DNA of 64,000 nucleotides from contig JAKACW010000010.1 of the NCBI GenBank assembly GCA_021821045.1, positions 1-64,000 on the forward strand, read 5' to 3'. How positions within the stretch are numbered: position 1 is the stretch's first letter; every line of letters starts with the position of its first letter. The position numbers were made by a program, and so were the translations under genes. Below, one piece after another: positions 1 to 64,000 of the stretch. This stretch comes from Pseudomonadota bacterium (GTDB lineage: Bacteria; Pseudomonadota; Gammaproteobacteria; JAADHS01). Below the pieces are notes generated by a model. The model was not told where the DNA came from. It saw only the letters and a program-made list of their open reading frames with translations, and ran no database searches.

Positions 1-399
1 ACGCTCACCCAGCATGGCCAACGCAGCATCATGGGGCAGCGCTACATCCCAGAAATCACCAAAGGTGACAAACGTATCCTCATGATAAATGGCGAGCCAG
101 TGCCCTACGCCTTGGCGCGAATTCCCGCTCAAGGCGAAACCCGGGGTAACCTCGCCGCCGGTGGACGGGGCGAAGGCCGACCGTTGACCGAGCGGGACAA
201 ATGGCTGTGCCAGCAGGTCGGCCCGACCCTACGCGAGAAGGGGCTATTGTTCGTCGGCCTCGATGTGATTGGCGATTATTTGACCGAAATCAACGTCACC
301 AGTCCGACCTGCATTCGCGAGCTGGACGAGATCTTTAACCTTAAAATAGCGTCGCAACTGTTTGATGTAATTGACGGGAAGCTGGCGGCGCGACCGTGA
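1..399 (+). CDS. gshB: Glutathione synthetase, C-terminal part (5' end outside window)
   Basis: Joins gamma-glutamylcysteine and glycine using ATP, the second step of glutathione synthesis in the cytosol. The frame is open from base 1, so only the last 132 residues are present. They match the ATP-grasp C-terminal lobe: the basic stretch around GQRYIPEITKGDKR, the glycine-rich loop RGNLAAGGRGE, and the ending VIGDYLTEINVTSPTC that carries the metal- and ATP-binding acidic and Asn residues. In Pseudomonas-type genomes gshB is followed by tonB, yqgE, ruvX and pyr genes. Here tonB comes only about 9 kb later, so foreign or rearranged DNA separates them. Identification is firm. Confidence 0.95.
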   Translation, partial: TLTQHGQRSIMGQRYIPEITKGDKRILMINGEPVPYALARIPAQGETRGNLAAGGRGEGRPLTERDKWLCQQVGPTLREKGLLFVGLDVIGDYLTEINVTSPTCIRELDEIFNLKIASQLFDVIDGKLAARP

Positions 400-423
400 T
401 ATTCAACATCGTGCGCAACAGTT

Positions 424-597
424 GTGGGAGCGGATCATTCCGCGATGAATCGGCACCACCCTCGATTCCGGCATTCCATCGCGGTAAGAAACCGCTCCCA
501 CGACAAGAGGCAAGCCAGAGTGGGAGCGGATCATTCCGCGATTCTTGGCCCGAATCGTCTCTCCGACTGAGTCATCGCGGTAGGAAACCGCTCGCAC
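424..597. repeat. Two REP pairs (four REP copies, REPIN-like)
   Basis: Four hairpin units at 424-446, 478-501 (inverted), 520-542 and 574-597 (inverted). Each has head GTGGGAGCG, a short stem-loop and tail CGCGAT. Units 1 and 3 have stem GCGGA/TCCGC; units 2 and 4 have GCGGT/ACCGC. Direct and inverted copies alternate, as in REPINs. The last copy ends 8 bases before the apbE start codon. Confidence 0.9.
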
Positions 598-605
598 AGC
601 GGTTC

Positions 606-1631
606 ATGGCTCTACTGGTGTGCCTGTTCGTCGCCGCCTGCTCCAAGGACGAAGCACCCCATGTCCACCAGGAACGCATCGTTGCCTTCGGCACCCTGGT
701 CGACGTCAGCATCTACGGCGCCGACGCGGACGACGTTGCGACGGCGACGGAAAAACTGCATAGCGAATTCAATCGTCGCCACACCCTCTGGCATGCCTGG
801 AAGGGAGGCGAGCTATACCAAGCCAACTTGCTACTTCGCGAAGGCCAGCCGGCCAAGGTCTCCCAGGAAACTATCGTCATGCTGCAGAAAGCGCGCGCCA
901 TTTCCGACCGCTCGGGCCATCTGTTCAATCCGGCCATCGGCTCCCTCGTTGCGCTATGGGGCTACCACGCTGACGAGCTACCCACCGGCCCGCCCCCGCC
1001 CGCCGCTGAAATAGCCAAGCTTGTTAAAAAAAGCTTCACCCTCGACGATCTGACGTTTAGCGGCAACGAGATCATTCCGCGCCGGCCCGGCATCACCCTC
1101 GATGTCGGCGCCTTTGCCAAAGGTTACGCCGTCGACCACGCCATCGACCTGCTGCGTGCCATGGGCATCAACAACGCCATCGTCAACGCCGGTGGGGATT
1201 TGCGGGCCATCGGATCCAAGGGCGATAAGGCATGGCGCGTCGGCATCCGTCACCCGCGTCAGACCGGACTGCTCGCGTCGCTGTCGGTGCACGACAATGA
1301 AAGCGTATTTACATCAGGTGATTACGAACGCTTCTACATACATAATGGAAAGAGATACCATCACATCATTGATCCACGAACGGGATATCCGGCGCCCGAC
1401 AGTACCTCCGTTACCATCCTGCGCGCCGATGCCGCCACGGCCGATGGCTCGTCCACCGCGCTGATGATCGCCGGCCCCAAGGACTGGACCCGAGTGGCCA
1501 AGGCGCTGGGCTTAGAATACGTGATGCTGGTCGATACAGAATTGAACGTCCACCTCACTCCCGCCATGGCGGAACGGATTAAGTTCGAGGTGGATCCAAA
1601 GCCAGTGACCGTGATTGAAACACTTGATTAG
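606..1631 (+). CDS. apbE: FAD:protein FMN transferase (ApbE family lipoprotein)
   Basis: Attaches FMN covalently to Thr residues of flavoproteins such as RnfG/NqrC-type subunits, on the periplasmic side. The ATG at 606 was chosen because the longer open frame back to 396 only translates REP repeats. From 606 there is a lipoprotein signal (MALLVCLFVAAC, lipobox Cys 11). ApbE landmarks follow: FGTLVDVSIYG, LFNPAIGSLVALWGY, the DVGAFAKGYAVD flavin-binding motif, NAGGDLRAIGS, and HHIIDPRTGYP near the C-terminus. About 341 residues is normal. No Shine-Dalgarno is visible because a REP abuts the start. The NusG-domain-II gene 138 bases downstream is a common partner. No target flavoprotein is in the window. 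Confidence 0.9.
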   Translation: MALLVCLFVAACSKDEAPHVHQERIVAFGTLVDVSIYGADADDVATATEKLHSEFNRRHTLWHAWKGGELYQANLLLREGQPAKVSQETIVMLQKARAISDRSGHLFNPAIGSLVALWGYHADELPTGPPPPAAEIAKLVKKSFTLDDLTFSGNEIIPRRPGITLDVGAFAKGYAVDHAIDLLRAMGINNAIVNAGGDLRAIGSKGDKAWRVGIRHPRQTGLLASLSVHDNESVFTSGDYERFYIHNGKRYHHIIDPRTGYPAPDSTSVTILRADAATADGSSTALMIAGPKDWTRVAKALGLEYVMLVDTELNVHLTPAMAERIKFEVDPKPVTVIETLD

Positions 1632-1641
1632 GTGCGCCCTT

Positions 1642-1721
1642 GTGGGAGCGCATTCTTTGCGCGATTCTTCGCCCAAATCATGGTTGGCGCGAGGTCGCAT
1701 CGCGGAATAATCCGCTCCCAC
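1642..1721. repeat. REP pair (REPIN-like), variant stem
   Basis: Direct copy 1642-1665 with stem GCGCA/TGCGC, and inverted copy 1699-1721 with stem GCGGA/TCCGC. The first copy differs from the common form at two stem positions, and both changes are compensated on the other arm. Lies between apbE and the NusG-II gene. Confidence 0.85.
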
Positions 1722-1769
1722 AAACGGTATCACCGACGTCTTTGTTCATATTTATCAGCTGGCTAGATC

Positions 1770-2156
1770 ATGAACTCTAGAATTCACGCCAACATCACCA
1801 AAGCCGACTGGGTCGTCGTCGCCCTGGCCATCGCCGTGTTGCCGGTGCTCTATATCAAGTTCTGGAGCCACGGCTCCGTCTTCGCCGAAACCGTACAGCT
1901 CAATATTCCCGGCCAGTCCATCCAGAACCTGTCGTTGCGCGAAAACCAAACCCTCAAAGTGGAAGGGCCGCTGGGCATCACCACCATTGAAGTGCGCGAC
2001 GGCAAAGTTCGTTTCGTCGATTCGCCCTGCCCCGGCAAGCAGTGCATCCACGCCGGCTGGCTGAGCGTCGACGGCGACTTCGCCGCCTGCATTCCGAACC
2101 ACATCAGCTTGCTGGTAGCCGGCAGCGATTTCACGGTGGATACGATAAACTTCTAG
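1770..2156 (+). CDS. NusG domain II-containing membrane-anchored protein
   Basis: 128 residues. An N-terminal transmembrane segment (about residues 14-32, VVVALAIAVLPVLYIKFW) is followed by a small beta domain of the NusG_II type, ending with the cysteine-containing motif SPCPGKQCIHAGW and a further Cys in AACIPNHIS. This family occurs next to apbE and Gx-transporter (heptaprenyl diphosphate synthase component I-like) genes; both are in this window, the second displaced to 9030. Function is unknown. A link to flavinylated, membrane-bound redox chains is inferred from the ApbE neighbour only. The start is the first ATG after a spacer with REPs. Confidence 0.75.
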   Translation: MNSRIHANITKADWVVVALAIAVLPVLYIKFWSHGSVFAETVQLNIPGQSIQNLSLRENQTLKVEGPLGITTIEVRDGKVRFVDSPCPGKQCIHAGWLSVDGDFAACIPNHISLLVAGSDFTVDTINF

Positions 2157-2166
2157 GTCAGTTGCG

Positions 2167-2227
2167 GTGGGAGCGGATCATTCCGCGATTGACTTGACGA
2201 AGAATCGCGGTAGGAAACCGCTCCCAC
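2167..2227. repeat. REP pair (REPIN-like)
   Basis: Direct copy 2167-2189 (stem GCGGA/TCCGC) and inverted copy 2204-2227 (stem GCGGT/ACCGC). A further REP head, GTGGGAG at 2248-2254, is cut off where the IS110 element begins. Confidence 0.9.
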
Positions 2228-2270
2228 GACATGATCAGCAATATCCTGTGGGAGATTCTATGTTCCATGT

Positions 2271-3224
2271 CTAGCCCCCGGCAAGGATTGGAGCACGGTA
2301 ATCTGACTTGTTCTTGAGCAAGGAAAAGCAGATCCGGGCAAGCTTGCGGCAGAGTGCGACGGTGGCCTGTGTTGTGCTAAAGCCCCGTTCGATGAGACTG
2401 GAGTAATAGGGTTTCATTGCTTGGCCGCGGGCGGCGGCGCGAGCGGCGTTGAAGAGCAGGCGGCGACATTCGGCCTCGCCCTTCTTGGTGAGTTTGCGTT
2501 TGCCCTTGTAGGTGCCCGAGTCGCGCACCCGCACGTCCAGACCGAGGAAGGCGACGAACGCATCGCTGTTTTGGAACTGGCCACGATGGAAGGCGGCGAC
2601 CATGGCGAGGGCGTTGAGCGGGCCGACGCCGTAAATGGTGCGCAGGCGCGCGATGTCCTCGCGCCAGCCTTGTTCGGTGGCCAGCTGCAGGAGTTGTTTT
2701 TCGATGCTCAGGACCAGGTTGTCCAGTTTGCTGAGCGCGGCGGTGAGGCTCGATTTAACGGCTTTGAGTTCGCCGCAGGACTGGCGTAGCTGACCCATCA
2801 AGGCAACCACCTTGGCGCGGCGTTTGAGCAATTGCCACAGCCGTTGCTGTGCCGCAGGCAGCAGCTGGTAAGGACGCAACTCTTCGCGCTCCTTGGCCAG
2901 GTAGCGGGCGATCAACTGCGCATCGGTCAGATCGGTCTTGGCGCGCACGCCGACGCTGTCGCGGTAATGGCTTAAGCGATAGCCATCGATGAGATAAACC
3001 GTCAGTCCGTGTTGGATGGCCAATTCCACCACCTCGCAGTGGTAAGTGTTGGTGGTTTCCACGCCCAGACACGCGTTCTGTGGCAACTGCTTAAGCCACG
3101 CTTTGATGGCTTTACGTTCATTTTGCACCGATACCACCGACGACGAATCGCCGTGGCAGCACACTTCCAACGTGCGTTTGCACACATCAACACCGTAGAT
3201 GATGGGGGTCACTTTCTGTGCCAT
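2271..3224 (-). CDS. IS110-family transposase
   Basis: Seeker-type recombinase of an insertion sequence. The N-terminal RuvC-like DEDD domain is visible: D in YGVDVCKRTLEV, E in GVETTNTYH, and two D in KTDLTDAQLIARYL. The C-terminal Transposase_20 domain carries the likely serine nucleophile in RVRDSGTYKGKRKLTKKGE. Helical linker between. The ATG at 3224 gives MAQKVTPIIYGVDV, the usual family start; the frame runs 29 codons further upstream, probably not translated. About 317 residues and apparently intact. IS110 enzymes use a structured bridge RNA from the element's non-coding end to choose target and donor; a candidate region lies immediately upstream. Confidence 0.9.
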   Translation of the reverse strand: MAQKVTPIIYGVDVCKRTLEVCCHGDSSSVVSVQNERKAIKAWLKQLPQNACLGVETTNTYHCEVVELAIQHGLTVYLIDGYRLSHYRDSVGVRAKTDLTDAQLIARYLAKEREELRPYQLLPAAQQRLWQLLKRRAKVVALMGQLRQSCGELKAVKSSLTAALSKLDNLVLSIEKQLLQLATEQGWREDIARLRTIYGVGPLNALAMVAAFHRGQFQNSDAFVAFLGLDVRVRDSGTYKGKRKLTKKGEAECRRLLFNAARAAARGQAMKPYYSSLIERGFSTTQATVALCRKLARICFSLLKNKSDYRAPILAGG

Positions 3225-3500
3225 ACTGACCTCGCTTGTGAAATGAGGAAGCCGGGGTCCACCGAGCACGAGCTTGCGAAATTGGGCGGTCATAGCCGCT
3301 AGATTCTTCATCGGTGCTTAAGGTGGGGGTGGGGTGAACTCTCCCACGGGCCGTACTCCTTGGAGTCGGAAGCGGATTTTGTCCCACCACCCCGGTAACC
3401 TCTTTATGCACTCACAAAGAGGTCACCTGCAAACATACAAGCGGTAGCCGATGCACATGGATGTGCGAATGTCGCGAGAGGGCAGGACGCCCGTAGCGAC
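3225..3500 (-). ncRNA. Candidate IS110 bridge RNA region
   Basis: Long non-coding end of the IS, upstream of the transposase and read in the same direction. It has several potential hairpins: AACCTCTTT / AAAGAGGT arms at about 3398-3423, ACTCC / GGAGT around 3355-3366, and a GGTGGGGG-rich stretch (3321-3335) facing CCCACCACCCC (3382-3392). It also contains CTCCCAC (3341-3347), the complement of the REP head into which the element is inserted, as expected for a target-guide loop. The assignment rests on family knowledge; the fold was not computed. Confidence 0.45.
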
Positions 3501-3510
3501 TACCGCGATT
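3501..3510. repeat. Tail half of a REP interrupted by the IS110 element
   Basis: TACCGCGATT matches the 3' arm of the GCGGT/ACCGC REP type, whose head lies at 2248-2254 on the far side of the IS. Only about 25 bases separate it from the next start codon. Confidence 0.6.
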
Positions 3511-3535
3511 CCAGCCTTCAACGTAGATTTTACCC

Positions 3536-4531
3536 ATGACCACAAACCCAGCTCCGGCCCGCTACTTCCCCTTCCGCAGCGGCCAGTACAAAGTCGCCGC
3601 CGGTTTGTATGCCCTGGGCCAGGATTTCGGCAACGGTCAACGCGACAAGCAAATTTTTCAAATCGATCACGACTGGCCCGACTACCGCGAGGCCAAGCTG
3701 GCCGCCCGCGCCGAATCGCTCGCCAAATATGTGTGTCACGACGGCTTCGAGGCGCCGCTCAAACGTGAAGTGAATCTGTGGTTCATCCGGCAGTTGGCCA
3801 AGGAACATCCCGCCCAATTCACACTCCATGACGACGCCCGGCAGCTTGTCCTGCGCTGCAATCTCAGTCACGAGACGCTGCGCTTCTCGGTGGACGGCGA
3901 ACTCATTGCCGCCGAAACCGGCGGCCTCGGCGCCGCCATCGAACCGGCGTACGCCGACGCCTGGGATGCCCTGGCCTGCCAGATTCAAGAGGACCTGGCC
4001 GTTGTTCACGCGCCAAGCGACGCCGAAGAAAAACTCGTCGCCCTGCACCTGTGCTTCCCCAACCACTGGGCGGCCCAGGACAAAATCGGCAAGCCGTTTT
4101 TGAACATCCATCGCCCCGTCGCGGACTTCGAGCAGATCGCCCGCACCGCGCCGGCGCTGCTCAAGAACATGATCACCCGCGGCCCCTTCGTGCGTTTCGC
4201 CTGGGGCCTGGCAACGGACTCGCGCCTCAACCATCACCCGCGCCCGCCGCCGGACTTCCCGGCCGATGCGGCCTGGCATGGCCGGCGCTTCGATCCCGAT
4301 CAGCCTCAGCTCTATGTCCGCGTCGAACGCCAGACGTTGACGGGATTGCCCCAAGTCGACGCTTGCGTGTTCACCATTCGCACTTATTTTCTCGACGTCG
4401 CCACCCTCGACAGTAACGACCGCCTCGCCTTGCGCGACGCGATTGTGTCCATGTCGGATGCGGTGCTGCGGTACAAAGGCATCGCTAGCTACCAGGATGC
4501 CGTGACCGCGTGGCTGGGGATGCGTCACTGA
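3536..4531 (+). CDS. DUF3445 / haem-dependent oxidative N-demethylase-like protein
   Basis: 331 residues resembling the DUF3445 family, whose characterised member is the haem-binding subunit of dimethylamine monooxygenase. Family-like features are the N-terminal MTTNPAPARYFPFRSGQYKVAAGLYAL, the segment HLCFPNHWAAQDKIGKPFLNIHRPV, the NHHPRP element, and YVRVERQTLTGLP followed by VFTIRTYF near the end. No reductase or ferredoxin gene is adjacent, so the physiological substrate is unknown. The IS110 element ends about 35 bases upstream, so its original promoter may be lost; no clear Shine-Dalgarno is seen. Its codon use resembles the core genes. Confidence 0.75.
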   Translation: MTTNPAPARYFPFRSGQYKVAAGLYALGQDFGNGQRDKQIFQIDHDWPDYREAKLAARAESLAKYVCHDGFEAPLKREVNLWFIRQLAKEHPAQFTLHDDARQLVLRCNLSHETLRFSVDGELIAAETGGLGAAIEPAYADAWDALACQIQEDLAVVHAPSDAEEKLVALHLCFPNHWAAQDKIGKPFLNIHRPVADFEQIARTAPALLKNMITRGPFVRFAWGLATDSRLNHHPRPPPDFPADAAWHGRRFDPDQPQLYVRVERQTLTGLPQVDACVFTIRTYFLDVATLDSNDRLALRDAIVSMSDAVLRYKGIASYQDAVTAWLGMRH

Positions 4532-4695
4532 ATAGACAAACAGGACATTGATACACGTTATCGAAATCTACCTCACATGAATTGAGGTTGTCGCCGAATT
4601 CGCGCAGTTGCGCTCGGCGAGATTGAGTACTTCAATTATGATGCAATCAAGATGCGCGTTTAGCATCGCAAAGCAAGCCTACCGGACAAGGAGCC

Positions 4696-6351
4696 ATGGA
4701 ACGGCATCACCCCTCCCTCAGCCGACCTTGTGGAAAACTCCCAACGACAACAATGCATAAGCAACCGTCGATTTACCTAGCGTTGGTTTGTGCCTGGGCA
4801 GGTTGGATGTTCGTCCTATCCGCTCCGCCGGCAGTCGCGGCCGAAAAGGCGCGCCCCTATCAATTCGGCGTGCATCCTTATCTCGTACCGCGCATCATGG
4901 CGGCGGCCTATGGTCCCGCCGCACGCGACTTGAGCAGCAAACTCGATCATCCGGTGCGCCTACTCACCACGACCAACTTCACCAAGTTCGTCGACAAACT
5001 GCGCCGCCAGGAGTACGACATCGCTATCGTTCAGCCCCAGGATTTTCCACGTGTGGTGAAAGAGTTCGGCTATGTGCCGGTGGCGCGGGTGAACGAGGAA
5101 TTGCGCGCCATCTTTGTCATCAGGACGAACTCGGACGCCAACACGCTGGCGGATCTGTCCGGCCGGCGGGTGGCCATGCCGCCGCGCGACGCGGCCACCA
5201 GCCGCACGGCGTTGCGCGCCATGGAAACCGCGGGGCTCAATCCCGCCAGCAATGTGACGGTCAGTTTTCTCAATACGCACGACGCCTGCTTGCAGGAAGT
5301 CTTGCGCGGCGCGGCGGCGGCATGTGTGACGTGGCCGCCGCCGCTAGAAGAGTTCGTCCACCGCACCGGCGCCAAACTGCGGGTGCTGGCAACAACCGAG
5401 CCCGTGCCACACCTCGCGACGGTCGTCCATTCGCGGGTCCCGATGGAACAGCGCGAGGCCGTGCGCAACATCATGCTGACTTGGGACGACACTTCGGACG
5501 GCAAAATAGTCCTCGCCGCGATGCGCTTTCCCGGATGGACCGAGATCGGGGAACGCGAACACGCCGAGATCGAAGGTTATTCCGAACTGGATCGCGCACA
5601 GGCAGTGCCGGCCGACAAGCCAGGGCTGCTCTTCGGCGCCTTCCCCTATCTCAGTCCGCGCCTCTTGGCCGCGCACCTCGCCCCCCTGGCCGAAGCGCTC
5701 GCCACCCAGGTAAGCGTGCCGGTGCACTTGCGCACCGCATCTAACCATGAACAGTTCGAGCTGAATCTGCGCGAACGCAAGTACGATATCGCGTTGATTA
5801 GTCCCTTTCAGTTCCGACTGGCAATGGAGTCGGACTACGAGCCCGTCGCACGGTTCAGCGACGATTTGCAGGGGGTGTTTTATGTGCCGATGGACTCCCC
5901 GGTTCGCGACCTCCAAGGTTTGCGCGGCGCGACGATTGCGATGCCGCCACCCGCCGGGGCAACGACCATACTGGGAATGGCGCATTTGCGTGGACAGGGA
6001 ATCGAACCCGGGCGCGACGTACAGATCGATCATCGCGCGTCCCACGACTCGTGCGTGGAGCGGGTGCTGCAAGGCAACGCCGCGGCCTGCGTGACGACGT
6101 CCGTCATTATTGGACAATTGCCCGCATCGCAGCGCGCGAAGTTGCGCGCCGTCGACAAAACGGCGAGTATCCCCAGTTTGGTGCTCGTCGTTCAGCGCCG
6201 CCACAACGTCGCCTCTGGCGCGAAGCTGCGCGAGGAAGTGTTGTCCTGGCCGTCCCGACCCGAACAGAGCGCCGCGCTGGAGCGCCTGGGACTGGGCGAT
6301 TTCGTTGCCGTGCACGTCAGAATGTATCTGGCATTGCCTTTCCAACGCTGA
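4696..6351 (+). CDS. Double-domain PhnD-type periplasmic binding protein
   Basis: Two tandem phosphate/phosphonate-type (PhnD, Phosphonate-bd) binding domains, roughly residues 50-290 and 305-550. The repeat is easy to see: FGVHPYLVPRIMAAAYGP ... RQEYDIAIVQPQDF in the first half and FGAFPYLSPRLLAAHLAP ... RKYDIALISPFQF in the second. Each half also has a later pair of Cys flanked by HDAC/HDSC and AAACVT. A signal peptide ends at AAAVAA-like PPAVAA. Two starts are possible: ATG 4696 (AAGGAG two bases away, rather close) or ATG 4753, which gives a compact signal peptide. The histidine kinase 14 bases downstream suggests a sensing role rather than transport; no ABC permease is nearby. Confidence 0.8.
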   Translation: MERHHPSLSRPCGKLPTTTMHKQPSIYLALVCAWAGWMFVLSAPPAVAAEKARPYQFGVHPYLVPRIMAAAYGPAARDLSSKLDHPVRLLTTTNFTKFVDKLRRQEYDIAIVQPQDFPRVVKEFGYVPVARVNEELRAIFVIRTNSDANTLADLSGRRVAMPPRDAATSRTALRAMETAGLNPASNVTVSFLNTHDACLQEVLRGAAAACVTWPPPLEEFVHRTGAKLRVLATTEPVPHLATVVHSRVPMEQREAVRNIMLTWDDTSDGKIVLAAMRFPGWTEIGEREHAEIEGYSELDRAQAVPADKPGLLFGAFPYLSPRLLAAHLAPLAEALATQVSVPVHLRTASNHEQFELNLRERKYDIALISPFQFRLAMESDYEPVARFSDDLQGVFYVPMDSPVRDLQGLRGATIAMPPPAGATTILGMAHLRGQGIEPGRDVQIDHRASHDSCVERVLQGNAAACVTTSVIIGQLPASQRAKLRAVDKTASIPSLVLVVQRRHNVASGAKLREEVLSWPSRPEQSAALERLGLGDFVAVHVRMYLALPFQR

Positions 6352-6365
6352 GGGATTGTCGCGCG

Positions 6366-8294
6366 ATGTTTTCCCAACTGTCGCTGAAATTTCGCATCGC
6401 TCTGGTCATCCTGCTGCTCGAGGCAGTCATGATGACATTCGTGTTGTGGCCGACGCTGTCCCAATCCAAGCGCTCCGCCGAGGCGTTTCATACGGCAACG
6501 GAAAACGTCCTGCTGGGCTTGATGCAGGAGATCGCGACCGGCGCACTGCTGACTGAGGAATACAGCGACCTGCAACTTTACGTGGCGAAAGTCGCCGCGC
6601 AGCCGAGCGTGGAGAGGATTCTCGTCACCGACACCAACGGCAAGGTTGTCGCCAGCAGTGACGCGACCGAAGTCGGCCAATCGCCGCCGGAACAACTCGC
6701 CGCCAAGAATCGCTTCTGGCGCACCGTCACGGTGGAATCGGCCGCGGGCACGTTGGGTGAGGTGATTGTCGAGTTCTCCACGGCGGACATCGAGGAAGCC
6801 AACCGGCGCGCCCGCAACCTGGGCGCCGCATTGGCGATCATCGGCATGAGCGCCATCGCCGCCATCGGCATTTTGGTGGGATTCGCGCTGACCCGCCGCT
6901 TGGAACGAGTCACCGCTGCCGTGACCCGCTTCGCGCAAGGCGATGTGAACGCGCGCTCGGGCGTCACCGGCCGCGACGAAATCGGCGGACTCGGGCAAGT
7001 GTTCGACAGCATGGCAGCCGTCGTGTCGACACAGCAAAAACAATTGCGCGAACAAGCCGATCGCATCCGCCTGTTGTTGGATTCCACCGCCGAAGCGATC
7101 TACGGCGTGGACCTAAACGGCAAGTGCACCTTCGTCAATCCGGCGTGCGTCTCACTGCTCGGGTATTCCGAGGAAGCCCAATTGCTCGGCCAACCCATGC
7201 ACCAGCTCATTCACCACAGCCATCCGGACGGCTCGCCCTACCCGCGGGAGAAATGCCGCATCTTTAATGCCGAGCGCAACGACCGCACCGTGCGCTGCGA
7301 CGAGGAAGTGTTTTGGCGCGCCGACGGCACGGCGCTGCCGGCGGAATATTGGGCCCACCCCATACACCAAGAAGGCAAAGTCGTGGGGCACGTCGTCGCC
7401 TTCGTCGACATTACTGCACGCAAGAGCACCGAGGCCGAGCTGAAACGCCATCGCGATCATCTGGAGGATCTGGTTGCGCAACGCACCGCTGCGCTGCGCC
7501 GCATGACCGAGGAACTCGCGGCGACCAACATGGAACTGCAGTCGTTCAGCTACTCCGTCTCTCACGATCTGCGCGCCCCGCTGCGGGCGATCGACGGCTT
7601 CAGTCACGCTTTGGAGGCCGATTACGGCGCGCAATTGGATGAAGGCGCGAAGAACTACCTGCGCCGAATCCGCGCCGGCGCGCAAAAAATGGGCCGCCTG
7701 ATCGATGATCTGCTGCAGTTGGCGCAAGTCAGCCGCCAGGAGCTAAGGCGCGCGAATGTCGATTTGAGCGCTTTGGCGGCCGTGATCATCGCCAATCTGC
7801 GGGAAGCCGAGCCGCAGCGCCAGGTGCGGGCCGACATCGCGCCGGGGTTAGTCGTGAAGGGCGATCCCGGCCTTCTGCAAGTCATGCTGGAGAATCTATT
7901 GGGTAACGCTTGGAAGTACACCTCCCAGCGCGACGAGGCGGAAATCACCTTTGGCAGCCGCGATGAAAACGGCGAACGTATCTACTTCGTGCGCGACAAC
8001 GGCGCCGGTTTCGACATGCGCTATGCGGACAAGTTGTTCGGCGCATTTCAGCGTTTGCATCGACCGGACGAATTCGAAGGCACGGGCATCGGGCTCGCAA
8101 CTGTCCAACGCGTGCTGGCGCGCCATGGCGGGCGGATTTGGCCGGAGGCGGAACCGGATCGCGGCGCAACCTTTTACTTTGTTATTCCAAACGTCGAAGT
8201 GGACACGTCTTCGGCGCAGGTCGCCGATATGACAGACCCGGACAACAAAACTGTTGATCGAATCACTCGCCGCGATGCTCGCAAGATGCGATAG
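6366..8294 (+). CDS. Membrane sensor histidine kinase (HAMP-PAS-HisKA-HATPase)
   Basis: 642 residues. Two transmembrane segments (about 9-29 and 150-172) bracket a periplasmic sensor region; a HAMP domain (about 172-225), one PAS domain (about 230-345) and a short coiled coil follow. The HisKA domain has the phospho-acceptor motif SYSVSHDLRAPLRAIDGF, and the ATPase domain has the N box NLLGNAWKYTS and glycine boxes DNGAGFD and GTGIGL. The ATG at 6366 follows the binding-protein gene by 14 bases. The frame extends upstream over that gene but encodes nothing recognisable there. No response regulator is adjacent. The pair probably senses a small anion through the double PhnD protein; this is inference. 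Confidence 0.85.
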   Translation: MFSQLSLKFRIALVILLLEAVMMTFVLWPTLSQSKRSAEAFHTATENVLLGLMQEIATGALLTEEYSDLQLYVAKVAAQPSVERILVTDTNGKVVASSDATEVGQSPPEQLAAKNRFWRTVTVESAAGTLGEVIVEFSTADIEEANRRARNLGAALAIIGMSAIAAIGILVGFALTRRLERVTAAVTRFAQGDVNARSGVTGRDEIGGLGQVFDSMAAVVSTQQKQLREQADRIRLLLDSTAEAIYGVDLNGKCTFVNPACVSLLGYSEEAQLLGQPMHQLIHHSHPDGSPYPREKCRIFNAERNDRTVRCDEEVFWRADGTALPAEYWAHPIHQEGKVVGHVVAFVDITARKSTEAELKRHRDHLEDLVAQRTAALRRMTEELAATNMELQSFSYSVSHDLRAPLRAIDGFSHALEADYGAQLDEGAKNYLRRIRAGAQKMGRLIDDLLQLAQVSRQELRRANVDLSALAAVIIANLREAEPQRQVRADIAPGLVVKGDPGLLQVMLENLLGNAWKYTSQRDEAEITFGSRDENGERIYFVRDNGAGFDMRYADKLFGAFQRLHRPDEFEGTGIGLATVQRVLARHGGRIWPEAEPDRGATFYFVIPNVEVDTSSAQVADMTDPDNKTVDRITRRDARKMR

Positions 8295-8374
8295 AGTTCA
8301 TTACTTACGGGGCGCCCGCCCGCGCGTCGTCGCGGGATGCTGCCCTCTCACGCCGGACCCGCGCGCCAAGAGAT

Positions 8375-8674
8375 TTAGTACTTCGACCGACCAGCGTCGC
8401 GATTCGGCCCGTAATTCTCGACCAGATAGTCGAGAATCCGCTGCATATGCTTGTCTGGAAGGAAGTTGCAGCCCTGGTCGTTGATCATGTCACTGATCAC
8501 CCATTCCCAATGTTCGCGATTAAGGCGCTGCTGTTTAGGCAGCGCCGTAGAATGACAGGTGTTGCACACCATCTCAAACAACTCGACGTCCGAGAGGTCC
8601 GCCCAATAATCCTTCGCTTGGGCTAACACACTGGAACTTAGAACAAACAGAACAATTCCGAACCAAACTTTCAT
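8375..8674 (-). CDS. Small periplasmic mono-haem cytochrome c-like protein
   Basis: About 99 residues from the ATG at 8674. A signal peptide (MKVWFGIVLFVLSSSVLAQA) precedes one CXXCH haem motif in MVCNTCHSTALP. The remainder (LNREHWEWVISDMINDQG ... LPDKHMQRILDYLVENYG) resembles the small haem-binding domains that oxidise nothing themselves but pass electrons; the axial Met could be in DMIND or KHMQR. It is monocistronic, convergent with the histidine kinase gene, and its partner is unknown. The longer frame to 8713 would place a charged stretch before the signal peptide and is less likely. Confidence 0.75.
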   Translation of the reverse strand: MKVWFGIVLFVLSSSVLAQAKDYWADLSDVELFEMVCNTCHSTALPKQQRLNREHWEWVISDMINDQGCNFLPDKHMQRILDYLVENYGPNRDAGRSKY

Positions 8675-8786
8675 GCCATATCTGCGTCCGAGCCGCATCC
8701 TCAGGTAATCCAATTACTTATCGTACCCAGTTGGACTTTGTTTAAGCGCACCAGAAACGAGGGGTTCGCCCGCTGCGCAATTCACT

Positions 8787-8873
8787 CGGGGTCAGACCCC
8801 CAACGAATCGATTAATCGGGGGTCTGACCCCCGATGTTAGTCGTTAATCGGAGGCCTGACCCCCGATTAATCG
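8787..8873. repeat. Three palindromes of the GGGGTCAGACCCC type
   Basis: Copies around 8787-8801, 8811-8835 and 8843-8873. Each is a perfect or near-perfect palindrome such as CGGGGGTCTGACCCCCG, linked by GATTAATCGG-like spacers. This is a different family from the GTGGGAGCG REPs. It fills most of the 8675-9029 spacer; nothing coding is seen there. Confidence 0.8.
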
Positions 8874-9029
8874 GTGCTTAGGAAGCGGGGGGATGGCGCC
8901 GACAATATGGAGACGGCAGAAACCGTATTTAACGCGCTTCTATTGCGGATTTAATCAAGCCCGCTTCGAGGCTAAGATGCGTTACACAAAGGATTGTTCG
9001 AACATTGGACGGAATCAGGATATTTAGCC

Positions 9030-9548
9030 GTGACCACGACGTTAACCACTAACCGTGAAGACCACCTCATCGCCTGGCTGGCGGCGCTGGCCATTACCAT
9101 TCATCTCATTGAAGCCGCATTGCCCAGCCCCGTGCCGGGGATCAAGCCCGGCTTGGCGAATGTGGTGACCGTGGCGGCGCTGATGCTGTTCGGCTGGCGC
9201 GTGGCCGCCTGGGTCAGTCTGCTGCGGGTCTTGGTGGGCAGTCTCTTTGCGGGCACGTTTCTGTCACCCACGTTTGCTCTCAGTCTGAGCGGCGCGGCGG
9301 GCGCGCTGCTGATCCTCGGCCTGGCCTCGTCACTTCCCGGCGTGCGTTTCGGTGCGCTCGGTTACTGTATTCTCGCCGCCATGGCCCACATGACGGCGCA
9401 ATTTTTCGTCGCCTACAGCTTGTTTATTCACCACCCTGGATTGTTCACCTTGCTGCCGGTACTGATGACCGCCGCCGTCGTATTTGGCGCGCTTAGCGGC
9501 GTTTTGACTCAAACAGCACTCGGTTCACTGAAGGAGCCGCGCCCATGA
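9030..9548 (+). CDS. Gx transporter family membrane protein (HepI-like)
   Basis: About 172 residues, almost all hydrophobic, with five or six membrane spans. The family signature is near the N-terminus: EAALPSPVPGIKPGLANVVT, followed by RVLVGSLFAGTFLSPTFALS. Members are annotated as heptaprenyl diphosphate synthase component I or as small S-component-like transporters, and often stand beside NusG-II and ApbE genes; here those are 7 kb upstream. A GTG start at 9030 with AGGA nine bases upstream is preferred over a TTG at 8994. The end overlaps the tonB start (ATGA), indicating translational coupling. Substrate unknown. Confidence 0.75.
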   Translation: MTTTLTTNREDHLIAWLAALAITIHLIEAALPSPVPGIKPGLANVVTVAALMLFGWRVAAWVSLLRVLVGSLFAGTFLSPTFALSLSGAAGALLILGLASSLPGVRFGALGYCILAAMAHMTAQFFVAYSLFIHHPGLFTLLPVLMTAAVVFGALSGVLTQTALGSLKEPRP

Positions 9549-10453
9549 CGGCAGCCGTATACACCACCCGTCCCGTCACCGCCAATGATCGCTTCGGCAT
9601 CACATTGTTCTTCGCCATCATTATTCACGCGGTGATCATTCTAGGGGTTTCATTCGATTACAACCGCGATGACGGCGACAAAAAGGACACACTACCTTCG
9701 CTGGAAGTGACGCTGGTAAATACCCCGACCAACGACAAGCCCGAGCAAGCCGACTACATGGCTCAGAGCAACCAGGAAGGTGCCGGCAACACCCAGGAAC
9801 GCGTCCGACCCCAAGCGCCGCCGGAAGCCATGGCCGAGCCCGTGCCCTCCCCCGGCAACGCATCCCAGATCACGCCGCCCCAAACGCAGAATGCCAATCC
9901 CAAACCGGCGCAAACGGACGTACTGACTGTCGCCCACGCCGAAACCACGGTGCACACCGCGGAGGAAAACCCGGAAGAAGACTCGCCGGAAATGACCGCC
10001 GCGGAGCTAATTCGTAAAAGCATGGACATGGCCAAACTCGAGTGGGAACTCAACGAACTCAAGCGCGTCTATGCCGAAAAGCAGGACGTTCGCAAAAAGT
10101 ATCTTTTGCCCAAATCGGCCAGCGCCAAAGAAGCCGCCTACCTCGATGCCTGGCAGAAAAAGGTCGAACTCGTCGGCAATACCAACTACCCGGAAGAAGC
10201 CAAACGCCGCAAGCTCGCCGGAACCGTCTTGATGATGGTGGATATCAATGGCGACGGCAGCCTGGGCGATGTGCAAATCCTGCGCTCATCCGGCCACAAG
10301 GCGCTCGACGACGCGGCAAAGCGCATCGTGAAAATGGCGGCGCCATATCCGCCTTTACCGGAAGAACTAAAAGAAAAATATGACGTGCTGCAAATCTCCC
10401 GCGTCTGGCGCTTCCTGGATGGCAACACCTTGCGCACCCACGCCGCGGAATGA
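9545..10453 (+). CDS. tonB: TonB-family energy transducer
   Basis: 302 residues. A cytoplasmic N-terminus, one membrane anchor (about residues 18-38, FGITLFFAIIIHAVIILGV), a Pro-rich acidic periplasmic linker, and a C-terminal TonB domain with YPEEAKRRKLAGTVLMMVDINGDGSL, ILRSSGHKALDDAA and APYPPLPEELK. It transmits inner-membrane proton-motive force to outer-membrane receptors with ExbB/ExbD, which are not in the window. In Pseudomonas the equivalent gene sits between gshB and yqgE. Here it is preserved upstream of yqgE but coupled (4-base overlap) to the Gx-transporter gene instead of following gshB. Confidence 0.9.
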   Translation: MTAAVYTTRPVTANDRFGITLFFAIIIHAVIILGVSFDYNRDDGDKKDTLPSLEVTLVNTPTNDKPEQADYMAQSNQEGAGNTQERVRPQAPPEAMAEPVPSPGNASQITPPQTQNANPKPAQTDVLTVAHAETTVHTAEENPEEDSPEMTAAELIRKSMDMAKLEWELNELKRVYAEKQDVRKKYLLPKSASAKEAAYLDAWQKKVELVGNTNYPEEAKRRKLAGTVLMMVDINGDGSLGDVQILRSSGHKALDDAAKRIVKMAAPYPPLPEELKEKYDVLQISRVWRFLDGNTLRTHAAE

Positions 10454-10555
10454 CTGTCGGCTGGACAACAGCGCGCCATATCATTTACTGTAACCGCAAC
10501 AATCCGACGCGGTGTTCCGGCTGCGCGAAGCGGCGCCCGGGCACATCTGTATTAC

Positions 10556-10589
10556 GCGACTTTATCGCGGCCATGGCCGCTCCTACGAA
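10556..10589. repeat. REP variant of the GTAGGAGCGGCC type
   Basis: Reads in the inverted sense: a TTTATCGCGGCC arm, then GGCCGCTCCTAC. It shares the overall REP layout but has head GTAGGAGCG and stem GCGGCC/GGCCGC, like the form common in Xanthomonadales. Lies in the 10454-10638 spacer before yqgE. Confidence 0.7.
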
Positions 10590-10638
10590 GAGCGGCTTCC
10601 GATGAATCGATCAGAGGTTCCGTGCGGTCCACGAAGAG

Positions 10639-11202
10639 ATGACATCCACAAACGAATTCACCAATCATTTTCTCATCGCCATGCCGAATTTGGCGGATCC
10701 CAATTTCTTTCATAGCGTGACGTACATTTGCGAACACAGCCCCGACGGCGCGCTGGGCATCGTAATCAATCGTCCGTTGGATCTCACGCTGATGGAGGTG
10801 CTCGAGCACATGCACATCGCGCCCGAGACTATCGATCTGGGGCCGGGCACCGTCTATCTCGGCGGACCCGTACAACCCGAGCGCGGGTTTGTTCTGCACC
10901 GCCCACCGCGACGCTGGGACAGCACGCTGCAAATCACCCCTTCGTTGGCCGTCACCACGTCAAAGGACATTCTCGAGGCCATCGCCAAGGGCCAGGGGCC
11001 GGAACGTGCTCTGGTTGCCCTCGGTTATGCCGGCTGGGGCCCCGGCCAGCTCGAGCAAGAAATGGCGGACAACGCCTGGCTGAGCGGGCCCGCCGACGAA
11101 TCCATCATCTTCGACATCGAGCCTGAAAAGCGTTGGGAAGCCGCCGCCGCCGCCATGGGGGTAGACCTCTCGCGCTTGTCCAGCGATGTCGGTCATGCCT
11201 GA
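10639..11202 (+). CDS. yqgE: YqgE/AlgH family protein (UPF0301)
   Basis: 187 residues. It begins with the family signature HFLIAMPNLADPNFFHSVTYICEH and continues with GALGIVINRPLDLTL, GGPVQPERGFVLH and GYAGWGPGQLEQEMADNAWL, all typical of UPF0301. In Pseudomonas the AlgH member influences alginate regulation; the molecular function is unresolved. It overlaps ruvX by 17 bases (or is 8 bases from a second in-frame ruvX ATG), and this gene pair is conserved across gammaproteobacteria. Confidence 0.93.
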   Translation: MTSTNEFTNHFLIAMPNLADPNFFHSVTYICEHSPDGALGIVINRPLDLTLMEVLEHMHIAPETIDLGPGTVYLGGPVQPERGFVLHRPPRRWDSTLQITPSLAVTTSKDILEAIAKGQGPERALVALGYAGWGPGQLEQEMADNAWLSGPADESIIFDIEPEKRWEAAAAAMGVDLSRLSSDVGHA

Positions 11203-11599
11203 AACGCGCGTCCTCGGCTTCGACTACGGTTTGAAGAAGATCGGCGTGGCCGTCGGGCAAACCCTGACGGACTCCGCCACGCCGCTCAAAATCATCCCGA
11301 CCGTGAAGCGAGGCCAACCGGATTGGAGCGTGGTCGCGGAACTCATTCGCGAATGGCAACCCAACGCTTTAATCGTCGGGATCCCCTATAATATGGACGG
11401 CTCAGAACATGATCTGACCAAAGCGGCGCGCAAGTTCGAGCGCGAACTCGTCGCCCGCTTCAAACTCCCCGTGCATGAAGTGGATGAGCGCTTGACGACC
11501 GTCGAAGCACAAGAAGGCCGCGGCAAAGCCGGCCGCGACGAAGTGGATCACCACGCGGCGGCGGTAATCGTCACGGATTGGTTGCGTCGGCATGGATAA
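11186..11599 (+). CDS. ruvX: Putative pre-16S rRNA nuclease / Holliday junction resolvase RuvX
   Basis: 137 residues with an RNase H-like fold. Conserved motifs: GFDYGLKKIGVAVG (first catalytic Asp), IVGIPYNMDGSEHD, VDERLTT with the catalytic Glu, and the C-terminal DEVDHHAAAVIV Asp. YqgF/RuvX processes the 5' end of 16S rRNA in Escherichia coli and has been linked to recombination. A second ATG at 11195 would shorten the protein by three residues. It overlaps pyrR by 8 bases. Confidence 0.93.
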   Translation: MSVMPETRVLGFDYGLKKIGVAVGQTLTDSATPLKIIPTVKRGQPDWSVVAELIREWQPNALIVGIPYNMDGSEHDLTKAARKFERELVARFKLPVHEVDERLTTVEAQEGRGKAGRDEVDHHAAAVIVTDWLRRHG

Positions 11600-12110
11600 A
11601 TCCGCAAACAGCAGTATGGATGTCGAACCGCTGACAAAGGCGCTCGTCGACAAAATCCAGCAGCGCCTGGCCGCCAAGGGCATTGCAGACCCGGCCATGG
11701 TGGGCATTCATACCGGCGGCGCATGGATCGCCGAGAAGCTGCACCAAGCGTTGGCGTTGAAAACCCCGCTGGGCAAACTGGACATCTCGTTTTATCGCGA
11801 CGACTTCACCCGCGCCGGCATAAACCCACAGGTTAAACCATCAACGCTGCCCATGAATATCGACGACAAACACATCCTGCTGGTGGACGATGTGCTTTAC
11901 ACGGGACGCACGATCCGGGCCGCGATGAACGAGTTGTTTGACTACGGACGGCCTGCCTCAATAACATTGGTCGTGCTGATTGACCGCAACGGCAGGGAAC
12001 TGCCCATTCAGCCGGACATCGTCGGGGCGCACATGGATCTGGCGCCCCATGAGCACATAAAATTGCAGGGCCCCGCGCCTTTGCGGCTGATTCGCTCGAA
12101 CACTGAATGA
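11592..12110 (+). CDS. pyrR: PyrR-type uracil phosphoribosyltransferase / regulator
   Basis: 172 residues, type I phosphoribosyltransferase fold. The PRPP-binding loop is [19 protein letters not shown], and the family-specific SFYRDDF and ending [14 protein letters not shown] are present. In Bacillus PyrR attenuates pyr transcription by binding mRNA; in Pseudomonas the same gene precedes pyrB and has an apparent regulatory role. I saw no PyrR-binding attenuator upstream. It overlaps pyrB by four bases (ATGA). Confidence 0.92.
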
Positions 12111-13087
12111 AAAGGGACAACATTCAACTCAACGACCAAGGCCGGCTGCGGCATTTTTTAACCATTGAGGGTTTGTCCCGCGCTCTATTGACCGAGATCC
12201 TCGACACCGCCGAGTCCCTCACCAGCGTGACCGAACAGTCCGTCAAGAAAGTCCCGCTGCTGCGCGGGCGCATCGTCGTCAATCTTTTCTTCGAGGCCAG
12301 CACCCGCACGCGCACGACGTTCGAATTGGCGGCCAAGCGTTTGTCCGCCGACGTGCTCAATATTCACATCGCCGGCTCCGCCACCAGCAAAGGGGAAACG
12401 CTGCTGGATATGCTGGCGAATCTGGAAGCCATGCATTGCGACATGTTCGTGGTGCGCCACGACCGAAGCGGGGCGGCTCATTTCATCGCCCGCCATGTCG
12501 CGCCCCATGTCAGCGTGATCAATGCCGGCGACGGCAGCCACGCCCACCCCACCCAAGCCATGCTGGATATGTTCACCATTCGCCGCCTCAAGGGGGATTT
12601 CTATCCGCTGACAGTGGCGATCGTCGGCGACATCATGCACTCGCGCGTGGCGCGCTCCCAAATTCACGCCCTCACCACCTTGGGCGTCAACGAGGTGCGG
12701 GTGATCGGACCGCGCACGCTCATTCCGCGGGACATCGAATCCCTCGGCGTGCATCCCTACTACGACATGAAGAGCGGGCTTCAAGACGTGGACGTGGTCA
12801 TCATGTTGCGGCTGCAGAACGAGCGCATGAGCGGCGCCATGCTGCCCAGCGAGAGCGAATATTACAGCCGCTACGGACTGACCGAAGAGAAGCTTTCCCT
12901 TGCCAAACCCGACGCCATCGTCATGCACCCCGGCCCCATCAATCGCGGCGTGGAAATCGCATCCAGCGTGGCGGACGGCCCCCGCTCGGTGATTTTGCAG
13001 CAAGTCACCCATGGAATCGCGGTGCGCATGGCAGTGATGTCGATGGCGCTGGGCAATCCGCCCCTGCGCCAGGAAGGAACGCCGTAA
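12107..13087 (+). CDS. pyrB: Aspartate carbamoyltransferase catalytic chain
   Basis: Catalyses carbamoyl phosphate + aspartate to carbamoyl-aspartate, the committed step of pyrimidine synthesis. 326 residues. Carbamoyl-phosphate motif [19 protein letters not shown]; also [34 protein letters not shown] and [16 protein letters not shown]; aspartate-binding MLRLQNERM and [12 protein letters not shown] near the end. The long N-terminus and lack of a pyrI regulatory gene fit the Pseudomonas-type class, in which PyrB forms a dodecamer with an inactive PyrC'. Shares an A with the pyrC' start (TAATG). Confidence 0.96.
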
Positions 13088-14361
13088 TGCGCCTTCATAT
13101 CCGCGGCGGCCACCTCATCGACCCGGCCAACAATGTCGATCGGCAAGCCGACATCTATATCGCCGACGGCAAGGTAGTCGGCATCGGCAATGCCCCGGGA
13201 CCGTTCACCGTCGATCAGACCATCGACGCCACCGGACATTGGGTGTGCCCGGGGCTGGTGGATGTGAGCGCCCACTTGCGCGAGCCCGGACAAGGACACA
13301 AAGCGACCATCGCCAGCGAAGCCCAAGCGGCGGTGCGCGGCGGCATCACGACCCTGTGCCAATCGCCGATGACGCGACCCGTCCTCGACTCGCCCGCCGT
13401 CGCCGAACTCATCCGGCAAAGAGCCGAAGCGACGCGAATGATTCGCGTCGTCACCCTCGGCGCGTTGACCCAGGGCTTGGAAGGCCAGCAACTGGCGGCC
13501 ATGGCGGCGCTGAAAGAAGCAGGCTGCGTCGGCGTAAGCAACGGCTGGAGTCCGATCGCCAATCCGCTGGTGCTGCGTCGCGCCATGGAGTACGCCGCGA
13601 CGTACGATCTGACGGTCTTTCTTCACCCGGAGGACGCGGCGCTGCGCAACGGCGGCTGCGCCCACGAAGGCGCGGTAAGCGTCCGGTTGGGTCTGCCCGG
13701 CATTCCCCAGGCCGCGGAAACCGTCGCTGTCGCCCGCGATATCGCCCTGGTCGAACAAACCGGCGTGCGCGCCCACTTCTGCCGCCTGTCTACCGCGCGC
13801 GCGGTGCAAATGGTGGCGCGGGCGCAGTTCGACGGCGTGCCTGTCACCGCCGATGTCGCCGTGCACCAGTTGCACTTAACTGAAATGGACATTGCCGATT
13901 TCAATTCCCAATGCCACGTGCGGCCGCCCTTGCGCAGCCTGCGCGACCTCGAAGGTCTGCGCCAAGGCGTGCTGCGAGGATCAGTCGCCGCCGTTTGCTC
14001 GGATCATCAGCCCCATGAACAAGACGCCAAACTTAAGCCCTTCAGCGACACCGAACCGGGCATCTCCGGTTTGGAAACATTGCTGCCTCTAACGCTACGC
14101 CTGGTCAACGACGGCATCTTGAATCTGCGCGATGCCATCGCCCGCCTGACCAGCGGGCCCGCGCAAATCCTCGGCATCGACGGCGGCCATCTTGCGGTCG
14201 GCGCGCGAGCCGACGTGTGCATCTTCGATCCGGACGCCGCGTGGGTCGTGGATTCGAATGCTCTCACCAGTCGCGGCCGCAACACCCCTTTTCATGGCTG
14301 GGAACTCAAGGGCCGCGTCACGCACACCGTGTTCGACGGCCGGCTCGTGTATGAGGGGTAG
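13087..14361 (+). CDS. pyrC': Dihydroorotase-like PyrC' (probably catalytically inactive)
   Basis: 424 residues, amidohydrolase fold, dihydroorotase (class I-like). The metal-ligand HxH motif expected in DVHAHLREPG reads DVSAHLREPG: the first His is Ser. The Lys site normally carbamylated is also unclear. Other conserved parts are kept: GGITTLCQSPMT, FLHPEDAAL, SDHQPHEQDAKLKPF and the C-terminal GRVTHTVFDGRLVYEG. In Pseudomonas the equivalent PyrC' is a structural partner of aspartate carbamoyltransferase, with the active dihydroorotase elsewhere. The frame extends upstream over pyrB, but the start at 13087 overlaps the pyrB stop and is the expected one. Confidence 0.9.
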   Translation: MRLHIRGGHLIDPANNVDRQADIYIADGKVVGIGNAPGPFTVDQTIDATGHWVCPGLVDVSAHLREPGQGHKATIASEAQAAVRGGITTLCQSPMTRPVLDSPAVAELIRQRAEATRMIRVVTLGALTQGLEGQQLAAMAALKEAGCVGVSNGWSPIANPLVLRRAMEYAATYDLTVFLHPEDAALRNGGCAHEGAVSVRLGLPGIPQAAETVAVARDIALVEQTGVRAHFCRLSTARAVQMVARAQFDGVPVTADVAVHQLHLTEMDIADFNSQCHVRPPLRSLRDLEGLRQGVLRGSVAAVCSDHQPHEQDAKLKPFSDTEPGISGLETLLPLTLRLVNDGILNLRDAIARLTSGPAQILGIDGGHLAVGARADVCIFDPDAAWVVDSNALTSRGRNTPFHGWELKGRVTHTVFDGRLVYEG

Positions 14362-14547
14362 CGTCGGTCAGCTTGACACCCCTCCGCTCACCACGGCGCA
14401 AGCTCTTGAAACCCATGGGGCCCGATGGTTGGCGCAGGCTTTGCAATCTGTCCAGGACCCTCTGATTAATTCAATTAGCGTAAGCACGGTTTCGGCGAAC
14501 TGAGCAGAGGTTACACAATGCGGTGCAACGTCCTTTGGGAGCCCATC

Positions 14548-14898
14548 ATGATGCATAGCCCTGCCAGTCAACCCCAGCCCTATCACCGCATCGAGCAGCG
14601 CATCGAAATTCCGGGCGCAGCGCTCTATTTGCAGAAAGAGCGTGTGCTGCCCACCTTCGGCTACTCGCCCGGAACCCTGCTCAACCTCAACCGCGGCGGC
14701 ATCGCCATCCGCTGCAAATGGCCCGCTCTGCTGCCGCTGCAGAAAATCAAGATGCGCCTTATTCACGATGGGACGACATACAACATCCGGGGCGTGGTGG
14801 CCTACCGCGCCGCGGCCGGCGAAGAGACTCAATACGGTGTGGTGTTCATCGATGTTCCGACCGAATTCGATCAGCTTATCAATCGCCACCTGGCGTAA
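14548..14898 (+). CDS. PilZ-domain-like protein
   Basis: About 116 residues from the ATG at 14548, which has GGGAG seven bases upstream; an ATG at 14518 is possible but less well placed. It shows a PilZ-like layout: an RxxxR-type element (HRIEQRIEIPG), then NLNRGGIAIRCKW resembling the (D/N)xSxxG element with Asn-Arg-Gly-Gly in place of the Ser, then a beta-rich tail (VVAYRAAAGEETQYGVVFID). If functional it may bind cyclic di-GMP, but the altered second motif makes this doubtful. Stands alone between pyrC' and uppP. Confidence 0.65.
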   Translation: MMHSPASQPQPYHRIEQRIEIPGAALYLQKERVLPTFGYSPGTLLNLNRGGIAIRCKWPALLPLQKIKMRLIHDGTTYNIRGVVAYRAAAGEETQYGVVFIDVPTEFDQLINRHLA

Positions 14899-15085
14899 CC
14901 TCAAGCCCCCGATTCATTCTCCCGCCCCTGTGGGCCCTTGCACCGCTGGGGTGGGTAGAGCACAATCGTGCTTCGTCGCAGATTGGCCTTAGGGGCCGCG
15001 AGTCCGAGCCCAACCCATCCGAAGGATATACTTGTTTCTCACGAAGATAATGCCGCTGTTTGTCGCCTGGACTTGGTAGACCCGA

Positions 15086-15883
15086 ATGGACTTCCTACTG
15101 CTGTTTAAAGCGGTCGTCCTGGGCATCCTCGAAGGGTTGACCGAATTCCTGCCCGTATCCAGCACCGGCCATCTCATCATCGCCAATGACGCGCTAAATT
15201 TCACCGGTGAGCAGGCGAAAGTCTTCGACATTTTTATTCAACTCGGCGCCATCCTGGCTATTCTTTGGCATTACCGCGCCAAGGTAACAACGGTCGCCAA
15301 GGGACTTGCCCGCGATCCGGCCGCGACTCGCTTCGTGACCAATCTCGCTATCGCGTTTCTTCCGGCCGCTGTGTTAGGTCTCCTCTTTCACAAGGCAATC
15401 AAAACGTACCTATTTTCCCCGGTGACGGTGGCCATGGCGCTCATCGTCGGTGGCATTGTGATTCTGGCCGTTGAGCACTTGAAGCCCGCACCCCGCATCG
15501 ACAGCGTCGATGCCATGACGTGGCGCGATGCGCTAAAAGTCGGCGTCGCCCAAAGCTTCGCCTTGTTCCCCGGCGTGTCCCGCTCCGGCGCGACCATCAT
15601 GGGCGGATTGATTTTCGGCTTGTCGCGCACCGCCGCCACGGAGTTCTCCTTCTTTCTCGCCATCCCGACGATGTTGGCGGCGACATCCTATGACCTGCTG
15701 AAGAACCTGAGCATCCTGCACTCGGAAGACATCCCGATTTTCGCGGCGGGATTTGTTTTCGCGTTCATCAGCGCGCGCATCGTGGTCAAGACGTTTCTGA
15801 TCTATGTCGCGAAACACGACTTCAAACCATTCGCCTACTATCGCATCGTGCTGGGCGCCTTGGTTTTGTGGTATTTCACATGA
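15086..15883 (+). CDS. uppP: Undecaprenyl-diphosphatase
   Basis: Removes a phosphate from undecaprenyl diphosphate so the lipid carrier of peptidoglycan and O-antigen synthesis can be reused. 265 residues with about eight membrane segments. Both active-site motifs are intact: [17 protein letters not shown] near the N-terminus and [14 protein letters not shown] in the middle. Overexpression of this family gives bacitracin tolerance, hence the older name bacA. The preceding 187-base spacer shows no gene. Confidence 0.96.
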
Positions 15884-15952
15884 ACCGGTTTCCATCGCCG
15901 CAGCGCGGGCGATATAATTCCTTGCGCGAAAACATCCGCGGATATAAATCCT

Positions 15953-16834
15953 ATGACCATTGACCGCCCCCATCGCGACACGATCTTCGTCGAAGAAGCT
16001 GAGGTATTGGCTCAGGACGCCTACCCCGGCGATCAATTCGTGTTGCGGGTGCGGGCGCCGGAAATTGCCCGCACCGCGCTGCCTGGAAGTTTCGCTCACA
16101 TTCAGTGCGATCCTGCGTTGCCCATGCGCCGCCCGCTGTCGATCATGCGGGTAGACCGCAAATCCGGCGCGGTGGAATTCTTATATAAGACCGTCGGCCA
16201 CGGCACCGCGCTGCTCAGCCGGCGCACACCGGGTGACACGGTCAGCATGATCGGCCCCATCGGTGTGCCCTTCACGCTGCGCGCCGATCGCACACGGCCA
16301 TTGTTGATCGGCGGCGGCGTCGGCATTCCGCCCATGGTGTTCGTCGCCGACGCGCTGCGCCAACAGTTTCCCGACCATAATCCGCTGGTGTTGATGGGCT
16401 CGGAAGTGCCGTTTCCCTTCAGCGCCCGCCCTTCGCACTTGTTGGTGGCCGGTGTACCCAACGGTGTGATCGCCGCCATGCCGTTGATGGAAGATTGGGG
16501 CATCGCCAGCCGCTTGGCCAGCCGGCAAGGCTATCCCGGCTGTTTCGACGGCTACATCACCGATCTGGCCCGCTATTGGCTCGACGCCCTGGATAGCGAG
16601 CAGCGGCGCACCGTGGAAATTTACGCCTGCGGACCCCATCCCATGTTGGAAGCCACGGTGAAACTCGCCCGCGAATACGACATCCCCTGCCAAGTGTCGC
16701 TGGAAGAATTCATGGCCTGCGCCGTCGGCGGCTGCGCCGGTTGCGCGGTGCGGCTCAACACGCCGAGCGGTCCGGCGATGAAACGCGTGTGCGTCGACGG
16801 GCCGGTGTTCGACGGCTATCAGGTGGAGTTTTAG
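15953..16834 (+). CDS. pyrK: Dihydroorotate dehydrogenase electron-transfer subunit-like (PyrK)
   Basis: 293 residues, ferredoxin-NADP reductase superfamily. FAD domain with MRRPLSIMRV; NAD(P) domain with LLIGGGVGIPPMVFVAD and IYACGPHPMLEA; C-terminal [2Fe-2S] domain with cysteines in CAVGGCAGCAV and, 13 residues later, MKRVC. PyrK feeds electrons from dihydroorotate dehydrogenase 1B (PyrD) to NAD. No class 1B pyrD is in the window, although pyrR-pyrB-pyrC' lie 2 kb upstream. It may serve an unlinked PyrD or another flavoprotein. The end of the gene is followed directly by REPs. Confidence 0.85.
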   Translation: MTIDRPHRDTIFVEEAEVLAQDAYPGDQFVLRVRAPEIARTALPGSFAHIQCDPALPMRRPLSIMRVDRKSGAVEFLYKTVGHGTALLSRRTPGDTVSMIGPIGVPFTLRADRTRPLLIGGGVGIPPMVFVADALRQQFPDHNPLVLMGSEVPFPFSARPSHLLVAGVPNGVIAAMPLMEDWGIASRLASRQGYPGCFDGYITDLARYWLDALDSEQRRTVEIYACGPHPMLEATVKLAREYDIPCQVSLEEFMACAVGGCAGCAVRLNTPSGPAMKRVCVDGPVFDGYQVEF

Positions 16835-16844
16835 GAGAGAGGGA

Positions 16845-16907
16845 ATCGCGGAATGATCCGCTCCCACCAAAACTCGCCAAGGATGTGGGAGCGGATCATT
16901 CCGCGAT
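16845..16907. repeat. REP pair, both GCGGA/TCCGC type
   Basis: Inverted copy 16845-16867 and direct copy 16885-16907, in tail-outward order (opposite to most pairs here). The remaining spacer to 17077 has a GGGAC/GTCCC arm pair (about 17027-17042) and nothing coding. Confidence 0.88.
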
Positions 16908-17077
16908 TCTTCCGTTACCATTCCCTAACTTGTCCACCACCACCCCCCGGATTCTACGGGGCCTGTAGCAACCTTTCCCTAATTGTTGAAGCCCATCGGC
17001 CGGCCTAATTTGAAAGTGTGGACGGGACATTTTCTTTGTCCCCTGGTAATTCCACCAGATTTCTAGGGACGTGTCCT

Positions 17078-17905
17078 ATGCGGTTTTACAAGACAGGTCT
17101 CATCGTTCTCATACTTGCCGTCGGGCTTTCGGCTTGCGGGAGCATCATTACCGCTCAGGGCAAGAAGTCCGGCAAAAAACCGCGCTACCAGCCGACCCTC
17201 GCCACCACTTCCATCGCTCAAATGCGCTCGATCCCGGCGTTTCAGCGCGCGGCCCGCGCCTATGCGGAGGAAGACTATGGACTGGCCTTCCAACGCTGGA
17301 TAACCCTGGCCGAGGCGGGCAACGTTCCGGCACAGAGCGCCATCGGTCTGATGTACGCCGCCGGCCAAGGTGTTGTCCGCAATGATGCGGAGGCTGTGCG
17401 CTTCTTGCAGCAGGCCGCGGCCGCCGGCGACCCGGAAGCGCAACACAACCTGGGCTTTATGTATGCCACCGGGCGGGGCGTGGAGCAAGACACCGACGAG
17501 GCGGTGAAATGGTACTTGGAAGCGTCAAAGAATGGTTCCAAGGCGACCCATCACAACTTGCATGCGCTGTTTTTCGCGCCGAAAGCATGGGAGCCTCTCG
17601 ACCAACCCCCGCCCATCGATGTAGAAGCGTTGGCGCGCGCCGGTGACGCCAGCGCGCAGTATGTCTACGCCGCGCAGCTCATGAGCGGTTACGGCACCCG
17701 ACGCAACATCAAGGACGCGGTCACCTGGTACCAACGGGCGGCCGAACAGAAGCACGGCCCGGCGCAATTCAGTCTGGGACTGTTGTACATGGACGGCCAA
17801 GGGGTGGAAAAGAATGCTCGCACGGGGATCGGATGGATCCAACGCGCGGCGGATCAGCAGTATTGGCCCGCCGTGCAGTGGCTGGAAGCGGATAACGCCG
17901 AGTAA
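17078..17905 (+). CDS. Sel1-repeat lipoprotein
   Basis: About 275 residues from the ATG at 17078, with TAGGGA about ten bases upstream. A lipoprotein signal ends at VGLSACGS (lipobox Cys). Sel1-like repeats of about 36 residues follow: AQSAIGLMYAAGQGVVRNDAEAVR, AQHNLGFMYATGRGVEQDTDEAVK, AQYVYAAQLMSGYGTRRNIKDAV, AQFSLGLLYMDGQGVEKNARTGI. Such repeats form protein-binding alpha solenoids in the periplasm or on the outer membrane. Convergent with pilU and 18 bases from its stop. No partner is evident. Confidence 0.85.
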   Translation: MRFYKTGLIVLILAVGLSACGSIITAQGKKSGKKPRYQPTLATTSIAQMRSIPAFQRAARAYAEEDYGLAFQRWITLAEAGNVPAQSAIGLMYAAGQGVVRNDAEAVRFLQQAAAAGDPEAQHNLGFMYATGRGVEQDTDEAVKWYLEASKNGSKATHHNLHALFFAPKAWEPLDQPPPIDVEALARAGDASAQYVYAAQLMSGYGTRRNIKDAVTWYQRAAEQKHGPAQFSLGLLYMDGQGVEKNARTGIGWIQRAADQQYWPAVQWLEADNAE

Positions 17906-17923
17906 ATATGATCGAGGGTGTTT

Positions 17924-19081
17924 CTAACGCGATCCGACATTGTTGTCGAATTCGCCGTATTCTTCGTATTCAGCCAATTCGACGCCGGTCAACGAGTCGC
18001 CGACCTTCGACGCATCCTGGGTCTTGCCCAGCTTGATCATCAACCGCACTTCGTTTTCCGAATCCGCGTGGCTGATGGCGTCTTCGTAACTGATTTGGCC
18101 GGCACAGTACAGTTCGTAAATGGCCTGATCGAAAATCTTCATGCCTTGCGAGGACGAACGAGCCATTGCGTCCTTAAGCAGATGAAAGTCGCCGGCGCGG
18201 ATCAAATCGGATATGCGCGGCGTATTGATCAGCAATTCCACGGCGACCCGTCGGCCGCGCCCATCCGGGGTGGGAATCAAACGTTGCGCCGCCACGGCTT
18301 TGAGATTCATGGACAAATCCATCAGCACCTGGGGATGGCGATCCTCGGGAAAGAAATTCAGGATGCGCTCCATCGTTTGGTTGGCGTTGTTGGCGTGCAG
18401 CGTCGCCAAGCACAAGTGGCCGGTTTCGGCGAACGCCATGGCATGCTCCATGGTCTCGCGCGTGCGAATCTCGCCGATCAATATCATGTCGGGCGCTTGG
18501 CGCAGCGCGTTTTTCAGCGCATTGGTATAGTTTTGGGTATCGATGCCGACTTCCCGCTGGGTCACAATGCAGCCCCTGTGGGAATGCACGAACTCAATGG
18601 GCTCCTCGATGGTAACGATGTGGCCGCTGCCGTTCTGATTGCGATAACCGATCATCGATGCCAATGAGGTAGACTTGCCCGCGCCGGTCGCGCCGACGAA
18701 AAAAATCAATCCGCGCCGCGACATGGACAGCATTTTCATCGTTTGCGGCAGACCCAACTCGTCGATGGTCGGAATGCGCGTGTTGATGCGCCGCACCACC
18801 ATGCCCACATTGTTCTGCTGTTGAAAAACATTGACGCGGAAACGGCCGACATCGCTGAGGTTGAGCGCGAAATTGGCTTCCTGAATGTTGTCGAATTCTT
18901 CCCGCGATCGCGGCGGCATGGCGCTGAAAACCATGCGCTTGACTTGCTCGGCGCTCAGCGGCGTCTTGGACAGAAATTCCATCTTGCCGTTGACTTTGAT
19001 CGCCGGTGAAACCTCGGCGGTAATGAACATGTCCGAAGCGTTGCGCTTCACCATGTATCCCAATAGCTGTTCGATATCCAT
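17924..19081 (-). CDS. pilU: Twitching motility ATPase PilU
   Basis: About 385 residues from the ATG at 19081 (MDIEQLLGYM). Retraction-type secretion ATPase of type IV pili: Walker A FVGATGAGKSTSLASMIG, the Asp box ITIEEPIEFVH, Walker B DMILIGEIR, and the His box ETGHLCLATLHANNANQTMERI. The acidic, Tyr/Glu-rich tail (VELAEYEEYGEFDNN) is typical of PilU rather than PilT. PilU assists the PilT motor in depolymerising pili. The usual neighbour pilT is absent from the window. A seven-codon upstream extension exists but the shorter start matches the family. Confidence 0.93.
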   Translation of the reverse strand: MDIEQLLGYMVKRNASDMFITAEVSPAIKVNGKMEFLSKTPLSAEQVKRMVFSAMPPRSREEFDNIQEANFALNLSDVGRFRVNVFQQQNNVGMVVRRINTRIPTIDELGLPQTMKMLSMSRRGLIFFVGATGAGKSTSLASMIGYRNQNGSGHIVTIEEPIEFVHSHRGCIVTQREVGIDTQNYTNALKNALRQAPDMILIGEIRTRETMEHAMAFAETGHLCLATLHANNANQTMERILNFFPEDRHPQVLMDLSMNLKAVAAQRLIPTPDGRGRRVAVELLINTPRISDLIRAGDFHLLKDAMARSSSQGMKIFDQAIYELYCAGQISYEDAISHADSENEVRLMIKLGKTQDASKVGDSLTGVELAEYEEYGEFDNNVGSR

Positions 19082-19390
19082 GCTCTCGCCCGACGTTCCC
19101 AAGCGTACTATTTAACGTCACTTTGGGGATAGGCCTTAATCCGTGCCTGTCCCGCCATTAATCCCGCCACGAAGTACGTAAACTAAGGGCTTCGCAGGAT
19201 CCGGCGCAATAAGGGAATTTACTCGTAAAATCAATAACAAATGGCCATCAAAATAAAACGTCGCTGATTCAACATATTAACGTATGCAAGGAACGTCCGC
19301 TCCAAACGACTCAGCTAAGACGACTTTCCGACCGCCACAAAGCGCTGTGTTAAATTGTCCCAACTGCATTCGGAAACAAAGGAAGTGCTG
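19082..19390. other. Intergenic spacer, divergent promoters presumed
   Basis: 309 bases between the divergent pilU and arsS genes. AT-rich patches at about 19210-19290 (for example AATCAATAACAAATGGCC and TCAACATATTAACGTATGC) could hold promoters. No hairpin, repeat or small gene stands out. Confidence 0.5.
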
Positions 19391-20356
19391 ATGCTGCCGA
19401 CGCTACCCCTACTCGAACAGTCCGACTTTCCGGCCATTCGCCGCGGCGCCCTGGAAACCCTGCAAGTCAATCTCGGTTACCGCTGCAATCAGCAGTGTTT
19501 GCATTGCCATGTCAACGCCGGACCGAAGCGCACCGAAGTCATGGCGCGGGAAAATATCGACGCGATAATCGACTACCTGCGCGCCACTCCGGCCATACGG
19601 CACCTCGATTTGACCGGTGGCGCCCCTGAACTCAATCCCCATTTTCGACATCTCGTCGAGACGGCAACCGGCCTTGGCGTTCACGTGATGGATCGCTGCA
19701 ATCTCACCATCCTCGAAGAACCCGGGCAGGAATCGCTGGCCGAATTTTTGGCGGCCCACGGCGTGGAAGTCATCGCGTCGCTGCCTTGTTATCTCGAGGA
19801 CAACGTCGACAAGCAACGGGGCAAGGGCGTGTTTTCGAGCAGCCTGAAAGCGCTCAAGAAACTCAATCAATTGGGCTATGGTCGCGAGGACAGCGGATTA
19901 CGCCTAAATCTCGTCTACAATCCGCAGGGCCCCTCCTTGCCCCCGGCGCAAGGTCCGCTCGAAGCGGCGTACAAAACGCACCTCGGCGAGCATTACGGGA
20001 TCGTTTTCAACCGGTTGTTCACACTCGCCAACATGCCGATCGCGCGCTTTGGCAGCATGTTGATCTCCAAAGGCCAATTCAATGAATATATGACGCTGTT
20101 GCGCAGCGCCTACGCGGCGGAGAATCTCAAATCCGTGATGTGCCGCTCGCTGCTGAGCGTCGATTGGCAAGGTTATGTCTACGACTGCGATTTCAACCAA
20201 ATGCTGGGATTGCCCATGCTCGTTGCCGGACGCCCGCGCACCCATTTGAGCCAGATCAAGGGCCAATCGGTGGACGGCAATCCCATTGTGGTCCGCGAAC
20301 ACTGCTACGGCTGCACGGCCGGTCAAGGCAGCAGCTGCGGCGGCGCGCTGGCATGA
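19391..20356 (+). CDS. arsS: Arsenosugar biosynthesis radical SAM protein ArsS-like
   Basis: About 321 residues from the ATG at 19391 with AGGAA eight bases upstream. Radical SAM cysteine motif in LGYRCNQQCLHCHVNAGPKR, then TGGAPELNP and a C-terminal cysteine cluster (CRSLLSVDWQGYVYDCDFN ... HCYGCTAGQGSSCGG), all typical of the ArsS family (DUF3641 tail). ArsS is proposed to add the adenosine-derived 5'-deoxyribosyl group to dimethylated arsenic. It is followed by an ArsM-like methyltransferase and a TIGR04282 glycosyltransferase, giving a compact arsenosugar-type locus separated by REPs. Confidence 0.87.
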   Translation: MLPTLPLLEQSDFPAIRRGALETLQVNLGYRCNQQCLHCHVNAGPKRTEVMARENIDAIIDYLRATPAIRHLDLTGGAPELNPHFRHLVETATGLGVHVMDRCNLTILEEPGQESLAEFLAAHGVEVIASLPCYLEDNVDKQRGKGVFSSSLKALKKLNQLGYGREDSGLRLNLVYNPQGPSLPPAQGPLEAAYKTHLGEHYGIVFNRLFTLANMPIARFGSMLISKGQFNEYMTLLRSAYAAENLKSVMCRSLLSVDWQGYVYDCDFNQMLGLPMLVAGRPRTHLSQIKGQSVDGNPIVVREHCYGCTAGQGSSCGGALA

Positions 20357-20359
20357 AGA

Positions 20360-20383
20360 ATCGCGATAGGAAATCGCTCCCAC
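20360..20383. repeat. REP copy with GCGAT/ATCGC stem
   Basis: Single inverted copy between arsS and the methyltransferase. Relative to the common type, the stem has changed at two positions with compensating changes (GCGAT / ATCGC). Confidence 0.8.
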
Positions 20384-20417
20384 AGTACGAGAATTCAGCT
20401 TTAGCCAAGGAGTACCC

Positions 20418-21536
20418 ATGAACGTTCAAGAATCCGTATTAGACCGCTATTCCGCCGGCGCGAAATCCGTGCAGGCAACACTGTGCTGTCCGATAAACTA
20501 CGACAGCCGTCTGCTGGAGATATTGCCGCAGGAAATCGTCGACAAAGACTATGGCTGCGGCGACCCTTCCCGTTACGTTCGCGAGGGTGACGTAGTGCTC
20601 GATCTGGGCAGCGGCGCCGGCAAGATCTGCTACATGGCGGCGCAACTCGTCGGCGAATCGGGCCACGTTATCGGCATCGACATGAACGACGACATGCTCG
20701 CCCTAGCGCGCAAGTATCAGGCGGACATGGCCGCAAAACTTGGCGGCAACCGCGTGCGCTTCGTCAAGGGATACATTCAGGATCTGGCGTTGAGCGTGGA
20801 CGCGCTGGACCACTACCTAAAAGACCATCCCGTGCGCAACAGTCATGACATGGCGCGGGTGGAATCCTGGAAACAGCGTCAACGCCACGAGGAACCGTTG
20901 ATCAAAAGCGATTCCGTCGATCTCGTCATTTCCAACTGCGTGCTCAACCTTGTCGGCGATCACGAGAAAGAGCAACTGCTGCGGGAAATTTTTCGAGTCC
21001 TAAAACCCGGCGGGCGAGTGGCCATCTCGGATATCGTCAGCGACGAGCCCGTGCCGCAGCATCTGAAGGACGATCCCGAACTGTGGAGCGGCTGCATTTC
21101 CGGTGCGTTCCACGAGAGCGGGTTTGCCCAAGCGTTTCGCGACGCGGGGTTTCAATGCATCAGCTACGACAAATGGGACGAAAAACCTTGGCAGGTGGTC
21201 GAAGGCATCGAGTTCCGCTCCGTCACCCTGACCGCGGTAAAGGGCGATCCCGCGGAGTGCCTCGACTACGGGCACGCGGTGATTTATCGCGGCCCGTTTG
21301 TCTCCGTGACCGACGATGAGGGCCATGTTTTCTACCGCGGCGAACGTATGGCGGTGTGCGAGCGCACATTCCGGTTTGTCACCGAGGGACCACTCAAGAA
21401 CGATTTTATCGGCATTGCGCCCAGCAAACGCGGCGAACCTCGTCCTTGGTGCGCGCCCGAAGGCACCCGCCGTCCGGCGTCCGAAACCAAAGGCGGCCTG
21501 GTGAGCGGGGTGTGCGGGAGCACGAGTTGTTGCTGA
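20418..21536 (+). CDS. arsM: ArsM-like arsenite methyltransferase
   Basis: 372 residues, starting after a good AAGGAG with five-base spacing. SAM-binding motif I is VVLDLGSGAGKICYMAAQLVG. The cysteine-bearing segments resemble arsenite methyltransferase: ISNCVLNLVGDHEKEQLLREIF, FRVLKPGGRVAISDIVSDE and DPELWSGCISGA. A C-terminal extension contains further cysteines, ending GVCGSTSCC. This arrangement is usual for methyltransferases beside arsS, where they make dimethylarsenic for arsenosugar formation. Substrate inferred from context and cysteines, not proven. The ending CxxxxCC could itself bind As(III). Confidence 0.8.
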   Translation: MNVQESVLDRYSAGAKSVQATLCCPINYDSRLLEILPQEIVDKDYGCGDPSRYVREGDVVLDLGSGAGKICYMAAQLVGESGHVIGIDMNDDMLALARKYQADMAAKLGGNRVRFVKGYIQDLALSVDALDHYLKDHPVRNSHDMARVESWKQRQRHEEPLIKSDSVDLVISNCVLNLVGDHEKEQLLREIFRVLKPGGRVAISDIVSDEPVPQHLKDDPELWSGCISGAFHESGFAQAFRDAGFQCISYDKWDEKPWQVVEGIEFRSVTLTAVKGDPAECLDYGHAVIYRGPFVSVTDDEGHVFYRGERMAVCERTFRFVTEGPLKNDFIGIAPSKRGEPRPWCAPEGTRRPASETKGGLVSGVCGSTSCC

Positions 21537-21552
21537 GTGCTGGCGCGGATTT

Positions 21553-21629
21553 GTGGGAGCGGATCATTCCGCGATGACTCGACGTCAACCACGATTCGAG
21601 CCGCGAATCGCGGAATAATCCGCTCCCAC
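21553..21629. repeat. REP pair, GCGGA/TCCGC type
   Basis: Direct copy 21553-21575 and inverted copy 21607-21629, 17 bases after the methyltransferase stop and 20 bases before the glycosyltransferase start. Confidence 0.9.
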
Positions 21630-21649
21630 ATCGGCCACGTACTGGAACA

Positions 21650-22279
21650 ATGCTCTACCCCGACGCCCGCCTTCTGATTTTCGCCAAAGCGCCCGAGGCC
21701 GGCACGGTGAAAACCCGCCTGATTCCCGTCCTCGGCGCGCAAGGAGCCGCGGATCTCCAGCGTTCACTGATTCTGCATCAATTGCAGCAAGCCACTGCGT
21801 TGCCATTGTGTCCGGTCGAATTGTGGGTCGCGCCGGATACGAGCCACGCGTTTTTTCGGCATTGTTCCGAGCAGTTCGGCGCGGCGCTGCGGCGCCAGGA
21901 AGGCCGCGACCTGGGCGAACGCATGGCGCACGCCATCGACCACGGTCTGCGCTCGGCAAAATTCGTCTTGCTCATCGGAACCGACTGCCCAACATTGAGC
22001 GCCGAGCGACTCGATGAGGCGCTCGCGGCGCTAGAGGCGGGCAGCGACGCGGTGTTCATCCCGGCGGAGGACGGCGGCTACGTCGCGGTAGGCATGCGCC
22101 AGTCCGAGCCGGAGGTGTTCACCGATATTCCATGGGGAGGACCCGATGTCATGGCGCGCACCCGCGAACGATTGAAATCGTGCAGGCTGAATTGGCTCGA
22201 GCTCGAGCCGTTGTGGGACGTCGACCGCCCGGAGGATCTGGCTCGCCTGGAGCATATCGCCCTGGATGTTCCATCGTAA
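21650..22279 (+). CDS. TIGR04282-family arsenosugar-type glycosyltransferase
   Basis: 209 residues with a GT-A-like nucleotidyl/glycosyltransferase fold. Hallmarks: LLIFAKAPEAGTVKTRLIP at the N-terminus, GRDLGERMAHAID, LIGTDCPTLSAERLDEAL, and DAVFIPAEDGGYVAVGM with DIPWGGPDVMARTRERL. This family (DUF2064) is called the arsenosugar biosynthesis-associated glycosyltransferase when beside arsS, as here. Other members occur without arsenic genes, so its sugar donor and acceptor remain inferred. It ends 60 bases before the convergent hybrid kinase gene. Confidence 0.8.
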   Translation: MLYPDARLLIFAKAPEAGTVKTRLIPVLGAQGAADLQRSLILHQLQQATALPLCPVELWVAPDTSHAFFRHCSEQFGAALRRQEGRDLGERMAHAIDHGLRSAKFVLLIGTDCPTLSAERLDEALAALEAGSDAVFIPAEDGGYVAVGMRQSEPEVFTDIPWGGPDVMARTRERLKSCRLNWLELEPLWDVDRPEDLARLEHIALDVPS

Positions 22280-22339
22280 ACGCCGCTGCGTCCGCGCCTG
22301 ATCCGACCACCGAGTGCGGCTTCGACCGGATGCCCCTGC

Positions 22340-24820
22340 TTACTGGGGTTCCCGTACTGCCGGCTCGGATCGGCTCGTGGATCGAAGCCATTCCTTGGTG
22401 CGCTGAAACGCGTCACCCAGTTGGAGCACCCGCTCCAGCGCGCCGGAAACCTCGCCCTTTGCGACCCGCTGTTCCAACTCGCCGGCCAGGCGATGCATGC
22501 GTGTCGCACCGACCGTCGCGCTGATTCCCTTTAGCGCATGACTCACTGTCTGCAGCGTCGCGGCATCGCCTGAACGCGCCGCTTGTTCCAGCACTCGAAT
22601 CTTTTCCTCGCCGTTGGCGATAAAGCTGGCGACCACCGCGGGCGCCTGCGCTCCCATCAACTTTTCGAACTTCGCGTACCGCATTGCGCTGCACAATTCG
22701 GGGTCACCAGGCATCCGGGGTCGCGACACACCCTCGGTCCGCAAAACCGGCGCCGGCCGCGCATCTCGCAGCCACTTGACCACTCGATCGCGCAGCACGG
22801 CTTCATCAACTGGTTTGGGAATGAAGTCGTCCATCCCCGCATCGGCGCACTTCTGCCGTTCCACTTTGAATACACTCGCCGTCAAAGCGATGATTGGGAT
22901 ATGCACCCCCGGACGTTCTCGCGCACGAATTTTTCTCGTCGCCTCATAGCCGTCCATGACGGGCATTTGGCAGTCCATCAAAATCAGGTCGTAGCGATCC
23001 TCGTCGAGTCGTCGCAATGCTTCCTCGCCGTTATTGGCGACGTCAACGTCGAGTCCGAGCGGCTCCAGCAGCGTCTTAACGACGATCTGGTTGAAATCCA
23101 CGTCTTCCACCAGCAACACCCGACCGCTGATTGCCAGTGGCAGTGCGTCGTCGGCGCCAATGTCCAGCGACTCCGGGGCGACATCCTGTGCAAGTGCGAA
23201 GGGAACCGAGAACCAGAACGTCGAGCCCTCTCCCGCAGCGCTGATCAGACCGATCTCGCCGCCCATTAATTCCACCAGACGCTTGCAGATAGCCAAACCG
23301 AGGCCGGAGCCGCCATATTTCCGGGTCGTCGACGCATCAACCTGAGAGAATGAATCGAAAAGCCGTGTTTGTCCCGCCCGCGGGATGCCGATACCCGTGT
23401 CCGTGACCGCGACGCGCAGGGTCGCCCGATCCGGGTGACGCGCAATCACCGCGATCTCCACGCGCACACTCCCCGCGTCAGTGAACTTGATCGCATTGCC
23501 GACCAAATTCAGCACGACCTGGCGCACCCGCCCGGGATCGCCCACAACCTGGCGTGGACAGTCAGCCGCACAATGCAGCACCAGATCGAGTCGCTTCGCC
23601 GCGGCCTGCTCCGAGTACAACTCCACCACGTCGGAGACGGTCTGCCGCAAGCTAAACGCCGTCCGCTCGAGCTCCAGCCGCCCCGCCTCGATCTTCGAAA
23701 AATCGAGAATATCGCTCAGCACAGTCAGTAGCGCCTTGCCGGAGCGAAGGATGGTGTCGACGTACTTGCGCTGATTGGCGTCGAGCGGCGTCTTACCCAA
23801 CACCTGGGCCATGCCCAACACGCCGTTCATCGGGGTGCGAATCTCGTGGGACATCGTCGCCATGAATTCGCTCTTCATCCGCGCCAGCGCAAGGGCGGCG
23901 TCACGGGCCTCGCGCAATTCGCTTTCGGCACGCCTTTGTTCGGTGATATCGCGCACCACGCCCATATATCTGGGCTGACCCGGACGACCCACCTCGCAAA
24001 TGGCCAAATCCATCGGAAACACTGTGCCGTCCTTGCGGCAACCTTCCACTTCCCGTCCAATGCCCACGATACGAGCGATGCCGGTGATTTGGTAATTGTG
24101 GATATAGCTGTCGTGATTCTCGCGGTGAGGCGCGGGCATCAACATGCTCACATTGCGGCCAAGCATTTCGCCGCGATCGAATCCGAACATCCGCGCGGCG
24201 GCGGGATTGACCGACTCCATGACGCCGAACTGGTTTATGGTGATCACGCCGTCGATCATGTTGTCGAGAATCGACTGGGTATGCTCGGATTGGGTGCGCA
24301 GCGCGATTTCCGAAGCTTTTCGTTCCGAGTGCAGGCGGACCTGGTTGATTTCGTCGTCGACACAGTCGGCCAAATCGCGCAAGATCCGGCACTGCGCATC
24401 CGAGAGGGTGCGCGGCTTGGAATCGATGATGCACAACGTGCCGATGCGGTACCCGTCCGCGGTGCTCAGCGGCGCGCCGGCATAGAAGCGAATGTACGGC
24501 GGGCCGATCACAAAAGGATTGTCGGCGAAACGCGTATCGAGCGCCGCATCGGGCACTTGGAGAATTGCGCCGCCCAATATCGCATGACCGCAGAAGGAGA
24601 CATCGCGCCCGGAGTCGCAAGCCTCCAATCCCTGTCGGGACTTGAACCACTGACGTTGCTCGTCCACCAGCGAGACCAAGGCGATCTCGACGTCAAAAAC
24701 ACTGCGCGCCAACCGGGTCAGGCGATCGAAACGCTCCTCGGGCGGAGTGTCGAGAATGGACAGGCCCCGCAATGCGGTCAAGCGTAGCGCTTCATCATCA
24801 GGAATAGGTGGAGTCTGCAT
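22340..24820 (-). CDS. Hybrid histidine kinase (GAF-PAS-HisKA-HATPase-REC-Hpt)
   Basis: 826 residues, no membrane segment, so probably cytosolic. N-terminal GAF (about 20-165; [17 protein letters not shown]), PAS (about 180-300; [19 protein letters not shown], the FixL-type wording), HisKA with [20 protein letters not shown], ATPase with [19 protein letters not shown] and [12 protein letters not shown], receiver domain with phosphorylatable Asp in [20 protein letters not shown], and C-terminal Hpt with [16 protein letters not shown]. The complete internal phosphorelay suggests output to an unlinked regulator. Monocistronic; nothing adjacent indicates the signal. Confidence 0.9.
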
Positions 24821-25030
24821 TGTTCGCCGCTGGCGCCGCCGCGGAGCGAGCCAAGTTTCCTTTTACTGTCGGATGGTGATGATCCCTTTGAGATATGATT
24901 CGACCGAAGGAATCTTTCCTAAACAGCTCGCCCGCCAACGGACGCGGCATCAGAGAAAAGTTACAGACCGGAAACAACGAACACGGCATTTTCGGGTGTC
25001 CTCACGCCGATCCATCCGCAACCGCGCCGA
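24821..25030. other. Intergenic spacer
   Basis: About 210 bases upstream of the hybrid kinase and downstream of the pseudo-sulfatase gene (both on the minus strand). I see no hairpin or gene; it probably holds the kinase promoter. Confidence 0.4.
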
Positions 25031-27439
25031 TCAGTTTGGTTGATTCATCACTTCGAATACCTGCTCAGCGATCACGCGTTCGCCTTCCAGCAGTTGCGCG
25101 GCCCACTGACCCGCTGCACGGTCGATGCTCGGATCCATGACGATCCATGTTTTCGGCCACTGCGGCCTGACCCCATGCTCGCCGGTATAGTACAAACCGC
25201 TCGGAGAGCGCCAACGGTACGTTAGGTAACTCATGTGTTTCGGCGGCGTCCACTCCACGGCCATGACCGGCCGATGCTCGCCTCCCACGACAGGCGCTGC
25301 AAGGAACTCCCGTTCCGGTGCTGTCCCGTCGCCGGTGAAATATCCAACCGTCAGCGAGCGCGGCTCAGGCGCTGTCGTCGCCACTTTCGCGCGCAGCGGT
25401 ACTGCACGATGGACACGAAACTCTTCCGCAGCAAGCACGCGCCCGTCGCCGGACGTCTTGACCAGCAAGGCCCAGCGGCCTTCCGCCATAGGCAGGCCGA
25501 AGGCCGGAATCATATAGCTATGAGTCCAGCCGGGATCGCCGGTCAGTTGAAAATGGCCACGCTCGTTGGAGGGAGACAACCACTCGAAAGACAAGTCGAT
25601 CGCGTCAGTGCTCGGCACGCCGTGGATAAAGGCCACGATGGGTTCGCGCGGATTAAACCAGTTGCCCCATTCGAATTCACCGGAGAGATCAACGCTGCCC
25701 ATCGAACCGATGCGCAGCATCTTCGGACCGGGCGTGTTCAAGAACGCCGGCCGCCACCACTGTGCTTGGTAATGCACGAACTCGCTGCCCGGGGGCGCGC
25801 GCAGAAAACCTTCCCGCGCATACCACACGCCGAGTAAGCGGTCGTAGTAGCGCAGACGATTAGGAAAGTGCCTGCTGAAATCCCGTTCTTGGAATGGATC
25901 GCGCTGGATATGGAACAAGGCCTGCTCCGTGCCCCACGCATTCGCGGTATATTGCCATTCGCCGTCGATCACCGACCAGGCGCGCAAGGTCGGATCGCCG
26001 TGCACAAAATAGAGCAGTTGCTGCGGCCACCGCGGCGCCAGCATGTCGCGCCCCGCCGGCGTTGCTTGGCCCGCCATGGTCGCCAGGGTGCGCACCAAGT
26101 CATCCTCACCCGCTTGGCGCGGCGTCGTCAGCGGCGTGCCCAGCCGATCGGGAAAGTGCATCAACAAAAACCCCTGAAGTTGCGCCAACGCCAGCGGCCG
26201 TTCAGGCTCCGCGTCGGCATAGTGGCCGCTGACCATGATCACCGTTTGGTCTGCGTCGCCTATCTGCCGATTGCGGCCTTCCACGGCGCCGACGACCGTC
26301 GCCAGCGTCGCCATCTGAGGCAAGACATTGCACTGCTCCAGTTGGGATATATCAAGATAGGCCACAACGCTTTTCTCAGATGAAACGTGTTCGGACCACC
26401 AGTCATCGATAGCCGACGTCGCGGCTTGCCGGTCGACGCAGTCGCCGCCGGCAGGTGCGGCGTTAGCGACATCGAACTCGACGATGCGATAGCCCGACAG
26501 GGCGTCCCGCAAACGCGACGCGATCGCCCGCGGCGCCCGGCCATAGAGAAATTTTTCGAATACAATGCCTCCCGCCAGAAGTCGGTTTAAGCCCGCGTGT
26601 TGACTGGCCAGTTCCGAGAACAAATCCAGAGGAACATTCACTGTGCCCGTCTCGATCCAGACAATGCGCCGCGGCCCGCCGTCGACCAACGCCAGCGGCG
26701 GGTCGCGCAAGTATTCGCTCAACGGATCGGCGTCGTCGGGCAACGTGCCATAGCGCAGGCTTCGAACGTTGACCGGATGGGGGCGGTGCCACGGCATGTC
26801 CCGTTGCGCGACGGCGCGATAAATGGGCATGACCAGCGGGTGTTCATTGACTTGATGCAAGGGCAGACGCAGCGCGCCCCAAACATTCACCGCCGCAAAT
26901 GCCGCCACCGCCACGTAGAACGACGGCCGCCGCAGCCCAGCGACCAAGTGAACGGTGAAGTCCAACACTCGGGGAACATCGTCGCGCCACAACACGCGGT
27001 AAACGTAGTACGTCACCACCGCCAGGCCGACGAAACTCGCCAACGCGGCTGCGTCCACCGCGCCGAAGACGACCAGCAAAAACGCCTCGACGCCGAGACC
27101 TTCGTCCACCAGCGCGGGCGAGAAATGTTCGTAGAAGCGGCCAAAAATTTGCTGGTCAATGATGAGCGCCAGATTCAACGCCAGGAATGTAACGAAGTAG
27201 ACCGCGCGCCCCACCGCGCCCAGGAGGATCAACGCGCCCGCCACCGCCACTACCGCGACCATCACCCAGGTCGATGGCTGCGCGAACGGAAGCAGCAATA
27301 GCGAAAGCGCCACCGAGCCATCCGGCGGAACCGGGGCATGTACCACCATGCTGACCGCCTGCACCCACAGCCCGAACACGCCATGGCCGAGGCCAACCGT
27401 TACCCCCTTATCCACCCAGTCCTTGGCGGACGATGCCAT
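25031..27439 (-). CDS. Membrane protein with degenerate sulfatase/LTA-synthase-like domain
   Basis: About 802 residues from the ATG at 27439, chosen because AAGGA lies six bases upstream; the frame extends to 27499. Layout: about five or six membrane segments (to about residue 170), then a periplasmic region resembling the alkaline-phosphatase/LTA-synthase superfamily (RRIVWIETGTVNVPLDLFSELASQHAGLNRLLAGGIVFEKFLYG ... VIMVSGHYADAEPERPL), then two beta-sandwich modules ending in GRWALLVKTSGDGRVLAAEEFRV and GQWAAQLLEGERVIAEQVFEV. The expected nucleophile Thr/Ser and metal-ligand pattern (such as SDHG) are not visible, SGHY standing in its place, so this looks like a pseudoenzyme. Recognition is moderate. 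Divergent from the ABC exporter gene. Confidence 0.6.
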   Translation of the reverse strand: MASSAKDWVDKGVTVGLGHGVFGLWVQAVSMVVHAPVPPDGSVALSLLLLPFAQPSTWVMVAVVAVAGALILLGAVGRAVYFVTFLALNLALIIDQQIFGRFYEHFSPALVDEGLGVEAFLLVVFGAVDAAALASFVGLAVVTYYVYRVLWRDDVPRVLDFTVHLVAGLRRPSFYVAVAAFAAVNVWGALRLPLHQVNEHPLVMPIYRAVAQRDMPWHRPHPVNVRSLRYGTLPDDADPLSEYLRDPPLALVDGGPRRIVWIETGTVNVPLDLFSELASQHAGLNRLLAGGIVFEKFLYGRAPRAIASRLRDALSGYRIVEFDVANAAPAGGDCVDRQAATSAIDDWWSEHVSSEKSVVAYLDISQLEQCNVLPQMATLATVVGAVEGRNRQIGDADQTVIMVSGHYADAEPERPLALAQLQGFLLMHFPDRLGTPLTTPRQAGEDDLVRTLATMAGQATPAGRDMLAPRWPQQLLYFVHGDPTLRAWSVIDGEWQYTANAWGTEQALFHIQRDPFQERDFSRHFPNRLRYYDRLLGVWYAREGFLRAPPGSEFVHYQAQWWRPAFLNTPGPKMLRIGSMGSVDLSGEFEWGNWFNPREPIVAFIHGVPSTDAIDLSFEWLSPSNERGHFQLTGDPGWTHSYMIPAFGLPMAEGRWALLVKTSGDGRVLAAEEFRVHRAVPLRAKVATTAPEPRSLTVGYFTGDGTAPEREFLAAPVVGGEHRPVMAVEWTPPKHMSYLTYRWRSPSGLYYTGEHGVRPQWPKTWIVMDPSIDRAAGQWAAQLLEGERVIAEQVFEVMNQPN

Positions 27440-27482
27440 TGGCGATCCTTGCAGTGCCGGTCCGAAACGAGTTACTCGCGAT

Positions 27483-27500
27483 TTTGTCATTTTAGACAAA
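27483..27500. promoter_or_regulatory. Inverted repeat in a divergent promoter region
   Basis: TTTGTC-ATTTTA-GACAAA: perfect 6-base arms with a 6-base spacer, in the roughly 130-base gap between the divergent pseudo-sulfatase and ABC exporter genes. TTGTCA at 27485 followed 17 bases later by GTAAAG could be a weak promoter toward the exporter. A possible operator; no regulator is assigned. Confidence 0.4.
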
Positions 27501-27567
27501 GAGATAGTAAAGTAGAAATCCGGATATCTGGCCGCGGCTCATGCCGCGACAACGAGGTTCCCAAATA

Positions 27568-29328
27568 ATGAAAACAAGCAAAGGGCCGTTTCTGGCATGG
27601 CAACGGCGGATCATCACCCGGTTCCTGACCGAAATCCGGCCCGACCAAGGGAAACTGCTCGCCCTCGCGCTGCTGAGCTTGGTCATGACGGCAGCCAACA
27701 CGTCGCTGATCTGGATGATCGGCAGCGCCGTTTCCGCGATCGCCGCAGGCCGTTTCGAGGAATTGAATCACACCTTGCTGATCATCGCCGGCATTGTCCT
27801 GGTCGCGCAGGTCATGCGCTTCATCTATGCTTTTCACTTGCAGCGCATATCCCTGCGTTTCGTCGATCGCGTGCGTGGCCGGCTGCTCAACCACGTCATG
27901 TCCCTGTCGTTTCCCATCATGCAAACGTTTGCCAAGGGCGATTTAATGACCCGTCTTTCCGGCAACGTCACCCGGCTGCTAACGTTTTTCGTCAACGCCC
28001 CGTTGAATTTTCTTTCCAACGTGGTGATCGTCGTCGTCTATGCCTCGATGCTGTTTTGGATCGACTGGAAACTGGCTCTGATCGCTCTGGCGTTCGCGCC
28101 GCTGTTTTTTCTCGCCCAATTGTTCGTCGCACCACGGGCCGGCGAAGCGTCGCGCAGCCTCACCCGGGAGCGGGTCAAGCTGGTGTCAATGGAAGAGCAG
28201 GCGCTGGCCAATCTGCGCGGCATCAGCGCCTTTACCGGCGAGCCGGCCATTCGCGAGGTGCATCATCGGCAGTTCGACATGACCCGTTATTGGGCGCTCA
28301 AAGTGCGACGTATACGGGTGCTGAACAACGCCTTCACGACGTTTCTGGTTTACGTGGCGGGCCTCACCATTGTGTTCAGCGGCATTTCCGGCGTGCAGTC
28401 CGGCCAAATGACGTTGGGCGCACTGGTCAGTTTTCTCATTTATCTGCGCTTCTCGATTTTCCCCATTCGCAACATCGCGCATATTCCCGTCAAACTGGAG
28501 GCAGATCGACCCGCCGCGGAACGGGTGATGGAGTTGTTGGACACGCCGCCCACCGTCGTCGACCGCCACCCCAACAACGCGCTGCAAGTCAGCCGCGGCA
28601 AAATCGAATTCCGCGATGTATCGTTCGGCTACCCAAACACGCCGCAGCCAGTGCTGACGAACGTTTCGCATGTCATCCACGGCGGCGAATGTGTCGCGCT
28701 GGTGGGACCAAGCGGGTCGGGCAAGTCAACGTTCGCCAATCTGCTGCTCCGCTTCTACGATCCCCAACAAGGTGCGATCGCCATCGACGGCACCGATATC
28801 GGCACGGTGTCGCTTGTCTCGTTGCGCAGACAAATTTCGATCGTTTGGCAGGAGCCGTTCTTGATCGATGGCAGCTTGCGCGACAATCTGCGGCTCGCGC
28901 GCCCGGACGCCAGCGACGACCAAATCGCCGCGGCCTGCCAGGCCAGTTACTGCAGCGAGTTCATCGACAAATTAGATCGCGGGTTGGATACGATCATCGG
29001 CGTCCGCGGCGTCGCGCTTTCCGTCGGCCAACGACAGCGCATCGCCATCGCGCAAGCATTCCTACGGGATACGCCGATTCTTGTGCTCGACGAAGCCTCC
29101 TCGGCTTTGGATAGTCATTCGGAAAAGGTGATAAGCGAGGCGTTGCAGAAATTGCGCGAGGGCCGCACAACGTTGATCATCGCCCACCGTTACTCGTCAA
29201 TTCGTGCTGCCGGTCGAATTCTATACTTCGCCGGTGACGGAACCGTCGTGACGGGCACTCATGAAGAACTACTGCAGCGAATCGAACACTACGAACGCGC
29301 GGTGGCCTGGCAAACCGGCGGCCGTTAG
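27568..29328 (+). CDS. ABC exporter, fused permease and ATPase (MsbA/LmrA type)
   Basis: About 586 residues from the ATG at 27568 (another ATG at 27541 adds nine residues). Six-span ABC type 1 exporter domain (about residues 25-310), then the nucleotide-binding domain: Walker A VGPSGSGKSTFANLLLRFYD, Q-loop WQEPFLIDGS, signature ALSVGQRQRIAIAQAFL (LSVGQ rather than LSGGQ), Walker B ILVLDEASSALD, and H-loop IIAHRYSSI. Exports lipids, drugs or peptides as a homodimer. A strong hairpin terminator follows, and the Ala-Pro microprotein gene lies convergently just beyond it, so peptide export is a reasonable but unproven guess. Confidence 0.88.
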   Translation: MKTSKGPFLAWQRRIITRFLTEIRPDQGKLLALALLSLVMTAANTSLIWMIGSAVSAIAAGRFEELNHTLLIIAGIVLVAQVMRFIYAFHLQRISLRFVDRVRGRLLNHVMSLSFPIMQTFAKGDLMTRLSGNVTRLLTFFVNAPLNFLSNVVIVVVYASMLFWIDWKLALIALAFAPLFFLAQLFVAPRAGEASRSLTRERVKLVSMEEQALANLRGISAFTGEPAIREVHHRQFDMTRYWALKVRRIRVLNNAFTTFLVYVAGLTIVFSGISGVQSGQMTLGALVSFLIYLRFSIFPIRNIAHIPVKLEADRPAAERVMELLDTPPTVVDRHPNNALQVSRGKIEFRDVSFGYPNTPQPVLTNVSHVIHGGECVALVGPSGSGKSTFANLLLRFYDPQQGAIAIDGTDIGTVSLVSLRRQISIVWQEPFLIDGSLRDNLRLARPDASDDQIAAACQASYCSEFIDKLDRGLDTIIGVRGVALSVGQRQRIAIAQAFLRDTPILVLDEASSALDSHSEKVISEALQKLREGRTTLIIAHRYSSIRAAGRILYFAGDGTVVTGTHEELLQRIEHYERAVAWQTGGR

Positions 29329-29350
29329 TGGCCCGCCTTACCGTCGAAAC

Positions 29351-29380
29351 GAAAAGGGCCACTGAAACGTGGCCCTTTTC
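29351..29380. terminator. Bidirectional intrinsic terminator
   Basis: Perfect 12-base stem GAAAAGGGCCAC / GTGGCCCTTTTC with a six-base loop. The A- and T-rich stem ends supply U tracts in both directions, so it can end both the ABC exporter transcript (plus) and the microprotein transcript (minus). Confidence 0.85.
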
Positions 29381-29437
29381 GTTGCCGGTCCCGAGATAAC
29401 TCAGTACCCGCTCTTCTCTACCGCTCAACCTTGCAGC

Positions 29438-29605
29438 TTACATCCCGCCGCCATGTCCGCCGGCCGGGGGCGCCGGAGCGGGCGCCGGTCCAGGTGCGGG
29501 CGCAGGGGCCGGTGCAGGAGCTGGAGCTGGAGCGGGCGCCGGAGCGGGTCCAGGAGCGGGCGCCGGTGCTGCGCCGTGCCCCATTCCACCACCATGTCCA
29601 CCCAT
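29438..29605 (-). CDS. Ala-Pro repeat microprotein with Gly-His-Met ends (55 aa)
   Basis: A 56-codon gene. The ATG at 29605 is preceded by a textbook AAAGGAG (29612-29618) with six-base spacing. The peptide begins MGGHGGGMGHG, has a core of alternating Ala and Pro (residues about 12-48, 18 prolines, Gly at 19 and 39), and ends GGHGGGM, so the two ends nearly mirror each other. Pro codons are mixed (CCG, CCC, CCT, CCA), arguing for selection on the protein rather than recent slippage. No signal peptide. A prolyl-hydroxylase-type gene is divergent 193 bases away; this peptide is its obvious candidate substrate. The His/Met/Gly ends could bind copper. I know of no described family. The function is inferred. 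Confidence 0.75.
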   Translation of the reverse strand: MGGHGGGMGHGAAPAPAPGPAPAPAPAPAPAPAPAPAPGPAPAPAPPAGGHGGGM

Positions 29606-29798
29606 GTCGTTCTCCTTTGTACTGTGACTTCACTTGAATCGAGACTTTCGACTTGAAGGCCCGAGAATAGACTGAAGGGCACAGCCCCTTGTATTGGGTA
29701 TTTTACCTACTGCAGGAGACCACGTATGCGCTGCGTTGACAACGCTGCGCCGATTTGGATACCGTCCAACTCTAAAACTACATTTTCGGCTGCAACAA

Positions 29799-30602
29799 AT
29801 GACACAGACCTGGTTGGACCCAACCCCTGCCGCGACGGGACGCATTTCCGCGTCGCCCGTCCTGGATGAAACAGGGAATACACCGGACATCGCACTGCGA
29901 GACAACGAGCCATGTCTGTGCGGCAGCGGCGACCCGTTCGAAGTCTGCTGCGCTTCCCGCGAATCGCCGCGCAAGCCTCCGTACGGCGTGTTCGTGTTCG
30001 AGAACTATCTGGACGCCGACAGCGCCCGCGAATGGATTGAATACGCCGAGCAGTGCCGCAGACAGCGCCTGTTGGTGATCGATCAGAATGCATCCACGCC
30101 CGACAACATTGTCAAGGTCGAGGACAGCCGCCGCGTGGCAGAGCGGGTCGATCTTGGGACCCGACACGCGCAACTTAACGAGTTAGTGGCAAAGGCGTAC
30201 GTGGATCTGGCCGACCGCTGCTTTGGCCGGTCATTGGATTGGTACGAAACACCGGAGCTGATGCGCTATTCCCCCGGCGGCTTCTACGTCAAGCATGCCG
30301 ATAGCCAGAACTTCAATCCGTCGACACAAAGCTGGACCAAGGTCATCGACCGCGATTTGAGTTTGCTGATCTATCTCAACGACGATTTCGAGGGCGGCGC
30401 GCTGCATTTCAACCGCTTCAACTATCGCTTGCAGCCCAAAGCGGGCATGGCGGTGATCTTCCCGTCGGACAGTCGCTACGTTCATACCGCGGAAACGGTC
30501 ACACGAGGCACACGCTACGCCGTGGTAAGTTGGGCCTCGGTGCGCGGGGTGCCCAAGATTGCCGCAAAACCGCCCGTACCGGCGATATTCCTCGACCGCT
30601 GA
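29799..30602 (+). CDS. 2-oxoglutarate/Fe(II) oxygenase of the prolyl 4-hydroxylase type with SEC-C motif
   Basis: About 267 residues from the ATG at 29799; the frame extends to 29694 without a better start. A SEC-C-like zinc motif, EPCLCGSGDPFEVCC, is at about residues 37-51. The P4Hc double-stranded beta-helix follows, with iron ligands in GGFYVKHADSQNF (HxD) and SRYVHTAE (distal His), and the 2-oxoglutarate-binding basic residue in RGTRYAVVSW. LSLLIYLNDDFEGGALHF is the typical central strand. The catalytic set is complete, so hydroxylation of prolyl (or similar) residues is likely. Divergent from the Pro-rich microprotein and convergent with a SEC-C sulfotransferase-like gene. Confidence 0.85.
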   Translation: MTQTWLDPTPAATGRISASPVLDETGNTPDIALRDNEPCLCGSGDPFEVCCASRESPRKPPYGVFVFENYLDADSAREWIEYAEQCRRQRLLVIDQNASTPDNIVKVEDSRRVAERVDLGTRHAQLNELVAKAYVDLADRCFGRSLDWYETPELMRYSPGGFYVKHADSQNFNPSTQSWTKVIDRDLSLLIYLNDDFEGGALHFNRFNYRLQPKAGMAVIFPSDSRYVHTAETVTRGTRYAVVSWASVRGVPKIAAKPPVPAIFLDR

Positions 30603-30612
30603 CCGCTTGACC

Positions 30613-30790
30613 GTGGGAGCGGATCATTCCGCGATAAGCCGAGCGATGGCGATAAAGCCGGCGAAGAATCGCGGTAGGAAACCGCTCCCACAATGAGAAG
30701 CCTGGTTCGTTGTGGGAGCGGATTATTCCGCGATGAGTCGGGCTACGGCGCCAAGTTCGGCGAAGAATCGCGGTACAAAACCGCTCCCAC
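30613..30790. repeat. Two REP pairs (four copies)
   Basis: Direct 30613-30635, inverted 30668-30691, direct 30712-30734, inverted 30767-30790. Direct copies have GCGGA/TCCGC stems and inverted ones GCGGT/ACCGC, as in the 424-597 array. The inner spacers are also alike (about 32 bases each). They fill the gap between two convergent genes, where they may end transcription. Confidence 0.9.
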
Positions 30791-30821
30791 ACATGTTAAT
30801 TCAGCGCTCTAGCGGAGCGCA

Positions 30822-32006
30822 TCATCTCGCGTTTAACGCCCCCGGCAGACCGGGCTCCGGATACTCAATCCCTAACAGCCCACGGGCAAATATCTCCGCC
30901 GCGTCAATCTCGCGAGCAAACCTTGCGCGAAGCTTGGCCACGTCTTGTTCGCGCTGCTGGGGACTATATTTGAACTCCGTGTTTTTCGAATACACGCCGA
31001 ACAGTTCGGCGACAACCGCGTCCCGATCCACACCCGGCAGCGGCGCCAAATCGAAGAATTTGCCGCACGCCGCCACCATCGTCGTCGGCGCACGCAGCAT
31101 GCGATTGAAATCGAGACAGCGCACCCGCGTCGGTGCGAATTCGAACGCATCTAAATACAACGCGAGGTTGTAGGCCCAATACACCGCCGCCATCTCCGCA
31201 TAAAGCTGAACACCCAAGTCAAATCGCGCGCCGTCGTTGAACCGTTGTGCCGCCGCGTCGCGGACCATGCGAAAGCGATCGCGCAGCCACGGCCGGCGGT
31301 TTTCCGCTTTGAGGCAAGCAGCAACGAACTCATCCAAAGGCGTGTACATGAACAAAATCGGCACGTCCGCCTGCCAGCGCAGCACGGGCAGCATCAGCTC
31401 GTTGGCATAGTCGTTGGCCTTCACCACCGCCGATTGAGTTTCACTGTAGCGGCGCGACAGCAAGCGCATTGCCCGACCCAGCCATACGACGCGCTCCTCG
31501 TCGGAGACGTCCGCCGAGCGTCCATAAAACATGACGTTGCCCAAAATGTCCGGTTCGCGCAGCGGCACGCTATCGAATGCGCCCGCCAACGCTTGCGACA
31601 TTAACGTCGAACCGCAGAATGCGGTGTGAAATATCATTGGCGTGGGCCGCCACTGCGTTGCATCGGCGATGGCCGCGAACCGCGGCAAATCCATGTCGAG
31701 CGCATACTTGCCGATGATGCGCGCCGAATCGAGAAACACGCTGTCCCGATACCACCGAGGCGACATTTTCACGAGTCGAGCAGACGCGGCGGCGAAATCG
31801 ATCCGGACGGGAAAGATGTCGGGAACAGAATCCATAGCATCCAAACTGGCGACGACGGACGGCGTCAGCTGCCCAACCTCGATCGCCCCTCCGGCCGTCA
31901 CCCGCCCCCGACTCGCCGGGACGTCAGTTTCCGCCGCGCCGCAACAAACCGCATAGGTCAGCCCGCTCCCGCAAGGACAGTCCGAGTGTGCCGCGATGGA
32001 TTCCAT
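30822..32006 (-). CDS. Sulfotransferase-like P-loop protein with N-terminal SEC-C motif
   Basis: 394 residues. The N-terminus has a SEC-C zinc motif, DCPCGSGLTYAVCCG (about residues 9-23), the same kind as in the neighbouring oxygenase. Later, TPMIFHTAFCGSTLMSQALAG resembles the 5'-phosphosulfate-binding loop of PAPS-dependent sulfotransferases (a G-S-T-L core), and VPILFMYTPLDEFVAACLKAE could be the 3'-phosphate region. The fold beyond this is only loosely recognisable. If it is a sulfotransferase, a hydroxylated peptide would be a fitting acceptor. Convergent with the oxygenase, and transcribed away from the B12 riboswitch on the other strand. Confidence 0.6.
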   Translation of the reverse strand: MESIAAHSDCPCGSGLTYAVCCGAAETDVPASRGRVTAGGAIEVGQLTPSVVASLDAMDSVPDIFPVRIDFAAASARLVKMSPRWYRDSVFLDSARIIGKYALDMDLPRFAAIADATQWRPTPMIFHTAFCGSTLMSQALAGAFDSVPLREPDILGNVMFYGRSADVSDEERVVWLGRAMRLLSRRYSETQSAVVKANDYANELMLPVLRWQADVPILFMYTPLDEFVAACLKAENRRPWLRDRFRMVRDAAAQRFNDGARFDLGVQLYAEMAAVYWAYNLALYLDAFEFAPTRVRCLDFNRMLRAPTTMVAACGKFFDLAPLPGVDRDAVVAELFGVYSKNTEFKYSPQQREQDVAKLRARFAREIDAAEIFARGLLGIEYPEPGLPGALNAR

Positions 32007-32099
32007 GGCCGCAGTTTAGCGCGGAGTACTGGATCGCGCGACGTCGCCGGCGCGGCTTGACTTGCCCACCCGTCCCCATTACAGTTGGCCCGCGATGTA

Positions 32100-32314
32100 A
32101 ACATGTTGTTCGGGTGTTCCCTGGTGAAAACCACGGAATGAAACGGGAAGTCGGTGCGCGCGCCTTAGGGCCGCAATCCCGACGCTGCCCCCGCAACGGT
32201 AAACGAGTGAAGATTTATCAGCACGCCACTGTTCGCACGCGAATGGGAAGGCGATAAATCGGCGATTGATTTTACAGAAATATCAAACGCCTCTCGTGAG
32301 CCCGGAGACCGGCC
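32100..32314 (+). ncRNA. Cobalamin (B12) riboswitch
   Basis: The conserved core is clear: CGGGAAGTCGGTGCG at 32144, GACGCTGCCCCCGCAACGGT (the B12 box region, 32181-32200), GCCACTG at 32225, GGGAAGGCG at 32245, and GAGCCCGGAGACCGGCC at 32298-32314. It precedes the BtuB-type receptor gene by about 195 bases and should lower its expression when adenosylcobalamin is plentiful. Confidence 0.92.
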
Positions 32315-32349
32315 CAAACGACACGGAGCCCGTGACGCATTGGCATGCT

Positions 32350-32372
32350 GTAGGAGCGGATTTATCCGCGAT
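32350..32372. repeat. REP copy with GTAGGAGCG head
   Basis: Stem GCGGAT/ATCCGC and tail CGAT. Sits in the leader between the B12 riboswitch and the btuB start codon, so it would be part of the riboswitch transcript. Confidence 0.8.
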
Positions 32373-32509
32373 CCCGTGCCCGCGGATCACGCGCTTCACC
32401 GAGGTGTTGCGGAGGGCGACACGGGAATATCCATTCCTAATCCTTCTCCGCGATAACAACAATCACAGTCATGCAGCGCGGGTGAGCGCCGCAGAAGAAG
32501 GACTTTCAC

Positions 32510-34444
32510 ATGCCCGTCAGAAGTCGTCCCATTCAGTGGGGACTCGCCGCTGTTTCGTTGTTCAACGTACTTTCCATTGCCCAAGCCCAAGATGCCGAGG
32601 TCTTCATCACGGCGCAGCGTTTCGCGGCCAGCATCGATACCGCGCCGGTCAACGTGACCGTGCTGTCGGAAAATGACATCGCCAAGAGCGGCGCGTCCAA
32701 TGTGGCGCAACTGTTAAGCACCGAAGCGGGTATTCATGTGCGCGATCTGTTCGGCGTCGGCGGCGCGAAAGCGTCGGTCGACATGGGCGGATTTGGCGCG
32801 ACCGGCAGTCAAAACGCCCTGATCCTGCTCAATGGACGGCGCTTGAACGATGTCGATGTGAGCGGCGCCAATTTGTCGCTGATCGCGCTGAATAACGTGG
32901 CCCGCGTGGAAATCATCCATGGCAGCGGCACCGTACTTTACGGTGATAACGCGGTCGGCGGCGTCATCAACATCGTCACCAAGAGCGGCCTGGACAGCAG
33001 CGCCTCTTCCGCCAGCATCACGGCCGGTTCTTTCAACACGCTGCGAGGCGAGCTGTTGGCGCGCGGCAAACGCGGCGATGACGGCTGGTTGGTCAGCGCC
33101 GACCTACACGGCAGCGACGGCTATCGCGACAACAGCGGGTTCGAAAACGGCGCTCTCGCCGGCGAGTGGACCCGATTGAACGGCGAGAATCTATGGGGCG
33201 CGCGCTTCGACGCCGGCAAGGAAGACTTGGAACTGCCCGGCGCACTCAACGAGCCCGAGTATGAAACCGATCCGACGACATCCAGCACGTCGGGCATTGA
33301 ACACGCGAACCAGGATCAGTTCAGCGTCGAGGGCTTCCTCAATGGCCCGATGGTTGCCGGTGAGTTGGCCTATCGCCAGAAGGATCAGCACGCCAAGCTG
33401 TTCGGCACCACCGACGCCACGCTCAAAACGTTGTCCTTTACGCCGCGAGCCCGGCGCACTTACGGCAAGCATCAACTCATCGCCGGCATCGATCTTTACC
33501 GCAGCGAGCTGGAAACCAAAGCCGACTTCACCACCTCGATCAACACCAGCGCTGCGGATCGGGATTCGTATGGCCTCTACTTGAGCGACACCGTATCGCT
33601 CTCCCCCAACATTCAGGTGCAATTGGGCTGGCGTAGCCAGCGGGTCAGCCTCGATGTTCGCAATCGTGACGAGCTGACGGGCACGGTGACGCCGAGCAAT
33701 AGAGCCGATGACCTCGAAGGCTGGGATGTAACGCTTAACTTCACCCCAAACAAACAGTTGAGCGGCTATGTGCGGGCAGCGCGCAGCTTCCGCGCCCCCG
33801 TGCTGGATGAAATCTGGAGTTATTTCGGCGGAGCCATCACATTGATCGACCCGCAAAAAGGCGATCACTGGGAGGCGGGCGCGCGTTATAACTGGACAGC
33901 CACCACGACGTTCGATCTGACTCTGGCCCGCATCGATAACGAGCGCGAGATCGGTTTCGATCTCGATACGTTCAGCAACGTCAATTTGGATCCGACGCGT
34001 CACGACAACGCGCGGCTCGGCCTGACCACGCAGGTTACCGATCGTACACGAGTGCGCGCATCGTACAGCTATCAAGACGCAACCTTCCGCAGCGGCACCT
34101 ATGCCGGAAAAGCGGTGCCGGAAGTGCCCGAATCCCGCGCTGCCCTCAATATCGATCATACGCTGCAAGACAAATGGGTTGCCATTTTCGGCGTGAATTA
34201 CGTCGGCAAGCGCCATTTCGGCAACGACTTCGCCAACGTCGGCAAGCAGATGTCCGACTACACTTGGGTAACGGCCGCGCTGGACGGGCAAGAGGGACCG
34301 TGGCACATGCGGTTGTCCATCGACAATCTGTTCGACGAGGACGCCGCGGATCAAGGCTTCTACAACAGCTTCGCCGCCAATCCCTACTACTACTATCCAT
34401 TGCCCGAGCGCAGCTACGCGTTGCGCGTGACGCGAGACTGGTGA
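32510..34444 (+). CDS. btuB: TonB-dependent outer-membrane cobalamin receptor (BtuB-type)
   Basis: 644 residues. AAGGA lies eight bases before the ATG; the signal peptide ends at SIAQAQ, followed by a TonB-box-like DAEVFITAQRF. Plug domain: VNVTVLSENDIAKSGASNVAQLL ... NALILLNGRRLNDVDVSGANLSLI ... VARVEIIHGSGTVLYGDNAVGGVINIVTK. A 22-strand barrel follows, ending with the receptor-like LRVTRDW (aromatic last residue for BAM). Control by the upstream B12 riboswitch supports cobalamin or a relative as the substrate. Its stop overlaps the tonB start (TGATG). Confidence 0.9.
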   Translation: MPVRSRPIQWGLAAVSLFNVLSIAQAQDAEVFITAQRFAASIDTAPVNVTVLSENDIAKSGASNVAQLLSTEAGIHVRDLFGVGGAKASVDMGGFGATGSQNALILLNGRRLNDVDVSGANLSLIALNNVARVEIIHGSGTVLYGDNAVGGVINIVTKSGLDSSASSASITAGSFNTLRGELLARGKRGDDGWLVSADLHGSDGYRDNSGFENGALAGEWTRLNGENLWGARFDAGKEDLELPGALNEPEYETDPTTSSTSGIEHANQDQFSVEGFLNGPMVAGELAYRQKDQHAKLFGTTDATLKTLSFTPRARRTYGKHQLIAGIDLYRSELETKADFTTSINTSAADRDSYGLYLSDTVSLSPNIQVQLGWRSQRVSLDVRNRDELTGTVTPSNRADDLEGWDVTLNFTPNKQLSGYVRAARSFRAPVLDEIWSYFGGAITLIDPQKGDHWEAGARYNWTATTTFDLTLARIDNEREIGFDLDTFSNVNLDPTRHDNARLGLTTQVTDRTRVRASYSYQDATFRSGTYAGKAVPEVPESRAALNIDHTLQDKWVAIFGVNYVGKRHFGNDFANVGKQMSDYTWVTAALDGQEGPWHMRLSIDNLFDEDAADQGFYNSFAANPYYYYPLPERSYALRVTRDW

Positions 34445-35193
34445 TGCAAACAATCGCAGCCGACAATGGAACACCCACGGCACCCGCTTCGAAGCGGATG
34501 CTGTGGTGGTTCGTGGCCTTGTCGGTCGCGCTGCATGTCTTGGTGTTGGCGCGATGGCAAATGGATCGACCGCGAGTGGCATCACTTGACCCGACGCTGG
34601 ACGTCACGTTGCTCGACCAGCAAGCGGCGTCAACCCGCGACAATCTCCCCTCGCCTCAATTCGACGAAGGTCACGACGGGCGTGCCAAGGAGACTAGTGT
34701 CGAGCAAACATCGCCAGCTCGTCGACTCAATCGTGCTGAGCAACCCACGCCGAAAGCGCCGGCTACCCCGGCGATTGCTCAGAACGACGCGCGCCCTGCT
34801 GCTGGCGTCGACAAACCAAACACAGCCCATTCTTCCGCGATAAACCGCTTGACCCCATCACCTTTGCCAGCCTCTGCCCCAGCAAGCACAATGACGCCGT
34901 TGAACCGCGACGAACTGCTGCAGCGCATCCAACGCCGGCTGGCCCTGTTGCGCGACTATCCGCCGCTGGCCCGGCGGCGCGGCTGGGAAGGCGACGTCCA
35001 CCTCACCTTTCGCGTCACCGAACACGGCGCGATCAACGCCGTGCGCGTGGCGCTTTCCTCGGGATTCAAATTGCTCGATGACAACGCCGTGTATGCGCTA
35101 AAACAGATTCGCGATCTCGTCGCCGGGGAAGAAATCATCGATCAATCCCACGATCTGAGCCTGGCGGTGCGCTATCGGTTGATCGACGGTTAG
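34444..35193 (+). CDS. TonB-like energy transducer dedicated to the B12 receptor
   Basis: 249 residues; the start ATG shares its A with the btuB stop. One membrane anchor (about residues 20-37, WWFVALSVALHVLVLA), a Pro/Ala/Thr-rich periplasmic linker, and a C-terminal TonB-like domain (YPPLARRRGWEGDVHLTFRVTEHGAI ... SSGFKLLDDNAVYALKQI). Translational coupling to btuB implies a receptor-specific partner, distinct from the general tonB at 9545. ExbB/ExbD must come from elsewhere. Confidence 0.85.
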   Translation: MQTIAADNGTPTAPASKRMLWWFVALSVALHVLVLARWQMDRPRVASLDPTLDVTLLDQQAASTRDNLPSPQFDEGHDGRAKETSVEQTSPARRLNRAEQPTPKAPATPAIAQNDARPAAGVDKPNTAHSSAINRLTPSPLPASAPASTMTPLNRDELLQRIQRRLALLRDYPPLARRRGWEGDVHLTFRVTEHGAINAVRVALSSGFKLLDDNAVYALKQIRDLVAGEEIIDQSHDLSLAVRYRLIDG

Positions 35194-35195
35194 AA

Positions 35196-35260
35196 ATCGC
35201 GGAATGATCCGCTCCCACAATGACGACATGCACGACCGTGGGAGCGGATTATTCCGCGAT
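35196..35260. repeat. REP pair, GCGGA/TCCGC type
   Basis: Inverted copy 35196-35218 begins two bases after the tonB stop; direct copy 35238-35260 ends ten bases before the btuF fragment stop. Tail-outward order as at 16845. Confidence 0.9.
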
Positions 35261-35270
35261 TCCCAATCAG

Positions 35271-35516
35271 TCAGCCGCCTTTGCCATACACCCGCCGCGC
35301 CGCGTCCAACGCATCGCAAATCGTCCGCACGCCCTCCAGAATGCGCGGCGAGTGGCGGGCAATCAAATCGGCCGGCACGACATAGAACTGCTGGTTCTTA
35401 ACCGCCGCAACGGTCGTCCATTTCAGCCACGGCTCGCGCCAGTGGGTCGTGTCTCCCTCCACTGAATGACGCATGATCACTTGCGGATCGCGCACGATGA
35501 CACCTTCGCGATTCCA
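35271..35516 (-). pseudogene. btuF: 3' fragment of btuF (left boundary of the island)
   Basis: Encodes the last 80 or so residues of a BtuF-type binding protein, in frame up to its stop. It matches the C-terminus of the complete copy at 53645 with 72 of 80 residues identical by my count (VIVRDPQVIM, WREPWLKWTTVAAVKN, FYVVPADLIARHSPRI). Similarity stops abruptly at about 35516, where unrelated DNA of the SUMF1 gene end begins. No start codon or signal peptide remains. Position directly after riboswitch-btuB-tonB suggests this was the original btuF locus, split by an insertion. Confidence 0.85.
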
Positions 35517-35569
35517 TTTTTGGAACGCGGGAATTCAAGACTCTTGTTCGTCCAGCCGCTACGGGCGCG

Positions 35570-37531
35570 TCACAAATCTCGGGCCAAACGTATACCGAAA
35601 GCATGTGAAATGAAACTCTCGAGTTCCCACGTCCGTTTGGCTGAGCGCACGCTAATGGGGGTGTTGTCCCACGTACCGCCGCGCACCACGTGGCGATTGC
35701 AATCGCCCCCATCGGCGTCCAACCACGCCGACCCATCGACCGGAGCGTTCTGGTAATTTTCATGCCAACAGTCCGCAGTCCATTCCATCACATTGCCCAG
35801 CATGTCATAGAGATAGAAAGCGTTAGCCCCATAACTACCCACTTTCGCGGTACCGTATCCGACACCATCGTCACAATTGTGCGCGCTCGAACTCGGATTA
35901 TTGACGTCCTTAACGTTCGCATACGTACAGGCCCGATCAGGGTTATTTCCCCAAAAGCGGGCCGAAGTGGATCCGGCGCGGGCAGCATATTCCCACTCCG
36001 CTTCCGTCGGTAACCGATACACTTTCCCGGTTTGTTCGTTTAGCCACGAAATATATTGTTGTGCGTCATTCCAACTGATACACGTCACGGGGGACTGGGG
36101 CGTCTGCGCGAAATCGGGATCGCGCCAATCCTTGTTCAGCCGAATGGCCCACACGGGCGGCGTTCCCCTGATTCTGCAGCCGAGACCTCCTTCGGCATCG
36201 GTCTCGTACGCCGTTGCGTTGACAAATCTTTCGAAGTCGCCAACGGTTAACTCGAACTGACTCAACGCGAACGATCTCTTGATCGTTACGGGGTGCTGCG
36301 GTTCTTCACCGGCTTCGTGACCACCCTCGTCGACGGTTGAACCCATCAAAAACCGACCCGGCGGCAACGCGACCATTTTGGGCCCCAGCGAACTATCCCC
36401 GCTCAACACATCCTGAAAAACAGTAAACTCACCGGCTACGATCACAACCTGCAAGGATTCCACGTCGCTGGCACCCCGCCCGTCGGTCACGGTCAAAGTT
36501 ACGGTGTACGTCCCCGGCGCGAACGCATGGCCAACCTCCGGGCCCTCCGCTTCAGTACCATCGCCGAACGACCACCTGTAGCTGGTGAGGCTTCCATCGG
36601 GATCCTGAGAGTCGGTTCCGCTAAATTGTAGAATTTCGTTTGCCGGACCTTCGATGGGCCCATTTATGACTGCCGTAGGCGCACGGTTCGCGGGAATGGT
36701 CGAAAATGAAAAGCTATGCGGCTCAGGTAATGACGCTCTGTTGAATGCCTCCAGGCGTTCATCGATAGAGACGGTGTAACGAACACCTTCCCGCCACCCG
36801 CCATTTGATATTAACGTTGCCGTCAATCCATCGCTCGATAGCTCAACGCTGGCCCACTCTACGATGCCGGTGTCATCGCTCAACGTAAAAAATTGAGGCT
36901 GAAGGTTTTCGGGCAGTAAACGTTGCGAGAACTGCACTTGTATTTTACCTGTGGGATCGACATTTTCGGCGCCCGCGGCCGGATCGGATGAAACGACGCC
37001 CAGAACAAGTTCGGGCGGAGGCGAACTCCCTGGCGAGAGTGGCGGCTCGCACCAGGGGCTTCCATTGGAGACTTCCGTCAAATTGTCGATTTCATCCCCG
37101 TCACTATTCCAATTGCTTTTCAGTGCGTCGAAAGACGCCATCGCTGTGCCGCCACTTTGGACGACCACCAACGATGTGGTGCTTTGCGTCCCGACTCGAA
37201 CGCGATCCTCACCACCACAACCAACTGCGTAGTAATGAGTTAACCTCAATTGGTACTCGCCCGGTGGGAGCGATAAGCGACCGCGAACACGCGCGTTGCT
37301 CGCGTCATATCCTAAGTTTTCGAGCGGATGGACCCTGATTACGCGTCCTTCGTTATCGAGCACTTCGACTTCGATGGATAACTCGGTTCCGTTGCCAACG
37401 GAAACAGCCCTCGACATTGCTGGGGATAGGGGCACTTCAATTTCCGTGGCGCTCTCGGTCCCTGGCGAATCGCAACCCGCGAAAGCCAGCGACGCGCAAG
37501 CCGCCAAAAATCGGCGCCGGTTACATGGCAT
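35570..37531 (-). CDS. Exported SUMF1/FGE-sulfatase-domain lipoprotein with PKD domain
   Basis: About 653 residues from the ATG at 37531. The N-terminus MPCNRRRFLAACASLAFAGC combines a twin-arginine motif and a lipobox Cys. Order: beta-sandwich (about 30-130), a Big_5/Ig-like domain (about 180-290, ending HSFSFSTIP), a PKD domain (about 295-375; FSGTDSQDPDGSLTSYRWSFGDG), then a formylglycine-generating-enzyme-type domain (about 400-653): PGRFLMGSTVDEGGHEAGEEPQHPVT, LPTEAEWEYAARAG, MLGNVMEWTADCW, VVRGGTWDNTP. Copper-ligand cysteines of true FGE are not evident, so it is more likely a binding or structural SUMF1 domain, as seen near caspase-like proteins. Divergent from a caspase gene. Confidence 0.85.
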   Translation of the reverse strand: MPCNRRRFLAACASLAFAGCDSPGTESATEIEVPLSPAMSRAVSVGNGTELSIEVEVLDNEGRVIRVHPLENLGYDASNARVRGRLSLPPGEYQLRLTHYYAVGCGGEDRVRVGTQSTTSLVVVQSGGTAMASFDALKSNWNSDGDEIDNLTEVSNGSPWCEPPLSPGSSPPPELVLGVVSSDPAAGAENVDPTGKIQVQFSQRLLPENLQPQFFTLSDDTGIVEWASVELSSDGLTATLISNGGWREGVRYTVSIDERLEAFNRASLPEPHSFSFSTIPANRAPTAVINGPIEGPANEILQFSGTDSQDPDGSLTSYRWSFGDGTEAEGPEVGHAFAPGTYTVTLTVTDGRGASDVESLQVVIVAGEFTVFQDVLSGDSSLGPKMVALPPGRFLMGSTVDEGGHEAGEEPQHPVTIKRSFALSQFELTVGDFERFVNATAYETDAEGGLGCRIRGTPPVWAIRLNKDWRDPDFAQTPQSPVTCISWNDAQQYISWLNEQTGKVYRLPTEAEWEYAARAGSTSARFWGNNPDRACTYANVKDVNNPSSSAHNCDDGVGYGTAKVGSYGANAFYLYDMLGNVMEWTADCWHENYQNAPVDGSAWLDADGGDCNRHVVRGGTWDNTPISVRSAKRTWELESFISHAFGIRLARDL

Positions 37532-37811
37532 ATCTATTCTATCTCGGTCGTTGACGCACAAACGCATCGATCGTAACGCTGACATCTGTTGAGATCAAAA
37601 ATTACCATTATCATGTCGATTGTCAATGCACTGTCCGCCACCGGGGTCAACCGTTGCTGGCCCGTCAGGGATCGCCATGTAACACGCATAACTTTTTGCC
37701 GGTCGCAGACGAAATACGACGCAACGATCGGCCCGACGCCCTCGGCGCGACTCCGCGCCTTGTGACCGGCCGAAGATACGGCTATATCTTTAAATTTGGA
37801 GGGGGCGTTGC

Positions 37812-39137
37812 ATGGGGAAATACAGACGCGCTTTGATATTGCTCACCGCCTTGTTGTCCGCTCAAGTCGCTTACGCGTCATCGAATTTTCTCGCCAAGAG
37901 CAGGGGTTTGGGCTTCGAGATTATTCAAACCTATAGCAGCTCCCATGCCCTGCTCATCGAGCAAAGCGACTATCCTCCCGGGCCATGGAGTGACCTCGAA
38001 ACCATTCCTGGCGAACACGACCAAATCGAAGCGCTCTTGCGAGAAGAAGGCGTCGATTCAATCACTCGCGTGCGCAACGAAGACCTGGACGGCCTGCGCC
38101 GAGCGTTCGAATTATTTATCAAAGTGCATGGTTTCGAGAAAAATGCCCGCCTTATCGTTTTCTATTCCGGTCACGGATACACCACGCCCGACGGCAAAGC
38201 CTACCTCGTCCCGCGCACGACTGCCGATCCGCACAAGAATCTCGCGGCCTTCAAACGCCAAGCGTTGGATATGAACCAAGTCGCCTCGTGGGCGCGTCAG
38301 ATCGATGCCAAACATGCCCTTTTTGTGTTCGACAGTTGTTTTTCCGGTTCGATCTTCTCGCAACGGGGGCCGACGCAGATACCTCCCTGGATATCACGCT
38401 TGGCGAGCGAACCGGTTCGGTATTTCATTACGGCCGGGAGTGCTAACGAACAAGTTCCCGCCAGAAGTTTGTTGGTACCGCACTTCGTGCGCGCCTTGCG
38501 CTATGGCGTGGCGGACTTCAACAAAGATGGTTTTGTGACGAGCGGCGAGCTGGGCGCCTACTTACGAGTCATGATTTCCGAAACCGGAATGCAAACGCCA
38601 CAGCACGGCCCCTTGCGCGAACCTCGGTTCGACGGCGGTGATGTCGTGTTTCGCGTACTGGATCCAAGCTATCTCGCCCAGGCCAAGCCGTTACCCAACG
38701 ACGAAATCGAACCACAAGGGGCGGCGTCCGACGGGGTAACGGAAAAACTACACGGCAAGGCTATCGACCCGACGGAACCGACGTCGGTCAGTGCGCTCAA
38801 TCTGACCATTCCCAACGACATCGCGCAGGAAAATGCCAAACCATTGGCGGGCACGTCATCGACATATCAGCCGCACACACCGTTGTTGACGGGATCGCCG
38901 ATGTCCACTGGCGGTGGACTCGCAAGCGATGAATCGGCATTCCCGACCGGGCCCACAACAGAAAATCGTCCAGCGCCAGCGCGCGATAAAGCGGAACGCT
39001 CGGCCTGGAAATGGGTACTAGGCGCGATTGCCATTGGAGCAGTTGTGGCGCTGGCTAGCGACTCTGGATCGTCCTCCGGCGATAGCCCGAACGAGGGCAC
39101 CGTTATAATTGACGTGCCTGTTCCCGCCGGGCAGTAG
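37812..39137 (+). CDS. Secreted caspase-like protease with C-terminal membrane tail
   Basis: 441 residues. Signal peptide (ends VAYASS), then a peptidase C14 (metacaspase-like) domain with the catalytic His in LIVFYSGHGYTT and catalytic Cys in ALFVFDSCFSGSIFS. An EF-hand-like loop, DFNKDGFVTSGEL, suggests calcium dependence. A long disordered region leads to a C-terminal hydrophobic segment, SAWKWVLGAIAIGAVVALA, then a Ser/Gly/Asp stretch and the ending TVIIDVPVPAGQ. The same tail plan is found in the protein at 51297. Both catalytic residues are present. Substrate and activation are unknown. Divergent from the SUMF1 gene, with which it may work. Confidence 0.87.
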   Translation: MGKYRRALILLTALLSAQVAYASSNFLAKSRGLGFEIIQTYSSSHALLIEQSDYPPGPWSDLETIPGEHDQIEALLREEGVDSITRVRNEDLDGLRRAFELFIKVHGFEKNARLIVFYSGHGYTTPDGKAYLVPRTTADPHKNLAAFKRQALDMNQVASWARQIDAKHALFVFDSCFSGSIFSQRGPTQIPPWISRLASEPVRYFITAGSANEQVPARSLLVPHFVRALRYGVADFNKDGFVTSGELGAYLRVMISETGMQTPQHGPLREPRFDGGDVVFRVLDPSYLAQAKPLPNDEIEPQGAASDGVTEKLHGKAIDPTEPTSVSALNLTIPNDIAQENAKPLAGTSSTYQPHTPLLTGSPMSTGGGLASDESAFPTGPTTENRPAPARDKAERSAWKWVLGAIAIGAVVALASDSGSSSGDSPNEGTVIIDVPVPAGQ

Positions 39138-39196
39138 TTAGGCGATTCGTCCACGTCTAAATCGCGACTGAATCGCGGCACAACCGAGGTCCCAAG

Positions 39197-42100
39197 TCAC
39201 TGCGGCGGATCGACGATCGCAAAGCGCGGTTGAAGGCGTCCGAAAACAGTAAGAAACGATCCACCGAGGTACACTTTTCCGTTGAGTGGGTGAACCCGGA
39301 TCACTGAGATGCTCCGCGCGCCGGGGGAAGGATTCCAATCAAGCACATCGCCGCCAGCTCCATTAACGGCAGCAACCCCCACCCGACTGGTATTGTTTAC
39401 GTTGCCAAAATCTCCCGCAACGTAAAGCCGAGAACCGAACGTCATTGACACCACCACAGGGATACTGGAACCGACGACATCTTGACCATGGCCAAATCGA
39501 CTCGTTAAGATGCGTTGGGCGCTCCCGTCAAGGGAAAAGGCCTCCAGCAAACCTGTACGACGAATTATCGGAAAATTCCCCTCAGAAACGTTACCACCCA
39601 CGTAAAGACTCAAATCGGAGCGGGCCAACGCTGTTACGAATAGACCGTCGGTGGCTAAGCTCCACCCCGACCGCAACGTCCCGTCCACTCCCACCGCAGC
39701 AAGCCCCCGCCTCGGCTCCGTGCCAATAGCGCGAAAACTCCCCCCAAGAAACACGGTATCGACCCCGTTCGTCTCCAACGCGGTCACTTCGCCGTTTGGT
39801 CTCGGATCCCACGCGGTCACAGCGCCTGTCGCATCTAACGCCGCCGTATTCAGCCGATTTTGGCCAGCGAATTGCGCAAAATTGCCCCCAAAGTACAGAG
39901 TGTCCTGCAAGTGCACCATTCTGTTCGTCGTTGCCGACGGTATCGATCCGAGTGCGCCGGGATTCCAGTCCGAGAGGTTGCCCTGTTTGTCGATTGCCGC
40001 CAGGCCACGCCGGTCCTGATTGCCGACCTTGCTGAATGCGCCAAGCGCATATACCGTGCTTGGCGTCACCACGATATGGCTGACGCTATCATTGGGCGCC
40101 GGATTCCATGGCAACAACGATCCGTCCGAATTTATCGCCGCGACGTAGTCGCGAGCCTCTCCGTAGTTTTCAGATGCAAAATTGTCGGCCGAATGAACAA
40201 ACAGCCCATTGTCGGCAACCGCCATCGTGTTGACACTCTGAATCGCTAACTTAGTAGCCGTCCACTTCCAGGTCGGAAGACTTGCTTGGTCCGCCGCATA
40301 CAGCTCGTCTCCGGAAGCCGCATACAGTCGCTCGTCGCCGCCCGCCAAATAAATCCGCAACTCGCTCCCAACGGCGAGAGAATTCAAGATTGCGCCCGTT
40401 TCGAAGTCGATTCGTGTCACCGCGTTCGCCCGACCACGTTTCCCCGCGACGTAAAGACCATGGGTTGACGCGTGCATATCTGAAATGTCGATGGCCCCGC
40501 CATCAAAGCCTGCCCAGTCGCTATTCAGCGTTCCATCATCGGAAAATGCGGCAAGCGAGCGTCGCTCCACTCCATCAACGGATTCAAATGGTCCGGCGAC
40601 AAAAACCCGCCCCGTGGCCGCGGCAATAGAGCGGACGAGATTTTCACCCGTATCGAGCCCTCTCTTAAATGTCGGGTTCCAGTCCTGCAACTCACCGGCG
40701 TGATCGAAAGCCGCTACCCAGCGGCGAAGAACGCGTGCCACGGAATAAAAATCTCCCGCAATGTATACTCGGCTGGCATTTCCGACGATATGCCGCACGG
40801 CGTGGCTAGGCGCTGGCTCCCACTGCTCAACCACGCCGGTGGGCAAAACCACGGCAGCGAGATTCTTCCGCTCAGTTCCCCCGACGGACTCAAACGAACC
40901 TCCTATATAGAGTCGACCGTTATACACGAACAGAGCGTGCACTCCGAAGTCCTTGTAGGGGCTCAACGCCGGGTCGCCGTGTACCGGCACGTCGAACACC
41001 GGATCGACGCTATCGTCATCCAATATGTGGACCAGATTAGCGCGAGGCACGCCGTTGACGTGAGAGAACTGGCCACCCACATACCAGCCGCCAGCGCCGT
41101 CGGAAACAACGGCCCGCACCGTCCCTTCAATCTGAAAGGCGGACCGTTTACGTCCTGTCGAGGCGTCCACGACCATACCAGCACCAGCGGGTACCGAAAA
41201 CCGCGTAAAGTCGCCGGCAAGGTAAACCGTGCCATCGTCGCCGATCTCGATGTCTCTGACCATTCCGTTTGGAACCATTTGGCCCGGTCTTGCGCGCTCT
41301 TCATCGGACAGCTTGGTGGACAGGCCATCGTAAACGGCCTCAAGGCGAATGTAGTAAATTTGGGCATTCCTCAAATTCGTCAGCATGTGCGGACTGCGAA
41401 CGCTGGCCGCCATCGAACCGCCGGAGCATGCAGTATAGTTCGAAATATCGCACCCCGAGGAAGTCGATACATACACGTTATACGTGGCCAGATCATCCAT
41501 AGTCCATGTCAATTCGATTTCCCGATCGAACGGATTGGCATCGAGAATCAACGAGTCCGTACACGTAACACTGACATGGGTGATATCGCCATCATTGACT
41601 TGGCCGTCACCGTTGCTAACAATGCAGGTTTGCGCCGCCGGTTGCCTAAGGATGGCCACCTCATAACGGGCACCGTCTACCAATGGCAACCCGAAACGGT
41701 ATGGGCCGTTACGAGAAATGACCAACTCTTCTACCCCGTTCTGCAGTACCAGACGCCCTGTCAGCCCAACAACTGCCCCACCCACACCGTAAGCCGGCTG
41801 ATTCAAGGTAAAACAGTCAATAGAAATAGAGGAAACATCGGCTGCTGCGACGGTACCCATCGCATTCCTTACGATGCAGTAACGCGGCGCGTCGGGCTGA
41901 GTTCGGATGCTCACGGCGTACGCCCTCCCCCCGGGTAAACGGGTGTCGAATTCGGCCGGACCGTCGCCAGTAACGGTGAGATCGTCGCCACCGTTGTTCT
42001 GGAGCGCCGCTGTCGCCGTCTGCAGACCAGCCACGTGGGCAGTTATGCGATATAGAGGCGGGTCGCATGTAACGTAAATACCATACACGTGACCTTCATC

Positions 42101-43126
42101 GATGGTCCCGGAAGCGACTCCGCCAACGGCGCACGTTTGATTAGCTGGTTGTTGCGCGACGGCCACTTGATATTGCTCACCGTTGGCTAGCATGGTGGCA
42201 AAACGATGCTCGCCATCGCTGGCTACGGTGACGTTTTCGCTGCCCGCGGTGAGGGTCAGGCTTCCACGCAATCCGGAAACACGAAAATTGACGCTAAAAG
42301 CCGTAAGCGGTTCGGCTACGGGCGCCACGCGTCCTGACACGGGCGTGCTTTCACCTTGACCGTTGCGTGCTGTAACCAATACGGTGTAGGCAATATCATT
42401 CTCCAAATCGGAAATCACGAGTGGACTAAGTGCACCGGACCGGCGAACCCCGCCACGCGCTTCATAGTCGCGCACGGTGAGATCGGCGTCGGTTCCATAA
42501 TAGACATCATAGGACTCGGCGTTGGCAACGGCGTCCCACTGCACGGTGATTTGCTTGTTGGCAGGTGCCAGACGCAAACTAAGTGGACTGGCAGGTATCG
42601 CATCGAGGCACGGAAAGGTGCCCGCCTCAAGTTCATCGAGATTCGTTGTGCCATCATTGTCATCGTCAAAAAGGTGCTCGATGGATGCGGCGCTAAAATC
42701 TACCGTAGCGTTTTCGGCATCTATCGTGATCCCTTCGACTTTTGTCGTTCGTGCTAGACGTATCTCTTCCGCGATACAGGAAGGATCAAAAAGGAGGTAT
42801 TCGAGGAAAATTGAATGGTCACCCGGCGGGAGCGAAACTTTGAAATTCGATAGACGCGTTCCGTCCTCCGACAACGTCACGTTTTTAACGGTACCAGACC
42901 AGCCAATGTCGTCGAGGCGAACTCTGACGTGCAACGCCGCCGTAGACCGAACAACCTTCGCGAGCCCCGAAGGGAGAAGCGGGCCGGTGGTTGCGACGAC
43001 ATCCGTTGCAATCTCGTGCCGGCCACAACCGGGCAACAACAATGCCGCGCCCAGAATCGACGAGAGCCCGCGGCCGGCGGACTTCCCTATCCAGCGACGA
43101 GCCGAAGTTCGATCACGCTTCCTCAT
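39197..43126 (-). CDS. Giant lipoprotein: Fn3, Cys-paired beta repeats, beta-propeller-like half
   Basis: About 1309 residues from the ATG at 43126. Lipobox AALLLPGCG. First part: beta domain and an Fn3-like domain (ITVQWDAVANAESYDVYYG). Middle: three repeats of about 95 residues with a pattern like GL-G-L-LQN-G-D-LTV ... F-T-L--G--Y-V-I--QP--Q-CVV ... V-V-C. Second Fn3 domain (IELTWTMDDLATYNVYVS). C-terminal 650 residues: repeated LY(V/I)GG-F--VGG-R--LAA(V/I) units, probably a beta-propeller (delta-60/Kelch-like). No enzyme motif found. Probably a surface adhesin or sensor. Downstream of the HAF gene on the same strand. Confidence 0.7.
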   Translation of the reverse strand: MRKRDRTSARRWIGKSAGRGLSSILGAALLLPGCGRHEIATDVVATTGPLLPSGLAKVVRSTAALHVRVRLDDIGWSGTVKNVTLSEDGTRLSNFKVSLPPGDHSIFLEYLLFDPSCIAEEIRLARTTKVEGITIDAENATVDFSAASIEHLFDDDNDGTTNLDELEAGTFPCLDAIPASPLSLRLAPANKQITVQWDAVANAESYDVYYGTDADLTVRDYEARGGVRRSGALSPLVISDLENDIAYTVLVTARNGQGESTPVSGRVAPVAEPLTAFSVNFRVSGLRGSLTLTAGSENVTVASDGEHRFATMLANGEQYQVAVAQQPANQTCAVGGVASGTIDEGHVYGIYVTCDPPLYRITAHVAGLQTATAALQNNGGDDLTVTGDGPAEFDTRLPGGRAYAVSIRTQPDAPRYCIVRNAMGTVAAADVSSISIDCFTLNQPAYGVGGAVVGLTGRLVLQNGVEELVISRNGPYRFGLPLVDGARYEVAILRQPAAQTCIVSNGDGQVNDGDITHVSVTCTDSLILDANPFDREIELTWTMDDLATYNVYVSTSSGCDISNYTACSGGSMAASVRSPHMLTNLRNAQIYYIRLEAVYDGLSTKLSDEERARPGQMVPNGMVRDIEIGDDGTVYLAGDFTRFSVPAGAGMVVDASTGRKRSAFQIEGTVRAVVSDGAGGWYVGGQFSHVNGVPRANLVHILDDDSVDPVFDVPVHGDPALSPYKDFGVHALFVYNGRLYIGGSFESVGGTERKNLAAVVLPTGVVEQWEPAPSHAVRHIVGNASRVYIAGDFYSVARVLRRWVAAFDHAGELQDWNPTFKRGLDTGENLVRSIAAATGRVFVAGPFESVDGVERRSLAAFSDDGTLNSDWAGFDGGAIDISDMHASTHGLYVAGKRGRANAVTRIDFETGAILNSLAVGSELRIYLAGGDERLYAASGDELYAADQASLPTWKWTATKLAIQSVNTMAVADNGLFVHSADNFASENYGEARDYVAAINSDGSLLPWNPAPNDSVSHIVVTPSTVYALGAFSKVGNQDRRGLAAIDKQGNLSDWNPGALGSIPSATTNRMVHLQDTLYFGGNFAQFAGQNRLNTAALDATGAVTAWDPRPNGEVTALETNGVDTVFLGGSFRAIGTEPRRGLAAVGVDGTLRSGWSLATDGLFVTALARSDLSLYVGGNVSEGNFPIIRRTGLLEAFSLDGSAQRILTSRFGHGQDVVGSSIPVVVSMTFGSRLYVAGDFGNVNNTSRVGVAAVNGAGGDVLDWNPSPGARSISVIRVHPLNGKVYLGGSFLTVFGRLQPRFAIVDPPQ

Positions 43127-43205
43127 GGCGCGGCGGCCCTCCCCTTTCCGTAGACGGGACAATCCCCGCGGATTTTTTAGCACAGGGCAAGACCCGGGTC
43201 CACCG

Positions 43206-43237
43206 AGAGCCCATTCTCCGCACGAAGAATGGGCTCT
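43206..43237. terminator. Hairpin between HAF gene and giant lipoprotein gene
   Basis: Perfect 12-base arms AGAGCCCATTCT / AGAATGGGCTCT with an eight-base loop. Lies just downstream of the HAF-repeat gene (minus strand). No U tract follows, so it may act as a transcript-stabilising or attenuating hairpin instead. Confidence 0.6.
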
Positions 43238-43263
43238 GTTGGGTGCGCGGCGCTGGCCAGACG

Positions 43264-44610
43264 CTAACGCGACTCCGTCGGGACCAGAAGATAGAAAAAG
43301 CCGTCGCCGCCTTTTACAAGCACCCGCCCGTGGCGATTAATGTCGATAGCAGTTTTCAATATCGTTTTGAGTGGCGTATCGAGCAAGGCATTCAAGTTGT
43401 ACGCCTTTCCGTCGCGCCAAAATGCCGCCCGCGCGCCGGACTCTCCCACTATATCGCCGCCGTCGGTAATAGCGCGTGCCATGCTGTTGGCTCGATTCGG
43501 CAAATCGGGGAGCATCTTGAACACCCCGTTGTCCCACTGCGCCGCTCGTTTCCGGCCGGCGGCGTCGGTCGCGTATCCGACAATTTTTGCGGAAACATTG
43601 TTATTGACGTCCAAAGCCTCGCTGGCGAAATTGCCATAATCGTTGAGCAGGTGAACCTGGCCCGCGTACCACCGGAACGCGTTCTTCACCCCACTTCGGA
43701 TGACATAACCGACGGCCATTTTACTGTCATTGACGTCGTTGGCCCGACTGGTCTGTCCTGCCGCGCCGATGCGTTCGACAACCCGATTGCGTCCGTCAAA
43801 GGACCACACGAACCCGTGAACCTTGCCGTCGCCGCCGACGCTGCTCGGCCAGCGACCGAATCCGCTGACATACTCGGTATAAGTTGACGTACGCGCCAGG
43901 CCCGTCGCGATACCGGAGTTGCCTCCCAAAGCGTTAAGCAACGCAAACCCGCCCAACTGGGAATGCCAGATTGCATCCACCTTGGTCGTGGCGCCAATGG
44001 ACGGCTGTGATTCGCCCACGATCGTGCCCTCGTTGCTAATGGCCCGAGCGCTACTGGTGAGACGGGGAGTTCCGAGTTCGGAAAAGTAGTGGTTCTCAAA
44101 GTAGTAGGGTCCGATATTGAGCCATACCGCGTGTTTTTCACCGCTGGAATTCACGGCCTGGCCCACGATCTCGCCGTTGTCGTTCACGCCGTAGGCTTGG
44201 GTCAGGCCAGTTCCGGCCCGAAACCCCGCGCCATCGTAGGCGTGGCGGACTTTCACAGGGCGGAATCTGAGGGTCTTGATCCGATGATCACAATACTTGC
44301 CGTAAATGATCTCGTATCTCCGCTCCGGGCAGTTCCACGCCGCGTTGGTAACGGTTGCCGACAAGGGCAAACCGGTAGTGCAGTCCGTCGGCACACCGTT
44401 GACGGTGCACGTTCGGGTAGTGGTTTTGGTGTTTGTGCTGGTATTGGTATTGGTATTGGTATTGGTAAAGATCTGAGTATTCAGATTGCTGACTGTGTTG
44501 GTGTATATATAATTGCGGGACCAGGTGCTGGCAGATGCCGACAGCGTCGCCAGCGACAACAACATACCCAGATATAGAATCCCGATTCGATACACGTTTT
44601 TCGTTTCCAT
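43264..44610 (-). CDS. HAF-repeat extracellular protein 1
   Basis: About 448 residues. The ATG at 44610 has AGGA eight bases upstream. Signal peptide (METKNVYRIGILYLGM ... SASAS), then an Asn-Thr-rich segment (YIYTNTVSNLNTQIFTNTNT), two Cys-containing stretches, and about seven HAF-type repeats with the pattern A-GVNDNGEIVGQ ... HAVWLN ... LG. It ends DINRHGRVLVKGGDGFFYLLVP. The protein at 52230 has the same plan from end to end, so the two are paralogues placed near opposite ends of the island. Role unknown; extracellular repeat proteins of this type are structural or adhesive. Confidence 0.8.
   Translation of the reverse strand: METKNVYRIGILYLGMLLSLATLSASASTWSRNYIYTNTVSNLNTQIFTNTNTNTNTSTNTKTTTRTCTVNGVPTDCTTGLPLSATVTNAAWNCPERRYEIIYGKYCDHRIKTLRFRPVKVRHAYDGAGFRAGTGLTQAYGVNDNGEIVGQAVNSSGEKHAVWLNIGPYYFENHYFSELGTPRLTSSARAISNEGTIVGESQPSIGATTKVDAIWHSQLGGFALLNALGGNSGIATGLARTSTYTEYVSGFGRWPSSVGGDGKVHGFVWSFDGRNRVVERIGAAGQTSRANDVNDSKMAVGYVIRSGVKNAFRWYAGQVHLLNDYGNFASEALDVNNNVSAKIVGYATDAAGRKRAAQWDNGVFKMLPDLPNRANSMARAITDGGDIVGESGARAAFWRDGKAYNLNALLDTPLKTILKTAIDINRHGRVLVKGGDGFFYLLVPTESR
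44440..44467. repeat. GGTATT hexanucleotide microsatellite inside the HAF gene
   Basis: Four full GGTATT units plus four bases. On the coding strand it encodes alternating Asn-Thr. Copy-number changes would keep the reading frame, altering only the length of the Asn-Thr tract. Confidence 0.85.
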
Positions 44611-44716
44611 GGTGTGTTTCCTCATCGCTCGTGTTGTCCAATGCCATCGCGGCCGGGCCCTGGCCGCTAACGAACGCGTTGTCTTCAACTGTCACAGGAC
44701 ACGCTCGGGGAATGTT

Positions 44717-45328
44717 TTGGAAAAAATTTTTCACCGCATTGCCAGGCTTGGATTCCGGGCGCGAACTTGCGCGTTCGGCGCCGCAATCGCCGCTGCTCTG
44801 TTGAGCGGCTGCGCCGGCGTAACGCACCCAACGGTTACGTCAGCAAATGGGGAATCGCAACCCGCGTCGGCAAGTCCAAGCATTGAAGTCACAACCCAAC
44901 TTGGAAACGACGCCCGATTCATCGAAGGCGACACAATTCAACTACTGCTCAGCTTGAACAATCCCGCCTATGTGGTGCTCGTATTAGAAGATGCCAGCGG
45001 TCGAATTTTTAGGATTTTCCCTACAGATCCTGCTCAGCCGGGGGCCGTTTCCCTGACCGCCGGTCGCTACCAGATAATTCCAAGCGCGCAGCAGGGCTAT
45101 ACCGTAACCGCGCCTTTTGGTCGCGAGACGGTGTGGGCGCTGGCATCGACCCGACCCCTGCCGGGATTTACGGGTACGCACGAAGAGACGTTTCTTCGTC
45201 TACATGAATCGATGGACCAGCTTCGCCAGCGCATGGCAGCCTATGCCGGGCAGTGCGACTGCGTCGTGGAGTGGGATCGGGTGAGCTTTCGCACCGCGGC
45301 GGACACGCTGGCCTGGCCCGATCGGTAA
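44717..45328 (+). CDS. DUF4384 lipoprotein
   Basis: About 203 residues. The open frame runs back to 44513, overlapping the divergent HAF gene. A TTG at 44717 with GGGGAA just upstream yields a clean lipoprotein signal (MEKIFHRIARLGFRARTCAFGAA ... LLSGCAG). The DUF4384 domain follows: YVVLVLEDASGRIFRIFP ... YTVTAPFGRETVWALAS, similar to the C-terminus of the kinase at 59261. The tail has a Cys pair, GQCDCVVEW. DUF4384 often accompanies caspase-like proteins and may bind polymers in the envelope. First gene of an apparent operon with the M48 protease, sigma-like and anti-sigma-like genes. Confidence 0.75.
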   Translation: MEKIFHRIARLGFRARTCAFGAAIAAALLSGCAGVTHPTVTSANGESQPASASPSIEVTTQLGNDARFIEGDTIQLLLSLNNPAYVVLVLEDASGRIFRIFPTDPAQPGAVSLTAGRYQIIPSAQQGYTVTAPFGRETVWALASTRPLPGFTGTHEETFLRLHESMDQLRQRMAAYAGQCDCVVEWDRVSFRTAADTLAWPDR

Positions 45329-45378
45329 GGCCAAGGCGACGCCTGGACGGACCGCGGGCACTCTTGTAAAGTCAGCCC

Positions 45379-47238
45379 GTGATCGGACGCTCGGCGCTTG
45401 AACTGTGGACCACCTGGACAGGCCGCATCTTGTGCGCGCTGTCTGTCGCCATGAGCATTGCACTCGAAGCTAACGGGCAGTGGCACGACACCGGCAACGA
45501 CGAGCGAGCGACAATGCAACGGCTCAAGCAACGGGCTGTTTCGGCCACGCAGCATTCCGGCGCCGCCTTCGCCCACGGCGTGTTTGACCGCATTGTGCGC
45601 GCCTGGGATTCGCCGCGGCAGGCACCGACGCTGTACGTCGTGGCGGCGGACAACCAAGTCTGGGCCGCGTCATTGGACGACGGTTCGATCATCATTACCT
45701 TGGCCGCAGTCGATCTTGCGCGCCACGATTTACCAGCCGTCGCCGAAGCTCGCATGGCCTTCGTCTTGGCCCATGAACTAGGGCATCAGCGCGCCGACCA
45801 CGGATGGCGCCAGCGCTATTTCGGTTTGAGCGGCACCCAATCCCCGGCCCCGAGCGGCCAGGCTGAAAGCGGTTTTTCTCGATTGCTCCGCAGCAATCAG
45901 GAGCGCCAAGCCGACGCCGAAGGCGTTGTGCTGATGATGCTCGCGGGCTTCGATCCGTTCGGCGTCGTGGGCGATACGCAGTTCTTCGATGACTGGATCG
46001 CCTCGTCCCAGGGCGAGCCCGTATGCGATCCGGGCGCGCGCGAGCGGCACCCAGCATGCGAAGAAGCGCTGCGGCGAGTCACGGCGGCGCGGGAGCAGTT
46101 GATCTATGTTGCTACCCAAGCCGCGTTATTCAATGTGGGCACGTTCGCTTTCGCAGCAGGCGACTACAAACAGGCACTGCGTTGCTTCACGGCGTTTGGG
46201 CGCATTTTTCCCGCCCCCTCCGTCCACGCCAACATCGGTCTGACCCATCTCGCCATCGCGGTAAATTACCGTGAACGTCTTGCGACGCGGGAGAACCGAC
46301 AAGACCAACTCCTCGCACCGATCTTGGTGTTGCGCGACAACCCGCTGCCTGAAGGCAATGCGGCAGTTCGAGGCGACGATGGCATCGAGGTTGCGCGCCT
46401 GCGCGAACAGATGTTCGCTCACTTGGACGCCAGCATCACTGCATTTGAAAAAGCCGCCCAACTGCAGCCGAAAGAACCCAGTCATTATTTGTATCTCGCC
46501 GCGGGCCATCTACTCGCCGACAACCTTCCCATGGCCGAAGGCATCTTGCGAGGCAAATACGCTAGACAGTTTGCGGCCACGACCGCCTCTATCATGATCG
46601 AGGCCCACCTCGCCGCCGAGAAGCACAACGACCTTGCGGCGCGATTTCTCATCGAGCAAGCGATCGCCGACTTGCAGCGCGACGACTTAACCGGCGAAGA
46701 GGAAACGCTGCTGTTCGCGGCGTATCAGAATCTCGCGGTGCTCGCCAATCGCCGAGGTGACTCCGAACAGGTCGAAACCGCATGGTCGAATCTGGCTCGC
46801 TGGGCCGATCGGAACAATAGACCGCTGCTGTTTTCGCTTGCCCGCCGCCGTATTCTCACCGCACCGCCCGGTCGTACTTCCGCCACACTGGTTACCCCCG
46901 CACCTCCGATGCAGCGCAATTCAAGCACGGAGCCGCGACAGATTTTCGCGCTGTGGCTCGATAACGAGAAACTGAGTCTGCATATGCACGATAACGGTGA
47001 GCGAGTCGTCATGGACAGCAGCGCTCGAATCGTGGCCGCCTGGAACCGGCACGAGGGGTCTGCAGCGGACGGAATCACGTTGGAGCGCCTCATCGCCCGC
47101 TATGGAGCACCCTCACGCGCCATAGCCACAGCGCGGGAGACCTATCTCCTTTACGGAGAAATTGGGCTTGGATTTCAACTGCAAGATCAACGCAGCGTGG
47201 GATGGTTTCGCTACCCTGGCGCCGCGGCGATGAACTGA
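45379..47238 (+). CDS. M48-family metalloprotease with TPR-like C-terminal half
   Basis: 619 residues from a GTG at 45379. An N-terminal hydrophobic signal (about 15-35) suggests export. The zinc protease motif is intact in MAFVLAHELGHQRADHGW, with the third ligand Glu in NQERQADAEGVVLMMLAGFDP, the BepA/LoiP-type pattern. The second half has helical TPR-like repeats (LFNVGTFAFAAGDYKQALRCF ... ANIGLTHLAIAVNY ... SHYLYLAAGHLLADNLPMAEGIL) and a C-terminal domain of unknown type ending GLGFQLQDQRSVGWFRYPG. Probably a periplasmic quality-control or processing protease. It sits between the DUF4384 lipoprotein and the sigma-like factor. Confidence 0.85.
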   Translation: MIGRSALELWTTWTGRILCALSVAMSIALEANGQWHDTGNDERATMQRLKQRAVSATQHSGAAFAHGVFDRIVRAWDSPRQAPTLYVVAADNQVWAASLDDGSIIITLAAVDLARHDLPAVAEARMAFVLAHELGHQRADHGWRQRYFGLSGTQSPAPSGQAESGFSRLLRSNQERQADAEGVVLMMLAGFDPFGVVGDTQFFDDWIASSQGEPVCDPGARERHPACEEALRRVTAAREQLIYVATQAALFNVGTFAFAAGDYKQALRCFTAFGRIFPAPSVHANIGLTHLAIAVNYRERLATRENRQDQLLAPILVLRDNPLPEGNAAVRGDDGIEVARLREQMFAHLDASITAFEKAAQLQPKEPSHYLYLAAGHLLADNLPMAEGILRGKYARQFAATTASIMIEAHLAAEKHNDLAARFLIEQAIADLQRDDLTGEEETLLFAAYQNLAVLANRRGDSEQVETAWSNLARWADRNNRPLLFSLARRRILTAPPGRTSATLVTPAPPMQRNSSTEPRQIFALWLDNEKLSLHMHDNGERVVMDSSARIVAAWNRHEGSAADGITLERLIARYGAPSRAIATARETYLLYGEIGLGFQLQDQRSVGWFRYPGAAAMN

Positions 47239-47255
47239 CGGGCAAGTTGTCGAAA

Positions 47256-48155
47256 ATGAGCATCGAACCCGACCTGATTCTGGCTCGATCCGCCGCTGCG
47301 GGCGATCGCGAGGCCAAACGTCGAGTCGCGGCGCTGGCGCATGACGTCGCCCGCCGTTGCGCCGTCAAATACTGCAAGCGTTTTTGTGGGCCGAACCGGC
47401 GGCAGTACTACTGCACGGTCGACGCCAGCTACGGACTACAGCAGCATGACGCGCCGCGCTGCGAGTGGGGTAGTTTTAGTTATTTTTTCTTTTTCGATGC
47501 GCTGGCCGGCCCGGCCGCATTACTTCGCTACGAGGGACGCAATGGAACGTCCCTCGCCGAATACCTGCGCGCGGTGGCCGGATCGGTAAGCCTATGGGAA
47601 CGGTGGAAGAATCAACGGTTCCAGCGCCGCGTCCATGTCTTGCGCGCCATCGAAGACCTCGGACCCGAAGCAAAGCAGGTCTACTTTTGGCTGCGCGACG
47701 GCGACAATGTTCCGAACATCGCCCAGCGCCTGAACCTCGGGGAGCCAATCGTCGCGCGCCTCGTTACCGCGATAAAACGCACGTTGGTGAACGAACGTCG
47801 AACGTACCTGCTTGGCGATCAATCCAGCATGAGTCTGTCGGATCTGTCTCACGACCAACTGGACTCCGCCGAGGAGGGACCCACCTGGGAACCACCCAGC
47901 ATCGACCCGCCACCCGAGGACGCGGAAATCCTCGCCCGCATCGACAAGGTATTGCCACAATTGAACTGGCTGGAGCAATTCATCATTCAAGCCATGGTGA
48001 TGGAAGGCCTTTCGGCGGACGCGGTGCTGCAAGCCCTACGCGAGCAGGATGTGGCAATCAAACCCGGGCAGCCGATTGAGCAGGCTACCATCAACCAGGT
48101 GTACTATTTGCGAGACAAGACGGTGGCTAAACTAAAGCGTATGATCAATGCGTAG
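47256..48155 (+). CDS. Sigma-70-family-like factor
   Basis: About 299 residues from the ATG at 47256. Sigma region 2-like segment LAEYLRAVAGSVSLWERWKNQRFQRRVHV; region 4-like helix-turn-helix segments are LIRDGD-type ... NVPNIAQRLNLGEPIVARLVTAI and, near the end, ATINQVYYLRDKTVAKLKRMI. A Cys/Tyr-rich insert (YCKRFCGPNRRQYYC) is unusual. The next gene has two anti-sigma zinc-finger motifs and a membrane span, and the two genes overlap by eight bases, which strongly supports a sigma/anti-sigma pair. It is divergent enough from standard ECF factors that the target promoter cannot be guessed. Confidence 0.62.
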   Translation: MSIEPDLILARSAAAGDREAKRRVAALAHDVARRCAVKYCKRFCGPNRRQYYCTVDASYGLQQHDAPRCEWGSFSYFFFFDALAGPAALLRYEGRNGTSLAEYLRAVAGSVSLWERWKNQRFQRRVHVLRAIEDLGPEAKQVYFWLRDGDNVPNIAQRLNLGEPIVARLVTAIKRTLVNERRTYLLGDQSSMSLSDLSHDQLDSAEEGPTWEPPSIDPPPEDAEILARIDKVLPQLNWLEQFIIQAMVMEGLSADAVLQALREQDVAIKPGQPIEQATINQVYYLRDKTVAKLKRMINA

Positions 48156-49125
48156 CCAGGACACGGACCACCGAAACGGATCAAAAATTTCGCCTGCGCG
48201 TGTCTCTTGCCTTGGTGATGCCATGAAAAACGCCGACATGCAGATTCTCCACCCGGCTGCGGATTTGCTCGCGGGATCCGCGATTGATCCGGACAATGCG
48301 CGCTACGCGGAGGTCGCGCGCCACTTGGCCGCTTGCCAAAGCTGCGAGGCCGAAGTGGATCGTACCCGGCGCGTCGTCGTGGGACTGCAACAAACAACTC
48401 AACTGTCCTCCCTCGCCCGTGCAGGATCGGAGGGACACCTGAACGCCGAGGATGTGGCGCGCTATGTGGGTGCACCGCAAGCCGAGCACGCCGCGCGCTG
48501 GCGAGCACACCTGAGCGGCTGCAACGATTGCATGCGCGCCGTCATGATGTACCGCACGCGGCGATTGGAAGCAAAGGCTCCGACTGGCGCCGGCCATCAC
48601 GCGAACACGCAGACGACGCCGCAAACCCAAGGTACACTGGCCTGGCTACGACGCCCTATTCCATTGTGGAGCGCCTTGCCCGCTCCGCTCGCGGCGGGTG
48701 TACTCATGGCGTTTGGCATGATCGCGCTGATTGATCGACCGTCTCAGTCCGTAATCATCGCTAACTATCAAGATGACCCGCGCGTCATCTTCTCTTCCGC
48801 GCCCTACATTGGCCACGGCTTCTTTAGCGCTAGCGACGAAGATGCGAAGCCATACGGCGGCATGTCGATCGGGTTGGATGGTGCCGAACTGCGCCTGAGC
48901 TGGCCGCCCGTAGCCGGCGCAACGACCTACGACCTGCGCATCATTCACCATGAATCACAAGGTGAAACGCTCGTAAGCCAGCTTACTACGCAGACTCCCA
49001 TGGCAACGGTACGGCTCCCCCAAATTCACGCGGGAAAACGTTACGAGTGGATATTGTCCGGTACGACCGAGGAAGCGAAACGCTTTGTCGCACGTGGGGG
49101 CTTTGTAACGACGCAGTCCCACTAG
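48148..49125 (+). CDS. Membrane anti-sigma-like protein with two zinc-finger motifs
   Basis: 325 residues from 48148; an alternative ATG at 48223 gives 300. Two ZAS-type motifs: ARHLAACQSCEAE (about residues 58-70) and RAHLSGCNDCMRA (about 120-132), each H-x3-C-x2-C. A membrane segment (about 180-200, LPAPLAAGVLMAFGMIALI) follows, then a periplasmic Fn3-like domain (ELRLSWPPVAGATTYDLRIIHH ... YEWILSG). Family knowledge: such proteins hold a sigma factor at the membrane and release it upon an envelope signal, often by proteolysis. The M48 protease two genes upstream is a candidate. Its stop overlaps the convergent caspase gene by four bases. Confidence 0.75.
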   Translation: MRSQDTDHRNGSKISPARVSCLGDAMKNADMQILHPAADLLAGSAIDPDNARYAEVARHLAACQSCEAEVDRTRRVVVGLQQTTQLSSLARAGSEGHLNAEDVARYVGAPQAEHAARWRAHLSGCNDCMRAVMMYRTRRLEAKAPTGAGHHANTQTTPQTQGTLAWLRRPIPLWSALPAPLAAGVLMAFGMIALIDRPSQSVIIANYQDDPRVIFSSAPYIGHGFFSASDEDAKPYGGMSIGLDGAELRLSWPPVAGATTYDLRIIHHESQGETLVSQLTTQTPMATVRLPQIHAGKRYEWILSGTTEEAKRFVARGGFVTTQSH

Positions 49126-51092
49126 TGCCATTGAATCTTGCCCCACCGATCGCCGTTGCGGTTGATCAGCAAATACGCGGAACTCCAATTCGAGGCGGGA
49201 ATAACCTGATCCCCGTTGTGGCGCACGAGTTTTTCAATTTTGAGCGTGGCGGTGGCGTCCGTGTCGGTCACTTCCAGACTCACCAAGTGCAACTCAATGT
49301 CCCGGTAGGCCTTGAACAAACGCTCGACGAATGCCTGGCGCGACGTTGACAGTTCAGAAACGGCAGCCAACCGCTCCGCGTCCCGCAACTGGTAAGCGCC
49401 GACAAACTCGCCCAGCAATTTTTCCAATTGGTCGATCCCTTGCTCCTGACGCTGACTGTGGGACTCGGACGTCGCGCGCGAAACGTTGGCGACACTGGCC
49501 CGAGCCGCCGCCACGACCGCGGCTCTGTCGACTGGACTTGTCGTGCCGGGCTGGGCTTGGACACCTCCCTGGGCGATCGCACCGGCGGCCAAATCAATTG
49601 TGAGCGCAACGACCTGATCCTGCAAAATCCTCACGGTCTGACGCCACTGCGGATAACCTTCCTTGCTAATGGCCAATACATGGGTGCCGGCGAGTATATC
49701 TACAGCGCGATCGGGCGTCATGCCCATATAGGCGCCATCAAGATACCACCACGCCCCAACCGGCTGCGTCGTCAGAACCAACGAGCCGACGCCCTCGGTC
49801 GGGGAGAGTCGTAGAATGAGGGTTTGCTCGCGGTCATAGCGTATCCTCACTGACTCAACCGCCGAATTGTACCCATCCAACTCGGCCTCGACCCTCACCG
49901 TACCCGCCAAACCCGTTAGCGTCACGGGCGCGGTGCCCACTGGCTCGCCATTGATGCTTAGCGCCGCACCGAAAGGATAGGTATGTAGCGTCAGATTACT
50001 GGTCGCATCAGGCATATCGCCTCCGGCATCGGCGCTGGCGCTCGGACTGCGCAAGAAGAAAAACTCGCCGCTCTCATCACCCGTATCCACGAGGTGATCC
50101 CAGCGCGGCTCCTGGGCACTGTTTTGCGCCACGCGTCGTTGCACCCGCAGGGACAAGGTCGAAGCGGCAACGTACGGACTCCCGTCTCTGCGCAATTCAC
50201 TCAGAAAGTGGTGGGCAAATATGGAATGCTGATTTCTACCACCGTCATCCAGCACGGGTTCCGTGCCGCCCGACGTGAGCGCTTGGCGCGAATAGCGGCG
50301 AACATTCTCGCGAAAATACCGGTCATCAACCAACCTCGCCGTCGAGGCGGCCCCACGCCGATTAAACAAGGAACCGGAATAGCAGGCATCCGCCACCAAG
50401 AACACATGACGCGCCGGCAGCTTGCCCAATATCCGGTTAATGCGGTCCGTGGCGATGTAATCCGTCATTGCGTTCTCGCGGGCATCCACCGGAACCCACG
50501 ATGCGGTGTCGAATTCATCCAACACGCCGTGGCCCGCATAGTAGATCAGCAACGAGTCGTTGGATTTCATCTGGTCCTTGAGGCGTAAGAATTCGCGGAA
50601 AATATTCTCTTCGGTCGCCTGCCCGTCGTATAACGTAACAACTCGCGCCGGATCAAACCCAAAATCTTGAGTCAGAAGTTCCACCACCGCGCGCGCGTCG
50701 CGCACGGCGTTGCGAAGCTTTGGCCAGACGGTATATCGGTCTATCCCAATTGCGAAAAGCCAGTAGTCGCCCACCCACTCGTCGATCAACTGGCGCGCGG
50801 CGTTCTCGGACGTCTCCTGGACCCGGGTCGGCTGGGCCAAACCCCGAAACAACCATGCTTGTTCGGCATCGCCCGTGCGGACGTGCAGCCAATTCCCCCT
50901 GCGCCCAATTGCATCCACCACTGCACCACGGGTAAGCGTCGCCACAACACCGAAGTCACTGCCCGGCCCGCTACGCAGGGTACCTTCCCTGCCGACCACG
51001 GTATAGGGAGCGGCGCCGACGCAGCACGCTACCAGCAGCAACAACCCGCCGAAACATTGTTTCGTCACCCAGTCTATGGCCGTTTTACTCAT
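49122..51092 (-). CDS. Exported caspase-like protease with SH3 and PEGA domains
   Basis: About 656 residues from the ATG at 51092; the frame extends upstream without a better start. Signal peptide (CFGGLLLLVACCVGAA), bacterial SH3 domain (VVGREGTLRSGPGSDFGVVATL), then a C14 caspase-like domain with His in LIYYAGHGVLDEFD and Cys in VFLVADACYSGSLFN, ending DESGEFFFL. Two PEGA domains follow (YPFGAALSINGEPVGTAPVTL and QPVGAWWYLDGAYMGMTP). A C-terminal SnoaL/NTF2-like domain ends the protein. Both catalytic residues are present. SH3 and PEGA suggest binding to peptidoglycan or surface polymers. It is closest in the caspase core to the protein at 61590. Confidence 0.87.
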   Translation of the reverse strand: MSKTAIDWVTKQCFGGLLLLVACCVGAAPYTVVGREGTLRSGPGSDFGVVATLTRGAVVDAIGRRGNWLHVRTGDAEQAWLFRGLAQPTRVQETSENAARQLIDEWVGDYWLFAIGIDRYTVWPKLRNAVRDARAVVELLTQDFGFDPARVVTLYDGQATEENIFREFLRLKDQMKSNDSLLIYYAGHGVLDEFDTASWVPVDARENAMTDYIATDRINRILGKLPARHVFLVADACYSGSLFNRRGAASTARLVDDRYFRENVRRYSRQALTSGGTEPVLDDGGRNQHSIFAHHFLSELRRDGSPYVAASTLSLRVQRRVAQNSAQEPRWDHLVDTGDESGEFFFLRSPSASADAGGDMPDATSNLTLHTYPFGAALSINGEPVGTAPVTLTGLAGTVRVEAELDGYNSAVESVRIRYDREQTLILRLSPTEGVGSLVLTTQPVGAWWYLDGAYMGMTPDRAVDILAGTHVLAISKEGYPQWRQTVRILQDQVVALTIDLAAGAIAQGGVQAQPGTTSPVDRAAVVAAARASVANVSRATSESHSQRQEQGIDQLEKLLGEFVGAYQLRDAERLAAVSELSTSRQAFVERLFKAYRDIELHLVSLEVTDTDATATLKIEKLVRHNGDQVIPASNWSSAYLLINRNGDRWGKIQWH

Positions 51093-51296
51093 CCGCGCCC
51101 TACGCCGTCCGCAACGCATCCAAAACCATAGCCCGAGCTGGGGTGACAGCGCAAGAACCTCGAGGTTGGCCGCGAAGGGGTTGGCGAAGCGTGCCGCAAC
51201 GCTGATCACCGAATTGCAGCATGCAAAACAGTAGGCTAAAGTCCCCATCAGCAACGCAGCGGAGCGTCAAGCCGGTAGCGCGGGTACGGACAATTT

Positions 51297-51944
51297 ATGA
51301 AACGAGCCTTCACACTTCTCGCGGTTCTCGCTCTCGCCGGCGCGACACAGGCAGAGCCCATCGCCGAACCCGCGGCCTTTGACATCGACCCCCCGGAAAT
51401 CGCGGATATTAAAACACCCCAGAGCCGGGAGCCGCTGCAAGAAACCACCATAAACGCGACTGTCACAGACGACGTTGGACTGCAAAGCGTGGCCCTCTAC
51501 TACCGTCCGATAGGTGGAGCCGAATTCCGTAACGTTGAAATGACTCGAGGTGGCGATGACGTTTATTTCGCGACCCTGCCCGCCGAGGCGGTGACCGCCC
51601 CGGGCGTTGAATACTTCATCGAAGCAAAAGATACCGCTGGCAATACTGTTCTACGCGGCTACGAGGCGCTACCGCTGCTAATAAGCGTTGCTCCACCGGC
51701 GGGATTAGAGGCGGAGAACACCGGCAACCTTGGAGTTACGCAATCTGCTCCCAGCAAGAAGAACGCCAAGTTATCGTATTGGAAATGGATCGTCGGTGCC
51801 GTAATAGTGGCTGGCATCGCTGCTGCAGCCCAGGGCGGCGATGACGGCGGTGGTGCGGCAAACCAGGACACCGGAACCAGTCCAGATGCAGGCAACGTAA
51901 ACACGCTCATCGTCGGAGCGCCTTATCCCAGCCCTGCAAATTAG
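51297..51944 (+). CDS. Exported Ig-like protein with WKW membrane tail
   Basis: 215 residues. Signal peptide (MKRAFTLLAVLALAGATQA). An Ig-like domain with SREPLQETTINATVTDDVGLQSVALYYR and YFIEAKDTAGNTVLRG, resembling the beta-sandwich modules of surface proteins. C-terminus: SYWKWIVGAVIVAGIAAAA, a Gly/Asp-rich stretch, and TLIVGAPYPSPAN. This tail has the same plan as in the caspase at 37812 (WKW, a hydrophobic span, a Gly/Ser/Asp-rich stretch, a Val/Pro ending). Divergent from the second caspase gene (205 bases apart). Likely its partner. Confidence 0.72.
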   Translation: MKRAFTLLAVLALAGATQAEPIAEPAAFDIDPPEIADIKTPQSREPLQETTINATVTDDVGLQSVALYYRPIGGAEFRNVEMTRGGDDVYFATLPAEAVTAPGVEYFIEAKDTAGNTVLRGYEALPLLISVAPPAGLEAENTGNLGVTQSAPSKKNAKLSYWKWIVGAVIVAGIAAAAQGGDDGGGAANQDTGTSPDAGNVNTLIVGAPYPSPAN

Positions 51945-52229
51945 CCCCCCAAAACTGAGCACACGAACCCACCTGCCGCACGACATTTCGATCCGTTACC
52001 GGCCCAACTCCATTCGACACCGGCCGGCACCAGTCGATTTAGACTCAGTATCACTATTTTCCCCGCCTATAACGTGATCAACGTCACATCGTCGTAAACC
52101 GCGCCCGACGCTTTTGGCCAGAGTCACACTTTAGCCGTTCAGCTCCTGCATTCCGAACCGACACATCCCATGCCCGACGCGCAACATGCTTCGGCCCTGT
52201 CACTCACAACTGGATCTGGAGGTTATCCC
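51945..52229. other. Intergenic spacer upstream of HAF-2
   Basis: About 285 bases with no gene. TGATCAACGTCACATCGTCG around 52076-52095 is the least GC-rich part and may hold the promoter. No hairpin of note. Confidence 0.4.
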
Positions 52230-53579
52230 ATGCACGCTACTCGCACTTTTTCCCTGGCCGCCGCCGTTGCCGCATCGCTGCTCGCCGCACCTCACGCCGA
52301 CGCGGCGTGGACACGCGCATCCACTTACACCAACACCTACAGCAATACCGTCACGCAAATGAACTCCAACACGACGGGCCATGTCAGCGTAAGCACCAAT
52401 ACCAACACTTACACCTACAACGGCACGCAGACGCGCACGCAAACCACGACGTTCAACTTACCCACCCGATATGTTCAGCCAACTGAATTCGCCAGCTCCG
52501 AGATTCAGTCCTACGGCGAATCGGCGACTCCGTGCAACGGCAACTGCGCTGAACCAGGCGCATTGTACGCCACCGAACTCAGCGGATTCCTAGAGGCAAC
52601 GGCGCTCAATGACATGGGCGACGTCGTCGGTCAAATCAACGGAACGCTCACCAGCAACCGACGCCCGCATGCCGGAATCTGGGAGGACGGAACGGTGAGC
52701 GATCTGGGCATGATCGGCTGCCGCTTCTCCGTGAGCAACTGCTGGAGCAAAGCACTCGGCATGAACAACCTTGGCACGGTGGTGGGCGAATCCCATCTCG
52801 CCAGTCCTTTTGGATCACCCTACTATTCCTACTGGTCGGTCTATTACGCCCATGAAGCTATTTTCCGGAATGGCCAGGTTGCGCCGCTGAAAAGCATTGG
52901 CTGGGAATACGGCGCGGCAGAGGACATCAACAATCGCGGCACAGTCGTTGGCCATTCCCGGTCAACCGACTGGGTTAACGCCAACGGAGATTACTTGGTG
53001 CACGGTTATGTGCTGAAGGACGGCGCCATCCATGAAATCGGAAGCTATGGCCAGACCAGCCGCGCCGTCGCCGTCAACGATAGCGATGTCGCAACGGGCG
53101 AAATCGCGATAGAAGGCTATTCGCGCGCGTATCAATGGACCGACGGCGTCGTCACCGTATTGGGGCATTTGGGCGGCTTGACGTCTCGCGGCAAAGATAT
53201 AGCGAATTCAGGGGGTGCGGTGGTGGGCGAATCGGCCGACGCCCAAGGCACAACCCACGCCACCCTGTGGGTAGGAACCGAGGTAATCGACTTGGGCATG
53301 CTGCCAGGTAGTTCCACCAGCAGCGCCAACGCCATCAACGAAGCGCACACCATCGTCGGTCGTTCGGGGAAGTCCGCAGCGATGTGGCAGCTCGGTCGGA
53401 TTTTCGATCTCAATGACTACGTTGTTCTTGCAGACTCCGTCCGGTTGATCGAAGCGATCGACATCAACAACCATGGCGAGATCCTGGCGAAAGGCTCCGA
53501 TGGTAAGTTCTACCTCATCTCCCCTGTGGTCGGGAGCGGCGCGGCCCTCGAGTTCAAAGCCAATCGTCAACCCAACTGA
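52230..53579 (+). CDS. HAF-repeat extracellular protein 2
   Basis: About 449 residues. The ATG at 52230 has GGAGG seven bases upstream. Signal peptide (MHATRTFSLAAAVAASLLAA ... ADA), an Asn-Thr-rich segment (STYTNTYSNTVTQMNSNTTG), then HAF-type repeats (ATALNDMGDVVGQINGTL, ALGMNNLGTVVGESHL, AEDINNRGTVVGHSRS, AVAVNDSDVATGE, GKDIANSGGAVVGES, ANAINEAHTIVGRSG) and the ending DINNHGEILAKGSDGKFYLISP. Paralogue of the protein at 43264. The last gene of the island before the complete btuF, with which it converges. Confidence 0.82.
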   Translation: MHATRTFSLAAAVAASLLAAPHADAAWTRASTYTNTYSNTVTQMNSNTTGHVSVSTNTNTYTYNGTQTRTQTTTFNLPTRYVQPTEFASSEIQSYGESATPCNGNCAEPGALYATELSGFLEATALNDMGDVVGQINGTLTSNRRPHAGIWEDGTVSDLGMIGCRFSVSNCWSKALGMNNLGTVVGESHLASPFGSPYYSYWSVYYAHEAIFRNGQVAPLKSIGWEYGAAEDINNRGTVVGHSRSTDWVNANGDYLVHGYVLKDGAIHEIGSYGQTSRAVAVNDSDVATGEIAIEGYSRAYQWTDGVVTVLGHLGGLTSRGKDIANSGGAVVGESADAQGTTHATLWVGTEVIDLGMLPGSSTSSANAINEAHTIVGRSGKSAAMWQLGRIFDLNDYVVLADSVRLIEAIDINNHGEILAKGSDGKFYLISPVVGSGAALEFKANRQPN

Positions 53580-53592
53580 GAGTTACGCGGAA

Positions 53593-53615
53593 GGGCGCGG
53601 CAACTTGCCGCGCCC
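53593..53615. terminator. GC-rich hairpin between HAF-2 and btuF
   Basis: Arms GGGCGCGGC / GCCGCGCCC with a five-base loop. Lies between convergent genes; no U tract on either side, so termination is probable but weak. Confidence 0.55.
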
Positions 53616-53644
53616 CTCTGAGGCACAGATCGACCCTGGCTGAA

Positions 53645-54529
53645 TCATTCGCCATTGCCGTACACCCGCCGCGCCGCGTCCAACGCATCGCAAATCGTCC
53701 GCACGCCCTCCAAGATGCGCGGCGAATGGCGCGCGATGAGATCGGCGGGAACGACATAGAACTGTCGATTCTTAACCGCCGCAACAGTCGTCCATTTCAG
53801 CCACGGCTCGCGCCACGGCGTTTGATCCCCTTCCACCGAATGACTCATGATCACTTGCGGATCCCGCACAATGACGGCTTCGCGATCGACGCTGGCCGAG
53901 ACGGCGAACAAATCGGGAAACAGGGTGCGGCCGCCGCACAGGTGAATCACGTCGCTGATCAGATGATCGTCCCGGACAGTCATCAGCGGTTCGTCCCAAA
54001 TCTGAAAGAACACGCGGATGGGAACGGTGTCGCGGTACTTGGCGCGCCACGCCGCCAGGTCGGCTTCATATTCCAAAGCGACGGCGTCCGCCTGGACTTG
54101 ACGCCCGGTCAACACGCCAAGCCGCTGCAACGTGGTCGCGATGTCCTGCAAACTGCGCGGTTCGCTCATAAATACCGGAATGCCCAGCTCGCGCAGGCGG
54201 TTCACTTGCTCGCGGGGATTGCCGCTGCTCCAGGCGAGCACGAGATCGGGCTTGAGGGTGACGACGGCCTCGAGATCGATGCGGTTATATCCGCTGACGC
54301 GCGGCAAGCGCTTGGCCTGCTCCGGGTAATCGCTGTACTCGGACACACCCACCACGGCGGCGCCGGCGCCGATGGCGAACAGATTTTCGGTCAGCGATGG
54401 CGCGAAGCTGACGATGCGCGTGGCGGGCTCTGACAGCGTGACGGTGGCACCGTCGTCGTCGGTGACGCTTACGCTTGCATACAACGAACCGCTCGCGACT
54501 TGAAGCGTCACCAACAGGACCCGAAACAA
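53645..54529 (-). CDS. btuF: Cobalamin-binding periplasmic protein (BtuF-type), complete copy
   Basis: About 294 residues. The frame extends further upstream, but that part translates REPs. A TTG at 54529 gives a clean signal peptide (MFRVLLVTLQVASGSLYA). Class III binding-protein fold with TRIVSFAPSLTENLFAIGAG, VVGVSEYSDYPEQAKRLPRVSGY, LDLVLAWSSGN-type and SGNPREQVNRL, and CGGRTLFPDLFAVSASVDREAVI. It would deliver B12 to BtuCD, which is not in the window. No riboswitch or Shine-Dalgarno is visible; a REP ends 13 bases upstream. Its last 80 residues are repeated at 35271, on the far side of the island. Confidence 0.87.
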   Translation of the reverse strand: MFRVLLVTLQVASGSLYASVSVTDDDGATVTLSEPATRIVSFAPSLTENLFAIGAGAAVVGVSEYSDYPEQAKRLPRVSGYNRIDLEAVVTLKPDLVLAWSSGNPREQVNRLRELGIPVFMSEPRSLQDIATTLQRLGVLTGRQVQADAVALEYEADLAAWRAKYRDTVPIRVFFQIWDEPLMTVRDDHLISDVIHLCGGRTLFPDLFAVSASVDREAVIVRDPQVIMSHSVEGDQTPWREPWLKWTTVAAVKNRQFYVVPADLIARHSPRILEGVRTICDALDAARRVYGNGE

Positions 54530-54541
54530 TCGGGAGCAAGC

Positions 54542-54705
54542 ATCGCGGAATGATCCGCTCCCACGCACTCTGGCCGAGATATCGTGGGAGCGGATCATTC
54601 CGCGATGAGAAGCGACGCCGGCGAAGACTCGAGCGACGAATCGCGGTAGGAAACCGCTCCCACATCGGTTGGAACCGCGGTTGTGGGAGCAGATCATTCC
54701 GCGAT
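54542..54705. repeat. Four REP copies upstream of btuF
   Basis: Inverted 54542-54564, direct 54584-54606, inverted 54640-54663 (GCGGT/ACCGC stem), and direct 54683-54705 (one head change, GCAGA). They fill the gap between the DUF1461 gene and the btuF start, where a 5' leader would be expected. Confidence 0.9.
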
Positions 54706-54729
54706 TTCGACTCGGCCGCGTCACCGCTT

Positions 54730-55458
54730 TCATCTGCGTGTCGACAGTCGGCGCAGCCCGTACCAAATGATTGCAAACCACACCAGCGTCAGCGCCACCA
54801 CGGCCGCCGCGATCGGTCCGAACAGCGTGGGCGCCTTCATCAAAGTCGTCATGAGCGAATCCTGGTAGTAAAAGAACCACTCATGGTCCGGAGGGAAGAT
54901 CACCGTGTGCAGGTAATAAAAAACATCCTTGGCGCCAATCGCCACGACAGCAAGCGTAATGACCCCGACGGCGAGCCCGGCGCCCAACAGCACGCGCCAA
55001 GTGGCCATGATCGGCGCGCGGCTGCGCAGCAGAGCCCCGCCCGCGATCGCCGCGCCAGCGCCGACCACTACGCTGAACCACAACAAAATATCCAACAGCC
55101 GGGCCACGTCTTGCAGGTGCACCACCTCCGGCATGCGCAACAGCCGGTCAATGGGTGATCCATCCGGACGATGATAGGTCAGCGCTTCCAACCCCTCGCC
55201 GTGCTTGTGAATCGCCACAACGATCTCATGGAACAAACGCTCCCGCTCGGCGCGGCTGGTCAGAGCGAAGTCCTTCTTGTGGCGATTCTGGGGCCCGTAC
55301 TTCGCCATGTGGGCGTCCATATCCAGCAGGTCGTAGAACACCGGATAACCGAAATCCACCGCCCGCATGGATTGCCAGCCTAGAAAAAGACTCAGCCACA
55401 GCACCGCCACACCGAGACCGATTTGCGCCGCCACGGCCCGCTTCGACGGTTTAGTCAC
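54730..55458 (-). CDS. DUF1461 (TIGR01906-type) integral membrane protein
   Basis: 242 residues with four membrane segments: about 10-28, 120-140, 155-178 and 210-232. Between the first two is a soluble loop with FGYPVFYDLLDMDAHMAKYG and HGEGLEALTYHRPDG; between the third and fourth is FPPDHEWFFYYQDSLMTTLMK, the family-typical phenylalanine/tryptophan-rich loop. Function unknown. It is on the same strand and upstream of btuF but separated by four REPs, so shared transcription is uncertain. Confidence 0.7.
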   Translation of the reverse strand: MTKPSKRAVAAQIGLGVAVLWLSLFLGWQSMRAVDFGYPVFYDLLDMDAHMAKYGPQNRHKKDFALTSRAERERLFHEIVVAIHKHGEGLEALTYHRPDGSPIDRLLRMPEVVHLQDVARLLDILLWFSVVVGAGAAIAGGALLRSRAPIMATWRVLLGAGLAVGVITLAVVAIGAKDVFYYLHTVIFPPDHEWFFYYQDSLMTTLMKAPTLFGPIAAAVVALTLVWFAIIWYGLRRLSTRR

Positions 55459-55629
55459 CGGCCCCCCATCCTCTCTTGAAAAACATTTTGAATCAGCCTT
55501 TTAGATGCCCAGTTAGTATCCAAGACACAACGGCGTCGCGCAAGCGGACATGCCGGTTCACGCCCAGCAGTGGTAAGATTAGGCGCAAAACCGAAAGCAA
55601 AAAGTCTTGCGCCAACAAGGGGGTATGCC

Positions 55630-56298
55630 ATGGGTACAAGCGCGAACGAATCGATCCTGGGACACGTGCCCTTGTTCGAGGACCTGTCGGAATCCGAGCT
55701 GGCTCTGCTCACCCAGCGCGCCGCCCTGCGCTCCTTTCCGAAAAACGCCGTCCTGGTCACCGAGGGCGATGCGACCGATTCGCTGTACATTATCCAGTCA
55801 GGCAAAGTGAAGATTTTTCTCAGCGACGAGGAAGGCAAGGAAATCATCTTGACCATCCAAGGACCGGGCGAATACTTCGGCGAAATCTCGCTGCTGGACA
55901 GCGCGCCGCGCTCCGCCTCGGCCATGGCCCTGGAAGACTGCAAGCTTTATGTGGTGTCGAAGAAGGACTTCGAGTCGTTCCTGCTGCAGCACCCGGAAGT
56001 CAGTCTCAAGATCATCCGCGGCCTGACCTCGCGTTTGCGCACGCTGACCGACAACGTGAAGAGCCTGGCCCTTATGGACGTCTACGGCCGCATCGCCAGC
56101 ACGTTGTTGAAACTGGCCGAAGACGACGGCGGCAAAATGGTGATCAAGCAACGGTTGACCCACAAGGACATCGCGTCCATGGTGGGCTCATCACGGGAAA
56201 TGGTCAGCCGCATCATGAAGGATCTGACCCGCGGCGGATACCTCGTGACCGACAAAAACCGCATCACCATCAATGAGCGTTTGCCGTCGCGATGGTAG
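55630..56298 (+). CDS. Crp/Fnr-family transcriptional regulator
   Basis: About 222 residues from the ATG at 55630 with AGGGGG upstream. Cyclic-nucleotide-binding fold (about 10-130; LVTEGDATDSLYIIQSGKVKIF ... GPGEYFGEISLLDSAPRSASA, the latter matching the phosphate-binding cassette) and a winged helix (LTHKDIASMVGSSREMVSRIMKDL). The cassette Arg-Ser-Ala suggests cAMP binding is possible. There are no N-terminal cysteines, so it is not an Fnr-type iron-sulfur sensor. Followed 30 bases later by a thioredoxin-like gene. Confidence 0.9.
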   Translation: MGTSANESILGHVPLFEDLSESELALLTQRAALRSFPKNAVLVTEGDATDSLYIIQSGKVKIFLSDEEGKEIILTIQGPGEYFGEISLLDSAPRSASAMALEDCKLYVVSKKDFESFLLQHPEVSLKIIRGLTSRLRTLTDNVKSLALMDVYGRIASTLLKLAEDDGGKMVIKQRLTHKDIASMVGSSREMVSRIMKDLTRGGYLVTDKNRITINERLPSRW

Positions 56299-56328
56299 TG
56301 ACACGACTGTATGGTTTAAGGCCCTGAG

Positions 56329-56685
56329 ATGACGCCGCCGCTGCAGCGCTTTGACTCCCTCAATCAATTCAACTTCCACGACACCCTGGCCGATGCCGAC
56401 GGGGTGAGCATTGTGTTGTTCACCAAACCAGGCTGTTCGTCCTGCGGCAAATGGCGCGAGCTGCTGCAAAATTACGTCCGCAAGCACCTCGACACGCGAC
56501 TTTTCGAAGTCGACGCCAGTGCCGATCAAGCATTGGCCCAGGAGTTTGAACTGTTTCACTTGCCGTCGATTCATTTGTTTCGCAACGGCGAGTATTTCGG
56601 CGAGCTGCAATGCGAAGCGCGGGAAACCGTCCTCGGCGCGGCGCTGCAAGACGCTCTCGCGCGACCACCGCAGGACATGCCATAA
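56329..56685 (+). CDS. Thioredoxin-like protein
   Basis: 118 residues, thioredoxin fold with the redox motif in VLFTKPGCSSCGKWRELL (CSSC rather than CGPC) and the cis-Pro region LFHLPSIHLFRNGEY. No signal peptide, so cytosolic. Short spacing to the Crp-family gene upstream and the transporter gene downstream (21 bases) suggests one transcript. Confidence 0.85.
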   Translation: MTPPLQRFDSLNQFNFHDTLADADGVSIVLFTKPGCSSCGKWRELLQNYVRKHLDTRLFEVDASADQALAQEFELFHLPSIHLFRNGEYFGELQCEARETVLGAALQDALARPPQDMP

Positions 56686-56706
56686 ACAGGGAAAGGACTC
56701 GCTCGA

Positions 56707-58479
56707 ATGCTCCTCGAAGCATGGATAACAATCGGTGTCGTATTGGTTTGCCTCTACGCCATGGCCAGCAACAAAGCGCCGCCCGATGTGGCATTGGTCG
56801 GCGGCCTGACATTGTTGTTGGTAACGGGCATTGTCACACCTAGCGAGGCGCTGGGCGGCTTCTCCAACGAGGGCATGATCACCGTCGCCGTCCTGTTTCT
56901 GGTGGTGGCGGGCCTCAAGGAAACCGGCGCCATTCAGTGGGTGGGCAACAAGGCTCTTGGCCGGCCCCGCTCCGTCGCCAGCGCCCAAGCACGGCTGATG
57001 ATTCCCGTCAGTATCGTCAGCGCGTTTCTCAACAATACCCCAGTCGTTGCCATGATGATTCCCGCGGTCACGGACTGGGCCAAGAAAAACCAGCTCCCGG
57101 TTTCGAAATTGATGATCCCGTTGAGCTACGCCACCATCGTCGGCGGCACCTGCACGCTGATTGGCACCAGCACCAACCTGGTCGTCGCGAGCCTTCTGAC
57201 CAAGCAATCTCAGCTTCCACCGCTGGCGCTGTTCGATCTGGTCTGGATCGGCGTTCCGTTGGTGATCGTCACGTGGATCTACGTTTTGCTCGCCAGCCCG
57301 AAGCTGCTTCCCGATCGTCAGTCGGCACGGTCTACGTTCAGAGATATGCGCAAGTACATTGTCGAGATGATCGTTACCCCGGGCAGCAGCCTGGAAGGGC
57401 AAACCATCGAGACCGCAGGGCTGCGCCATTTGCCGGGCTTGTATCTCATCGAACTCGACCGCGAAGGCGAGATCATGCCCGCGGTATCGCCGCAACAGAA
57501 ACTCAAAGGCAACGACCGATTGATTTTCGCCGGCATCGTCGATTCGGTGCTGGACTTGCAGCGCATCAGGGGCCTGGCCCCCGCCACCGATCAGGTGTTC
57601 AAGCTGGATGCGCCGCGGGGCAACCGCTGTCTGGTGGAAGCTGTGGTTGCGGCCAACTGCCCCTTGGTCGGCAAGACCGTCCGCGAAGGACGTTTCCGCA
57701 CCGTCTACGACGCCGCGATCATTGCGGTGTCCCGCAACGGCGAACCCATCGAAGGCGCGAAAATCGGCGACATCGTGCTCGAAGCCGGCGACACCTTGCT
57801 GCTGGAGACTCACAACGAGTTCGCCGAGCGCCACAAGAACTCGCGGGACTTTTACCTGGTGAGTCAGCTCGAGGATTCCACGCCGCCCCAGCACAACAAG
57901 GCCGTGCTTTCCCTGCTGATTCTGGGCGCCATGGTGCTCAGCGTCGGCCTCGGCTTGCTGCCGATGCTGACCGCCGCATTGCTGGCCGCCGGCGCCATGA
58001 TCATGACGCGCTGCGTGCGCGCCCGCGTCGCCCGCCGCCATGTCGACTGGAGCCTGCTGGTCACCATCGGCGCGTCGTTCGGCATCAGCGCGGCTATCGA
58101 ATCCAGTGGGCTGGCGGGCGTTATCGGTGAATTGATCGTGAGTGCGGCCGTCGGGTCGCCGTGGATCGCGTTGGCGCTGGTTTACGTGGCGACGATGCTG
58201 ACGACGGAGTTCGTCACCAATAACACGGCCGCGGTGTTGATGTTTCCCATCGCGCTGGCCACCGCCACCCAAGTCGACGCCTCGCCCATGCCGTTTGTCA
58301 TTGCGCTGATGATCGCCGCGTCCTGCGGCTTCGCCACCCCCGTCGGCTATCAGACCAATCTTATGGTCTATGGTCCGGGCGGCTATCGCTTCAGCGACTA
58401 TTTGCGGTTCGGGATTCCGCTCAGTATGTTGCTGGCCGTGGTGGCCATCATTCTGATTCCGTTGATCTGGACGTTTTAA
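56707..58479 (+). CDS. SLC13-family anion transporter with two TrkA-C domains
   Basis: 590 residues. Membrane halves at about 1-200 and 400-590 flank two cytosolic RCK_C/TrkA-C regulatory domains (TPGSSLEGQTIETAGLRHLPGLYLIELDRE ... and ANCPLVGKTVREGRFRTVYDAAIIAVSRNGE). Substrate-loop motifs: SAFLNNTPVVAMMIPAV with SYATIVGGTCTLIGTSTNLVV in the first half, and EFVTNNTAAVLMFPIALA with GFATPVGYQTNLMVYGPGGYRF in the second. Such proteins carry sulfate, dicarboxylates or similar anions by sodium symport. The exact substrate is unknown. Confidence 0.9.
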   Translation: MLLEAWITIGVVLVCLYAMASNKAPPDVALVGGLTLLLVTGIVTPSEALGGFSNEGMITVAVLFLVVAGLKETGAIQWVGNKALGRPRSVASAQARLMIPVSIVSAFLNNTPVVAMMIPAVTDWAKKNQLPVSKLMIPLSYATIVGGTCTLIGTSTNLVVASLLTKQSQLPPLALFDLVWIGVPLVIVTWIYVLLASPKLLPDRQSARSTFRDMRKYIVEMIVTPGSSLEGQTIETAGLRHLPGLYLIELDREGEIMPAVSPQQKLKGNDRLIFAGIVDSVLDLQRIRGLAPATDQVFKLDAPRGNRCLVEAVVAANCPLVGKTVREGRFRTVYDAAIIAVSRNGEPIEGAKIGDIVLEAGDTLLLETHNEFAERHKNSRDFYLVSQLEDSTPPQHNKAVLSLLILGAMVLSVGLGLLPMLTAALLAAGAMIMTRCVRARVARRHVDWSLLVTIGASFGISAAIESSGLAGVIGELIVSAAVGSPWIALALVYVATMLTTEFVTNNTAAVLMFPIALATATQVDASPMPFVIALMIAASCGFATPVGYQTNLMVYGPGGYRFSDYLRFGIPLSMLLAVVAIILIPLIWTF

Positions 58480-58493
58480 CCATCCATTCAAGA

Positions 58494-58517
58494 ATCGCGA
58501 AAGGAATTCGCTCCCAC
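58494..58517. repeat. REP copy with GCGAA/TTCGC stem
   Basis: Single inverted copy with yet another compensated stem change. Between the transporter and the convergent phosphatase gene. Confidence 0.8.
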
Positions 58518-58529
58518 ACCAAGCATCCT

Positions 58530-59261
58530 TTATCGAACCGCACTGACCAACAAAACGCTGATATTGTCGCGGCCGCCCCGCTGATTGGCCGCTTCGATCA
58601 GGCGCGCGCTGGCCCGCTCCAGCGAAATACCGTCCGCCTCGCCGAGAATCGCGGCAATCTCGCTATCGGATAACATGCCGAACAATCCGTCCGAGCAGAT
58701 CAGCAATGTGTCGCCCGGTTGCAGTGTTTGAACCGAGACTTCGGGATCCACGTGATCCCACGGACCGATGGCGCGCAAAACAAAGTTTCGCGTGGGTTCG
58801 GGGCCAAGCTGTCCGCCGTCCTTCCATGCCTGGTGAAGACTGTGATCACGTGTTAAGCGCTCCAACTCACCACGGCGGTAGCGGTAGACGCGGCAATCGC
58901 CGACATGAAAAATCACGGCTTCGCCGCCCGCGGGCAGCCACACTCCGGCGAGAGTCGTGCCCATGCCGGTGCCCGGAGCGTAGTCGCGGGCGTAATTGAT
59001 CTGATATACGGCGCTGTTGGCGCGGCGCACCGCTTCGATGACACTTTCCGCCGCACCGCCCGCCGCCGGAAACTGCAATTGCGCCACGATGTACTGGGCC
59101 GCGATTCGGCTGGCCACTTCGCCCATGGTGTGACCGCCCATGCCGTCGGCGACCAGAAAAATATCCTTGTTCGGCCCGATCAAAACATAATCCTGGTTGA
59201 CCGGCCTTAGCCGTCCGGCGTCGGTCATGCCGGCGGCCTTCACCCGAACCGATGTTCCCAT
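58530..59261 (-). CDS. PP2C-family Ser/Thr protein phosphatase
   Basis: 243 residues from the ATG at 59261, which shares its A with the kinase stop (TGATG). Metal-ligand motifs: NQDYVLIG, IFLVADGMGGHTMGEVAS, GTGMGTTLAGVWL, FHVGDCRVYRYR, LLICSDGLFGMLSD and RGGRDNISVLLV. It should reverse phosphorylation by the coupled kinase. The frame extends 63 codons upstream without meaning. Stp1/PrpC-like. Confidence 0.93.
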   Translation of the reverse strand: MGTSVRVKAAGMTDAGRLRPVNQDYVLIGPNKDIFLVADGMGGHTMGEVASRIAAQYIVAQLQFPAAGGAAESVIEAVRRANSAVYQINYARDYAPGTGMGTTLAGVWLPAGGEAVIFHVGDCRVYRYRRGELERLTRDHSLHQAWKDGGQLGPEPTRNFVLRAIGPWDHVDPEVSVQTLQPGDTLLICSDGLFGMLSDSEIAAILGEADGISLERASARLIEAANQRGGRDNISVLLVSAVR

Positions 59262-61105
59262 CAGCGCGGTTCCGTCACGATAACCGTATAGTTCGCGGAA
59301 ACGTCGTCCTCTATCGAGGCCATACGCTCGTGCAACGCATCCAGGTAGCCGCGGGCGCTCTCCGCCTCGCTGCGCGGCCCCGTGAACAAGGGTTGCTTCG
59401 CGCCGATGATGGTAATGAGTTCCTGCCCGAAAGGCGGCGACACCTCCCACTGCCGGCGATTGCCGCCCGGCTCGCCGATGCGCATGCGGCTGTTGGCGCT
59501 AACTTGGTTTTCTCCCTCGCCCGGGCTGGGATACAAATGCACCACGCTGCCATCGCGCATGAAATAGTCGACGTACATATAAGCCGGAAAACCGGGGGCG
59601 CGCACATCGAGCACCAACGGGTCCCCTTCCTTGAACGCGATGGGTTGAATACCTTCGTGATCCACATCCTTGCCTTCGGCGATGAACGGCTTCACGACCG
59701 CCACAACATCGCAATAGGCCCGCGGCAACGCGGTCAAGTCCGCTTCGACGCCGTTCACGCCGGGGATTTTAAGCACTTCGGATTTGACCTTCTCCGCGGA
59801 TGCCGGCGCGGCAATCGCCCCCTTGACGGTCACACGCTGCCGCGCATCCACGCTGACGCTGACATCGTCACAGATATAAGACGCCAAAGCATCGCGAACC
59901 ACACGCTCATTTACTACGGGCAACGGCACAACGTCCGGTACATCGCTTTGCAGGGAGGCCACCGTTGCAACCGGCGTGAGTGACGATTTGTTTGTCTCCG
60001 CACCCGTCGTCGCCACAGCGGTCGTCGCCAACGAATCGTTTGACAGCGGCGTTGAAGACTCGGCAAGACTGAGGCGGTTCGCCTCGTCCGGCGCTCGCGT
60101 GGACAGACTGGTCGACCATACGCCGATTGCCGCCAGCAGGACCGCCGCGCCGCCCGCCATGGCGACAAAACGTTGTCGAGCGGGCGGCGCGGCGGGTGCG
60201 ATATTCGCCGCCGGCGTTGTCGCCGTCGAAACCAAGACAGTTTGCGTGGCCTCCGCGGTAGCCGGCGCGTTCGCCGCTGGTGGACGAGCGAACGCGCAAT
60301 CCAACGCTTGGGCAAAGACCTCGGCGCTGGCGAAGCGATTCTCGGGCGCCTTGCTCAAGCCCTTCATGACAACGGCATCGAGCGCGGGATCAAGGCCACT
60401 GTTGATCGAACTGGGCAACGCCGGCGTGGAAGTCATGACCTGGTGCAGCGCCTCGCCCAGATCGGTGGCGGGAAAAGGCTTGCGTCCGGTCAACAGTTGA
60501 TACAGCAACACGGCGGCGGAAAACAGATCGCTGCGTGCGTCGACCTTGCCGCCGGCGAATTGCTCCGGTGACATGTAGCTGGGCGATCCCAGGACATACC
60601 CGGTCTGGGTAACACTCGTGGTGTCGATGCGGGCGATGCCGAAGTCGGTGATCTTCAACCGCCCGTCACGCGTCAGCAGCAAGTTGGCGGGCTTGATGTC
60701 GCGATGGATGACGCCGTGGTTGTGGGAATAGGCCAGCGCATCGAGCAACTGGCGCATGATCTGCCGCGCCGCCGCCGGCGGAAAGTTCACCTTGGTGTCG
60801 AACATCTGCTTCAGCGAATGTCCGTCCACATACTCCATGACGATGGCCATCTGCCCGTCGATTTCATCGCAGCCGTAACAGGTGACGATGTTGGGATGTA
60901 GCAAGCGGCCGTAGGCTTTGGCCTCCCCGGCAAAACGGGTGAGCAGGTTCGCGCGCTCTTCCGCCTCCAAGATGTCGGCGCGCAACACCTTAATCGCAAC
61001 AGGGCGATCCATATTCGGGTCATGGGCTTTGTAAACCACGCCCATGGCGCCGCGCCCGATCACCGAATCAATGACGTATTTACCCAGTTTGTCGCCGCGC
61101 TTCAT
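59261..61105 (-). CDS. Transmembrane Ser/Thr protein kinase with C-terminal DUF4384-like domain
   Basis: 614 residues. Kinase domain (about 10-265): GRGAMGVVYKAHD, VAIKVLRAD, HRDIKPANLLLT, ITDFGIAR and the activation segment with TSVTQTGYVLGSPSYMSPEQF. A Pro/Ala linker and a membrane span (about 315-333, FVAMAGGAAVLLAAIGVW) lead to a periplasmic part with a BON-like stretch (VTVKGAIAAPASAEKVKSEVLKIPGVNGVEA) and a DUF4384-like end (YMYVDYFMRDGSVVHLYPSP ... WEVSPPFGQELITIIG). Coupled to PP2C. The DUF4384 module links it to the lipoprotein at 44717 in the island. Confidence 0.9.
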   Translation of the reverse strand: MKRGDKLGKYVIDSVIGRGAMGVVYKAHDPNMDRPVAIKVLRADILEAEERANLLTRFAGEAKAYGRLLHPNIVTCYGCDEIDGQMAIVMEYVDGHSLKQMFDTKVNFPPAAARQIMRQLLDALAYSHNHGVIHRDIKPANLLLTRDGRLKITDFGIARIDTTSVTQTGYVLGSPSYMSPEQFAGGKVDARSDLFSAAVLLYQLLTGRKPFPATDLGEALHQVMTSTPALPSSINSGLDPALDAVVMKGLSKAPENRFASAEVFAQALDCAFARPPAANAPATAEATQTVLVSTATTPAANIAPAAPPARQRFVAMAGGAAVLLAAIGVWSTSLSTRAPDEANRLSLAESSTPLSNDSLATTAVATTGAETNKSSLTPVATVASLQSDVPDVVPLPVVNERVVRDALASYICDDVSVSVDARQRVTVKGAIAAPASAEKVKSEVLKIPGVNGVEADLTALPRAYCDVVAVVKPFIAEGKDVDHEGIQPIAFKEGDPLVLDVRAPGFPAYMYVDYFMRDGSVVHLYPSPGEGENQVSANSRMRIGEPGGNRRQWEVSPPFGQELITIIGAKQPLFTGPRSEAESARGYLDALHERMASIEDDVSANYTVIVTEPR

Positions 61106-61268
61106 TTTATTTGCCCATGCTTATACGCGTTGGATGCTAAGTGTCTAACTAACAATACGAATTGGCGACGCTTGCCGTGCGCGCTAACGTTAATTCGTAG
61201 TCCTAATGCCGTCCGCGCTTACGCGGTGCAGTCGCTTACGGACCTTTCACAGCGGAAAGGAGTAAGCC

Positions 61269-61463
61269 ATGAACACGGTACTGAGAAAATTCCGACTCCA
61301 CAGCGAACGCTTTCATCACAATTTTCCCTATTACGACTATCGCGGCCGCGCCAACGTGTTCGGCCAACTGATCGATCGCCATGGTCGCGCCGCGGTGCTG
61401 CGCCACCGCTCGCGGATTCGCGACATTCTCGATAATTGCGAAGGGCTGTGCGTCATCGAGTGA
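61269..61463 (+). CDS. Small basic hypothetical protein (64 aa)
   Basis: The start at 61269 has AAAGGAG five bases upstream, one of the best ribosome-binding sites in the window, so it is probably translated. The sequence is basic and aromatic at the start (MNTVLRKFRLHSERFHHNFP, YYDYRGRANVFGQL) and acidic at the end (ILDNCEGLCVIE, with two Cys). No recognised domain. Divergent from the kinase gene (163 bases); a REP pair follows 21 bases after the stop. Confidence 0.65.
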   Translation: MNTVLRKFRLHSERFHHNFPYYDYRGRANVFGQLIDRHGRAAVLRHRSRIRDILDNCEGLCVIE

Positions 61464-61484
61464 GTAAGCGGTCTATACCCAGTT

Positions 61485-61564
61485 GTGGGAGCGGAGCATT
61501 CCGCGATTTCTTCGCCGGAATCATGGCCATCGCCAATTCAATCGCGGTAGGAAACCGCTCCCAC
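61485..61564. repeat. REP pair (REPIN-like)
   Basis: Direct copy 61485-61507 (GCGGA/TCCGC, loop GCAT) and inverted copy 61541-61564 (GCGGT/ACCGC), 33 bases apart, as in the other mixed pairs. Confidence 0.9.
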
Positions 61565-61589
61565 AACAGACTGCGATTTCATCCTGTCA

Positions 61590-64000
61590 CTACGCGCCAC
61601 CCTTCGGCACCAAGAAAAACTCGCCGGATTCGTGTCCCGCATGGCGAATCGGCGCGTACTCCGGCACCTGATCGACCTTGTAGCGATCGGCAGCCAAGGC
61701 GACGGCCGCCGACACTTGGCGGAACAGCCGCTGCCCTTCCAGCACGTCGTCATTGTTCTGCAGCACGTCGAGGAACGCGCGGGCAAACACCGAGTGATCG
61801 CCGCCGCCTTCATCCAATACCGGAGCCACGCCGCCTGAGGTAAGCACCGTGCGCGAACGCTTCTCGAGCATTTTCTTCAGCCAGGTAAACCGCGCGTCGT
61901 CGGACTGGCCGCTCTGCAAGTTAGTCAATGCCGAGCGCGTCATAATGCCGGAGTAGCAGGAATCGGCCACCACCAAAATGTGCTTGGCATTGATCGCATT
62001 GAGCAACTCGGTGAGCGCGCTATTGGATATCCAGTTCGCCGTGTTTTCCGCTTCGGCATCCACCGGCAGCCACTGTCCGGTCATATTGACCCGATCCAAC
62101 TCACCGTGACCGGCGTAGTAAACCAGCAGATTGTCCTTATCGTTGAGTTTCTTTCTCAGCTCGTTGAGCTTGGTGATGATGTCATAGCGGGTGGCGTCCT
62201 TGAGTACGATGGTTTCCTTGAAGCCGTACTTGTCTTTGAGCACTTGCGCCGCCACGTCGACGTCCCGGCCCGGCGTCAGCAGTTTCGGCATATGCTTGTA
62301 CTCGTTGTTGCCGATCAGCAACGCGTAGTAATCGCCGAAATCGATATCCGGCAGCCGCGGCTTCTCCACCACCGACGCCACCACGCCACCGCCGCCGGCC
62401 GCCGTATCGCGCGTCGCTTGCTCCGGCGCCAGGACGAACTTGACCTGCGAGCGGCGACCCGCCGTGTCGACGGCCACAACATCCACCAGCGTGCCGCTGG
62501 GTTCGATGGTCATTAACGTGTTGAACAAACCGCCGGTGGACACGGGCACCGAACGATCGTTCACGCTCAGCAACAGCACATCGGCCTCGGCCATCACCTT
62601 GCCGACGATGGTCCGCTCCTTGACCCCGGATCGAATTGTGAGCACGGGCGAACCGGGCGCACCGGTACTGCGTAGGATCGGAATCTGCGGATCGATGATT
62701 TCGATCTGCGGCGCCAGCATGGCCAAATGCTCCGTGCTCTGGGCCCGCTCGAGCGACTGGATGTTTTCCTGATTGGTCTTGGACCGCTGCTCCAACTGCG
62801 CGATCACTTGCTGCTGGCGCTGCAACTCCGCGACGCGCTGTTGCTGCTCCTGCTCGAACTGCGCGATTAACTGCGCCCGCTCTTTTTCCAGCGCGGCACG
62901 GCTCTGCTCGATTTCTTTGCGCTGCGAGTCCAACGCCGCCATCTCGGCGCGCATGGTGCTCTTGCGCGCTTCGACCTCGTTGACCAAAGCGAGCAGCTCC
63001 TTGCCCTTCTCTTCGGCCAGCGCCTTTTGACGCGCCAACGCCTGCTCCGTCTCGCTGAGCTGACGCTGCGTCGAGGCCAACTGGGCTTCCACGGTGGATT
63101 GCTGCTGATTGTAGTCGCGGCGCTCGCTATCACTGGTCGCCGCCGCCAGCTTGGCTTTGATATCGCTTTCCGTTGCCGAGAGTCGAGTCAACTCGGCTTG
63201 CAGCGCGGATTGCCGCGCGGAGATTTCATCCACCAATACTTTAAGTTCGTTGCCGCGCGCGGCCACGGTTTCCCGTTGCGCGGCGAGTTGCCGATCGAGT
63301 TCGGCCAACGCCTGTTGCTTGTCCTGCATTGCCGTGTCGAGTTCGGCCGAGCGGTTTTGGTTTTGCGCCAACTGTTGCTCGAGCGCCGCCTGTTTCTGTT
63401 CGGCTTGATCGGCGCGGGTCCGCAAGGCGGCAAGCTCCGCCTCGTTGCGTTTCAATTTGGCTCGGGCGCTTTGCAGTTGCAGGCGGGATTCGGCAAGCGC
63501 CGCTTCATTCTGGGCAAGATCGTTCTTCACCTTATCCATCAGAGCTTGCTCTTGAGCCCGCGCTTCCTGCTCCCGCGCGATGGCCGCCTCATCGGGCGGC
63601 ACGACCACGGCGACGACGTTCTCCGGCGGCAAACCCGCTGCGGCGCGATAGAGGTTCATGGCTTTGATGGGATCCGCCGTCACACCCGCGCCGGTTTCAT
63701 ACAGATAACCGAGTGCGAATTGGGCGCGGGAGTAACCTTGGTCGGCGGCTTTTTGATACCACGCGGCGGCTTGCGCGTAGTCCGGCGGCACGCCCAGCCC
63801 TTTCTCGAATATCGCGCCAACATAGGTCTGCGCCACCGGATCGCCCTCGTCGGCCATGGGTTTCCACACCCGCAACGCCGTTTCATAGTCGGCGCGATCG
63901 AAAGCGACATATTCGCCGCCGCGAATCTCGCAGTCTTGCGATGACACTTTCGCCGGTCGGCGCGGTGTGAGGTAGGTGAAGGAACTGCCGAGTTTCTTGA
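61590..64000 (-). CDS. Caspase-like protease with Sel1 repeats and coiled coil (5' end outside window)
   Basis: At least 803 residues; the frame is open to the right edge, so the N-terminus is missing (a GTG at 63947 is only internal to the open frame). Order: Sel1-type repeats (ALRVWKPMADEGDPVAQTYVGA, AQAAAWYQKAADQGYSRAQFAL), a long Gln/Glu/Ala-rich coiled coil of about 270 residues, a beta region, then a C14 caspase-like domain: DYYALLIGNNEYKHMPKL, His in LVYYAGHGELDR, Cys in LVVADSCYSGIMTR, ending HESGEFFLVPKGGA. Catalytic pair intact. Near a kinase/phosphatase pair with DUF4384. Its caspase core resembles that of the island protein at 49122. Confidence 0.88.
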   Translation of the reverse strand, partial: KKLGSSFTYLTPRRPAKVSSQDCEIRGGEYVAFDRADYETALRVWKPMADEGDPVAQTYVGAIFEKGLGVPPDYAQAAAWYQKAADQGYSRAQFALGYLYETGAGVTADPIKAMNLYRAAAGLPPENVVAVVVPPDEAAIAREQEARAQEQALMDKVKNDLAQNEAALAESRLQLQSARAKLKRNEAELAALRTRADQAEQKQAALEQQLAQNQNRSAELDTAMQDKQQALAELDRQLAAQRETVAARGNELKVLVDEISARQSALQAELTRLSATESDIKAKLAAATSDSERRDYNQQQSTVEAQLASTQRQLSETEQALARQKALAEEKGKELLALVNEVEARKSTMRAEMAALDSQRKEIEQSRAALEKERAQLIAQFEQEQQQRVAELQRQQQVIAQLEQRSKTNQENIQSLERAQSTEHLAMLAPQIEIIDPQIPILRSTGAPGSPVLTIRSGVKERTIVGKVMAEADVLLLSVNDRSVPVSTGGLFNTLMTIEPSGTLVDVVAVDTAGRRSQVKFVLAPEQATRDTAAGGGGVVASVVEKPRLPDIDFGDYYALLIGNNEYKHMPKLLTPGRDVDVAAQVLKDKYGFKETIVLKDATRYDIITKLNELRKKLNDKDNLLVYYAGHGELDRVNMTGQWLPVDAEAENTANWISNSALTELLNAINAKHILVVADSCYSGIMTRSALTNLQSGQSDDARFTWLKKMLEKRSRTVLTSGGVAPVLDEGGGDHSVFARAFLDVLQNNDDVLEGQRLFRQVSAAVALAADRYKVDQVPEYAPIRHAGHESGEFFLVPKGGA

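What the first reader, a model, noticed from the sequence alone, without database searches (positions are those of the whole stretch)
2248..3510. IS110 element inserted in a REP, with a guide-like match in its non-coding end
The REP head GTGGGAG stops at 2254 and a REP tail TACCGCGATT resumes at 3501, giving an IS of normal size. The 275-base leader contains CTCCCAC, complementary to the REP head, among several hairpins. Known: IS110 elements use bridge RNAs with two programmable loops, and some relatives target REPs. Inference: the target loop is programmed for this REP family.
Basis: partly seen in the sequence, partly recalled or inferred. Interest (0 to 1): 0.65.

Follow-up and report, generated by a model that had tools for sequence, protein, structure and literature searches.

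The report
REP-targeting IS110 with its bridge RNA
A small jumping gene sits inside one of a bacterium's many repeated palindromes, and the RNA it encodes carries guide sequences that fit this repeat family, as in the known bridge-RNA elements; it is a new example of a known kind, with a guide that seems fitted to the whole repeat population rather than to the one site it occupies.

Summary
The finding is real, with corrected coordinates. A single-copy IS110-group element (1187 bp, minus strand) lies between CT cores at 2253-2254 and 3440-3441. The flanks rejoin into a long REP variant (74 of 77 bases identical to its best genomic relative). The 215-nt left end encodes a bridge RNA: a covariance model built from 30 homologues without the window finds it as its only hit in 64 kb (E about 6e-23). 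The CTCCCAC that was noticed is the right target guide and matches the occupied site perfectly. Across 43 RNA clusters (window included), guides covary with insertion sites (0 of 20,000 permutations reach the observed match), so RNA programming holds for this subfamily. One twist: the left guide matches the occupied site at only 3 of 7 positions, yet ranks 4th of 16,384 possible 7-mers for the number of the host's REP arms within two mismatches. IS621, ISPpu9, ISPpu10 and ISPa11 are published REP-targeting relatives in the IS110 family, so this is a new member of a known kind. Activity is untested.

The parts
2255..3441 (-). IS110-group element, 1187 bp counting one copy of the CT core (equivalently 2253-3439)
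   Evidence: Ends fixed by rejoining the flanks into a long REP and by the conserved family ends CTTGTATG / CATAGAATCT
2253..2254 (-). core CT at the right end
3440..3441 (-). core CT at the left end
2271..3224 (-). IS110 recombinase, 317 aa; DEDD residues D13, E56, D98, D101 and serine S236 conserved
   Evidence: Pfam PF01548 and PF02371, NCBIfam NF033542 'IS110 family RNA-guided transposase', alignment, similarity to IS621 structure 8wt6, catalytic residues as named in PMC11208158
3248..3395 (-). bridge RNA core: target-binding loop plus donor-binding loop
   Evidence: covariance model R1 built from 30 homologues without the window: 109.6 bits, E 5.8e-23, only hit in 64 kb
3394..3427 (-). 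5' stem-loop of the bridge RNA (15-bp hairpin)
   Evidence: fold, z-score -3.58 for the 200-nt leader
3371..3379 (-). left target guide (LTG) AAATCCGCT
   Evidence: position by homologue alignment; 3 of 7 non-core matches to the occupied site, within two mismatches of 134 of 184 genomic CTCCCAC sites
   Evidence: exact complement of the occupied right target CTCCCAC
3301..3309 (-). left donor guide (LDG) GAAGAATCT; its last 7 nt AGAATCT equal the right end of the element through the core
   Evidence: donor covariation in relatives
3273..3277 (-). right donor guide (RDG) GCAAG; CAAG complementary to core plus TG (CTTG)
2268..2273 (-). predicted -35 TAGACA in the right end, overlapping the recombinase stop codon; joined to the -10 only in the circular form
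   Evidence: family alignment: first three bases of this hexamer T/T/G in 37, 32 and 33 of 41 clusters, spacer 17
3432..3437 (-). predicted -10 TATGTT in the left end
2247..2254 (+). head of the interrupted REP (TGTGGGAG)
3442..3510 (+). rest of the interrupted long REP variant
2167..2227 (.). neighbouring uninterrupted REP pair (BIME-like)

Best explanation
This is an IS110-group insertion sequence that moves as a circle. Circularisation joins a -35 box in the right end to a -10 box in the left end and drives a bridge RNA. The target-binding loop of that RNA directs the DEDD/serine recombinase to REP arms ending ...CCG-CT-CCCAC, where it recombines at the CT core; the donor-binding loop recognises the element's own joined ends (AGAAT-CT-TGTATG). 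Shown here: ends, core, recombinase motifs, RNA architecture by homology, exact right guide, left guide fitted to the REP population, and guide-target covariation in the subfamily. Inferred: transcription, circle formation, recombinase binding and activity of this copy.
For: Empty site restored: 66-74 of 77 bases identical to 19 genomic REP copies. Both Pfam IS110 domains, conserved catalytic residues. Covariance model without the window hits the leader at E 5.8e-23, only hit in 64 kb; fold z -3.58. One sequence per RNA cluster: LTG versus own target 5.54 of 7 against 2.75 when permuted (n=39), RTG 4.80 of 5 against 3.12 (n=40), 0 of 20,000 permutations as good for either; holds for clusters whose right target is neither CTCCCAC nor CTCCTAC (LTG n=10, RTG n=11). 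Donor side: the two clusters whose right end reads AGGATCT also carry the G in the donor guide, the other 39 readable clusters carry A on both sides (2 of 43 unread). The window's LTG reaches 134 of 184 genomic sites at 5 or more of 7; the next best of the 43 cluster LTGs (window included) reaches 85, and it ranks 4th of 16,384 7-mers. Promoter halves conserved across the junction.
Against: The LTG matches the occupied left half (GCTACCG) at only 3 of 7 non-core positions; about 27% of all CT dinucleotides in the sample do as well, so on its own site the left guide is not significant. Only one copy in the genome, so in-genome retargeting cannot be tested. Rfam release 15 shows no bridge-RNA match here even at a permissive threshold (only one chance-level hit). 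No expression or activity data.
Confidence: 0.93

Rival explanations
1. The recombinase alone recognises REP hairpins or sequence; the leader match is a coincidence or a by-product of REP sequence carried into the element.
For: 17 of 39 clusters with a left flank insert next to a perfect stem of 5 bp or more ending at the core, against a shuffled mean of 1.2 and maximum of 6, so hairpins are strongly over-represented at the sites.
Against: 22 of 39 lack such a stem; the guides change with the site, including sites unrelated to CTCCCAC/CTCCTAC. The enrichment is what RNA guides aimed at REPs would give anyway.
Confidence: 0.03
2. A bridge-RNA element that is decayed or immobile: the LTG or the occupied REP has drifted since insertion, so the copy no longer recognises its own site well. 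(Compatible with the best explanation for origin; it differs on present activity.)
For: LTG matches its site at 3 of 7, among the lowest of 76 loci (5 of the other 75 are at 3 or below); two of the three differences from the closest intact REP copy L002 fall in the LTG-paired bases; single copy despite about a thousand potential targets.
Against: Recombinase frame and all five catalytic residues intact; RNA fold intact; LTG still fits most genomic REPs; CTACCGCTCCCAC exists once elsewhere in the genome in uninterrupted form, so the occupied variant may have pre-existed.
Confidence: 0.3
3. Member of the IS1111 group instead (bridge/seek RNA downstream of the gene).
For: IS1111-group elements such as ISPa11 also target REPs (PMC11187229 passages).
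Against: The right end is only 16 nt (2255-2270); the RNA lies upstream of the gene.
Confidence: 0.01

Closest known systems
IS621 (E. coli; IS110 group; PMC11208160, PMC11208158)
   Same: DEDD + serine recombinase, left-end bridge RNA with 5' stem-loop, target and donor loops, CT core, REP targets, promoter formed across the joined ends; natural target differs from the guide at a position (ATCAGGCCTAC vs ATCGGGCCTAC)
   Different: Distant in sequence (phmmer E 1.4e-15 to 8wt6); other REP family; RTG complementarity of 7 nt rather than IS621's 4
ISPpu9 and ISPpu10 (Pseudomonas putida; PMC1525189, PMC8450116; ISPpu10 named in an Extended Data legend of PMC11208160)
   Same: IS110 family, 7 of 7 copies of each in REPs in KT2440, 2-bp repeat at the core, long 5' untranslated region in ISPpu9
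ISPa11 (P. aeruginosa; IS1111-group seekRNA element)
   Same: REP-targeting, RNA-guided (PMC11187229 passages)
   Different: Non-coding RNA region downstream of the gene
Alcanivorax, Halomonas, Pseudomonas, Thioalkalivibrio, Natronospira and Nitrospirota homologues found here (among L022, L046, L051-L136)
   Same: about 40-50% recombinase identity, same ends CTTGTATG / CATAGAATCT, same RNA plan
   Different: Different guides matching different, mostly REP-like, targets

Membership tests
IS110 family, IS110 group | Recombinase with DEDD RuvC-like domain (PF01548) and Tnp domain (PF02371) with catalytic serine | tested here: met
IS110 family, IS110 group | Long left non-coding end upstream of the gene, short right end | tested here: met
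   215 nt against 16 nt
IS110 family, IS110 group | Insertion at a short core with a precisely restorable empty site | tested here: met
   CT core on the gene strand; joined flanks 66-74 of 77 to 19 REP copies
Bridge-RNA elements | Left-end RNA with 5' stem-loop, target-binding loop and donor-binding loop | tested here: met
   (by homology to relatives and folding; no experimental RNA)
Bridge-RNA elements | Right target guide complementary to the top strand right of and including the core | tested here: met
   7 of 7
Bridge-RNA elements | Left target guide complementary to the bottom strand left of and including the core | tested here: inconclusive
   3 of 7 non-core plus the core at the occupied site; 5-6 of 7 at 134 of 184 genomic CTCCCAC sites
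Bridge-RNA elements | Donor guides matching the element's own joined ends | tested here: met
   AGAATCT 7 nt, CAAG 4 nt; donor covariation 2 of 2 variants in the family
Bridge-RNA elements | Promoter reconstituted across the joined ends in the circle | tested here: inconclusive
   sequence only: TAGACA - 17 nt - TATGTT; spacing and T-T-G start conserved in most of 41 clusters, but many -35 boxes match the consensus at only 3 of 6
Bridge-RNA elements | RNA-dependent recombination activity | not testable with these tools
   needs experiment
IS1111 group | Guide RNA region downstream of the gene | tested here: not met
   right end is 16 nt; RNA upstream
IS1111 group | Sub-terminal inverted repeats of 7-17 bp | not tested
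   no dedicated search made
REP (for the target) | High-copy dispersed sequence with paired inverted arms | tested here: met
   548 and 465 occurrences of two arm motifs; arms in inverted pairs

The most novel reading that the evidence does not exclude
The left target guide is selected as a consensus for a repeat population rather than as a copy of one site. The full exact target of the guides, AAATCCGCTCCCAC, occurs only 3 times in the genome and at 0 of 184 sampled sites, yet AAATCCG is within two mismatches of both main REP arm types (GAAACCG and TGATCCG, each 5 of 7) and ranks 4th of 16,384 7-mers on that count. REP-dwelling bridge RNAs may trade exact pairing for reach over a drifting repeat family.
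Probability: 0.2. Interest if true: 0.45.

Novelty: new member of a known kind. Interest (0 to 1): 0.32.

Why it matters
It adds a well-delimited natural bridge-RNA element with a 7-nt right guide, and places it in a subfamily of 43 RNA clusters in which ends and RNA scaffold are nearly constant while target guides change with the insertion site. That is a natural record of guide reprogramming and gives ready test pairs of guide and target. It also shows a guide that fits a repeat family better than the site it occupies, which bears on how much mismatch such recombinases tolerate in nature.

Tried and rejected
Rfam release 15 on 1900-3900 at a permissive threshold gave only one hit far below its gathering score (mir-790 on the REP hairpin): rejected as chance. 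A first genome-contig scan and a viral-contig scan with the single protein found no relative; a second genome-contig scan with alignment A1 found 132 relatives, best 80 kept. Plasmid records gave only relatives below 60% identity (the listed rows 26-31%), not used.

Rows dropped: of 89 entries (80 loci, 8, window) 7 lacked one unique readable left end (L062, L069, L072, L075, L076, L077, L116, whose loci begin inside or near the element at contig ends), leaving 82. Of these, 76 had a left flank and 78 a right flank; clustering at RNA similarity 0.93 left 43 clusters, 39 and 40 usable for LTG and RTG. The covariance model used 30 of the 42 non-window clusters, chosen by me for having the full RNA plan. 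Against the reading: clusters L055 (0 of 7), L056 (1), L059 (3) and the window (3), and the loci L102 and L114 (2), match poorly on the left side; guide positions were found by a motif rule, so some of these may be one or more bases out of register.

The 464-kb sample for REP-site counts is 20 stretches of 20 kb plus the window (10% of the genome), chosen by me partly among contigs that had shown REP hits, so densities may be biased upward; it also contains the element's own RTG and right junction among the 184 sites. The hypothesis that the 346-aa reading frame is the real gene was rejected because homologues align from about residue 18-40 onward (the close ones from 21-35) and it would start inside the donor loop.

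Full report
What is there. On the minus strand of the window lies one IS110-group element. Read along the gene strand it is ...CATCGGCTACCG-CT-TGTATGTTTGC [RNA] [recombinase] ...GGAACATAGAAT-CT-CCCACAGGATATT. The recombinase runs from 3224 to 2271 (317 aa). It carries both IS110 Pfam domains and matches NCBIfam's RNA-guided IS110 model above its cut-off (170 bits against 140). In an alignment with six relatives the residues D13, E56, D98, D101 and S236 are invariant; these correspond to the DEDD plus serine site described for IS621 (PMC11208158, passages; sequence match to 8wt6, E 1.4e-15). The element is present once in the 4.5-Mb host assembly.

Ends. A DNA search of the host genome with 2255-3500 returned, besides the element itself, 41 short matches, most of which start at 3440 and the rest a few bases inside it: 3440-3500 belongs to a repeat. 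That repeat is a long REP variant, GTGGGAGCGGTTTCC + about 50 structured bases + TACCGCGATT. Rejoining the flanks with one core gives 77 bases identical to the 19 fetched genomic copies at 66 to 74 positions. The insertion point is thus GTGGG-AG-CGG on the plus strand, i.e. a CT core on the gene strand.

The RNA. The 215-nt left end folds far better than dinucleotide shuffles (first 200 nt: z -3.58, 0 of 200 as stable), with a 15-bp 5' hairpin followed by two loop domains. Relatives were gathered by protein: 8 loci in 7 genomes besides the host, of 369 genomes of the class searched, and the best 80 of 132 loci in genome contigs. From 30 of their leaders, window excluded, I aligned the two-loop region, took the RNAalifold consensus (25 pairs, 13 with at least one compensatory change) and built a covariance model. 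It finds the window's leader at 3395-3248 minus with 109.6 bits, E 5.8e-23 (E-values from this calibration are rough), and nothing else in 64 kb up to E 10.

Guides. By position in that RNA the left target guide is AAATCCGCT (3379-3371), the right target guide GTGGGAG (3347-3341), the left donor guide GAAGAATCT (3309-3301), the right donor guide GCAAG (3277-3273). The donor guides match the element's own ends (AGAATCT; CTTG).

Does the RNA set the target? In the subfamily, yes by covariation. Eighty-two elements (81 relatives and the window) gave readable left ends; they fall in 43 RNA clusters. One per cluster, the left guide matches its own target at 5.54 of 7 non-core positions against 2.75 for permuted pairings (39 clusters) and the right guide at 4.80 of 5 against 3.12 (40 clusters); 0 of 20,000 permutations reach either value. 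The effect holds among the clusters whose right target is neither CTCCCAC nor CTCCTAC (LTG 5.8 against 2.47, n=10; RTG 4.45 against 2.03, n=11). The permutations do not model relatedness between clusters. On the donor side the right end reads AGGATCT in two clusters and the donor guide follows in both; the other 39 readable of 43 clusters carry A on both sides. This reproduces, on a small set, what Durrant and co-workers reported on thousands of pairs (PMC11208160, sections on the RNA, covariation and bridging read in full).

The twist. At the occupied site the window's left guide matches only 3 of 7 non-core bases (GCTACCG), no better than 27% of random CT dinucleotides. Two of the three differences between the occupied REP and its closest intact relative L002 are in those seven bases. 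Yet in a 464-kb sample of the host (10% of it, chosen partly from REP-bearing contigs) 134 of 184 CTCCCAC sites are within two mismatches of the guide (53 GAAACCG and 48 TGATCCG are the commonest). The next best of the 43 cluster guides, window included, reaches 85, and only 3 of 16,383 other 7-mers do better. The full exact target AAATCCGCTCCCAC occurs 3 times in the genome. So the guide is programmed for this REP family, not for the occupied copy. Either the occupied REP or the guide has drifted, or the guide is a population compromise; a single copy cannot tell these apart. IS621 itself prefers a natural target one base off its guide (PMC11208160, passage).

Promoter. Across the circle junction the family keeps a -35-like hexamer 17 nt before TATG[T/G]T; its first three bases are T, T and G in 37, 32 and 33 of 41 clusters, and in the window it reads TAGACA, overlapping the stop codon. 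Many members match the -35 consensus at only 3 of 6. This agrees with the published promoter formed on circularisation but is sequence inference.

Targets of the subfamily. 29 of 40 clusters with a readable right flank insert before CTCCCAC or CTCCTAC, and 17 of 39 have a perfect hairpin of 5 bp or more ending at the core, against a shuffled mean of 1.2 and maximum of 6. In four Pseudomonas genomes with several fetched copies all of those sit at the same REP position: sp. KNUC1026 6 of 6, P. zanjanensis 5 of 5, sp. TH43 4 of 4, sp. TH15 2 of 2 (loci, flanks). That these flanks are the Pseudomonas REP is recognised from memory, supported by their recurrence here.

Known or new. REP targeting by IS110 elements was described in 2006 (ISPpu9, ISPpu10, ISPa11; PMC1525189, results and tables read), bridge RNAs in 2024 (PMC11208160; PMC11187229, one section and passages), and the Durrant paper names ISPpu10 and ISPa11 among elements with predicted guides (legend passage). 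For ISPpu9 I read the abstract and passages of PMC8450116. The window's element is a new member. I did not find a paper on this subfamily or on guides fitted to a repeat population in the listings of searches of the held library, which lacks most subscription journals.

Noticed in passing
window 3440-3510 and loci L002-L020: A long REP variant in which about 50 structured bases (GATGCACATGGATGTGCGAATGTCGCGAGAGGGCAGGATGCCCGTAGCGAC) sit inside the ordinary REP arm, about 40 copies in the host genome.
   Followed up: partly
host genome loci L157, L158, L159, L160: Four Y1-type transposase genes (PF01797) over the family cut-off, candidates for the REP-associated transposases that spread these REPs (the RAYT label is recalled, not from a call).
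   Followed up: no
L082, L091-L093 and L105, L115, L118-L121: Several Pseudomonas relatives have right ends of about 160-230 nt where most others are below about 50, reminiscent of the extra small-RNA gene reported downstream of tnp in ISPpu9 (PMC8450116).
   Followed up: no
window 396-600: The listed 411-aa ORF starts with GTG inside a run of REP sequence; its true start is probably downstream.
   Followed up: no
L130, L132, L136: Nitrospirota relatives share a different target, CTCAAAC, with matching right guides, so the subfamily reaches beyond Proteobacteria.
   Followed up: partly
window 3245-3260 and 3388-3396, and relatives: The 3' end of the RNA region (ACCCCGG, in relatives CCCCGACAAGC) can pair with the stretch just after the 5' hairpin, shortly upstream of the recombinase start: a possible closing helix or translation switch.
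   Followed up: no

Follow-up and report, generated by a model that had tools for sequence, protein, structure and literature searches.

An oxygenase and a sulfotransferase-like (ST-like) protein encoded by two convergent genes of a gammaproteobacterium probably act together, since ST-like genes of this family are paired with 2OG oxygenase genes far above chance and often in the same convergent layout. The reading that we favor, by a modest margin over its denial, is that the two form a two-gene modification module in which the oxygenase would act first and the ST-like protein second. The locus would then be one instance of a pairing of sulfotransferase-fold and 2OG proteins that recurs in the phylum. 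A small Ala-Pro gene lies next to the pair, and we consider below whether it belongs to the same system.

Gene arrangement and the oxygenase

The window, by which we mean the whole stretch of DNA analyzed, comprises 64,000 nucleotides (positions 1 to 64,000, forward strand) of contig JAKACW010000010.1 from a Pseudomonadota bacterium (assembly GCA_021821045.1; GTDB lineage Bacteria; Pseudomonadota; Gammaproteobacteria; JAADHS01). The original prediction described three genes here, and all three were confirmed in position and strand. A gene for a 55-aa Ala-Pro microprotein (29438 to 29605, minus strand) is divergent from the oxygenase gene (29799 to 30602, plus strand; 267 aa), and the ST-like gene (30822 to 32006, minus strand; 394 aa) is convergent with the latter.

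The oxygenase matched the Pfam family 2OG-FeII_Oxy_3 (PF13640) at 1.1e-15, with a score of 58.8 bits against a cut-off of 27. Its HxD motif (H166 and D168) and distal H229, which make up the iron triad, and R239, at the place of the 2OG-binding Arg/Lys, are intact, and all are invariant with a homologue of 50% identity (L027). In the PDB, it most closely matches prolyl 3- and 4-hydroxylases. The protein is predicted to be a complete P4H-type 2OG-Fe(II) oxygenase, as had been proposed, and we infer its prolyl specificity by homology. In domain family, HxD...H...R site, and size it is like other prolyl 4-hydroxylase-type 2OG oxygenases of PF13640 (PPHD, Bacillus P4H, and PiuC/YbiX). Unlike those proteins, in which to our knowledge SEC-C is absent, it carries an N-terminal SEC-C motif. 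AlphaFold models of the oxygenase and the ST-like protein were unusable (mean pLDDT of 32 and 38).

The original prediction came with a check set in advance, namely, whether homologous P4H genes lie beside a Pro-rich small gene. This was not so for the three nearest homologues (L027, L170, and L171), an outcome that goes against the original proposal as far as homologues exist. No Ala-Pro small gene and no ST-like gene was found in the flanks present, which for L027 extend only 1 kb on one side and for L170 are limited to a 4.3-kb contig. SEC-C is degraded in L027, absent from L170, and well formed at the N terminus of L171 (CPCGSGRRYKQCC), whose gene is surrounded by ordinary genes, with neither a peptide gene nor an ST-like gene among them. 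This oxygenase subfamily thus can function without either neighbor.

Recurrence of the ST-like/2OG pairing

ST-like genes were sought in two sets of about 370 to 400 genomes. Of the 22 ST-like places (16 genomes), 14 had a 2OG oxygenase gene (PF13640 or PF05118) no more than 2 kb away, a count that takes in three weaker, partial family matches. The number of oxygenase genes per genome leads one to expect 0.19. The corresponding P value, about 3e-24, ignores shared descent among places that are not fully independent and is therefore indicative. The pair in the window falls within the same limit (<2 kb), with 289 bp between the matched domains. Three more places have a partner that this count missed: a TauD-family oxygenase at L133 and at L175 and, at L173, an Oxy_3 oxygenase unreported by the genome scan. 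A close partner is missing at L125, L128 (7 kb), L130 (4.8 kb), L172, and L178. In the reverse control, 80 loci with generic 2OG oxygenases were screened, and no ST-like gene was found at any of them; flanks of about 6 kb were covered for the majority of these loci.

The convergent, nearly abutting layout seen in the window also was found at L124, L129 (two pairs), L132, L173, and L179. The partners belong to four 2OG families (Oxy_3, Oxy_4, Asp_Arg_Hydrox, and TauD), which suggests that the link of the ST-like genes is with the chemistry of hydroxylation and not with any single enzyme. From viral and plasmid collections, the searches recovered only oxygenases of a generic kind and nothing related to the ST-like protein. 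A search of the open-access literature found no account of the pairing, which is weak evidence of absence. In the libraries and papers covered by these limited searches, the pairing appears to be undescribed.

Canonical TPR-sulfotransferases of the Sulfotransfer_3 family often occur in the same neighborhoods (L124, L132, and L133), as do TonB-dependent receptors (L132, L176, and L179). L124, L129, L132, and L133, which contain several TPR-Sulfotransfer_3 genes, multiple 2OG oxygenase genes, and, at some of these loci, TonB receptor genes, resemble larger modification gene clusters. At L129 (4943 to 5320) and L132 (10419 to 10811), both from one genus, a gene divergent to the 2OG/ST-like pair encodes a small EF-hand protein whose N terminus is signal-like, and a sigma-factor-like gene pair is likewise divergent to the 2OG/ST-like pair.

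The ST-like family and its phosphate-site motifs

No Pfam or NCBIfam model covers the ST-like family. In the window protein only SEC-C reaches a Pfam cut-off, and single members of the family score below the Pfam sulfotransferase cut-offs; the resemblance to sulfotransferases appears with a family profile. A nine-member profile gave six PDB matches, five of them named sulfotransferases. The best match, 2zq5 (1.9e-5), was deposited as uncharacterized and is a mycobacterial sulfotransferase. In an hhalign comparison with canonical TPR-sulfotransferases, the P-loops and 3'-phosphate strands were paired, at an E value of 0.0084 and a probability of only 4.8%. A remote homology to the sulfotransferase superfamily is moderately supported by these comparisons.

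Further inspection of the two phosphate sites set the family apart. The 5'-phosphate P-loop is mostly FHxxxCGST or CCST (AFCGSTL in the window), and the Lys/Arg before SGT is absent from 19 of the 20 aligned members, the window protein included. The motif corresponding to the 3'-phosphate motif RxP...S is typically LLYSxLxxFLxS (MYTPLDEFVAA in the window), and its Arg is missing from the same proportion of members (19/20). A divergent outgroup, L180, alone keeps both basic residues, with a HISRCGST P-loop and HRDP. Thus, the family is like PAPS-dependent sulfotransferases (PF13469/PF00685; 2zq5 and SULT1) in its profile matches and in the alignment of its P-loop and 3'-phosphate regions and unlike them in its FHxxxCGST, REP, VK, and AK motifs and in the replacement of the basic residues.

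In sulfotransferases, those residues hold PAPS, and their loss from nearly the whole family makes sulfation (+80 Da) doubtful. The phosphate site of the window protein deviates even from that of its own family (MYTPLDEFVAACL), and this protein might be inactive. The description "P-loop sulfotransferase-like," as originally given, is supported for the fold, in that the family profile matches PDB sulfotransferases. It overstates the protein where it implies a canonical P-loop and PAPS phosphate site, and the claim of sulfation is not supported.

SEC-C motifs on both enzymes

Both enzymes were predicted to carry an N-terminal SEC-C motif (PF02810), and both score above the Pfam cut-off of 20.4 bits. 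The motif lies at 29904 to 29954 on the plus strand in the oxygenase gene (CLCGSGDPFEVCC; 1.8e-5, 24.9 bits) and at 31938 to 31979 on the minus strand in the ST-like gene (CPCGSGLTYAVCC; 1.7e-5, 25.0 bits). The whole 4.5-Mb genome encodes five SEC-C motifs, two of which are those of the convergent pair. Random placement of five motifs among about 4000 genes would yield an adjacent pair with a probability of about 0.5%, and the presence of SEC-C on both neighbors is unlikely to be due to chance.

SEC-C is the metal-binding domain of SecA, which binds SecB, and near-identical domains are found in YecA and YchJ (PMC8076867). The two enzymes share the CxCGSGx(n)CC knuckle with these three proteins. 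They differ from them in being modifying-type enzymes, encoded by facing genes, with SEC-C at the N terminus of each. The motif had been put forward as a shared tag of the system. In the wider family this failed, because L171 is a SEC-C P4H without an ST-like neighbor and no other ST-like protein among the 20 aligned members has SEC-C.

The Ala-Pro microprotein

The microprotein (MGGHGGGMGHGAAPAPAPGP...PPAGGHGGGM) contains 18 Pro among its 55 residues. GGHGGGM at both ends, together with an internal GHG, gives it several His and Met residues. A strong Shine-Dalgarno region (TACAAAGGAGAACGAC; 29606 to 29621, minus strand) lies immediately 5' of the ATG, which the AAAGGAGAACGAC leader abuts. Reading the sequence directly confirmed these features as first described.

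All eight codons for Ala and Pro occur in the 17 Ala-Pro units of the microprotein. Compared with the modal unit, codon positions 1 and 2 show two changes in 68 sites, each turning Ala into Gly, and codon position 3 departs from the modal base at 22 of 34 sites (Fisher P = 9e-12). A concentration of change at the wobble position points to selection on the amino acid sequence, unlike what a neutral slipping repeat would give, and the amino acid sequence of the microprotein appears to be under selection. An origin of the ORF as a slipping DNA repeat was ruled out by this codon-position pattern. A Gly-Ala frame on the opposite strand has the same wobble pattern and contains no listed ORF of at least 40 aa with a start codon. 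Codon use in the microprotein gene differs from that in the adjoining genes, with GCT making up 40% of Ala codons versus 8%.

A search of 321 genomes of the class for the microprotein turned up no homologue; matches were confined to generic Ala-Pro linkers of larger proteins and contig-edge fragments. A scan of 398 phylum genomes for the end motif gave only isolated one-mismatch matches. No Ala-Pro gene was found beside the ST-like homologues. The microprotein as a conserved partner was ruled out by these searches (20 relatives, 321 class genomes, and the 398-genome end-motif scan), and the idea that other pairs have a conserved small gene on the divergent side of the oxygenase gene was rejected as well: the EF-hand protein, not an Ala-Pro protein, occupies that place at L129 and L132. 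With no homologue of the microprotein found in these genomes, and no Ala-Pro gene in the available flanks of the nearest P4H homologues, the three-gene system is not conserved, and the Ala-Pro trio is not supported as a family. Within the data at hand, the microprotein appears to be a real small protein specific to its lineage. Of the local candidates for a substrate it is the most economical, and it possibly is one, although it is tied to the enzyme pair solely by position and composition.

Proposed function and alternatives

In a two-gene module, the oxygenase most likely would hydroxylate a side chain of a protein or peptide, a prolyl side chain by homology, and the ST-like protein would then act on the hydroxylated product. 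Given the degenerate phosphate site of the ST-like protein, any group that it transfers could be something other than PAPS-derived sulfuryl. The SEC-C knuckles on the two enzymes may most simply be docking sites for a common partner. The pairing is one of gene proximity and should not be taken as proof of a common pathway. If it does reflect a pathway, it would point to a system in which bacterial proteins or peptides are hydroxylated and then modified, distributed over two or more groups of the phylum. Such a system would include an enzyme family unnamed in the libraries searched, and SEC-C would thereby gain a role beyond Sec, YecA, and YchJ.

The module is compatible with a microprotein that is not enzymatically modified at all and serves as a metal-binding or structural small protein. 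We regard this as plausible but less likely than not. The His and Met residues of the GGHGGGM ends and internal GHG would suit such a role, and the long Ala-Pro spacer is of a common linker type that also is seen in larger proteins. However, composition by itself is weak support, and there is no metal-related gene within the transcription unit of the microprotein.

Slightly less probable, and on the whole unlikely, is that the substrates of the SEC-C oxygenase are client proteins, nascent or bound to Sec, or components of the translation machinery and that the microprotein is an unrelated neighbor. In Pseudomonas putida, EF-Tu is a substrate of PPHD (PMC7864055). Given this precedent and the SecB binding of the SecA metal-binding domain, which is a SEC-C (PMC8076867), a client linked to Sec or to translation competes seriously with the Ala-Pro peptide. 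The L171 SEC-C P4H, set among ordinary genes, is consistent with such a client, but an ST-like neighbor with a SEC-C motif of its own is left unexplained.

It is improbable that the three genes are unrelated and adjoin by accident in a region through which REP-like repeats are scattered. In favor of an accident, the trio as a whole is not conserved, and the two enzyme genes are separated by a 219-bp gap holding two dispersed REP-like hairpins (30612 to 30794). Their palindrome core, GGAGCGGATNNNTCCGCGA, occurs in 17 copies within the window against 0.11 expected. The copies span 427 to 61506 (e.g., 30616, 30715, 32353, 35197/35241, and 54543/54587) and often form inverted pairs. Against an accident stand the strength of the ST-like/2OG pairing, the recurrence of the convergent layout elsewhere, and the SEC-C motif on both enzymes.

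The original proposal in full, hydroxylation of the microprotein by the P4H followed by its sulfation by the ST-like protein, with both enzymes recruited via SEC-C, fares a little worse still. In its favor are the position of the Pro-rich microprotein gene, divergent to the P4H gene, the signs of protein-level selection, and the general occurrence of the ST-like/2OG pairing. In addition, works cited in PMC12333218 characterized prolyl 4-hydroxylases of plants and a chlorella virus, the plant enzyme reportedly acting on proline-rich peptides, and this keeps the microprotein in play as a substrate. Weighing against the proposal, the trio occurs at no second locus, the peptide is without a homologue in about 320 class genomes, the P4H homologues lack an Ala-Pro gene, and the PAPS-binding Arg/Lys residues are lost. 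A small gene adjoining candidate modifying enzymes is reminiscent of RiPP pathways. Unlike in those pathways, no leader/core layout, protease, or dedicated exporter was identified, and the precursor is not conserved with the P4H or ST-like enzymes.

The boldest variant, in which a PAPS-independent sulfotransferase-fold family provides the second step after several unrelated 2OG families, transfers another group to (or processes) freshly hydroxylated proteins, and here is recruited by SEC-C and has acquired a dedicated Ala-Pro substrate, we consider the least likely of all.

Neighboring features

Between an ABC-transporter gene and the stop codon of the microprotein gene lies a terminator-like hairpin (29348 to 29383, either strand) with a perfect 15-bp stem and an A-tract/T-tract. 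Its fold z-scores were -5.3 on the plus strand and -5.0 on the minus strand, and none of 200 shuffles was as stable. Just past the ST-like gene, a cobalamin riboswitch (RF00174, 112 bits; 32095 to 32331) precedes the gene for a TonB-dependent receptor (32510 to 34444). The two are an ordinary start of a B12-uptake region, probably unrelated to the enzyme pair. Further along, at 35570 to 37585, one predicted protein has PKD and Ig-like domains followed by an FGE-sulfatase/PvdO-like domain.
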